A stretch of 64,000 nucleotides of DNA from Thunnus maccoyii. Lineage: Eukaryota > Chordata > Actinopteri > Scombriformes > Scombridae. Made by a program: the position numbers and the translations under genes. Below are positions 1 to 64,000 of this stretch, in pieces. The number at the start of each line of letters is the position of its first letter. Position 1 is the stretch's first letter. The stretch lies in assembly GCF_910596095.1 (NCBI RefSeq), contig NC_056540.1, positions 17,758,501 through 17,822,500 on the forward strand. Reading direction: 5' to 3'. Below the pieces are notes generated by a model, which was not told where the DNA came from, ran no database searches, and was given only the letters and a program-made list of their open reading frames with translations.

Positions 1-497
1 ATGAGATGCAGTGTTATACAGTAGATTAAACTTCCCTGTTGTATATGACATAGCTGAAATGACTTCCACGACAACCAGCATTAAACTACTTCCTGAACTT
101 TATGTGCATCAGTAAATCAGTAATAAAACATTGACAAGGGCTCCTCAGAGAGCATAATAAATGATTTTGATGCTTCAAGTTATTTGCTGATAGTATGTCT
201 GTACTTCAACTCAAGTAAGATTTTGTATTACCACTACTTTTAGTTAGGTAAAGGGTCTGAGTACATCTTCCAACACTGGTCTCTTTGGTGATGTTTTCAT
301 GAAAACTCATGTTTTGAGAATCTCACGAGACTTATCTGAATACAGAAGTGTGACTGAAGATGGCTGCTGGCAGATGATGTTAGTGACGGGTGTGTTTAGC
401 ATATCAGATCAGAAAGAGATGCATCAGACGGAATTGATATCACTATGGTTGGAAACGTCTCAGAAACACCTCACATACATATCTCACTCTTGTCGCT
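1..497. other. 3' flank of the leftmost gene
   Basis: This AT-rich stretch holds no convincing coding sequence. The 76-codon open frame at 299-529 on the plus strand overlaps the last exon of the minus-strand gene and has no family resemblance. If the three-exon model is right, this region is its 3' UTR and downstream DNA. Confidence 0.4.
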
Positions 498-1717
498 TTA
501 AGGCTCAGAGACGAATGAACGAAACCTGAGTGTGAGAAGTTTTAGCTTGTGTCATGCTGACTACACTTCTAGTTTGTGTGTGTGTTTTTTTTTAAATACA
601 TTTTTAAGATAGTTGTTGGTTGATTACCTGATATGCCCATCACTGGTCTGTTCCTCTGAGTGTGCAGGAGGAGCTTCACTGGTCGCACTGCTGTCCAGTG
701 AAGGGAAGATACTTTCTCCGTCCTTATTTGATGTATTGATCAGATTTTCTGATGTCTGAGGTGAACTCTGTGAAGCACAAAAATTATTAAATCTTCTCAA
801 GTTGCAACTTAACATCAAGATGTTTTATTTTCTAATTCTGACAAATCAAATCGAAACATACAACTCACTTCAATTCCTTGCACTCCCTCCTCTTTTCCTC
901 TTTTGCCAAAACTCCCCGGCCTCTCTCTCCATCTCTCCTTGATCTTCTGAGTCCATCTCCTTGTTTTATTGTCAGATGATCGCTGTTTTCTTCTGGACGA
1001 GCTGTTGGCTGTTGTCGTCTGGACAATCTGCGTGTCTTTACTTTGTGCCGAAGCTCCAATTCCTCCATTTCCCACATGCAACACTTTATTCTCTTGACCT
1101 CCTGTGTTAAGATCTGCACCCTTCAAGGACCACAAATAGACTCTGGGTGTAAACCCCTGCTCCTGATTCTGTCCTGTGGTTGTGACAGCATCTTTATTAC
1201 CAGCTATGCTGCCAAAACTCCCCGTTTCCCCTTGTATCTCACCATCGGTCCTCTCAAAGGAAGTGATATCAGCATCCTTAAGTGATTTGGCAGGAAACAA
1301 CTGCCCTGTTCCTGTGTGGGTGATCCCAGGCAATGTGGCCTGTCCGAACACCCTGTTCTCACCCTTGTCAGTGTTGTCTTTGTGGGAGGGGAAGGAAACA
1401 AGACCACTGTCCAGTTCACAGCTGTGACCTGGCTGTTGTCTTTCCCTGTCTTTGAAGCCAAAATTACTGTCCGCAGCAGAGATCCCAAAGCTTTTTGTGG
1501 GGATACCATTTGCACCGAACACATTTATAGGACTGTTATTTACTTTCTGGAAGTTGGCGGCTCCTCTCTCTCCATTTTTACCCAGTGTGGGAGCAGATGT
1601 GACAGGTACAGGTGTGTGCAGGCATGCCTGGCTCTCTCTTCCTGGCTGGAGCTTCAGTCTCTGCAGCATGGACTGCAGCAAGGCCTGATTGTCTTTCGGA
1701 TTGTGTGACTGAGACAT
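498..1717 (-). CDS. Uncharacterised 338-aa protein with scattered FG dipeptides
   Basis: I do not recognise this gene. The model has three coding exons on the minus strand: 1717-869, 767-628 and 525-498. Splice sites are GT-AG and the lengths 849+140+28 total 1017 nt in one frame, ending in TAA. I chose the ATG at 1717 because an acceptor-like AG lies just upstream (about 1738). An in-frame ATG at 1777 is the alternative and would add 20 residues. The protein begins MSQSHNPKDNQALLQSM, a short predicted helix. A long polar Gly/Ser/Thr/Gln-rich stretch follows, with about six FG dipeptides (NVFG, KSFG, NFGF, RVFG, GSFG twice). A basic segment (RRKQR, RRWTQKIKERWRERP) and an acidic Ser-rich end complete it. 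There is no signal peptide or membrane segment, so the protein looks mostly disordered. The 28-nt last exon is the weakest part. Nothing in the sequence gives a function. Confidence 0.55.
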
Positions 1718-1777
1718 CGAGGAACAGAACTGCTGCGTATCAAATGCAGAAGTCACAGAAAAGCATTTCACAGTCAA

Positions 1778-3989
1778 TGTAAAGGATAAAACATTCTACA
1801 CAGTCCTACGTGATGTGACAGCAGAAACGAGCTGTGTGTGAATCACGTCACCCCTTTGTCCAACTTGTGTTGCTAAATAGACTCCTGTGATGGTTGTTTT
1901 CCTCTTTTGTCATGTTCCAGTCTTTTTCCATGATCTCCATAACAGTTTCTCACCTCGAATATCAAGGCAGATCCATTTTAAAGTTCGCCTTCCTCAGCTA
2001 CGATAGTAATTCCACTTTTTTTTCAGTTTAAGTTGCTTCTCCTCACAGATGCCTTGCCACCATACTGCTTCCACTCTTTCATGATCCTCAGTTGTTGCAG
2101 CAGAAATCTCTCTCTCTTACTGTGTCTCTGTCTTTCACCAGACGTCCATAGTTTCTGTTCACAAAAGCTGTTTTAGTCACACCTCTTCTCCAACAGGCAT
2201 TTCTATCAGCAGTGACAGGAGGAGAGACGGAGTGCAGCAGCAGCAGCGTTCCTCATATCTTACACACTGAAGCAGACCAACGAGAAAGACCAGTGAGGTA
2301 AGATAATTGTGTACTGACAGTGACTCTCGCTCTGTGTCTCCCTGCCCATCTTTCTATTTGCCCTGCCTTCCTTGCTATTTGTCTGCCTGGCTCCCTCGCT
2401 CACATATGTGCACACACACCCTCTTTCTTCCCACTGTAACCCTTGAGTAGTAATTACAGGGTATTTTTGAGAGCAGCTGCTATTTATGTGTTTCAAGAAT
2501 GAAGAAATAAGAAGATGCCTGCAATGACCTTTGGAGTAACACATTTTATATTACATAAAAGAGCACTACTGTCTTCTTTGGTTAGATAAAACTGTCAAAA
2601 GTTTTTACTGTTGTGGGAGGAATAAAATATGAGAGATTTTATTTTAGCTTCAGTGTGGTAACACAACACAAAATCACCCAACATGATACAATACTGGAAA
2701 GTAATCTGTTGAATACTACTTTTTCCTGAAAATATTATTTTTTCATTCATATTTTTATTGATATTTGTTGATGGTATACCACCAACTAGAGGTATTATAT
2801 AACCTACCACTGTCTTGTACAATGTTCAGCATACAAAATGAGGCTTTTCATCATTCAAAGTCCCGAGCACAATCTAACTAAAGGATTTAAATGTGTTATT
2901 CAAACAGTAGAAGTTGTCCTGTTGGACACAAGATGTGTCCTACTTCACTGTAAAGTCCATTCTCAGTGTTTGTGCACTGGAGGCTTCAAGTTTCAACATC
3001 ACTCTTGTGTGAGTCGAATATTGGATGAAGATCAGATTCCAAAATAGTTGTGATGTTACAAATCATGCTCGTAGGGTACAACCCTTTAACACACAGAAAC
3101 TTGTCACTTTCAGTAGATAAAAACTCTGCACATACATCATTCTGCACAGTGAAACTCAAACATCCAACTGAAGGAGAAAGAAGAAAAACACATTTTGAGT
3201 AGAGGGGGTCTTTAACTATAATATAAAGTAACATGTCTTTTTTTTTACCGTTTAATATTTATGTCATCACTCTTCACTTCTTTGTACTATTTGTATCCTG
3301 TTTACTGTTCACAGAAACCGTTTCCTGTATATAGTTGTTCTTTGTCCTTATCGCTGAAGATTGGTGTGTGTAAGTACATTGAGAGTCACTAGACTGGAGT
3401 CAAATTCCTTGTATGCATAAACATACTTGGCCACTAAAGATAACTCTGATTCTGATAATTAAATATCTTAGTCCTCCACAATCCCATGCGGAATAAATTC
3501 AAGTGTAAAATGTTTCACATTTATATCTTTGGAATGAAGCCTATTGTTAATATCTCACCACAGTTTGTCCTCGATTAACATGCAGCTAGCTGTAAAATAA
3601 ATTAAACACTCAACAATACTGCAGCCAATTCTTTGTGAGGTTTTAACTCAGAAGCGCACTGCACATGCGTGTAGTAAAAACACGCCCCTCTAGAGTTCCT
3701 GACGCTCTGATTGGTCCACAGTGCGGAAGCGGGTTATGGCGGCGTAAACACATGCGTAAACAACAACGCCAAGATCAGCGCAAGATACCGCTTAGTGGAG
3801 TCGCTATCGGAAATAAAACTTTAAAATAAATAGATATATTTATAAAGGGAGCATGTTTTCGGCACGAGGAGGATTTCTGCTCGGTGTACCAACTGTTAAA
3901 ACTCCCGCGGTTCACTAGTTTCTGCTAACTTTTAGCCGTTGTTTGCTAACTTAACGGAAAAGTAGCAACTGTTGGTTAGTTTTGCAGTG
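1778..3989. other. Divergent intergenic region with one dispersed repeat and the rad9a promoter
   Basis: This region separates the minus-strand gene on the left from rad9a on the right. It holds one copy of a dispersed repeat (2909-3215). The segment just before rad9a (about 3650-3989) is richer in CpG. It has an inverted CCAAT box (ATTGG) at 3710-3714 and no clear TATA box, which fits a housekeeping promoter. I see no coding sequence. Confidence 0.5.
2909..3215. repeat. Dispersed repeat, copy 1 (pair with 26158-26495)
   Basis: This stretch aligns by eye, in the same orientation, to 26158-26495. Shared blocks include GTAAAGTCCATTCTCAGTGT, ACAAATCATGCTC, CATCATTCTGCACAGTGAA and CTCAAACATCCAACTG. 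Both copies end in a purine-rich AGAAGAAAAACA block followed by GAGTRGAGGGGG. Open reading frames in both copies share a VGCLSFTVQNDVCAEF peptide on the minus strand. That is a by-product of the repeat and not evidence of a protein. Confidence 0.8.
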
Positions 3990-6900
3990 ATGGACTGCGT
4001 CGTGACGGGTGGAAACGTGAAAGGTAGCAAACATCTCTTGTCTTTTCAGCACTGTCTTTATCTATAACATCAGTATAAGATATGAATTAGCTGTTGATAG
4101 TTATTATGTTGTGTGTGTGCGTGTGTGTGTGTCTGTCTACCGTTCAGTGCTGGCCAAAGCCATCCACTCCCTGTCCAGGATCGGTGATGAACTCTATGTT
4201 GAGCCTCAGGATGATGGGGTGAGCGTCTCTGATAAGGTTTTATACACCCTCCCGCACTTCTTCCTGCCATACGTGCTGTCTTGTTGCTTCCTGTTTGTGC
4301 GCACTATATGACTGATTTGGGTAATTTTCTCTCTTTCTCTCTCTCTCTCTCGCAGCTGGCCCTGCGGTCTGTGAACTCCTCTCGGTCGGCATATGCTTGC
4401 TTCCTGTTCGCACCACTCTTCTTCAGCAGGTGCAGTGTGTGATAGAGAGAGTATGAGCCAGTGAACATCACTTTTTTTGTCTGTCATTTCTAGGATCTAA
4501 CTTCCCCTCCCATTTTCTGTGCAGGTATACCATCCCCAGTGGGCACTCCTTCCGCTGCAAGATAGCAATAAGGGTGTGTTAAGAGAAAGAGATGAGCAAT
4601 AATCATTCTTATGGTGTATCCAGTTTATGTCTCATTCACAACATTTACATGGACAGTGTTACTTTTTTTTGTCTGATGTATTTCAAATCCCTGTCAGATG
4701 AGCGCAAGCTTTATCAACACCACCTGATCTTTCCAAAGGTGTTCTTTCAAACTCTTAACACCATTATTTACACAAAAGTTGATATTTTTTTAATTCAATA
4801 CAGAAAGATCCAGGAATTGGGAATATGTAATCTCTTTTCTTACATTTTCTCAGTTGGTTTGATCAAGTTTGCATTCCTGCTACCTCATGGAGAGGCAGAA
4901 GCTAGATGTTTTAACCATTCTTCCATTACTTCTTGCTCTCTGTTTCAACTTCTCTGACTCAATTGCAGCACGTCATATTAATTACAAAAGAATAATGGGT
5001 GATGGGAGGCACGCCCGGTGCAAGTGATGTAATGTAGCTGCTCATTGTGACAATGAATATACTAAAGATCAGCAACATCAAATATCAGCTTTTTTCAAAT
5101 AGCCATAGTTACTTCACAATCTTTCCATGAACCCTCTTGCAACTGTAGAGGTACCACCTTGGCTACAAGTACCACTGGTTGGGATTCACTGATCTGCAGT
5201 ATGTAATACAGTTTCTTTTAAAACTCTTCTCTTCATTTACCTTTTACATAATTTCAAAGCCGAGGCCGATTACTAAATGAACATCAAACTTTCTAAACTC
5301 AATTTCAGATGCTATCTTTTCCTGTCATGGTACAACCTTGTGGTTCACATGGTGTGAAATTTGCAAAACCTCAATGCTTCCTTGTTTTAACAGTCATACA
5401 TGGCAGTAATTTCACAGGGTAGAGCTTGTGTCAAAAAGGAGTTTTGCTGCCATATAAAAAAAAAAAACGTAATGCAAGTGGAAATGTATGGTTTCACGGT
5501 TAAGAGTGTCTAAAATGTCCTCAAATGTGACTTAAAATTATCTTTATTGGGTTATCAGATAATCGCAGTCTATATTAACATATTAATAGTCATTTCCTTG
5601 TGTATATATTCTTTCATTCTCTTCATATGTTCCTCTGTGTGTGAGTCAGAGTGTACAGGCAGTGTTCAGGTCACTGGCGACTCTGGAGAAGACGGTGGAA
5701 AAGTGTCACATCGTGCTGGACGAGCAGAAGGACCGTCTGACCTTCACCCTGCACTGCAAACATGGTATCACTGCGTCACTTCCTCAGCATCTGTTGACAG
5801 GAATGATTTCAAAAGGGTTACATCTCACTTTACACTTGACAGGTTTTTTTAATTCATTTTAGCACGTCAGGCATTAATTGCATTATAATCTACTTGTTTG
5901 TGTGTCATGTTTTCTCTTTAGGCCTCCTGAAGACACATAACCTGTCTTTCCAGGACAGTGAAAGCTTACAGGCAGTGTTTGATAAAGACAGCTGTGCCAA
6001 CATATTCAGAGCCCAGCCCAGGTCTGTTAAATCTTTCGATATTCTTTTATAAGAAAGTACTGACATCTGCCTTTTCCTTCTGTCGTGGACCGTCTGACAT
6101 CATCTCTGTAATATTTGCATTTGGTTTTCCAATTTCCTTGTAATCGGCACTGGAAGAAAATTGATTCTTAAGGTGGAAACAGATATATTTTTTTAGACTA
6201 CAGCTGGTTAATTACATGAATAAATCAATAAAATTTAGCAAATAAGGTGAAATCTTTTACAAAATGGACATTTTCTAGCTGCTAACTCACTCACTTTTTG
6301 TCTTCCCTTCCCTCTCAGGCTGCTGGTGGACACAGTCGTGCATTTCCCGCCATCTCTGGAAGAAGTGACCATGTCAGTGAACGACGAACGGATGTGGGTC
6401 AGGAACCATGTGGAGGAAGAAGCAGGTGACTCTGCTCAGCTCACCATGTCTGTATTTACAAATAAGCCAACATAGTCATTGAAATTCTTTAAATTATTAT
6501 TATTTCTTTCAAATCTTAAGAAATTTAGAATCAAAAACATCAACAAGGACCAGTAAACCAAAATTATTACAAAATAGAAGAAAAAAATAGATAGTGCTTG
6601 AGTGGTTTTAACTATATTTACTAATTCCTCAACTCAGAGTCAATTGCTGTTATTGACATTAATAAATATTACATAAAAAAGAAAAGATGAACATGAACCC
6701 TGCAGTTCCCTTGTGGTTTACGGCAGAGCAACAGATTTGTACTGTGCAGTCTTGGCTGTCGTTAGTCAATGTATCCTTATTCTCCAAGTTAATAGAAAAT
6801 GTGTCTTTGTAAGTGATCAGTGAAGAAAAAAAAAACAGTATTTTTGTTCCACGTTTGAAACTTTTTTGTCCTCAGCTGACTCTTGATTTTCATTCATTTT

Positions 6901-8995
6901 CTTTTCTTGTCTCTCTCTCTCAGAGCAGTCTAAGGGCATGATGACAGAACTGTGTCTGGCCTCTGACGAGTTTGACCATTTTGCCGTCAAAGCTCACAAC
7001 AGCATCACCTTCTGTCTGAAGGAGCTACGGGTGAGACAGAGGACAAAGGGGGGAGGAGGATTAGTGAAGAGGTAGTAGGTTGGAGAATTGACCAGAGAAG
7101 TCCTATGAGGGCAGTTAAACATGTGCTGTGGTTGATCTTTTTTTTTTTTTCTTGCATTGATTTACTCATCAGGCTTGCGAAGTGATTAATTATCATCTCT
7201 CCTGCAGGGTTTGTTAGTGTTTGCAGAGTCTACAGGTCTCCCTATTTCTATATACTTTGATGAGCCAGGCAGGTGAGCAAATTCACTTACAGCTGATGAT
7301 AATTGATCACTTGTTTCACCGCCGTGTATTGACATATACATTTTGTGTGTATGTCAGCCCTGTGGTGCTTTCAGTAACAGACAGTGTCCTGGAGGGGAAC
7401 TTTGTGCTGGCAACGCTTTCTGAAGATGCCAACCTCCGTAAAAACAGCACTAAAAGGTAACAAAACAAATAAGACTGAATGGTGTGGAAAAACATTCTGC
7501 GTACAAGTTGTCAATGAGTCTTAGAAAATGCCAGCAGTAGAACCAAATAAAACTATCCAAATGGCCTCTTCAGCTCAGCATCAGGCAGGAAATTCTCAGT
7601 GTTTATCTTGTAGAGATACTGCGCCCCCTGGTGGACAAGAACAACATTGAAGACAGCTGTTCAGAAGCTGCCATGTTGAGCATCTTTTCAGTAGGGAAGC
7701 AGTTGTCTACTCTGGAGATTCTAACTATTTGTTAAACTGTTGCAGTGATGAATAAAAATGAAAATGATTACCAACATTGACAGTGGCTTTGTGGCCCTCG
7801 AAAATGTATAATAGAAAGAAATCCTAGAGTGCAGTATGTGTGACACATTGGATATCGGTGGGGCTGGATTTTCAACATTGCCAAAATACCCCACATATCA
7901 AGAATGCATGACGCTGAATGTTCAAGTCTGCACTCCCACAGTCTGCAGTCAGAACTACACCTCTTTCAAACCATCGATCATCTGTGTCTATTCACCATGT
8001 CAGCTGGGCCACTCTAGAAAAAAGGGATGATACTTAGAGAATTAAAACCAATTGCTTCTTCATATAATAAAAGGATAAATGATGAAGATTCCCTGCTTGA
8101 TATCAGGAGTAAAAAAGCCATTCAGATTAACAGAGTAACTTCTCTTTATTTGGCATTTTCAGTATCATACTGCCAGGAAGAGACATTCCTCTTCCTCATT
8201 CATGTCATATTTCTAATTTCCACTCCTCAGTGTAAGCACACTGCCGCCGCCCCCTCCTGATGACTTCATGAATGACGACATAGACTCCTACCTCATCGCC
8301 ATGGATACCAGCATTGCGCCAGGCCCCTCTGCTTCTGGTCCACCCACACCCCCGTTAGCTGATTCCACATGTTTAAAACAGCCTGCTGCAGCCAACCATA
8401 GGACGAGGCTACACAGTGAAGAGGAGGAGGAAGATGAAACATCTGATACTGACAAACCGCCGTACAAGAAGGTCTGATTAAGCTTTCGCAGGAAGTCACA
8501 CAGTACGGGGGGGGGTTGGTTACCTAAAAACAAAGATCAAATTATATATTTTTATTTTTTATACTTAGAAAGGACTCAATTAAAAGGTTCAGGCAAAACA
8601 TATAAAAAGCTGGAAGAAAAACATGAACCTGAAAATGGGTTACAAGATGAACAACCGTCTAACTGCATGTGTCATTGTGGTATTTATTTGGCAGAATGAC
8701 AAATGGCAAAATACCACAATTACGAAAGATTGCAACTACGTAAAACAAGCATGAAACTCCCAACCTTTACTCAAACCATCATAACAATGAATTACAAAAG
8801 TTATTATCTGAACCACATCCTGATACACACAAAAGCAAGGCCCAATATTCTTATAATATTTTTTTGTCCTTTTCGCAGTTCTGTTCCTTGTTCTTCGGAT
8901 CGGTGCTTCCCCCGTCTTCTCAGATGACCACTCAGCCGCTAACGACCCAGGAAGTGCTCGCCAGTGACAGTGAGGATGACTCGCCAGTAGAGTGA
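3990..8995 (+). CDS. rad9a: Cell cycle checkpoint control protein RAD9A
   Basis: This is the Rad9 subunit of the nuclear 9-1-1 (Rad9-Hus1-Rad1) clamp, which is loaded at damaged DNA and recruits TopBP1 to activate ATR. Twelve coding exons: 3990-4023, 4148-4218, 4356-4429, 4525-4573, 5650-5764, 5922-6021, 6319-6425, 6924-7030, 7208-7272, 7358-7456, 8231-8471, 8879-8995. They sum to 1179 nt and 392 aa, close to the 391 aa of human RAD9A. The start [11 protein letters not shown] matches the family start. Recognisable blocks are [72 protein letters not shown] and [16 protein letters not shown]. Residues 1 to about 270 form the PCNA-like fold. The rest is the disordered phosphorylated tail, with [10 protein letters not shown] and a terminal [10 protein letters not shown] that fits the CK2-type TopBP1-binding site. 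No exon appears damaged. Confidence 0.97.
7621..7634 (-). promoter_or_regulatory. CTCF-like core motif in rad9a intron 10
   Basis: The plus strand reads GCGCCCCCTGGTGG. Its reverse complement CCACCAGGGGGCGC is a textbook CTCF core. The match is sequence-only, and the same string can also occur inside fish repeats. Confidence 0.45.
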
Positions 8996-9366
8996 CAGCG
9001 GACTGATGGATGACAGGAGAGAGACGGACTCACCTGAAAGTGGGCGCATGCGTGTGTGCACTTGTGAAAACTTTGACACCGTACTACCTGGAGTATTTGA
9101 AAACAGAAACCAACACCTTAAACCCTCATTTTCAAACCTCACTTATCGGCTTGTACTGTGGATTTTTTTTTTTTTTTTTTTTAACCTGGGTAACACAGTC
9201 TACAGTACAGAACAGGATTGCCACTGCTACTGTACTCCAACTTTTTATTGGACTATAATGTGAATGTTTAGATTATGTGAAACTGGACTTGAAGCGCTTT
9301 CTGTTTGTTTTTGTTCTGAGTCTTCAGTTTGTGATCAAGATGCAGCGAAAAAAAAAAGTTCCTTGA

Positions 9367-9372
9367 AATAAA
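9367..9372 (+). terminator. rad9a polyadenylation signal
   Basis: An AATAAA hexamer lies about 370 bp after the rad9a stop codon. It is the only canonical plus-strand signal before the convergent gene. Confidence 0.75.
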
Positions 9373-9413
9373 ACAAACATATTTTTCAAAATATGTAAAC
9401 ATCATTTAGTTTT

Positions 9414-9419
9414 TTTATT
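9414..9419 (-). terminator. tbc1d10 polyadenylation signal
   Basis: TTTATT on the plus strand is AATAAA on the minus strand, about 265 bp downstream of the tbc1d10 stop at 9684. A weaker ATTAAA lies at about 9535-9540 on the minus strand and could give a shorter UTR. Confidence 0.6.
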
Positions 9420-9683
9420 TACATGTCAAAAGGTTCAAGTATAACAAAGATTTAGGCTGAGAGAATCTCTGCTCAGATATGACAGATGGGTTCTGGAGGG
9501 ACGAGGTCTCGAGCGCACGGTTATAATAAAAGCTTTTAATAAGGTGCAGTGACTTTTTGACACATTTTGACATACAGTAAGGAATATACATACATCAGGA
9601 AGAATAGCACCTAATCAAAAGCTTAAACTATGACCGTGTGCTCCAAACCTCTTCCTTCCTGACCTATAACAAAGATATGTGTG

Positions 9684-12600
9684 TCAAAAGTAAGATTCAG
9701 CATAAGAAGCAGAATGTCTAAGTGTCTGTGAGCCAGTGTTTGCAGGCTGAGGTGCATCAGTGCCGCCTTTCTCTTTTTGCACCTGGAAACTTTTCCCCCT
9801 CGTCTGCGGTTTCTTCCTCTCTTTCTCCCTCTCCTTCTCCAGCTCTTTCTCTCTCTTCTTCCTCAACCTCTCCTCCTCTTTCTCCCTCCTTTCTTGCTCC
9901 CTCCGCCTCCTCCTCCTCTCCCTGGAGGTCAGCTTCTCCTCCTCTTCCTCGACCGGTTTCCCCGTCCCCGTTTGGTCACTGAAGTCCTGAATCAAGATTT
10001 TGGGGACTTGCATTTTGGGTGTCCCCTTTTCTTTGGTTTTTTTGGGCTGCTCTCCTCTCAGTCTGCGGAAGAGACCAAAACGTTTCGGGGGGTCTGGCTG
10101 CCCCGCTTCCTGTTGCGCTGCAGTTGCCTCAGTCACTTCTGTGGACGGAAGCGAAGTCACTTCTGAAGACACATCAGGGGCAGATGAGGTTGGGTTGGGA
10201 GAGTCCGTGTTTTTGACTTGGTCTGGCTGACTGGGGATAGATTGATTAGTTTTCTGCGGGGAGGTGAAGAGATCTTCAGAAAGCCGGCGTGCTAACCTGG
10301 ACCCACGGGAGCTGGACGACTTGCGGATGCGGAAATCACCAGAAGAGTGGCTGCTGGTACGCCCAGAGACTTGTGTCGTACCGCTGTCACTTGGCTCAGT
10401 CTGGTCTTTTGCAAGGTGAGAGTCATCTTTGTTTTGGACCTGTGGGTTGCTGTCGGTATGTGGATCGTCTGTTGGTGGAGAAGAAATGAAAACACAGTCC
10501 TCTCCTGCTGTTTCTTCTTGAAGATCTGTACTTTTCTCTTCCTCTACAGGACCCATCGTGACTTGGCTCTTTGGTTGTTCAGGTGCAGGCTGCACAACAG
10601 CACTTATTTGGACTAAACTCTCCTTCCCATCAGGCTCAGCGGTGAGGTTCAGGCCTGGCTGTGTTGAAGTCTCCTCCTCCTCTGCAGGTGCTGTGGAGTC
10701 TGAAGTCTCCACGTTTGTCTCTGTTGGCATTTCTTCTACTTGTGTTTGATCACAAATACTTGTGTCATTGTCAACCTGTGCCTCTGATGGTACAGTCAAA
10801 ATAATTTCTTCTTTATCCTGCGCAGGTTCAGATCCTGTTGTATCGCTTTCTTTCTCTGAACTTTGAGCGAATGCTTCACTCGTCAGTGTCACTGTCTCAT
10901 CTGCAACTGGTATCTCTGCTTCAGTCTCTGTATCTGCTGCCACGTCGGTGTCTTCTTCATCATGGATGCATTCAGGTGGAGGCGGTGTAATTGTTTCTTT
11001 CTCTGTGTTCGTCTCACTGGGAGGAAGCGTATCGTGTTGTTCTGAATTTGTCTCTATATCAGCCTCAAATTGGTCCTGTGTGTCTTCCTTCTCTTGAGGC
11101 TGTGCCACCACATCAATTTCTGTCTCCGTTTGGGTGTGGGGCTCTTCTTTCATATCTATTTCTGTTAATGACTCACTTCTGTGGTATTTAACTTCAAATG
11201 CACCACCCTGTGAGCTTTTGTCTGTCTCTGTGTCTTGCTGTTGCGTTTCTGTCTCTAATGTTTGATCTGGGTTTGTGACAGTATGAACTTCGACATCACC
11301 GTCTTCCTCTGAGAACACCGTTGTCTCTGGTTTTGTTTGTAGCTCAGCCTCTACTTTTACTTCTGCGACTGCGTCCACCTGTGTCTGTTGCACATTTTCA
11401 GTTTCTGTCCTCTCCTCGGGTTTCACATCAACCTCTGTCCTCAGTTCCACCTGCACCTCCACCTCTTTGTGTCTATCTGCATCTTTCTGTACCTCGGTCT
11501 GATTTTCCTCCACAGCAGCTGTATGTTCACTTTCTGTCACCTGTTCTTCCGTCTCTTCCTTTGTGTCTTTGCCCTCAGTTTCCTGATGTGGGACTTGTGA
11601 TTGGATGTTAGAGTCCAACTCCTCCACATGTTCAGAGGTTTGTTCAGCTGGCTGAGGAACATTTTCAACAAACTGAGCTTCTGCTGGACTTTGGGTTGTT
11701 TCTGTCTCCACGGTTGTGTCTTCTTCTGCTGAGGTTACTGTCTGTTCAGATAGCAACGTCCTTTGTTGGCTTTCCTCCTTTTCCATTTGTTCATCCTGTG
11801 GTTTAACAGGCTCTTTTTCTGTCTCTTCTACATGTTGTGTTGGTATGTTTTGGCTTTCCTCCATCTTTTTGGGGACCTCGAACAGTTCTTTCTGTTCAGT
11901 TTGTCCCGTCAGTTCCGGCTCGCTCTGTTTTTCATGTTCCTCTGAAACAACGTCGTCCTCCTCCTGAACGCCCTGCACCTTCTTAAAATTTAAGTCAGTC
12001 CAGCTTCCCCAGTCCTCCTTTGCTCCCATTGAAAGATGCCTCACAACTTTACCACCCCCTGCCCATTCGTTACCCTTCCCCCCTTTCCTCCACTTCTTGT
12101 GAAGGAGCGAAGGAGACAGCGAGAGGGTGGAGGCCGAGCGAGCCAGAGGGGCAGACAGGTTGCCTTTCTCTCTCTCCTTCCTGTCGCGCTCCTCCTCGCT
12201 GTGTCGAGCCCTCTCCCACGCCATCCGGTATCCCTGGCAGCGACCTCGGGGGTCAAAGGTGGACGAGGGTCTGTCTTTTCTCCACTGTTGTAACGTCTTC
12301 TCTGTCTGCCTCTCCAGATCTCTGGCTGACAGCGTCACCGAGCACACCTGAGACGAGAAGAAAAAAAATTAAAAACACTGGTCTCATTATTGTTTTACTG
12401 TAATTTTCAGAATTTTAGATGATAAACAGTCTTACAGTTGAACAGTATTACCTCATAATTTATGTAGTATTATACATTAAACACATAAAAATGTAATAAA
12501 TCAATAGCTCAGTATGGAAATAATACAAACTGAAGTTATTCACTTTTATGCAATACTTTAAGACTTATTTGCACTGCTGTAAGCTCAAAAAAGGAAAAAC

Positions 12601-15600
12601 ATGAATTTATGCATAACAAAAGCAGATAATCAGCTTGAAATCTTGAAAGTGATCCATGAGATGGAAGACTGACAAATTATTTATACATCGCAAGATGTAG
12701 AAAATGGATAGTATAACTTCTTTTTCTGTTGTATGCTTTATCATTCATAGGCAATCATACACCAGTTGTGTAGAGCTACATAATGACTGGCTGTTTGTTA
12801 TATGGATGTCATGGCAACAGCATAGTTGTTTATTACTGACACGTAAGTAAGATTATTTGATAAAAATGGCAGCTGTAGTTTTTAGCAGCATGCTGTCTAG
12901 TGTGAAACATTTTTTTCCTACCTTTTTGAAAAGTTTTTGTTTTTTGCAGTCAGTTTCCTGATAGTTCCTCCATTTCCACTAACATTAGTCAGGAACACTG
13001 TGTTTGTGTTGCATGAACTCACACATAGTAAACCCGATTCTCACAGTGGCGGCCTTGTGCTTCATTCTCACCTCTGCTATGAAGGCGTCGTCTTCCTCTT
13101 GGACCTGCTCCCTGACGGCCCTCAGCCTCTCCAGAGTCTCCATCTGGCCCTGGCACTGCTTCCTCTGGTCAGCCCGGCCCAGCACCCGACGGACAAGCAC
13201 CACCGCCACCTGGAGCAGCACCCGCACCCCTGCAACGCAAAGAGAAGAGGAGGAGGGGGACAGAGAGAGAGAGAGAGGGGTAAGAGCTGTTGGAGACGCT
13301 TCTAAATGGTAGCTAGAAATCACAGTTGGCACAACAGGCACCATGTCAATCACATTACATATTGTAGATAATTTCTGAACAAATAATTATTCTACAAAGC
13401 CTTGTAAATGAACTGCTGTGACGTTCTTCAAGTTTTATCAGCTAATGTTAATATAAATCACTATAGAACACATAAAGCAATACAGAAATATTCTTACTTT
13501 TGGCCACAGACAACATCATAAATTAAATCCTAATGAGATGAAATTTCTTTTGGGCCTTTTCATTACTTGAAATTCATTATCTTAAATTTTATAGCAAAAC
13601 ATACAGGAACAACATAAAACCAGTATGATATACAGATAATTATATAAAAGATATAACGTGTTTTGCTTCCTCCCTTCCAGGAAGTAATCTGATGCAGTTT
13701 ATTTGTTTTTGACATACCATAGCAGAAAAAGAGATCCCAGACTCGGAGCAGTGTGTTGAAGGGCAGGTGGCGAGTGAACAGACACATCAGCCAGTCAGTG
13801 GCGAACATGAGGGGCTCTACTCCGTGGTGCTGCAGGTGTTTGTGTACAGCTGGACACGTTCTTTTCAAAACCCAGTTCAGCATGGCTGCATCAAACAGGA
13901 CTCCCTCCTACACGACACACGCTCAGACAGTTTAGAACAACAGAGATCCAATAGGTCTGTAATTTCCTTGAACATTTCATTGAATTAACAATGTAATTTG
14001 GTTCTAATTATAGGAATTATTGGTTTGCTCTTGGGACAACAGCTTAATTTAAACACAAGCAAATATTCATTCATTATTAACTTATTATTAGAAACTGTAT
14101 TCATTATATGTGTTGAACTGCATAGTTGTCTGTAGACAAATTTAACATTTCTGTATGTTCAGTTGACCTTTTGAGGTGTGGTAATTGAGCACTGTCTCTA
14201 TTTTCCCTTTAACTACCCTAAATTACACAGTTCTTTCTTAGACAATTATGTAAACTAAAGTATTACTAAGATCTAAACTTTGCACATAGTTTAATAGATT
14301 CATCACTGCCTTAATGTAATAATACATGAACTAAAATCAGCCTTTAAATTCAGTTTACTAGCCTAAGTGTAAGTTATCTGTGTATGACAGGGTAAATAGG
14401 TCAGAGGGAGCTGTGTCAGGTACTGTTTGAGGTGTATGTTTACATGTACGGGAACCTGAGGGTCCTCACCAGTAGAGGGCTGTAGTATCCGGGCAGGTAC
14501 TGCTCACTGATCTGCACCAGACACCAGAAGGCCTCCTAACAAGGTCACATGAAGTGAGGGACCACATAAGAAGACATCAGGTGAACTTCAAGTGCCACAA
14601 TACATTTATACATTATATATTGTCAGATCAGTTTATAGATTAATAGTGAACACCAGATTAGTAAGATGCTTTGAGTTTTTTGGGGGTTTGCAGCTTCTTT
14701 ATTCAACAGAAGGGTAAATTGTGTTATTGATTACTACCTCAGCAGGCATGTTCATCAGCAGCACTGCAGCCACTGGTCCCTGTGCCTGGCAGTAACCCTC
14801 CTCCGGTTGGTACTGAGTGTAGGCTTTCAACACCCGGAACAAACCACGCTGCCTGTGCAAACATACACCACAGTTATCAGTCACGCAAACCACAAGTTTA
14901 AACTTTGTTTAGATAAAAAAACACCTGCAGAATAACAAAGTAACAACTTTTTTTATTGTGCAACAAGATGATACAAAGGAAGCAGAACTGTAAAGAGGGG
15001 GTAGTAGCAGCCGAGGTATACTGACGACTAAAGAGATTGTAGATCTGTTTTCTGTGTTCTCAACGGAAAGACACAGGAGCAGAAACGATGCCCTACCCAT
15101 GTCCGTCCTTGGAGAGGAACATCTCATGAAAAGGGAACTGTCGGTCTAGGTCTCGTTCGATCACATCCACCCAGTTCTGCAGAGCAGGTTGTGAATCCAG
15201 AAACTGGCACGGAGACAAAAGTTACTTTAAGTGAAACAGCTACAAACACTCAACTATTTAAAGGGTTAGTCATGAAAAAATGCTTCTTTTCATTATGTTC
15301 ACTGCACAAGTAATTTATAATAGTTCATATAATGTACCATGATGGGCCTAATTTCTCTTTTAATACAACTAATGACTATTTTCATTGTTGACTGAGCTGT
15401 TGTCAATTCTTTTTTTTTTGATTGATCAATTATCATTTAGTTTATAAAAAGTCGTCCGAAAATAGTGCTACTTGCCCATCACAAGTGATGTACAGACAGT
15501 CCAAAACCCAAAGATATTTAGTTTGCAATGATTTAAAAAAAAAGAATAGCAGTAAATCCTCACATTTGAGAATCTGGAACCAGAGAATATTTGCCATTTT

Positions 15601-17684
15601 TGGTTGATAAATAACTTAAAAATTACTTTTATGGCAATCAATAAATCAACTAATGGTTTCAGTTCTAGATACATCCTTTACAGCATGACCATTACATTCT
15701 TACATTGGGGTTCTGATGCTGAAACGATACATTGAACATACATTGACACACTGATCGAACATATAAAAGCTTTTACTACAGCAAGAGTTACCTGGTAGAG
15801 GTTTTCATTCTGTTTCATCCTGTCAGTAGCTCCACACAACAGAGGCCAGCACTTAGCTCTGAGTGAGGCTGGGATTCCCTTCTGACACTGAACTTTGACC
15901 TGTTGGCAACAGAGATGCAGGATCAGCTCAGACCAGTCATAAGAAAACGACTACGACCATCTATATTTTCATTGTTGTCTTTTCCACAGCAGACATTTTG
16001 ACTTGTTGTAGTAGGAAAAGCACAGGTGTTACTAATAACATTAATGGTGGCTCTGTTCTATTCAAGTGTCCCAGTAAGTCATGTCGGTGTGACAGTGAGC
16101 CAGCATGCACAAAACCAGGACCCCGAAACTGAAGCAGCCATCATTAATTCTCACAATTACTCACACCTGTGATTTTCCTACTGTGTCAAAAAGTCAGAAC
16201 TATCTCCTTTGTGTAGGAGTTGATTTCCACTACGTTGAACGACTGATTTAATGAGACACACCTTACTGGTCTTCTTTGACAAGATGCGCTCCCATTGGCC
16301 AATGATGTTGATCCACTTGGCCTCCCTCTGTCTAACCAGCTCAGGGGGCGGACCCACACTCCTGACCCCAAACAACATACAAAGCAACAGGTAAGTATTT
16401 TAAACCCAAAATATTGTGCTTATAATAAAGAGAACCTTTTACGTGTGTTTTCTGTTGACCATGTAATTTAACTGTGCTGAGCTTTAAGTCAGTGTGCAGA
16501 GTTGCTGCATGCACGTTTGTGTGTTGTCATTATAGAAAAACAGCCTTCCGAAAAACGACAGGAAACAGGAAAACCACACAGTGGCGGTGTAAAGTCTCCA
16601 TAGCAACAGGTCAGGATGTTATCAATGGGGAGAGTGTAAAGACGACAGTTTGTTCAGCTGTTCTTATCCTGAAGTTATAATATTTCATCTGCAGTCCAGT
16701 CTACCGGTTTATTGTTAGTGAAAAACTAAGGTAAATTTGTGGTCAAATGATGTTGAAAAGGTTTGAAAGAGTTTATTATTATTTTATGAAAGTTTTAAAA
16801 AAAAAACTGATTGCAGCTTGCACTCAATCTGACATGAATCTGACAGATTTCTAAATGTCAGCATGTTTGTCTCTTCCTTTTTCAAATACATCCACAAATG
16901 TTCACCTGGGTCGAGGTCTGGTGATGGTGGACTTGTGTTTGCTCTTTCTTGGCCTTGTGTTTAAGGTCTGTCCTGCTTTTAAATAAATTATTTTAAACAT
17001 AACTTAAAGTAATCACAGATGTCAAGCCTCTGCAATATACAGTTTTGTAGATTACCCTACAAATATTACCACTCAATCAGTATTTCTGTGTAAACGAGAT
17101 TTTCTTTCACTCTTTCAGATACATTTTGTTCTTTTTGGCCCATTTTGCACATTTACATGAAATAAAGGGTTTGGAAGCTGCAGCATTCCTATTAAGACTG
17201 TTTTCTAATTGTCTTTTGACTGCATTTACTAACTGGAGTAGTTCTTTGCCCAGTTGGCTTGCTTTCTTGGATGCAGATGCTGTTCTGTCTCATAAAAAAT
17301 GTTGGCTTAAAATCTACAACGTCTTTAGAGCTGCCTGGCCTAAATTTGGAAGAAAATAATTTGCTCTGTGAAAATCTCTACATTAATATCTCCACATCCC
17401 CTTAAAAAAACTTTCAATCCACCTGCAGTCTGCTACTGGGATAGTTTTTCAGTACAGAGAAGAAATTAGACGACAGACAATATATCTATTATATATATAT
17501 CTATTATATATATGTATGTATATATATATATATATGTATATGTATGTGTGTATATATGTGTATATATATATATATATTTGGAAAATATCTGAATTTTAAG
17601 TCTTCTGAAGCTTTCAGAAGACTTAAAATTCAGATATTTTCCAAATATTATATATATATATGTATATGTATGTGTGTGTATGTG

Positions 17685-17736
<52 letters not shown>

Positions 17737-18470
17737 CATACATATACATATATATGTATGTATATATGTGTGTGTGTGTGTGTGTGTATATATGTATATA
17801 TGTATGTATATATATATTTGGAAAATATCTGAATTTTAAGTCTTCTGAAAGCTCTAAAAGCACAATTAATAGTGACAATACCACATAGAGGACCATATTA
17901 TTTACACTGTAATGACTAAAATGAACTTTTATGTATATTACTACTACTCAGATCAGAGTAGTAGTAATATACATATTCAAACATATAACAAAAGTCTAAA
18001 AATGATTTTTATCAGTGCTAAATGTACATTGTGATAAGAAGCATCCAAGTAGTAAAAATGTCTTTGTTTTGATGAATAATGAAATCAAATATTTTTGGTT
18101 GTTGACTTTTTTGTGCACTCAATTTTGAATTTCTCCATTTTTCAGTACAGGACCTATATATATATATTAAGGGTCCTGGGCTTTCTGGGGTCTTGTCTGC
18201 CATGAGACACAGCTGAGTAATCTCAACAACCTCCTCAGTATACATTTCTCTTTCTACATAAAAAATCCTCCTCTGAAAACAGAAAAATGTCTGATTTAAC
18301 TAAGCTCAAGAACAGCACAGTAAATGTGAAACTGCTCACCCAGCTGTGGATCCATTTGTCAGAAGGAAACCGAACCGGTCTGTCTCCAGACCGACTTCTG
18401 ACCCTGCATCAGATCCAGAGCTGTCCTCTTCACTGAAGTTCTTCTGGACTGGATTTGATGGACCCAACAT
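9684..18470 (-). CDS. tbc1d10c: TBC1D10-family Rab GTPase-activating protein with long acidic tail
   Basis: TBC-domain proteins stimulate GTP hydrolysis by Rab (here possibly Rab35- or Ras-type) GTPases at membranes. Nine coding exons on the minus strand: 18470-18340, 16361-16262, 15899-15792, 15203-15097, 14852-14738, 14535-14470, 13907-13718, 13229-13072, 12347-9684. They sum to 3639 nt and 1212 aa. The TBC domain runs from about residue 80 to 310. It has the arginine finger in IERDLDR (R134) and the glutamine finger in GYCQAQ (Q171), plus [20 protein letters not shown] and [16 protein letters not shown]. The 888-codon last exon encodes a Glu/Thr/Gln-rich low-complexity region, a Ser-rich basic patch ([14 protein letters not shown]) and a charged helix of repeated [15 protein letters not shown] type, ending SYAESYF. 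I chose the C paralogue from its position beside rad9a, recalled from human 11q13. Human carabin is only about 446 aa, so the paralogue letter is less certain than the family. Confidence 0.88.
15360..15672. repeat. Teleost dispersed repeat with GATTAATCGATT-type ends
   Basis: This repeat lies in tbc1d10 intron 3. It has the layout of a family I recall as abundant in spiny-rayed fish: ends rich in GATTGATCAATT and CAATAAATCAACTAATGG, and an inner block with CCAAAACCCAAAGATATTTAGTTT and CACATTTGAGAATCTGGAACCAGAGAATATT. The inner block shares words with the copies at 32785 and 23697. Confidence 0.65.
15985..16199. mobile_element. Short palindromic MITE-like element, copy 1
   Basis: The two ends are imperfect inverted copies: GTAGGAAAAGCACAGGTGTT at 16011-16030 on the left and CACACCTGTGATTTTCCTAC at 16162-16181 on the right, with CATTTTGAC and GTCAAAAAG further out. 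The middle (GTGACAGTGAGCCAGCATGC, then CACAAAACCAGG) recurs at 28868-29010. There is no coding capacity, so this is a non-autonomous element. It lies in tbc1d10 intron 2, about 60 bp from exon 2. Confidence 0.65.
17480..17858. repeat. Compound TA/TG/CA microsatellite with a palindromic arm present three times
   Basis: Alternating TA, TG and CA runs surround a 35-nt unit beginning TTTGGAAAATATCTGAATTT. The unit is present forward at 17577-17610, inverted at 17611-17645 (almost no spacer, one extra T) and forward again at 17817-17850. The (CA)n run at about 17699-17729 and the (GT)n run at about 17768-17788 are also inverted copies. The open frames here are repeat artefacts. Confidence 0.85.
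17930..17975. repeat. Perfect 20-bp inverted repeat with 6-nt loop
   Basis: The arm at 17930-17949 (TATGTATATTACTACTACTC) is the exact reverse complement of 17956-17975, with AGATCA between them. It lies in tbc1d10 intron 1, about 80 bp from the compound palindrome. Confidence 0.9.
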
Positions 18471-18589
18471 CTTACTGAAAGAGAGGAGGAGGAGTAGAAA
18501 TGTTATCCGGCTCTCATCATTCAGCGTGACTGTGTGTCCTGCTCTATCATCGTGATTAAGATATACTATACCAAAGAAGCACAATACTG

Positions 18590-20375
18590 TTATCTCATCT
18601 CAAAATGCTGCTCTGGCTGGAGTATGTTGAGGTTTTTGCTTTATGTATTTGTCTTGCTGATAAATGAGAATGTTCTGCTACACTTCATGATGTTTTAAAA
18701 GTAGACTACATATTTTGACACCCATGTCGTTCGAGCCAGGGCTCTAAGATCTGCTGGCTCAGTTTTTAACGTTAGAATGAAGTAGTTTAAGTCAACTTCC
18801 TGCCTTAATCCAACGATAAACATAACCACATTGAGAGGACAGAGAAAAGAGAGAATAGGCATTCAAACTGAATTTACCTTGTACATGTCCGTCCTGTTTG
18901 ATCAGTCGATTGCTGAAGAGGTGAGGTGTGATAGATTCTAGCAATGACAAACTTCCTCTCTCTCTCTTGCTCATTTGCTCTCTCACACACTTACAATGTC
19001 TCTATGTCTCTCCCTGCCTCCATGTCTCTGTATTACAGATGCATGATGTGCCTTAAATCAACTTCCCTCTGGCAAACAATGTGAGATGTTGAATCAGCAA
19101 AATTGACTATTTAAGGAATATAGTCTCTTTTTTAGCTCTCATGGAAGTGAAACATGATTTATCAAACATGACATCAGAGTTAGTAATAAATGTTAAAAGT
19201 ATGGCCTTCAAAGTGCTTCCTGTTGTCTGAGCAATCTTTTTGCTGATTTAGCCTAATTTAGAAAATACAAGGCTGCACTCACACGAGCGAGAAAGTGATT
19301 TAAATCAAGTGAAGAACATCAGTAAATGTAGCCTACAGTTGTTTTGCGATTTCATAACCGAGAGTGGAGAATAACGAGGAGCAGTGAACGCAGCATGTGT
19401 ATAACTGCGCAGTTCAGGGACCAGTGTTAAGTAAGTGTGAGTTACCTGTCACTGCTCACCAAAAACTTGAGGTAAGTCTAGTTAAATATAATCATAGAGG
19501 TGACCTGATTACTGTTGAGGATTCATTTGAGCTCTAAGAACAGGGAGCATGTTAAGTTAATTTAGCTTGTCTGCTAAATTACTCTAAATTGCCAATGTGA
19601 ATGATGAGAGGCGTATTTATAGTATATTATCAAGTCCGGATATATGAGTTAGTATTATGAACAGTTATCATCTGAATAAAGTAAAGTAATTTTTTTTGAA
19701 AATAACGTGTTTTTAGGGAAACTGCGCTTTAATGTAACGTAATAGCCGAGAAGCCAAATCTTGCTAACGGTTGTTTTATTCGTAATGACGCATTCACGTC
19801 ATGTCGTCCTGATCGTAAATAAGAGCTGCTAAATATCCAATCTAGATGAAACACCTGCAAAGGTGTATACAAAATCGCCACAGTTGGCAGCATATTATGA
19901 CACTACTACAGCCAATAAAAACGAACTATATATGTTACAGTGTGTTTATATGTGGTTTAACTTGTTAATAAACGCCTACCAATATCTCACGCAATTAAAA
20001 AAAAAGCTAATTTAGCCTAGTTTTCCATTAATATGGCGCAGCTGCTAGCCTAGCATTGTGTGTAGCCATCTTGCAGTAATCTGAATGCTCCCAAATCGTA
20101 TAAACTGGACGTGTTCCCGTTCTTCCCATCCTGCCGGCATGCCGTCAATGTGGCAGACCGCTGACGTAATACCCGGGATTTGGGGCGCAAGATTATAGGA
20201 TGCATGTGCTCAGTCAGCTGGCAGCCTCCCTCGCTCCCTCACTCCCTCCTCCTTTTGTTTTCAGTGGAGAGCTTTTTCAGTGTTGCAACAATAACGTTTC
20301 CTGTATCTACTGGTCACATTTTAGTTCCTCTAATCAGTATCACCTGTCAACTTTTCTAACTGCCTCTCTGCTCAG
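18590..20375. other. Head-to-head intergenic region of tbc1d10 and ndufs8
   Basis: No coding sequence is visible. On the minus strand an acceptor just before the tbc1d10 ATG (about 18477) implies an upstream non-coding exon. A usable minus-strand donor lies near 18878. On the plus strand a strong donor, GAG|GTAAGT, lies at 19472 and could splice to the acceptor directly before the ndufs8 ATG (CTCAG, ending 20375). CpG-containing sequence around 19370-20210 is the likely shared promoter zone. Confidence 0.4.
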
Positions 20376-23269
<2,894 letters not shown>

Positions 23270-23640
23270 ACTGACCGTTGTATCTGTGCTCTGCCAGCTA
23301 TGATGTGTCAGACGTGAAAATGATACATCTAATCATCCTCCTATGCATTAAAGAGATTATGTGTAGCTTTACAAATATCCATATAAGCAGTGAAGCCTTG
23401 CAACCTTATATTCTGTTGTCAGAAATTAGAAAAACAACAAACAAACACGCACAATTATTTATCTCTCGTGTTGATATGTACTTTATGATGTTGACTTTAT
23501 AATCTCTAACCCATAGCCTATGCACAATCTGTGATTAATTATTTTCTGCTGCACTTTAGAAGCATGTTGTATCTGATTTAATAGCCAGGACATGAAACAT
23601 TATATGTATGTAATTTTGCTGAAGCTATTAAAGATACTGA

Positions 23641-23646
23641 AATAAA
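23641..23646 (+). terminator. ndufs8 polyadenylation signal
   Basis: An AATAAA hexamer lies about 370 bp after the ndufs8 stop, with an ATTAAA just before it. Confidence 0.7.
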
Positions 23647-23696
23647 GCATGTTTTTAAAATTGAACTGTTCATTCTCTTGTTGCATTGCAACAAGT

Positions 23697-24320
23697 TCTG
23701 AAACTATCAGTCGATTCATTGACAAGCCATCAGTCAAGTCATTCATCTAGAAAAAATGCCAAATATCATCTGATTCCAACTTTACATACATGAGGATTTT
23801 ATCTGTTTTATATTACTGTAAATTGAATATTTTTGGGTTTTGGGCTGCTAGGCTGTTGAAACAAGCTATTCGAAGGCATCACCTTAGATTCTGAGAAATA
23901 GCAATGGTCACATTTGGATAAACAATTACGGACTGATTAATTATAAAACGAATTGTTAGTTGCAGCAACAATTAAATCCGGTCTTGTAATGTCAGCCACG
24001 CTTTAACCACTACTAAATATTAAATAGAGCTGGAACAAGCAGCACTTAATAGATTAATTGATCTACACTGATTAATTGTTGAATATTTTTTAAGTAAGAA
24101 CAATTTGCTGATTCCTGCTTTTCTTTGACATATGATAGTAAAGTAAATACAATTGAGGCTTGGACTGTTGGTCGGACAAAAGCTATTTGACAGTGGACTT
24201 TGTGGACTTGTGATGAGCATTTTTACCATATATTTTTAAAGATATTATCTACATCAAACAATTAACTGAGAAAACAATCAGCAGATTAATCAATATGCTA
24301 ATGAAAATATCGTTAATTCA
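23697..24320. repeat. Two adjacent GATTAAT-type dispersed repeat copies
   Basis: The block 23697-23975 has TCAGTCGATTCATTGACAAG at one end and GGACTGATTAATTATAAAAC at the other. The block 24025-24320 has GCTGGAACAAGCAGCACTTA and GATTAATTGATC at one end and CAGCAGATTAATCAATATGC at the other. Both are about 280-300 bp. They fill most of the space between ndufs8 and the ran promoter. Confidence 0.55.
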
Positions 24321-24559
24321 TTCCCAATGATATATTTTTTTAAGGAAGTAAACATGGCAGGTCCTAAATAACACACACAGATGCACCCTTTTTAATTTGT
24401 CACAGGACGTGTAAAAACATGCAGTCTTTGGTTTAATACAATACTTTATTAGCTGTAAAACTGGCTGTACTGGAGTTACGTGTCGTATTATAATCTATAG
24501 GAATAAGTGGCTGCGGGCTTGCTGAATCATGGTCTCAGAGGTACACTCCTCCACTTCTG

Positions 24560-24682
24560 GAATCAAATGCGTTTTTACCGCTGCGGTGGTCACGTGATAA
24601 GGGCGGAAACTGACTCATAGTCCACGCTGAATCTCCCGCGAACGCAGCCATTTACTCTTTTTCTCTCATCGCGGCAGCACCG
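24560..24682 (+). promoter_or_regulatory. ran promoter and non-coding exon 1
   Basis: An 8-bp palindromic E-box TCACGTGA lies at 24590-24597 and an AP-1-like TGACTCA at 24611-24617, in CpG-containing DNA with no TATA box. A pyrimidine-rich TTTACTCTTTTTCTCTC stretch precedes a strong donor (CACCG|GTGAGT) at 24683. This is the probable non-coding exon 1, which would splice to the acceptor ending at 25629 just upstream of the ran ATG. Confidence 0.5.
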
Positions 24683-25654
24683 GTGAGTCCTCCTCTCATT
24701 ATGGGCCAACCTAACATTTTAAGTTTGTGTTTATCAGGTGAAGTATGTTAAAACAACGGGGAACTTGAAGGTGTGCGTTTGTGTTCATTTGGCTTTGTAA
24801 GTGTGACCACGTGAGGAATTAGGCCATTGATTATCTTGTGCTAACTCCCGGCTACATTAGCAGTTAGCAAAGAAAAGAATGGCCTCCATGCCGTGCGGGC
24901 TAACAGGTTAGCATGCACTGCTCTACCTCATTGCACTGCTTTGTTCTTGAAAACCGCTCTTTTTCCTTAAAGTTGGTGTATTTAAACTTGTTGCCAGCAT
25001 CAACCTTGAATGCGTGTCAGCCAGCGTGGTGTGTGAAATGTCGTTTTTGTTATAACTGGGCATCAACTGCAACATGGAACACATTAGTCCAATTGTTCCA
25101 GTCGAACAAGAAAAAGTGCGGTCTCGCGTATGGACCTCTCGTATGGCGCACTCAACGTTAGTAGCTCGTAAGCTAGCGAGCATCTCACAGTGTTAATATA
25201 CGGCAGTAGCAGCAAGCTTGATCGTCTTTTCAGTCAAAATTCCGAGTCCAGCGTTACATTTTTAGTTGTTTTACCTGTATTGTGCTTTTGAGCACATTCA
25301 GATGTTACTGTAACTATTCTTGCTAACGTGTCGGAACGTTAGCATGGATAGAAAATGCTAGAATTTGTCATCGCTAGGTAACGGGCTGCGGAGTGACGTT
25401 ATAACCGTTAACTATATAACGTAAACCGCCCAAAGCGCCAGAATAACGTTAACTGTGCGGTTTTAAGTTAGCGACTTTGTGAAGATCCCCCCTCCCTTCT
25501 CAAAGTGTAACGTTAAATGCGGCGATTGCTAACACCATTAGCTTAGCGTTACTGATGACTGTCCAACTTGGCAGACAGTACGGCGGATAACCTGCTGCTA
25601 ACCGTCCCGCCTTGTTTTGTTTCACTCAGAAAAATCGCAACCACGGCGGACTCA

Positions 25655-28155
<2,501 letters not shown>

Positions 28156-28473
28156 CCTGTCAGCTGAATTTTCCCTCTGCCCCACCCCCCTCCCACCCCG
28201 CTGTGGACAGAAAGTTTTTGGAGTTTTGCCCCCTTACTGTAAAATCCCTTTTCAGATTTTTTATTTTTGAATTTTTTTGTTTGTTTTAAAACTAAGGAAA
28301 AAAACTTGGTGGAAAAGTTGTTCTAATTTCACTGTATAAGACACACCCACCCTAGTGTTGTTGTTGGCATGGCGACGTGCTACTCTTCATCTTCGAGCAC
28401 CCTCCACTGCACTTACCCAGCTCGCATAATGCTGTTGTACGGTGTACTGGAAGCACTAAGGGAGTAAACTTTG

Positions 28474-28479
28474 AATAAA
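28474..28479 (+). terminator. ran polyadenylation signal
   Basis: An AATAAA hexamer lies about 320 bp after the ran stop codon. Confidence 0.8.
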
Positions 28480-28867
28480 AACATTCTCAATATTACATGT
28501 CCAGGTTTGTTTTTAATTTACCAAAGTGGCAGAGTCACAGGGACGCTGTCGGTTTAAAGTAGTTCCAGTAAAAAAAACACTGAGCTCTGTTGATTATCCA
28601 GAGTAATGGAGACACCTTCTGGAAGGGCATCTTGTTGTTGAATTTGAAGTCATTTTTAAATGCATTGTCAGAGGTGGGCGATACCATTTTTAAAAAGAAA
28701 AAAAAACCCTCATAAGATCACATATGTAACTATATATTCCAGTATTGATATATAATGCAATATAAATTTTGTAATGAATTATATAATTTAATAGATGGGA
28801 TATTAATGTTTGGTTTTAGCTAATGCAGCAAATTAATCAAGGTATTCTACATCTATTATGGGCTTTT

Positions 28868-29010
28868 TTTCCACAATAGACATTTTGACTTTCCATAAAA
28901 GGGAAAAGCAGAGGTGTTACTAAAAAAATTAATTATGGTTCTATTCTACTCAATTGTCCCAGTAAGCTGTGACAGTGAGCCATCATGCACAAAACCAGGG
29001 CCCTGAAAAT
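28868..29010. mobile_element. Truncated MITE-like element, copy 2
   Basis: This copy matches 15985-16130 in the same orientation, including CAGACATTTTGACTT-like, GGGAAAAGCA(G)AGGTGTTACTAA, CAATTGTCCCAGTAAG, GTGACAGTGAGCCATCATGC and CACAAAACCAGGGCCCTGAAA. The right inverted end is missing or too diverged to see. Confidence 0.6.
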
Positions 29011-30600
29011 ACACTTATATATACTTATGCCTTCCTGCTGTGATGTGTGAAAATGTTTATCATGGGACTAAAGCCTGTTGCTATAAAGTAGTCATCTTTG
29101 ATCTACAACATTGGCCACAATGGGCCCAGTACAATTATTAGATATTACGCTGATAGATATCTAACAGTTAATCCTGCATGTAATGGGGCTCAATGATGTA
29201 ACTCTTAGAAAAGCTTACAGTGGTGCTGTTGCATCCTAAACATAAGGTCCTTTTATACGGAATCAAATACTTATGTAAGAGGTTTTTCCAGGGTCAACAA
29301 CTTTAATAGCTCAACAGATGTAAACTGGATCTAAAATATTAAGGTAATGTTTGTCCAATCACAGTAGAGGCATTTACAACCTGCTGGCCACCAGGTGTCA
29401 GCCCTGTTCAAAGCACAGTGGACTGAACAACCTCTACAGCATTACGTAATAGTTTTTACTCTGCGCATTCATTGTGAGTGCGTGTGACTTCAACTCGGTT
29501 TTATCCATGTTTTTTTTTACACCAGGTGGTTACTACACTGATCTGGGTTAGGATGCAGTCACATGTCATAGTCTTGTGGCCATTGTGACTATTTTTATCA
29601 CCCCACAACCACAATGCAGGTTATGTTTATCAGAAACAACACAGATTTACATCACATGACACCTCATCATCATCAGGAAGTCATCACAGGTTACCTATCT
29701 GTTTTAGGTCTACATGCAATATACATTTATGATGTATTTAGTTTGCTTAAAACAATCTTGTTATCTGACTTGTTAGCATCATCAGTCAGCTTTCCCACCT
29801 TTATGAAAACAGGTGGTTACTCTCCTCTGATTGGCTGAGTTTAATTCTATAAGATCCAGGTTGTTATTGTTATTTATTTAAATTACAGACTAAAATTTAC
29901 TAATTTGCGCCTGCTTTCAATACACTGGTTTAAAAAGTACAACCTATCCTGTTATATTCCTTTTCCCTACATTACAGTGTGTGCTGCATTCAGGTTACAC
30001 TACTAAAGCGTAAACGTAATAACCAAAATGCACACTCTGGCTTTTAGATAATAGTACATTTGAACTGGGAGCTCGAGGTGGAATATTTTAGACTATACAT
30101 TAAAGTGTAGTAAATACTGTATATTCATTCGCCCACAGACAAACTAAATGAGCCGAATAAGGAAACAACAGTCAAAAAAGTACAATGGGCAAAAAATTAA
30201 CTCAAACATCAGGGCACAGTTTCATTTTGAATTTCTAACGTCTTACTGACATTGCTAACTGGTCTGTAGTGTCATACCATTTTAAGCACACTCTCCCTCA
30301 GGTCCACACTTTCATACTCTCAAACTGTATTTATCCCTTTGATAATGAGCTTTATGTGATCATTTGCTCTTGTTTTGTCGTTCTGCAAAAAAACAGAGGG
30401 GCCAGCTTCTTTTACATCACACATTTTATCACTTGCGGGCTCAACATAAGGAAGACATCAGGGGGAAACAATGGGCACTAATGTGCAGATATTTCAGTTG
30501 CTGATCATTCTGGGTAAATTTCACATCCACAAATCTAAACGGACTGGCTCCAAAAACCCTGCCTTCATCATCAAACTGCCTCAATCTTTCTGCTAAAGAG

Positions 30601-30736
30601 GATTGTGTGATACAATCGAAAGCTCCAGAAGAGTTACTGAGGAGACCATGTGAGATTATCTTGTCAATATGGATGTTACAATTCCATGACAATCCATCTG
30701 CTGAGGAAGATCATGTGATTCAATCAAAAGCTCCAG
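30601..30736. repeat. Short direct duplication
   Basis: The 28-nt unit GATTGTGTGATACAATCGAA... at 30601-30628 recurs at 30709-30736 with four changes, 108 bp apart. A weaker ACCATGTGAG echo lies between them. This looks like a decayed tandem repeat. Confidence 0.6.
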
Positions 30737-30962
30737 TAAAACATTTTCAAAATCCAGAATATTTTAGATTAATTTGGTTTAATTTGATCTGTAATGAACT
30801 GACTTCAATGTGCTTAGTCATGGTCAGCCATGACTTGCACAATGTTTGTAGTGTTTTTTTTTAAGATTCTTGTCTATTGTAAATAAAGACAGTTAAAAAG
30901 ACATCAAGGGAAAACAATATACCAAAGTCATCATTTAACAATGAAAGCCACATGGTTAGTTA

Positions 30963-31709
30963 CAGTGGTGGATCCTTTACTTAGGAAAAAGTACATAAGT
31001 ATTAGCAGCTAAATGTAGTGAAAATATTGCAGTAAAAGTAGTGGTTTGGTCCCTCTGAGTGATATATTATTAAATATGACATCATTAGATTATTAATACT
31101 GAAGCATCAGTGTGTAAGCAGCATGTTACTGTTGTAGCTGCTGGAGGTGGAGCTAGTTTGAACTACTTTATATACAGTTAGCTAGTTTAGTCCAGTGGTT
31201 CCCAATCTAGGGGTCAGGCCCCTCCAAAGATTCATCACGTAAATATGAGGGGTCGTGAGATGATTAATGGGAGATAGAAGAGGAAAAAACAAAGTTCTGA
31301 TACACAAATCTGTTTTCAGTTTTTGGACTTTTTCTCTAGTATTTGATTTTTGGTGAAATATTGGATCATTTGAATATTTATTGAAATGAAACCATGTGAG
31401 AAGTTTAGAGGGAAAAATCACTATTTTGGTGGAGCTGTTAACAACTCATAGACATCTGAAATGTGACCCAACTAGACACTGCTTTTTGTAAGACGTCAAA
31501 AGCCAAAAAGATTGGAAACCACTAGTTTCATCTTTAACAATGTATTTTAAAAGCTTGTTATATTATCCATTGTGTCAAAACTTAATCTGAAAAGTAACTA
31601 AAGCTGTCAAATAAATGGAGTTGGGTAGAAAGCACAATATTTACCTCTGAAATGGAGTGGAAATAAGTGCAGCACTTGAGTAAATGTACTTATTTATTCT
31701 CCACTACTG
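30963..31709. mobile_element. hAT-type MITE (outer element), split by a second MITE
   Basis: It starts CAGTGGTGGA and ends TCCACTACTG, so nine of ten terminal bases are inverted. The 8-bp flanks are GTTAGTTA on the left and GTTAGTTG on the right, a seven-of-eight target duplication typical of hAT elements. Inner words such as AAAAGTACATAAGTATTAGC, AATCTGAAAAGTAACTAAAG and GAGTAAATGTACTTA match a MITE I recall as very common in teleosts. The element is interrupted at 31193-31524. Confidence 0.8.
31193..31524. mobile_element. hAT-type MITE (inner element)
   Basis: Its ends are CAGTGGTTCCCAATCT and AGATTGGAAACCACTA, inverted at 14 of 16 positions. The flanks GTTTAGTC and GTTTCATC agree at six of eight positions. 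It has no transposase frame. It sits inside the outer MITE and therefore inserted later. Confidence 0.8.
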
Positions 31710-32203
31710 GTTAGTTGTCATCTGAAAGTCCCTGGGATTCCTACAACACCTGAACGCTTCATCTGTGCAGGTGGCTTAGGGCGTGGCCTCATCCTTGTGG
31801 ACTGGGGTTCGTGTGCGCATGCGTGAGTCAGAAAAGTGCGTTTTAGAATGATTACTGGCCAGCGGAGAGGCAGATTAAACGGCTCCACACAACTGTTGTT
31901 TTAATCCCCGGAGCGAGGAGATTTAGCAAAGAAAAAACACTGGCTTTAAACCCAGCAGCCATATTGTATGGAAAAACGACGGCAAGACTCCTCTTTTCAG
32001 AAAAAAGTCGTTTTCTCTGACACACCTCTGCCAAGACTTTTGGGGAGTTTAATTTTCTTTCTAACTGGCGGTGGGTTTCTGTCGGACAGCTAGCTTGCCA
32101 GCTGGCTGAGGAATTCAGAGATTGGGACTAGCTTTGAAAGCAATTTCGCGCAATATTGTGGTTATTTATTTGGTTTAGAAGTCTTAAATTAACCGCCTGA
32201 AAG

Positions 32204-33717
32204 ATGAAGGACCGATTGGAGCAACTTAAAGCGGTAAGTAGTGTCCAGGAAATATGAAAAAGTGTATTTTTTTTCTGTAATATCTCACTGTACACTTTGA
32301 TGGTCCTCTGAAAAACCTTTCTGTTGGTAGAAATGAGAGGTAAAGACAAGCAAAAAACATTTTCTGAAGCCTTTAATCGAAATACTTGATGCATAATATA
32401 CTAATCATTTGAAACACTTGTCCTATGTGATGACATAACTCAATATAGATGTAGTAACACTGGCGGTTGATTTGAAATTGAAATGTTGAGTAAAAGTGTC
32501 ATTCAGACATAATTTTCAATTTCTATATATGCAGCCATCTTATATGGTGTGACAATCAAGTGTCAGAGTTGTAATAAATGTCATTAATTGAGTTGTATTC
32601 CAAGATGTCATTTTAATAGTCATTTAAAAGGTGTATATTTAAGTTGTTCCCCTGACTATCTATTATTGCTTCCTATAATATGATGTAGGCCTGTGTATAT
32701 ACAAATAGTGACCAGTGTACAGACAACAGATGAATCATTCTGTTTTCATGGTCGCTGATGAATAGTGTCCATTAATTATGAAACAGTCGATCATCTGAAA
32801 ATCAAGCTGGAACAGTTTCGGTAATGGATCAATCGCTGACATAATTTATCAAGCAAAAATGTCAAATATTCTGTGGTTTTAGCCTCTCAAATGTGAGGAT
32901 TTCTGCCTTTCTCTGTCACTGTGAGTTTGATATGTTTGGCTTTTGGATTGTTTTCCAGTCAAAAACAAGTAAACAAGTATTTTCAGAAAATTTTACAGAC
33001 TAAGTGATTAATCAACAATCACGAAAATTAAAAAAAACAAACAAAAACAGACTAATCAATAATGAAAATCTGTTGCAGCACTAGTTGTCAGTACTGCTAG
33101 AAACAAATATGGATATAGAGACATTTGGGGTAGATTGAACCTGGGTCCAAAAACCCAAATCCTCCATATTGTACTTTTTTATTTAGCCAAAACAGTCAGA
33201 TTATCTTGTACATATGGTGGACAGCAGCAGCAGAGTAATCATTAGCAACATAAACCTCAGTTTGATTCATATTTTCCCCTTTTCAACATTGACGTAATGA
33301 CTGTAAATACATTTGCTGTCCATGCGGGTGAGGCCTTGATCTTCTCGTAGCCCAAGTCGGGATGTGTTGCCATAGCTACCCCAAACTACTGGCCAAATAT
33401 TTGCTGTGTTTAAAGTAGCTGAACTGCGGTATCCCCCTCAGGCATCTGTATCTCGCACAGCTGGCTTCTTTTCAGGGAAAGGAAGTACAAATACCAGGTG
33501 AAGTAGGCCTCTCGTTTGTCGGGAAGTTATCAGTATTATTCCGTCAGACCTGTCTGTTGTAATGGGTGTCTCCATCCTAACGGCTTTTTCCAGTCTTTCC
33601 TTCCCTCTTTCTTTATCTTCCTTCCATACCCACACTCAACCCATCATCTTTATTTTCCTCCTCATGTTTCCTCTCTAATGTTTTACTTGCTGGCTGTAAT
33701 CTAGCCTATATATTGGT

Positions 33718-33762
<45 letters not shown>

Positions 33763-36700
33763 TGTGTTTGTGTGTTAGCAGGCATATGTTCATGTGGATG
33801 TGGGCTCATGTGATCACCTGACATATTTTTAGTCTTGGAGAATTTTGGGAAAGAGGTGCAACAGGAAACCCAGAACAGTAGCTTCACCTGGTGCTGTGGT
33901 CATATGTGCTGTTTGAATACACTGGCTTGCTCGGAGCATTTTAGACATAAATATCAACAGCAGAAGTGGATAATTATGCTTGCCGTTTTCTATTACTATG
34001 AGCCAGACTGAATGAGGCCATTAATGTAACAGGAGTTCTCTATTTTCTGCTTTCTCTTCCATTTCCCTCGTAGTATTGTCAAAGTTTCTTTCAGTCAAAG
34101 CCATATCTTTTTCACCTCTGTGTTCAGTGTTTCCCCACAATGTACTGCAGGCCAGTTGGGCCACCTGTATTACTTTACTTCACCACATGGCTCAACATTA
34201 ACACAATGAATGGACAGAATTGTAACGGCTCTAACGAGGCTTCTTCTACGTCACATGAGGATTTTAAATTGTCAGATTTTAGCTATTCTATTAACACAAC
34301 TGCCATTGGAGTAATTTGGATTTTGTCACTATGCTGCCGTAAATCTGATCACATGTCCCTATCCTGACACTGTGATAGCTAGTAGCTCATTTGTTAAATA
34401 TTCTAGGGCTGTAAATAACAATTATTGTTATTCTTGATTAATCGTTTGTCAGAAAAAGGCCTCTCGCAACTTGCTTGTTTTGTCAGAGATATTCAGTTTA
34501 CTATCACATAATACAGTTAAAAGGTAGCAAATCTTCGCAATTGACAAGCTGGAACTATTGAATGTTTAGCAGGAAATGATCCAAATGATTAATTAATCAC
34601 CACAGTAGTTGCCAGTTAACTTTCTGTCAATCGATTAACTGTTTCAGCTTAAGGAAAGTCTACTTTAAATATTATTTTGACTCTGTTTTAGCCCAGTTTA
34701 GTCTTTTTCTGCCCTCATCTTTCTCAACTGTCCTCTTGTCTCAACCTCCAAGGACTGCTGGTGTTCAGTTGAACGTGTTATGTCCGGTGCTGTTTTATGG
34801 TCCTCAGAGACAAAGTCTGACTGTTTATCACCTCCCAGTTTCTTTAAGATGACGAAGTCACGGGAAAGATAAGAGAGCTGGACATGAATCAAGGCCCATG
34901 ATCGGAGTAGAGCTTGCCAGATTGTGTGTACGTGGTTTCGTAAATGATAATAAAGACGTGGAGGTCACTTTAGGCTTATTGCGTGTGTGTATGTGAATGA
35001 AACTGTGTGTGAAGAAAGCCAGTCAGTTGAGGCCGAGGATCACCGTCTGCTTCACTGTACAACCTCTGTCTAGTCATTGCCTTGTTGAGGGGGGATTATG
35101 CAACATGACATGCGGTGCTTTGTATGCAGAACAAGCATAATTAAGTGTTTTGAATAAAAGAAAAAAAGCCTGAATTCAAGCTAACATTCCCATCATTCCT
35201 ACATCGATGTGCGGCGTGCGTGCTGTTTTTTAATCTTGATGTCCAGTTGTCCAAATGTTACTCACTGTTTTGATGATTACACAATATTCGTGTATCTAAG
35301 CACAAGATTATAGCTTTTTGTAGATTTTGGTCCAAAATCTAATTTGCTGCGTCACTGTATCTTTGTGTCAGACACGTTTTTGCACAGTTGCTAAATTTAG
35401 TTTGTTCACAATTTATATATTTGTTATTCAGAAATGGTGATGGGAGTATGGGCGGTATTTTCCCACAGTCATTAGACAGTATTGCAGAAAATAGATAAAG
35501 CAAATCTATGTCTAAAAGTACAAACATTTGATAACTCACTGCTTTCTAAAAACTACAACCAATCACAAATAGTTAAACTGTGCAACTCCCAATATCTATG
35601 TAGAGACCAGAGACAAAAAGAGGTTCATGTGTTTTGAGTAACATTTTGATCCAAAATGTAACGAATGTGTGTTTGGCTCAAGTCTCTGCTCATGTCTTCT
35701 GTCACAGAGAGGCGTCTCCAAGTTTAGTCATAAGATGAGCAAGTGAGTTTAACAAGCAATCTTGTAAAAGTTTTAGATAAAGTCACTCCCTCTGACTATT
35801 TCTGTCAGTATCAAACTGTTTTCTTGCATCAAATTCTTGTGTGTGGCCTTTGACTGTTAAACCATTTGTTACTCATGTCCCTTTCCCCTTATTCTGCTGA
35901 ATGAGAGACACTGGAAGGAAGTGAACGCTCACTCTTATCTCACAACTGCAGAAATGCTGTGTGAGTGAGCATAATGTGTGTGCGAGGGTGCTGTATTCAA
36001 TGAATAATTTACTGAGAAATCCAAACGCAAGCAGTGTGGCAGAGTGTGTGTGTGCGTGTGTGTCCAGGGGAACTGTTGTTAGTACAGCAGCCTGAACCAA
36101 ATAGTCAAGGCCTCATTTGCAATTCAAATTTTAGATGAGGGGTAGAAGGTTAAAGACTGTCCACCAACTCAACAGTTGAACACAAAGAACTAGTAAGTTC
36201 CTTGTCCAAAAGATTGTTGTGCATTGTGTATACCAATTAGAAACCAAGAAACAGTGTACAGTAACTCTATTTGAAAGTTATTAAATAGCTATTGAAGTGC
36301 AGCTTGAATGAAATGTAATATTTAAATACTCATTTAGAAATAAAGGCTGAGTTAAAGGAGTACTGTGACTCACAGAGACCCTGGAGAAGTCTGCTGATAT
36401 CGGAGTGCAGGGAAGTCAACAGGTTTGTTGCCTTGACACCTGACTTTCTCCAGGAAAAGTCAAGTGTGCAGACTTCAGACTCTCAGTCACTCATTGCAAA
36501 ACAGAGACACAGACGCCTACTGTAAACACATTTGTCTGTAAAATGCAGTAATTGCAAGTAATTGAAAGGGAGGGAACAAAGGGAGTTTAATGTCCCTTCT
36601 CACCAGTGTTCAAATTACAGGGAAGCCTTAACTCCCCTTAAAGAGACCGGAGCTCACCTGAAGGCAACAAAATTTTGAGTTTGCAGTGGTCTCAAATAAA

Positions 36701-39645
36701 TAAACATTAGCATTTCTTTTACTGCAATGTCCTGTCATCTGTAATTTTAAATACGTGTGTGCAACTCTGCTTCATGGTCAGTGCGGCTGACTTTATCTTT
36801 TGTCAACAGAGTGTGTAATATGCCTAATCTGGACACGTGCAGGTGTTTTTAATGTGATTCATCCTGTATTATTTTGCATGTCTATGGGTAATTACTGTTT
36901 CTAATATTGATGATTTGGCCTCAGATCAGCGATTCTCAGTTTGGTCAGTGTTTGATCACACGTCAGCCGCAAAAACAAGATTTTCCAAGAAGAATGGATT
37001 TGGAAAACATGTCGTCCCATAGCTAATTTTCCACAAGGTGATAAATAACTTATTTAGAAACAGACCCAAATTTCTCACTATGTAGTGAGTTCAACATTTA
37101 TTTCTCCTTGTAACATGTGGTATTAGAAGTGGATAGCTTCATAAAGTCTCTCTCACTCCCTCCCCTCCTGAAGCTATCCATGCCTCTAACAAGTCCCCCC
37201 CCCTCTCCCCGTAGGGGCTGGACAACATATTAGGAACACTTTTCAATATAATGCACTCCAGTACACCACCAGCACCACCCACTACAACCTCAGTAATAAA
37301 CATAAAGTAGAGTAATCACCTTTCTGACAATGTCAACAAAAACTGAAAATATATCAGCTTCATAAATGTAGAATTTATGGCAGAGCTGTTGTATTAGATT
37401 GTATGAGAGTACACAGGTGTTCCTCCTGTATGTATCACCACCAAAACATTGATCTGACCAGGAAATAAACACAACTTTTAACTGCCTTTGAACTTTAATT
37501 AAAAGCTCTGTGTCAGCTATATGGGCCTTTCAGCAATATGCTGTAGTTTCTGTGGTTTTTGTTATAAGCCACGATGTAATTCAAACACTGTCTCCACCTA
37601 ACACCGTCACAGCACAACGTCATGATGTCTGTTTACACTGTACTTTAGCTGTGGTTTCTTATAATCAATTGAAAGCAGGTTGAGTTCCTGGAGCCTGTCC
37701 CTTGTCCTTCAGCCTGTAAATATTCACCAGCAGTGTGGCCAATCCACTGTTCTACCTCGTGTTTACTGACTGTCCCTCGTGACATATTTATGACCTCAGC
37801 AGAGAAGGAGTTTCTGATAAAATTTATGGGGTGTAGGCTGATCAGGGTCAGAGAAATATTTGTGGCTGGTGTATCATGTTCAGCTGCTAACCAGGAGGCA
37901 ATGTCATTAACATGGCAATCAGTGGTTGTTCATGATTTAAATGCGGTTTAGCAGCATTTCCACACTGATATTCAAAAATGTTAGCTGATGAAAAACTCAG
38001 ATTTGTGAGGCAGTCATAACAAAGTTGATCATTTCAAGGGTGGTTTTGTTTTTGAGATTTAGACCAAGGTGCGTACGAAATCTCAATACTTTTGTGATTT
38101 ACAAACGGAAATGTTTATGGGTTGTCTGATCAGATCCTTAGTTTTGTTTACTTATACTTTTATCAGATATTTTGTGGTTTAAATGATCATTTTTCTATAA
38201 TATGTTCTATAATTTTATAATATCTATAAGCAAAGTTCCTGTACAGATGCTTTCTGTTGAGACATAATTAAACACTGATGCTTTTGATAATTTTGTTGAA
38301 TTATACAAAATCCCCAAATAGCTTTTGTAGGGAAACATGTTTGTATTCCTCAAGTTATAAAAAAAGTATTCTTTTGGTATCAATACTGAAACTGAGGTTT
38401 TGTTAGGCAACTTAACGAAGCATCGAAAGACACAAAACCCATCAAGCACAAAACTGTCTGTCATGTTTTAGCCTCAGGTTAGTTTGTTCAACAGGACGTC
38501 TCTTTAACAACATTGAGTGTATTTATTCAGCTTATTTTTCTGGGTACAAAGCAGTAAATGGTTTACGCTACAACTGTTGAATTGTTATCTATTCTCTAAA
38601 GGCAAGTTAAGTTTGTTTGTATAGCACCAACAAGGTAGTTCAACATGCTTTACGTAAAGAGTTAAAAGACATTACAAGATATAAAAGAAACGTATGGCTG
38701 TATGAAATTACATGTATAAACAGGAATTAAGAAGAGAAAAATGAAGTAGCAGATAAATTATAAATAGCTGCTATACAGGAACACAGAGGTGTTTACTTTG
38801 TGCTTAAGAGAAACATGAGAACCACAAGTACGAGTCTGACACAGTCTTTACTTTTATTCTGTTAGACATGTGATCAAGATGATGACGACGTGGAGATCGC
38901 TGTGGACAACGCAGCCTTCATGGATGAGTTCTTCTGTCAGGTGAGAGGTGTACTCATTTTACTGTTTTTCTTGTATTTACGGTGGCGTACATCGTTCTTA
39001 AGTTTTGTCATTTGCTTACATTTGTGTGCGTATGTTTCAGATTGAGGACATCAGGAACAGTATTGATAAAATTGATGAGAATGTGGCTGAAGTCAAAAAG
39101 CTTTACTCGGTCATCCTGTCTGCTCCCACATCAGATCAGAGTGAGATATCTTTCCACCATTCAACTCTTCTTGTCGTCTTTTTATCTTCCTGTATAATGT
39201 TTGTTGTCTCTTCTATAAATGAATTCAACTATTTCAATATTAAGAATGTTTTCCTCCTCAATAATGTCTCTCTTTCATCAGCTATATTCACTTGCATTTT
39301 TTGTTCTATTAATTGAAGTAAATCTGACAGTTTTCACAAGACAATGAATCAATATGTTACGTCAAGTTTCCTTAAAGCAAGATTATAAATATGCCAATGA
39401 ATGCAGGTTCACTGGTTTGAAAATTTCACAAAAAAGAAGTGATAGTTGTTGGTACATCAATCCTTTGCATCAAAATGTTACTTAACTTGTGAATTTGTGA
39501 ACAACTTAACTTCTCACTGTTTATTGCCACATTTCTCTTCCTTCCCAGAAACACAAGATGACTTGGAGGCAATCACCAATGACATAAAGAAGATGGCCAA
39601 CAATGCGAGAAACAAACTCAAGAGTGAGTGTACCTCTTCCTACCA

Positions 39646-39695
<50 letters not shown>

Positions 39696-42600
39696 CCGTG
39701 CCGTTCAGAATAATGGGGATGTATAACATGAAATGTAACTATAGAATGACACAGTGATGTTTAAGTTGAATCATGATTTATTTTGCTGCTCAGCCATCGA
39801 GAGGAATCTGGAGTCAGAAGAGCAGGAGAGGGTGTCAGCTGACATGCGGATACGTAAATCACAGGTAAATGATGTCCATCTGAAGCTCTTGGACATACCA
39901 AAAATAAATGTGCGATTATTCATTATTCGTTAAATAAACGAGTGAGCACATTGCTCCTCTGCTCATTGAAAATGTTCCTGTTGTCTCCCAGCATGCAGTG
40001 CTGTCCAGGAAGTTTGTGGAGGTAATGACAAAGTATAATGAAGCCCAGGTGGACTTCAGGGAGAGGAGTAAAGGACGGATTCAGAGACAGCTAGAGATTA
40101 GTGAGTGATGCTCACATACAAGTCCACAAACTCATGTCATCATCTTGCGTTTTTTTTTTTTTTTTCATGAACTTACACATGAACCCTTTTCTTTCCTCTC
40201 CAGCTGGAAAAGCAACGACAGATGACGAACTGGAGGAGATGTTGGAGAGCGGCAACGCTGCTGTGTTCACTGCGGGGGTAAGTCTGTGTGTGTTTGTGTG
40301 TGTGTGTGTGTGTGTGTCTGCAGCACCCTAACATCGCCCTTTGACTTGACACTGATCACCATGTGTTCAAAGTGAGAAAACCAAGACCAAGTAAAACTCA
40401 AAACATCATGTGGTTAAAGATTAGCTGTAATGGTGATTTTTGTATGTAGGGCTCAAAGTCAGTTTTCTTTCTTGTGCCTTTTTGGGTCTTCCAACTTTAA
40501 TCTGACATAATATCTAACAGTCAGATCAGATTCTTAAAAAGTTTTAAAGTTGCATGAACGATAAATGAGGTAAATGAGCACCAGCGTGTCTCAGTTGATC
40601 AGACAACCACATTTGCACATTGCATTTAAGCTGGTGAGAAAACTTCTCTGTTAACACTTTTCTGAGAAGGGTGGTTGTTACCAGAATAGCTCCTGAAGAA
40701 TTTCTTTCACAAGGACACACGACTCAAGTTGACATTCTTAGATTTGATAACGACTTATTTTCTCCAATGCCTTTCAGTCTTGTCCTGACATGACCAAACC
40801 TTGACATAAGCTTTAACGGTTAAGGAAATTTGTACTAATATATAATATTTTCCTTGGGTTGTAAACAGGTTTGGCAGAGAGCTACTTTTAACAATGACAG
40901 TATAAAAATATATATGCATCCTGTCAGATTAGATAAATATTGCAATGAGGTTGTATGTCTTGCTTTATCGATTATAATGCTGGATCTAAATACTAATTTA
41001 AAGGTACACTCTGAATATATTAAACCAACAACACTTTTTAAACTCTGATCTATTGTTATTATATATAAATAGACTGCATAGATATATCACTTTTATTCAA
41101 AGCACTTTACAATTTGCCTCTCATTCACACACTCACACACATTCACTCACTGATGGCAGCGAGCTACCATGCAAGCTACTTGGCACAGTCGCCCTCTTAT
41201 ATAAAAACAGGTCTTGGTCAGTGAGCCAACACTGGTTGCCAGGTTTTATAAAAGGAACTGTCATTTCCTTATTAAAGCAGTAGTGTGACTTTCCAATGGG
41301 GGGATTTTATGTTTCTCTGTATAGCAATGAGATGCACTTAATTTCAGTTTCTGTTGTTTGTATTTGTTTGTTAGCTAGCTGCCTTTTCTGCTAAGATGCA
41401 AACTAAATCAGGCCATGACTTATCTCAGCTACAAGGATCAGAAGACAAGATGTTAGATAGGACCAAGTGACAGATGACAAATTGTCATTTAGACACCAAG
41501 ACTCAGATGTGGTAAGACGTTTGTGTGTACATGTCTGTCTGTACTGAACAGTGAACCTCTCCTTTCTGCAGATTGTGGACTCTGGTATTTCCAAACAAGC
41601 CCTGAGTGAGATCGAAGCTCGACACAAAGACATCGTTCGTCTGGAAAGTAGCATCAAGGAGCTGCACGATATGTTTGTAGACATCGCCATGCTGGTGGAG
41701 AGCCAGGTACGCTCCTCTACATCCATCTGCTCATCATTTCATCCATCAATCAGTTAACGGAACCTCAACTACTTTAAAAACTTTTCATTCACTTAATCAA
41801 TTGACTTTCCATTCCCCCTTAACTCTTTCCCTGACTGTATTCAACTCTTTTCTCCTGTTTACTTCACTTGCTGCCTGTGTGGTGTTCTGACTGTCAATCT
41901 GCATCTGTCTTGTGTTTCCTCTTTTTCCAGCTCCATGCCTTTTTCATATCTCCTCTTCCTCTCCTCTGCCTCTGCCACCTCCATCTCATCACCCATCTTT
42001 GATGGACCAACATCAATGCATTGAGTACAATGTGTAAATAAAGCATCAGGGTAGACATCACAGCAGACTTCACACTAGAGTCAAACACATGTTGATCAGT
42101 CAGTCACTGTATGTATGTGCACACACTCAAGTATAACCGCATATTTCTTGCTGCTTGCATCATGCTTTCTGAGGGAAAGCCTCGTTTGAGGTAAGGGCAC
42201 ATTCCTGCTGTTTGTGTTGTGTGATTTCCCAGGAAACTCTTTTCTTGCTATTTTCAGTATTTTTTTTGAAGAGATTTGTTCTAAAATGATTTAATGTTCA
42301 GCATTAATATAAATGCTACTGTCATTAAAGTTAAGGGCACATGAAAGAAAAGCTTCTTTTGGAGTCATTGAAGATTAAGACCTTCAGATAGGATTTCTGT
42401 ATCAGAATATATTTTGTTTTCGAATGAAATCTGTCAAATATGACTTTGTATTGCTTGTTCTGTGTTGCACTGTATCTTACTGATTTGTTGTGTGTTTTTC
42501 AGGGTGACATAATAGACAACATAGAGCAGAATGTATCCAAATCAGTGGACCATATAATAGCTGCTAAGGAACAGACCAAAAAAGCTGTAAGGTACCAGAC

Positions 42601-44607
42601 CAAAGCACGCAAGGTAATGTACTTTAGCCACTTGCCACATCAGTTTGCATGTGACCTCTTCCTGTTTTTTTTTTCCTGCTTATTTCTAGATACAATAAGA
42701 CTTTTTTCACAGTTTGACACATTGAAACCACACAGTGTGCCTACAGATCACACTCCCTTGCCCTATACACACACTGACAATCATGCACAGCTGTTACATT
42801 CTGTGTGCTTCGTCTTTCTGTCTCTCCCTCTTGTTTTATATGTTTACTTTTGTTGCTTTCCGTCACCTCTGACACCGCGCACCACATTAGGGCGGAATGA
42901 TTGACAGGATTGAGAGCAACATGGACCAATCGGTGGGCTTTGTGGAGCGGGCCGTAGCAGACACTAAGAAAGCTGCCAAGTTTCAGCAAGAGGCTCGACG
43001 TGTGAGTGACTACAGTCAAGAATAGCAGTTCGGTTTCCCAAAAGCATGAAAATAGTTTACAATAGAGCTGCGATGAACCTGAATTATGGATATATTACAT
43101 GAAGTGGATACTGGACTGAAAGATGGCGCCTATTCAGTTGAATGAAAACAGCTTCTGCGTTGTACATCCTACTGAATGTGCGCAGTAGTGTTTCCCTGTG
43201 AGTTCCCGCTCGGCCCATAGACTTAACTTTAGGATAACGTGAATTTTTAAATTGCTTTTCAAGGCTCTAGGAAGGTTTTACAAATATAAAACCTTCATGG
43301 ATTAAAAATTCATAATACAAAGAGTAATAATTGACATTATTTTCAGTTTGAGGTGTCCTGTCAACAATTTTACAGACGTCTCTTTTATAATGGTTTATGA
43401 GGAAAATGCTTTTTGGGCTGCAGTTTTTCTTTTTTTTTTTTTTTTTTGCTGCAATACCTCAGGAAATACCACTAGGAAAAAATGGCAGCAAGGCTAAGTA
43501 GCAGCGCTGTATCGGCTCTCTTAATATATCCATGCCCTGAATCAGTGGCATTCAAATTTAAATGGATTTGATAGTATTTTTGCAGTTTCTGGTCTGAACA
43601 CCAAGTTAGCACATGAAAAGTGTGAACGACTGGAATTCCTCTTAAACACAAAGATGCTTTTGGGAAACCTGCCTGACAACTTGAAGACCTCCTCCAGCAT
43701 CAAGACCCTGATCTTCACTTGATCCTTACCTGTGGTGACCCTCGAGCCTTCTGCCTCCTCTGTTCCTGAACCTCCACCCTGTGACCTGTGGATCCCTGTG
43801 CTTAGAAAAACCACTGTGCCCCCCCCCCCCCAAGCACCAAGAACCAGAACATAGACCACCCCATTCCACCTGCTTACACAAACACACACACACTCACAGC
43901 TGCAACACTCTACTCTTTCCTCTCTCTCTCTCTCTGTCTGTGCTGTTCAGTTTTAACCTTAACTTTGTCTTTGTTTACAGTTGGCATATGTCTGCTGCAT
44001 TATTCTTTGGTTTTAGCTGTGTTTGAAGATATTGCTTATTTATTTCAGGCTAGTACAGCATGTGTGTGAAAATAAAGCCTGTATTGACATTTTTACATAA
44101 AGTAAACACCATCGTAAACACTGTTGTGCCAAGAGGAAACTAGTTTATCTGACTGAAGCAACATTGATGCAAGATTAAGTTTATGTGGTTACGAAGCTAC
44201 AAAGAGAATTCTTGTCATTTGATATGTCTGTTCCCTTCATATAAAACTAGTACACATAGTTTATAACACACAGTAGAACATACCATAATCATTGCACATA
44301 AACATAAATTAAAACAGACATAGAAGATACACTTATTGTTGTTTCCCCACTGAGAATGGTCCTGATGGCGCTGTTTGGTTGTTCCCAACAGAAAGTGGTG
44401 ATAATAGTGGTGGTTGTGGTGATCTTGCTGGCACTGCTAGCTCTCATAATCGGTTTGTCAGTTGGATTGAAGCAAAGCTGATGAGCTATTTGAGTAAGAG
44501 GAGAGCTAAGGGTGAGTAACTCCGGAGCAAATAACCTCTGTGCTGCCACAATGGGTATGAGTATGAGGCCTGCTTTTGGAAAAGGGTTTGCACGCTCTTC
44601 TATTAAG

Positions 44608-44643
<36 letters not shown>

Positions 44644-47367
44644 TGTGTATTCTCTCCCCGCAGAGGGCTTATATGAGGTGTGTTTGTGTGTATTTGAAGT
44701 TCCTGGGTGTGTGTTTTTTCTCCTCTCCTGCAGCACTTGCCTCTGGTTAACTGCTGAGCAAACAAAGCAGTGCTAGTGGTGCGCTAGTTTCACAGTTGGA
44801 GGTGGTGTTTGGTCTGTGGGCTCATTTCAATGCTCACCTCCCCTGTCATTAACACTGCTCTCCCTTTGTCTCTCTCTATCTCCCTCTCTGTAGAAGATGA
44901 TCATTATTGGTGCAGTCTGTGCTGTGGCTGTTCTCATCATCCTCACCATCATCCTCACCCAGACACTATAGCAGGACCTCAGTCTTACGAGCATTATGTT
45001 TATTCATCTGTACTCCGTCCCTCCCTCCATCTACCTGCAAACCAAAGAAAAGACTGATAATGATCACTCCGTATGGATGTAATAACATCTCACTCACAGA
45101 TGTACATCTCATCGTTAAGCTAGTAGATAAACGGTGTGAAAAAAGAGGCTCCAGGGGACTCTTTATAAAATCATTTCTGACCCGTGTATACCAATCCAAA
45201 CCATCCTTCCTGGTCTGCCTGGAGCTGTTTGACTCCATCAGGCGGCTTTGGACAGTTTGAGGATGCTCTGCTGCAAATGAGGAAATGAGACTGAGGCTGA
45301 TGTGAGGTACAATACCTATTGTATCTCTTGAGGAAGGGAAAAGGGAATTGAAAAAATATCATAAATGTCACTCAACATTTAATTGTTAAACATTCAGTGC
45401 CAAAGAAACAACCTGTGTTTGTCATCTGAAATTTGTTCTAACGCCCAACCCTCACTATAAGCACATCACCTCCCTTATCTTTACTTCTTGCCTTTATGAG
45501 CCTTGACACATTTTGTGAAAAGCTAGCTATGTTCACTGTACTGGGATTTTGTCGGTTTTTGGGGAGCTCCAGCACTTTGACATTTAGATTATGTCTTCTT
45601 CCTTGGATTAAGCTCAGATGATCATGTAAATAATAGAGCTGTTATTTTGTGTGTTGTCAATATCTAAGCATGATTATGGCTCGGTTCTGTAGCTGAAAAG
45701 AGGAGCTGCGTGTTCAGCTATGATTCTTTTGTGTAGAGAGTGATTTTTAAATGTGAAAGATGCTGCTTATGGAAACACATTTCATGAACAGGTGGAGCTA
45801 AAATAATCAAACAAGCCACAAAAAAAGACAGGATAGGGGGATAAACATGCATACTTTTCTTGAAGACTTTGTCGATACACTGCAACAACAGGAAGACGGA
45901 TCCAAAAAAATCTTCCTACAATGTTAGCCATGATAATGCTTATGTTATGTACTGTCAAAATACTGTAAAATAACAATGTTTCAATACCAAAGGATATAAA
46001 GAGACACAGGTAGTAACACTAGTGACTGAACGTGTTCTCCACAGGTGCCAGAACAGACTTTGTATTTATTATATTTTTTTGATCAGATGTTGCTAATAAA
46101 GTCGCACATATGGGATGCAGTACACACTCCGAACTACAGTAGCTCTAACCTGGCTGCAATTCCTTATGTACATATTTCAGGTTCCATATTTTCTTTACTA
46201 TAAACACAGTTTACAGTTTATTAGATACACGTAGCTAAAACTAATGCAGCCCCTGCTAATAATCCTACCTTAATGAACGGTATAATGTGTAGTTTTTGTT
46301 CAAATTTCATTCAATTTATGGTGAAAGGTGTTTCTAATACTTTGTTTAACCCATTTATATCAATAAGGCTAGACAAGTAATTACAAACACCTTTTAGTGT
46401 AGCACAATACACTTCTACAGCCTCCAAAATGACTATAAAGTTGAATCAACACCTTTCTAGAACAAAACGAACATTATAACCTTCATGGCGGTTGGATTTA
46501 TTGCAGGGCAACTGCATTAGTTTTAGTTAGATGCACCCAATAAGCTTAATTCTGAGTGGTCACCATCATTTCATTACTGTAGGTGTTTTTTGGGAGTGGG
46601 AATGTCTCAAGCTGACAGTGTAATCACTGAAACACACTGTACCGGTAGTCACTCTGGTTTTAATAAGGTCATTAAACCAGGTGACGATAACCCTTGAACA
46701 GTAGCTGAGATACTGTTTCCACTAGTCATCATAAAGAGAAGAGCCTACATGAACCCTCGTAATCTAGATTTTGACCATATATATGAGTAGTGTCTAGAGC
46801 AAAGGCCTAACTGAAAAATGCACCGTGCTTTATGGAGCCACCATCAATGAAAGAAGTCTTTGTTTTTGTTTGACTGGAGCCTGAACGGTGCCTTTTAATT
46901 CTGATTGTGGAGGGAGCACTTGAAAGTGAGAGGCCTCTTGACTTAGCAGTCTGCTCTTTTGGCTTCTGTCCACAACTGTTCAAGTCTGATGCCACTTTTC
47001 AATTTCTTTTCATTCACACCACTTTAGCCATCAGCACAGGCTGTAATGAGAGAGAGACAGAGGAGGAAACTAAAACTGTTGTAGACTGTTTTTAAGTTGA
47101 CGTGCAAATGATTTTAATGGAAATTAAAGATTTTATGTTTTTTAATTTCTGGTTGTAGTGTTTTCTTGCAATGTTTTTTTTTTTTTTTTTTTAGCATGTT
47201 TGACCTGCTGACCTTTGTTAGTTTTTTTTTTTTTTAATGGGATAAAAGCTGTTGTCAGCAGATGATCTTTGCACTAAGGAAGACTGTTGATACAGCATTT
47301 TAACCACTGTGTTTACAAGACTGTCAAAGAGGAGGTAAGTTATATGTTTTCACCTTTTCTTCCTCTT

Positions 47368-47426
<59 letters not shown>

Positions 47427-47640
47427 CTCTCCGAGCCTTGGTTCTCCTTTTGCTCAACCATTTCCTCAAACCGGTGTCCATAAATGTAAACAATTATCTT
47501 GTGTTTGGCTGCATTGTGTTCAGACTGCTCTCATTCTGTTTTACTCTTGATTAAATCCACAGAAAAAGATGATGATTACATTGTGCTGTGCCATCATTGG
47601 GATCGTTGGGTTCTCCTATCTCTACAGCTTCTTCTCATAA
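32204..47640 (+). CDS. stx3: Syntaxin 3 with alternative SNARE and membrane-anchor exons
   Basis: Syntaxin 3 is a Qa-SNARE of the plasma membrane. It drives apical exocytosis and, as the 3B form, release at retinal ribbon synapses. Constitutive coding exons: 32204-32233, 38866-38940, 39041-39140, 39549-39623, 39794-39864, 39992-40100, 40204-40277, 41572-41706 (669 nt, residues 1-223). They start [10 protein letters not shown] and cover the Habc domain and the first half of the SNARE helix. The zero-layer Gln is in LVESQ, the last codon of exon 8. Two alternative 111-nt exons follow (42503-42613 and 42891-43001), then three alternative terminal exons (44392-44481, 44894-44971, 47563-47640), each encoding a hydrophobic anchor and a stop. 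The STX3A-like path gives 289 aa, equal to human STX3. The 3B-like path gives 285 aa. Intron 1 is 6.6 kb. Confidence 0.95.
32785..33092. repeat. GATTAAT-type dispersed repeat
   Basis: This repeat lies in stx3 intron 1. One end has ACAGTCGATCATCTGAAAAT and the other AATCAATAATGAAAATCTGT then TGCAGCAC. The middle contains CTCAAATGTGAGGATTTCTG and TTTACAGACTAAGTGATTAA. Confidence 0.6.
33721..33776. repeat. (TG)n microsatellite
   Basis: A nearly pure TG run of about 20 units, ending in TGTGTGTT variants, in stx3 intron 1. Confidence 0.95.
34403..34660. repeat. GATTAAT-type dispersed repeat
   Basis: Its ends are AGGGCTGTAAATAACAATTA with TTGATTAATCGTTTGTCAGA, and TGTCAATCGATTAACTGTTT with CAGCTT. 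It lies in stx3 intron 1 and is somewhat shorter than the other copies. Confidence 0.6.
37131..37179. repeat. 10-bp inverted repeat
   Basis: GGATAGCTTC at 37131-37140 and GAAGCTATCC at 37170-37179 are exact reverse complements with a pyrimidine-rich 29-nt loop. The outer bases (TTAGA and TCTAA) also pair. Stx3 intron 1. Confidence 0.7.
38599..38720. repeat. Probable fish LINE/SINE-related fragment
   Basis: The words GGCAAGTTAAGTTTGTTTGT, ATAGCACCAACAAGG and CAACATGCTTTACGTAAAGA follow a pattern I recall from many fish genomes. Only one copy is visible here, so the call rests on memory. Confidence 0.4.
39647..39697. repeat. (AC)n microsatellite
   Basis: A long AC run with one GC interruption, starting about 25 bp after the donor of stx3 exon 4. 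Confidence 0.95.
41060..41200. repeat. Probable fish interspersed repeat fragment
   Basis: The words CACTTTTATTCAAAGCACTT, CATTCACTCACTGATGGCAG and CGAGCTACCATGCAAGCTAC match a repeat I recall as widespread in teleosts. It lies in stx3 intron 7. Confidence 0.45.
42503..42613 (+). CDS. stx3: stx3 alternative exon 9a (STX3A-type SNARE half)
   Basis: This exon of 37 codons has a TTTTTCAG acceptor and a GTAATG donor. It reads [18 protein letters not shown] and ends [11 protein letters not shown]. This is the layer +1 to +8 half of the Qa-SNARE helix in its epithelial STX3A version. It joins in frame to any of the three terminal exons. Confidence 0.9.
42891..43001 (+). CDS. stx3: stx3 alternative exon 9b (STX3B-type SNARE half)
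   Basis: This exon has exactly the same length as exon 9a (111 nt) and lies 277 bp after it. It encodes a homologous segment, [18 protein letters not shown], ending AKFQQEARR. The [18 protein letters not shown] block is what I recall as the retinal STX3B version. Using both exons would keep frame but insert 37 residues into the SNARE helix, so they are presumably mutually exclusive. Confidence 0.9.
44392..44481 (+). CDS. stx3: stx3 terminal exon A (STX3A-type anchor)
   Basis: The acceptor is CCCAACAG. It encodes a Val/Ile/Leu-rich segment of about 25 residues, then [12 protein letters not shown] and TGA. The GLSVGL ending matches mammalian STX3A. Confidence 0.9.
   Translation, partial: KVVIIVVVVVILLALLALIIGLSVGLKQS
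44609..44652. repeat. (GT)n microsatellite between stx3 terminal exons A and B
   Basis: A nearly pure GT run of about 20 units lying between two alternative terminal exons. Confidence 0.95.
44894..44971 (+). CDS. stx3: stx3 terminal exon B (third membrane anchor)
   Basis: The acceptor is CTCTCTGTAG. Its 25 codons begin [17 protein letters not shown] and end TQTL and TAG. The frame follows either 9a or 9b. Length and hydrophobicity fit a syntaxin tail anchor, but the sequence matches neither the 3A nor the 3B ending. It is closer in style to syntaxin 2-like anchors. Confidence 0.7.
   Translation, partial: KMIIIGAVCAVAVLIILTIILTQTL
46095..46100 (+). terminator. stx3 internal polyadenylation signal
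   Basis: An AATAAA hexamer lies about 1.1 kb after terminal exon B and 1.5 kb before terminal exon C. It is the likely 3' end for transcripts ending in exon A or B. Confidence 0.6.
46217..46544. mobile_element. Palindromic-end MITE-like element
   Basis: The left end TTTATTAGATACACGTAGCT and AAAACTAATGCAG (46217-46249) is inverted at the right end as CTGCATTAGTTTTAGTTAGA and TGCACCCAATAA (46512-46543). The element is about 330 bp with no coding frame, located between stx3 terminal exons B and C. Confidence 0.75.
47370..47422. repeat. (CA)n microsatellite
   Basis: A pure CA run of about 26 units, about 140 bp before the acceptor of stx3 terminal exon C. Confidence 0.95.
47563..47640 (+). CDS. 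stx3: stx3 terminal exon C (STX3B/STX1-type anchor)
   Basis: The acceptor is AAATCCACAG. It encodes [17 protein letters not shown] and ends YSFFS and TAA. The ARR ending of exon 9b followed by KKMMITLCC matches the syntaxin 1/3B membrane junction, so 9b plus C is the natural 3B form. Confidence 0.85.
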   Translation, partial: KKMMITLCCAIIGIVGFSYLYSFFS

Positions 47641-47963
47641 AAGCTTTTACAGAAGGTAAAACACCTTGATCGGCGTTCAACATTATGTATTTTGTTCTTG
47701 CACCTTAAATGTTAAAATAATATATATATATATATTTTGTCTTTGTGTGGTGTTTCCAGTAAAGAGGATTTCTCCAAGAAAAAGATGTTCTTGAGGTGCT
47801 CCACCTATTTCCACCCTGACTTATTTGAATCTATTTTAAAACTTGTAAAGTAAAAAAAAAAAAAAAAAAAAGGTGATCCTTATCTGGTCCTGTGCACTTC
47901 CCTTTCTATTTATCATTTGAATTAAATTAATTTTCTTGCTGTATGAAGTGTTTGATAACGTGT

Positions 47964-47969
47964 AATAAA
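47964..47969 (+). terminator. stx3 distal polyadenylation signal
   Basis: An AATAAA hexamer lies about 325 bp after the exon C stop. Further AATAAA copies near 48206 and 48390 could serve longer UTRs. Confidence 0.6.
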
Positions 47970-49207
47970 TGTCTAGATTCTTCTCAGTCTGCCAGCTCAC
48001 AACCAGGTGGCTCCTCATGGACTTTTAATCATTTTTGGACCACTATACCGCCTCCTGGTGGTGCATTGAGGGGACAATCATATTTAGTGATATTGTAAGA
48101 ATCAGGAAATTATTAAACATTTAGTAAGATGTTGAAGATGTTTTTTTTTGTGCTGTCTAGGCTTTAAAAGTCCATTTATGCACTTACAAACAGCTGTGCT
48201 CTGGTAATAAAAATCTCCATTTAAGTAGTATTTTCTGACTTGTTTGTTGTCACAAATGTATTAAACTGTGTGATTTTGTTGTGTGTGATCTGTCTGTATG
48301 CGTCTGTGCTGCTGAAATGCTTGTAATGATGGTCTTTTCTGCAACAGAAGCTCACTGGCTGTGTGTCAACCCAGTAAAGCTTGTTATGTAATAAATGATT
48401 TCTGTGCGTTGTACCAAGTGTTGGTGTGTGCTTCGTTTCTTGGACGTGGTTCAGCTTCTCACTGGATGCCTACAACCCTACAATTACCGCAACTTGTGAC
48501 TCTCTGAGCATAAAATGTTATTCGTCCCTTTTCTTTACCCATGTGTGAAAGCCACAGCTAATGCATGGCGATGTGCAACATTAACATCCGTGTATGGAGA
48601 GCTCCCCTGACCTCATTTCATCCCCCATCTTCTTCCTATCCAGAGGCAGGCCCGGCCCATCAGCACGACGAGGGCGGAGTCTACATAAGGGTGCGCTCGT
48701 TTTCATCTTCGTGTTTGGAAGATAAGCAGGATTTCCAGCTGGGCAGTGAAACGAAAGGACAAAACTTTATTGATTCATAGGAGGGAAATTTACTAAAAAT
48801 GATTTACCAATAATGCAGTTTTATGTTATTCCAGATCAATCGATCTAAAGTGACAGAAAATAATAACAAAAATAACAAAATATTTGTATTATGTATAAGG
48901 TGTATTCATACATAATAACTACACCAATATAATATGAACATGAACATCCTATGAACAAATAATAATAATAACTATTTTAGTAATAGCAGTGAAAAAATAA
49001 GAATAATTGTAATAGATATAAAAAGTAATAAGATTAATACTTAAATATATTGTCAAAGAGGAAGAAGGTGAAATAATTAAGTAAAAAAACAGCTAACAAT
49101 TGGCATTACCATCATCATTACAATAATTATAATTAAAATTCAAAACTTAAGCAGAGGTGTACATAGTAAGACAAAACATAGAGCCATAGTGTGATATATA
49201 TTACATC

Positions 49208-49238
49208 ACAGTAGGCAACAACAACAACAACAACAACA

Positions 49239-49290
<52 letters not shown>
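49208..49290. repeat. (CAA)n(TAA)n trinucleotide repeat
   Basis: About seven CAA units pass directly into about twenty TAA units. Confidence 0.95.
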
Positions 49291-49292
<2 letters not shown>

Positions 49293-49338
49293 TGTTGTTT
49301 GCTTTATCCTTTCTCTAAATGGGAATGTTGGTAATTGG

Positions 49339-49615
49339 CAGTGGTAGAAGAAGTACTCAAAACCTTTTTTCTGAAGTAAAACTGTTAACTATTAATAGTA
49401 AAACTATTAATACTGTACAGTAAAAGTACTTAAAAGTTAAAGTGTGAAAGAAAGGTTTTATCAGCACAATGTACTTGAATTTACTTAACGTGATCAAGGT
49501 GGAGCTTTCAATTCTAACTATTTTAGATAATGCTGGATGGTTTAATGAATAATAGTGCATCATATTTAATTGCTAATTTTGTGAGTAAAATTTGTATTTG
49601 TATCATAACCAGCAA
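49339..49615. mobile_element. Degraded copy of the 30963-type MITE
   Basis: It begins CAGTGGTAGAAGAAGTACTC and then carries AGTAAAAGTACTTAAAAGTT and AATAGTGCATCATATTTAAT, words of the same family as the outer MITE at 30963. The right end is not clear, so the end coordinate is approximate. Confidence 0.55.
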
Positions 49616-49795
49616 CATTTATCTGTCAGGTTAATGTAGTGGTACAATGTTTTCCTCAGAAGTAGAAGTATACAGTTGCATGTTTTTAAGAGCTTTGGGG
49701 GCCTTTTGTAAGTAATTTCGGGTACAATGAGTTAGAATAGTATCATAGTAACATTCAATATTTTTCATATCTAAATATCATAATAAATTTATAGT

Positions 49796-49867
49796 TGTTT
49801 GGGGCGTTTTTAATTGGGGACCCCAGACAGTTACCTCCCTAACCTAATGGTAAAGTCCGCCCCTGTA
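49796..49867. repeat. Possible hAT-type element end
   Basis: GGGACCCCAGACAGTTACCT then CCTAACCTAATGGTAAAGTC ends in CGCCCCTG. Its reverse complement starts CAGGGGCGGA, a typical hAT-like terminus related to 26558. Confidence 0.45.
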
Positions 49868-49958
49868 AAAACCCGTCGACCGTTCCACCGGGTAAAACAA
49901 ACCAAGCACATTTGTAAATTAACATATTATAATCTGGTTTAAATAGCACATGTTGTAT

Positions 49959-50378
49959 CCAATCAGAGCATCTGTGTGCAAACGTCGCTGAACAGGGACT
50001 AAATAGGGGGGCGGGTCATGAGCCTTTTTTTTCTTTTTTCAGGTTTGTGTGTATATATGTGTGTGTGTGTTTTGACCAGCTGAAAATGGCGGCTCGGAGC
50101 ATCGAATAGCTCTAACTTTATCGCCTAATAATAATAATAATAAACATAACAATATTCACAGCCGCTGTCACATAACATGGGAGGAAACTTGACGGAGAGG
50201 CCTCACACACTGTAGTTGGGAAACGTTACCTTGACGACCGCGACTGAGTTTCAAGAAGAGGTGACGATAAAGAAGCTTACAACTGCTAATGTCAGCTAGC
50301 GAGCTAGCGTCTGTTTTAGCCGACGACTTATGAAAGGGATTGTCAACTGAGCTAGTTTACGTTAGCCGATAACGCTAG
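49959..50378 (+). promoter_or_regulatory. kdm2a promoter and non-coding exon 1
   Basis: A CCAAT box lies at 49959-49963, a GC box (GGGGGGCGGG) near 50006-50015, and a YY1-type AAAATGGCGGC at 50083-50093. The YY1 ATG opens a seven-codon upstream frame (MAARSIE) that stops at once. A candidate donor CTAG|GTAAAT lies at 50379, to be joined to the acceptor at about 50698 just before the coding ATG. Confidence 0.5.
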
Positions 50379-50703
50379 GTAAATACCGTCAGTTAGTAGA
50401 AACATTTCTCCGGAATATTGCTCCTTGAATATACTCGATGTGACCGGCACTTGTCTTTATATATTCACGCAAGTTCAACGTGAACGTTTGTCATATTTGT
50501 ACGTGTTGCTAACCTTAGCTCGCTGGTGCAACAACACGCTAGCAGGGCTAACTAACTAGCTAGATTGTCCACTAAGAGAGAGAGGTGTGTGTGTGTGTGT
50601 TTTCTGTGCGATAAAACACAGTATAACGTCGTGACACCTATGTGATATCTAACCAGCGTAATTTAACCCTGCTCATGAAACTTTGCCTCTCTTTTTAGAC
50701 ATT

Positions 50704-62304
<11,601 letters not shown>

Positions 62305-63014
62305 GCACCTGCCCCCTCTGATAGCAGAGGTGGCGGAGGCAGGGGGGAGTGGATCCTAATGTGAATCTGTGTGACAAAAAAGGACACAGAAAGGCAGGGA
62401 AGTTCACATGCACCTGTTTCACGTAAAAGCAGGGGTGGGGTCTTTAACTGGGGGTGCTTAACTCACTTAAGTGGTGTTGGTTAAAGGGGGTTGTCACGGC
62501 TGGAACAAGGTTTCTTTTCAATGTTACCTACATTTCTTTTTTCCGTGTACCTAAAAAGAGACTCAGGAGCTTTTTTTCTTTTTTTTTTTTTTTTTAATGT
62601 TGTGTGACAGCAGATTTTTTTTTTTTATCGCCAGAAATGGGAGAACACGGACAGTTAATTAGCTGTACTAGACTACACATCCATTGGGTAACTGCTTTAT
62701 GACAAAGCTGGCTTAAATCGTCCTTGGTCAAATGCCAATCTTGACTCCCAACACAAACTCCTGCCTTGCGAATGCAACTGATAAAGACTTTTGAGTTTCA
62801 TATTGGGGGGAATAACTGTCTTCTGTTTTGCTGTTTTCCCCATAAACTAATATTTATCAAGTGACTCATTTGAACTTCTTTTAATTTCAGCTACATTTAG
62901 ATGCTCCTTTTTAAATGTTGGATTGTCTTCTGTCACATTTGAGAGCAACAGTGGACTCACCGGCCGATATCTCATTTTGAAGACTTATGCTTTATGCACA
63001 AAAACTATGCGTTG

Positions 63015-63060
<46 letters not shown>

Positions 63061-63788
63061 GACGACTAAAGGTGACGTGTAAAGTGAGATTCTGTAATTG
63101 CCTGTTGACCAGCTGTATGTTAAGCTTGAAAAAGGCATTTTGGGTGCAACTTTCCAGTGGTATGCGTGATAAGAGTATACATGGACAAAAAAAAAAAGAC
63201 AATGTGTGAAGTCAATCAACTGGCAACAAGACCTCACCCCAACTAGGGCAGGTTGCATTAAGTGTTGGGGGTAAAGCCAAGGATTAGGTGTCAGATAAAT
63301 GGTGCATTTTCAAACAACCGTTAGACTTCAGGTGCTATTATTTCCAAACTCCTTTTTGCTTTGTTTTTTTGTACAGAGACAACATTTAGAGCAAAAATAT
63401 TAATATTCTAGGCGAAATTGCTCCCCCACCCCTCTTTGATACACTTTTTTTTCTCTTTTCATGGATGAAAATGTGAGCATCTACTTTTCACTGAATTTCA
63501 TGACCTTGTCCAATTCAATGTAGAGATGTAAGATTTTTATTTTGGGGGGGAGGCGTTGCTTATTTCTTTGTTCCCTACAAGTATAGTGGTTCTGTATCAA
63601 AAGGTCTCCTCCCAGACTGCTCTCCTGGCCATATCCCTTCAAATGAATATAAATATATAAATATATACTTTTGTGTAAATGTGTTTTCCTCTTTTAGATT
63701 ATCAAAACGGGAATCCTGTAGCATTGTAATTATTTTCAGAAGTGTTTTTCACTTTATGTTATTTGTGTTATTTTTCAAGAAAAATAAA
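62305..63788 (+). other. kdm2a 3' UTR
   Basis: This non-coding stretch of about 1.5 kb contains long T runs (about 62572-62596 and 63018-63057). It ends in AATAAA at 63783-63788. Confidence 0.65.
63783..63788 (+). terminator. kdm2a polyadenylation signal
   Basis: An AATAAA hexamer within an A-rich run, 1.48 kb after the stop. It is the last canonical signal before a dispersed repeat. Confidence 0.65.
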
Positions 63789-63825
63789 AAAAAATGATAA
63801 ACAATGGGCAACTTCTATTCTTACA

Positions 63826-64000
63826 GAGGGATTGATTAAGCATAATAATGTCAACCATTTCAATTAACAATTTTTATTATCGAATTGGCTGATTATTTTT
63901 TAAATTAATTGATTAATCTGTAGAAATCTTTTGTTTGAGCAACAGTCCAAAATTTCAAGACATTCAGTGACAGAAAAGCAGCCAATCCTCATTAAAAGAA
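63826..64000. repeat. GATTAAT-type dispersed repeat, cut by the window end
   Basis: It contains GATTGATTAAGCATAATAAT, CAATTAACAATTTTTATTAT and AATTAATTGATTAATCTGTA, then CAACAGTCCAAAATTTCAAG. The last block matches the inner part of other copies. Confidence 0.6.

Follow-up and report, generated by a model that had tools for sequence, protein, structure and literature searches.

The stx3 locus of Thunnus maccoyii, contained in a 64,000-nt stretch of DNA which was analysed as a whole (the window), raises the question of how a single syntaxin gene came to hold two exons for the C-terminal half of the SNARE helix and three for the membrane anchor, and what their choice would do. Human STX3 served as the query for tblastn, and all exons lie on the plus strand. 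The coding part of exon 1 (32204..32233, 10 aa, donor GCG|gtaagt) was found by this search. Open frames with AG/GT borders delimit exon 2 (38866..38940), exon 3 (39041..39140), exon 4 (39549..39623), exon 5 (39794..39864), exon 6 (39992..40100) and exon 7 (40204..40277). Exon 8 (41572..41706), placed by tblastn and frame, encodes the N-terminal half of the SNARE helix. Exons 1-8 form a 669-nt open frame with canonical GT donors and AG acceptors throughout. The assignment of the gene to stx3 in the earlier note was confirmed by Pfam and by phylogeny. The 9a+A and 9b+C products, the two of six isoforms which were scanned, matched PF00804 (Syntaxin) and PF05739 (SNARE) above cut-off; Habc, Qa-SNARE and, from the joined frames, the C-terminal anchor are all present. 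In a common-exon tree the gene grouped with human STX3 and the stx3 duplicate on C2 with a support of 87/87, and the two fish copies formed a sister pair (99/96).

Exon 8 is followed by two homologous exons, 9a (42503..42613, acceptor at the 98.7th and donor at the 97.9th percentile) and 9b (42891..43001). As described earlier, each is 111 nt long and in phase 0, with 277 bp between them; they are identical at 58/111 nt and 16/37 aa. Exon 8 ends in LVESQ, placing the switch point directly after the zero-layer Gln, as in STX3A/STX3B (PMC9183232), and Habc is unaffected since exons 1-8 are constant. The further expectation that layers +1 to +8 would change was not supported, as the two exons share six of the eight layer residues and differ at 19 of the 29 positions outside the core layers. 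Because of this identity in the core, the predicted effect of the switch is mainly on the helix surface and the juxtamembrane segment, and barely on the core layers. At positions 232, 248 and 249 (syntaxin-1A numbering) 9a carries STX2-type residues while 9b carries STX1-type residues or near ones (R, V, A). Surface residues of this kind affect priming and clamping (PMC10957171). The residue matching syntaxin-1A K260 is Lys in 9a and Glu in 9b. Human STX3 exon sequences were taken from the probes printed in PMC8263458. Exon 9b, which ends in EARR and is STX3B/STX1-like, is identical to human 9B at 32/37 aa, and 9a, of STX3A type, to human 9A at 21/37; counterparts of the human pair are found right after the layer-0 Gln, clearly for 9b and less clearly for 9a.

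Three anchor exons lie downstream. Exon A (44392..44511; coding 44392-44481, stop 44479-44481, probable donor 44512) encodes an STX3A-type anchor resembling human 10A and stx2 A. Exon B (44894..46115, end approximate; coding 44894-44971, stop 44969-44971), with a probable 3' end past the AATAAA at 46095, encodes a third anchor with weak likeness to those of stx1a and stx2 B. Exon C (47563..47655; coding 47563-47640, stop 47638-47640, probable donor 47656) is of STX3B/STX1 type and resembles human 10B and the fish stx1 anchors. Each is in phase 0 and starts with Lys; A has no cysteine, B has one and C has two adjacent ones. The three were earlier described as terminal exons. An acceptor, a hydrophobic stretch and a stop are present in each, but donor-like sites 30 nt past the stop of A and 15 nt past that of C rank at the 99.6th and 97.5th percentile among 4140 GTs. 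Because of these donors, together with an acceptor at 47760, A and C are probably non-terminal and B the only terminal one. The latter acceptor (97.0th percentile) begins a probable 3'-UTR exon D (47760..47985, end approximate), with AATAAA at 47964 in the poly(A) signal list. All six joins of an exon 9 to an anchor are open, giving products of 285 or 289 aa, so the proposed two-by-three set stands as frames. Inclusion of both exons 9, or of neither, is equally in frame, and the frame thus does not enforce their exclusion. The 9b+C product reads EARRKK with CC, as in STX3B, and among solved chains syntaxin-1A comes nearest to it (E 3.7e-20).

Syntaxin paralogues in the same genome hold different subsets of these exons, always in the order 9a-9b-A-B-C. 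All five are present in stx3, while its duplicate on C2 has only 9b and C, stx1a has 9a', 9b, B and C, stx1b has 9b and C, stx2 has 9a, A and B, and stx4 has one exon 9 and one anchor. Within the 30 kb read, stx2 showed one exon 9 only and no anchor of type C, unlike stx3. The C2 intron showed no remnant of 9a (score 17; shuffle mean 22.9, of 40). The best reading of this distribution, which we consider probable, is an old alternative 3' cassette which stayed whole in stx3 and was differently pruned in its relatives. Somewhat less securely, and only a little above an even guess, the ancestor gene of stx1, stx2 and stx3 may already have held the 2x3 cassette (9a/9b, A/B/C), with separate genes arising by keeping different exons. 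In that case stx3 would have retained everything, stx1 mainly 9b and C, and stx2 9a with A and B; the teleost stx3 duplicate, with 9b and C only, would have repeated the process, so that splice forms became genes twice.

Exon 9 identities do not sort cleanly into types. Fish 9a is identical at 22/37 positions to stx2 and at 20-21/37 to the stx1 exons, while human 9A matches the stx1 exons at 24-27/37, fish 9a and human 9B at 21/37 each, and fish stx2 at 17/37. The human values fit an alternative in which the pair was duplicated within stx3 alone, 9a having come to resemble stx2, and 9b stx1, by convergence, and the extra exon of stx1a being independent. The AU test did not reject such a stx3-only origin (p 0.114 for protein, 0.236 for DNA). 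In the best trees the exons of 9a type fall with stx2 for both protein and DNA, and stx3 9b falls with stx1 for protein, at weak support (61/79 and 69/83). The stx1a exon 9a' is also nearer to stx2 exon 9 (16/37) than to its neighbouring exon (12/37), and it carries N231, N232, R235, V238, K248 and E249, matching 6/6 of the positions changed in STX1A towards STX2 by PMC10957171. Shuffle z-scores clearly separated anchor classes A and C, with strong likeness of window A to stx2 A and of window C to the stx1 anchors. Taken with this evidence, an origin within stx3 alone appears doubtful, at a little less than one chance in four.

Slightly less credible still is that exon B is never used as an anchor and serves only as a 3'-UTR exon of the A form, much like human exon 11A, its hydrophobic frame being chance or relic. 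The strong donor after the stop of A fits this idea, and human STX3 has exon 11A after 10A, where joining 9A to 11A yields STX3S, a soluble form whose tail is KLISLQTGVATLVFR. Against it, B is in phase 0 with a Lys start, its acceptor is at the 98.9th percentile and its hydropathy exceeds that of C (3.18 vs 2.22). A chance control was made with a filter requiring an AG acceptor with pyrimidines, a K/R start, a hydrophobic run and a stop, over 488,000 nt, covering the window and six other loci on both strands. It gave 20 rows at 18 acceptors, of which 10 were anchors at expected places and 8 lay elsewhere, about 1 per 61 kb, a rough rate as the filter was chosen after the anchors had been seen. 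Anchor exons also occur at comparable places in stx2 and stx1a, and PMC4946901 reports two anchors from mouse Stx2. The B exons of stx3, stx1a and stx2 show weak mutual likeness (z 0.9-2.9), and for stx1a B the match to the stx4 anchor is the stronger one (z 4.5-5.5); their homology is therefore positional and does not rest on sequence.

Of the 13 stx3 acceptors, 11 reach at least the 95.2nd percentile of AGs in the window, the exceptions being 9b (48.1) and C (87.3); in the C2 copy the same two stand at 98.7 and 98.8. The weak 9b acceptor by itself proves little; the acceptor of the sole exon 9 of stx1b stands at 86.4, that of stx1a 9b at 91.6 and that of C2 exon 8 at 92.7. Between the two stx3 copies, 9b has 17.0 synonymous differences per 23.3 sites and 2.0 non-synonymous per 87.7, tighter than exon 8 (20.8/26.2 and 11.2/108.8), and 9b is kept under constraint in both. 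Anchor C is identical at 12/25 aa (9.7/14.5 synonymous, 19.3/60.5 non-synonymous). In another reading the two copies split their roles once the teleost duplication had occurred, so that C2 does the STX3B job and the window copies of 9b and C are leftovers with decaying splice sites. This would suit the restriction of C2 to 9b and C, its strong acceptors, the weak 9b acceptor of the window and the diverged C, but it is improbable given the near-saturated synonymous and almost absent non-synonymous divergence of 9b and its intact donor.

No distinctive signal emerged at 9b or C when UAG, UGU, pyrimidine tracts and AG-free tracts were scanned. A Musashi (UAG) cluster after 9b has 3 words in 100 nt, but 8.5% of windows reach that count. 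A distant branch point with PTB at 9b was also set aside: its AG-free zone is 98 nt, yet zones of 90-102 nt are also seen at exons 4, 9a, B and D, and PTB words are more numerous at B and at C2 exon 8. The UGU/CELF count in the 150 nt upstream of 9a is matched by 2.6% of windows and is a lead only. A (TG)16 run in the A-B interval (44610-44641) is a candidate CELF (UGUGUGUG) site near the alternative exons; the plus strand of the window has four runs of at least 8 units in all. Ten inverted-repeat pairs were found as candidates for RNA pairing in mutual exclusion, the best lying entirely within the 9b-A intron. The three candidates which link different introns (I3, I5 and I6) are 13-16 nt long at 81-92%.

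Under the cassette reading, exons 1-8 would be constant, the helix after layer 0 would come from 9a or 9b, and one of A, B and C would supply the anchor. By default, 9a would probably be spliced to A, leaving B as 3' UTR, or directly to B when A is skipped, and the likely retinal programme is 9b to C to D. The latter would have to be activated, since the acceptor of 9b is weak and that of C mildly so. The K260-equivalent residue and the anchor cysteines control anchor palmitoylation and release (PMC9183232), and the choice of exon 9 and anchor would set both. It is predicted that 9a+C (Lys with two Cys) is palmitoylated and release-active and 9b+C (Glu with two Cys) much less so, which would explain a possible need to couple exon 9 with anchor choice.

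Paralogues keep different exon subsets as if separate syntaxin genes had once been splice forms of one gene. If true, this would explain how a single STX3 gene acts both syntaxin-1-like at the ribbon synapse and as a general epithelial syntaxin, and it would be a within-genome case of alternative splicing becoming gene specialisation. The literature searched yielded nothing joining STX3 with homologous or mutually exclusive exons, nothing on syntaxin exon duplication with subfunctionalization and alternative splicing, and nothing for syntaxin 2/epimorphin splice isoforms with the transmembrane domain. The available portions of PMC7606922, PMC8263458 and PMC11119284 give no fish stx3a/stx3b gene structure. 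The 9A/9B and 10A/10B switch is already known in human STX3 (PMC8263458, PMC9183232); anchor B and the syntaxin family pattern within one genome are added here.

According to these two papers, mammalian STX3A and STX3B differ in the same helix half and anchor, as the earlier note had stated. Human and mouse STX3 resemble fish stx3 in the switch point after layer 0, the 111-nt exons 9, the STX3A-type and STX3B-type anchors, and further exons (11A, 11B) past the anchor exons. They differ in that fish stx3 has a third anchor frame (B) and human exon 11A gives a short soluble tail, and in the K260 position, which is Lys in fish 9a and Gln in human 9A. The human retina study counted matched junctions only (9A/10A, 9A/11A, 9B/10B). 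A gene with alternative anchors, of the kind of Stx2 and unc-64, should have at least two same-phase anchor exons, and fish stx3 has three (A, B and C, phase 0). As described in PMC4946901, the two alternative C-terminal anchors of mouse Stx2 are CELF2-dependent; fish stx2 has A and B. The same text shows alternative anchors in an invertebrate syntaxin-1 gene, through the UNC-75/CELF-regulated exons 8a/8b of C. elegans unc-64. There the switch changes the anchor only and the SNARE half is constant, whereas in fish stx3 both have alternative exons.

The window is part of contig C8 of a 782 Mb assembly. The eight constant exons of stx3 were located at 32204-41706 by tblastn with human STX3 as query, and exons 1-8 joined via GT donors and AG acceptors gave a 669-nt open frame ending in ...IAMLVESQ. 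As the earlier note had claimed, two homologous 111-nt exons in phase 0 were found behind them on the + strand. Exons 9a (42503-42613) and 9b (42891-43001) lie 277 nt apart and share 58/111 nucleotides and 16/37 amino acids. The membrane-anchor exons A (from 44392), B (from 44894) and C (from 47563) are all situated 3' of 9b. All six joins of an exon 9 to an anchor kept an open frame, with products of 285 or 289 aa, and the frame was likewise open when both exons 9, or neither, were joined to A. Pfam Syntaxin and SNARE were matched by 9a+A and 9b+C, the two joins scanned. A perfect 16-nt inverted repeat, with arms at 43032-43047 and 43654-43669, begins 30 nt past the 9b donor and looks like a foldback element, and the fold of 43002-43700 (699 nt) beats 20/20 shuffles (z -2.98). 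Downstream of stx3, CXXC zinc finger and F-box frames at 57390-60873 (+ strand) presumably belong to a kdm2a-type gene. An 887-aa open frame at 9687-12347 (minus strand), Glu/Thr/Gln-rich by eye, showed no Pfam match at E 0.001.

A search of the genome with exon 8 gave 10 places. Seven loci were read (C8, C2, C6, C18, C9, C19 and C20), and the other three places are long single frames on C16 and C17. The paralogues were named by comparison with human sequences, stx1a and stx1b being told apart by anchor tails only. The common exons of the stx3 duplicate on C2 group with the window stx3 (99/96), beside human STX3 (87/87), in the tree. This copy has only 9b and C, with introns of 591 and 690 nt; no trace of 9a was seen in it, and its 9b is identical to the window 9b at 36/37 amino acids and 92/111 nucleotides. 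The presumed stx1a (C6) possesses an extra exon 9, 9a' (GELVNNIERSVVGAQEYVEQAKESIPKCKKFKKTGKR), along with 9b, B and C, stx1b (C18) has 9b and C, stx2 (C9) has 9a, A and B, and stx4 (C20) has one exon of each. A second stx2-like gene (C19), possibly a decaying duplicate, has an exon 9 (L026, 10852024-10852125, minus strand) with AT in place of the GT donor, and no clear anchor in the stretch scanned. The stx1a 9a' (L010:4959-5069) shows good splice sites, Ile at layer +7 with an adjoining Pro, and Cys at +8. These residues could end the SNARE helix early, and 9a' may encode a syntaxin-1 form impaired in fusion, or be a relic.

An anchor filter, defined after the anchors had been seen, was applied to 488,000 nt at the seven loci and passed 20 rows at 18 acceptors. 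Ten were anchors at expected places, in 6/7 loci, and eight acceptors lay elsewhere. Exon B is unlikely to be a chance frame, because the filter passes elsewhere only about once per 61 kb. The relatives also have extra anchor exons: in stx1a one separates 9b from C, and in stx2 one follows A. The description of all three anchor exons as terminal is probably wrong: donor-like sites follow the stop of A (AAGG/gtgagta, 30 nt past it) and that of C (GAAG/gtaaaac, 15 nt past it), which among 4140 GTs are at the 99.6th and 97.5th percentile, and an acceptor at 47760, the start of the probable 3'-UTR exon D, is at the 97.0th percentile. A donor as strong as that of A was found in 17/2127 30-nt bins, and one as strong as that of C in 102/2127. 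The stx2 A also has a donor 24 nt past its stop (95.8th percentile). In the first 60 nt past the stop, no donor of stx2 B or of the stx1a, stx1b and stx4 anchors exceeds the 78th percentile. Exon B would be UTR if A is used and an anchor if A is skipped. AATAAA occurs at 44071, about 320 nt upstream of A within the 9b-A intron, and intronic polyadenylation there, if used, would yield an anchorless form.

Between the window and C2, synonymous and non-synonymous changes were 17.0/23.3 and 2.0/87.7 sites in 9b, 20.8/26.2 and 11.2/108.8 in exon 8, and 9.7/14.5 and 19.3/60.5 in C, so that constraint among the three is strongest on 9b and weakest on C. Acceptors were scored by our own frequency matrix. 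In stx3, 11/13 were at or above the 95.2nd percentile, the exceptions being 9b (48.1) and C (87.3); in C2 the same acceptors reached 98.7 and 98.8. The acceptors of 9b and C are strong where they are the sole choice and, where competing, clearly weak in 9b and mildly weak in C. The sole exon 9 of stx1b (86.4) and exon 8 of C2 (92.7) are counter-examples to a sole choice having a strong acceptor.

The observation is sound and the switch is already known; the third anchor and the informative paralogue pattern are the additions here. According to PMC8263458, human STX3 possesses exons 9A, 9B, 10A, 10B, 11A and 11B, STX3S is 9A-11A, retina reads of 8/9B and 9B/10B far exceed those of 8/9A, 9A/10A and 9A/11A, and cross junctions such as 9A/10B are absent from the probe set. 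That mammalian STX3A and STX3B differ after layer 0 (the zero-layer Gln, in the fish gene the end of exon 8) is borne out by PMC9183232, where they are the same up to layer 0 and different beyond, STX3B has EARRKK, whose Glu to Lys change is an on-switch in neurons, and STX3A is without anchor cysteines. For goldfish retina, PMC11119284 cites both forms, with STX3B 7x higher. Against human exons taken from the probes printed in PMC8263458, fish 9b is identical to 9B at 32/37 amino acids and 9a to 9A at 21/37. The 9b+C product has EARRKK and a CC pair, and its closest solved chain is syntaxin-1A. The anchor layout of fish stx3 is like human 10A-11A and 10B-11B.

In syntaxin-1A numbering, 9a and 9b agree at 6/8 layer residues (differing at +3, Val/Met, and +5, Ile/Val) while 19/29 non-layer positions differ, and position 260 is Lys in 9a and Glu in 9b. 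Positions 232, 248 and 249 are N, K and E in 9a and R, V and A in 9b. In PMC10957171, STX1A was altered towards STX2 by R232N, V248K and S249E, and such surface residues are tied to priming, clamping and Munc18-1. From these features, the swap would more plausibly tune regulators and the palmitoylation of the anchor than the zippering of the core, which had been the earlier proposal.

The best exon-9 trees placed window 9a, human 9A, stx2, C19 and stx1a 9a' together (61/79 protein, 74/92 DNA), and the best protein tree placed stx3 9b with stx1 (69/83). The AU test on these trees did not reject a stx3-only clade (p 0.114 protein, 0.236 DNA). Plain identities sort less tidily than the trees: window 9a shares 22/37 with stx2 and 20-21/37 with stx1 exons, and human 9A shares 24-27/37 with stx1 exons, 21/37 with window 9a and 17/37 with stx2. 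The idea that the gene ancestral to stx1, stx2 and stx3 already had 9a/9b and A/B/C is argued not from the tree but from shared content and order, the likeness among A types and among C types, and the second exon 9 of stx1a. Shuffle z was 7.7-8.5 for window A against stx2 A, 4.5-5.9 against human 10A and only 1.9-3.3 for stx2 A against human 10A; C types among themselves gave 5.8-13.3 and B types 0.9-2.9. The stx1a 9a' has N231, N232, R235, V238, K248 and E249, matching 6/6 STX2-directed changes of PMC10957171, which was counted for the old cassette. Anchor switching is known in unc-64 and mouse Stx2 (PMC4946901), which makes anchor choice an old habit of the syntaxin family.
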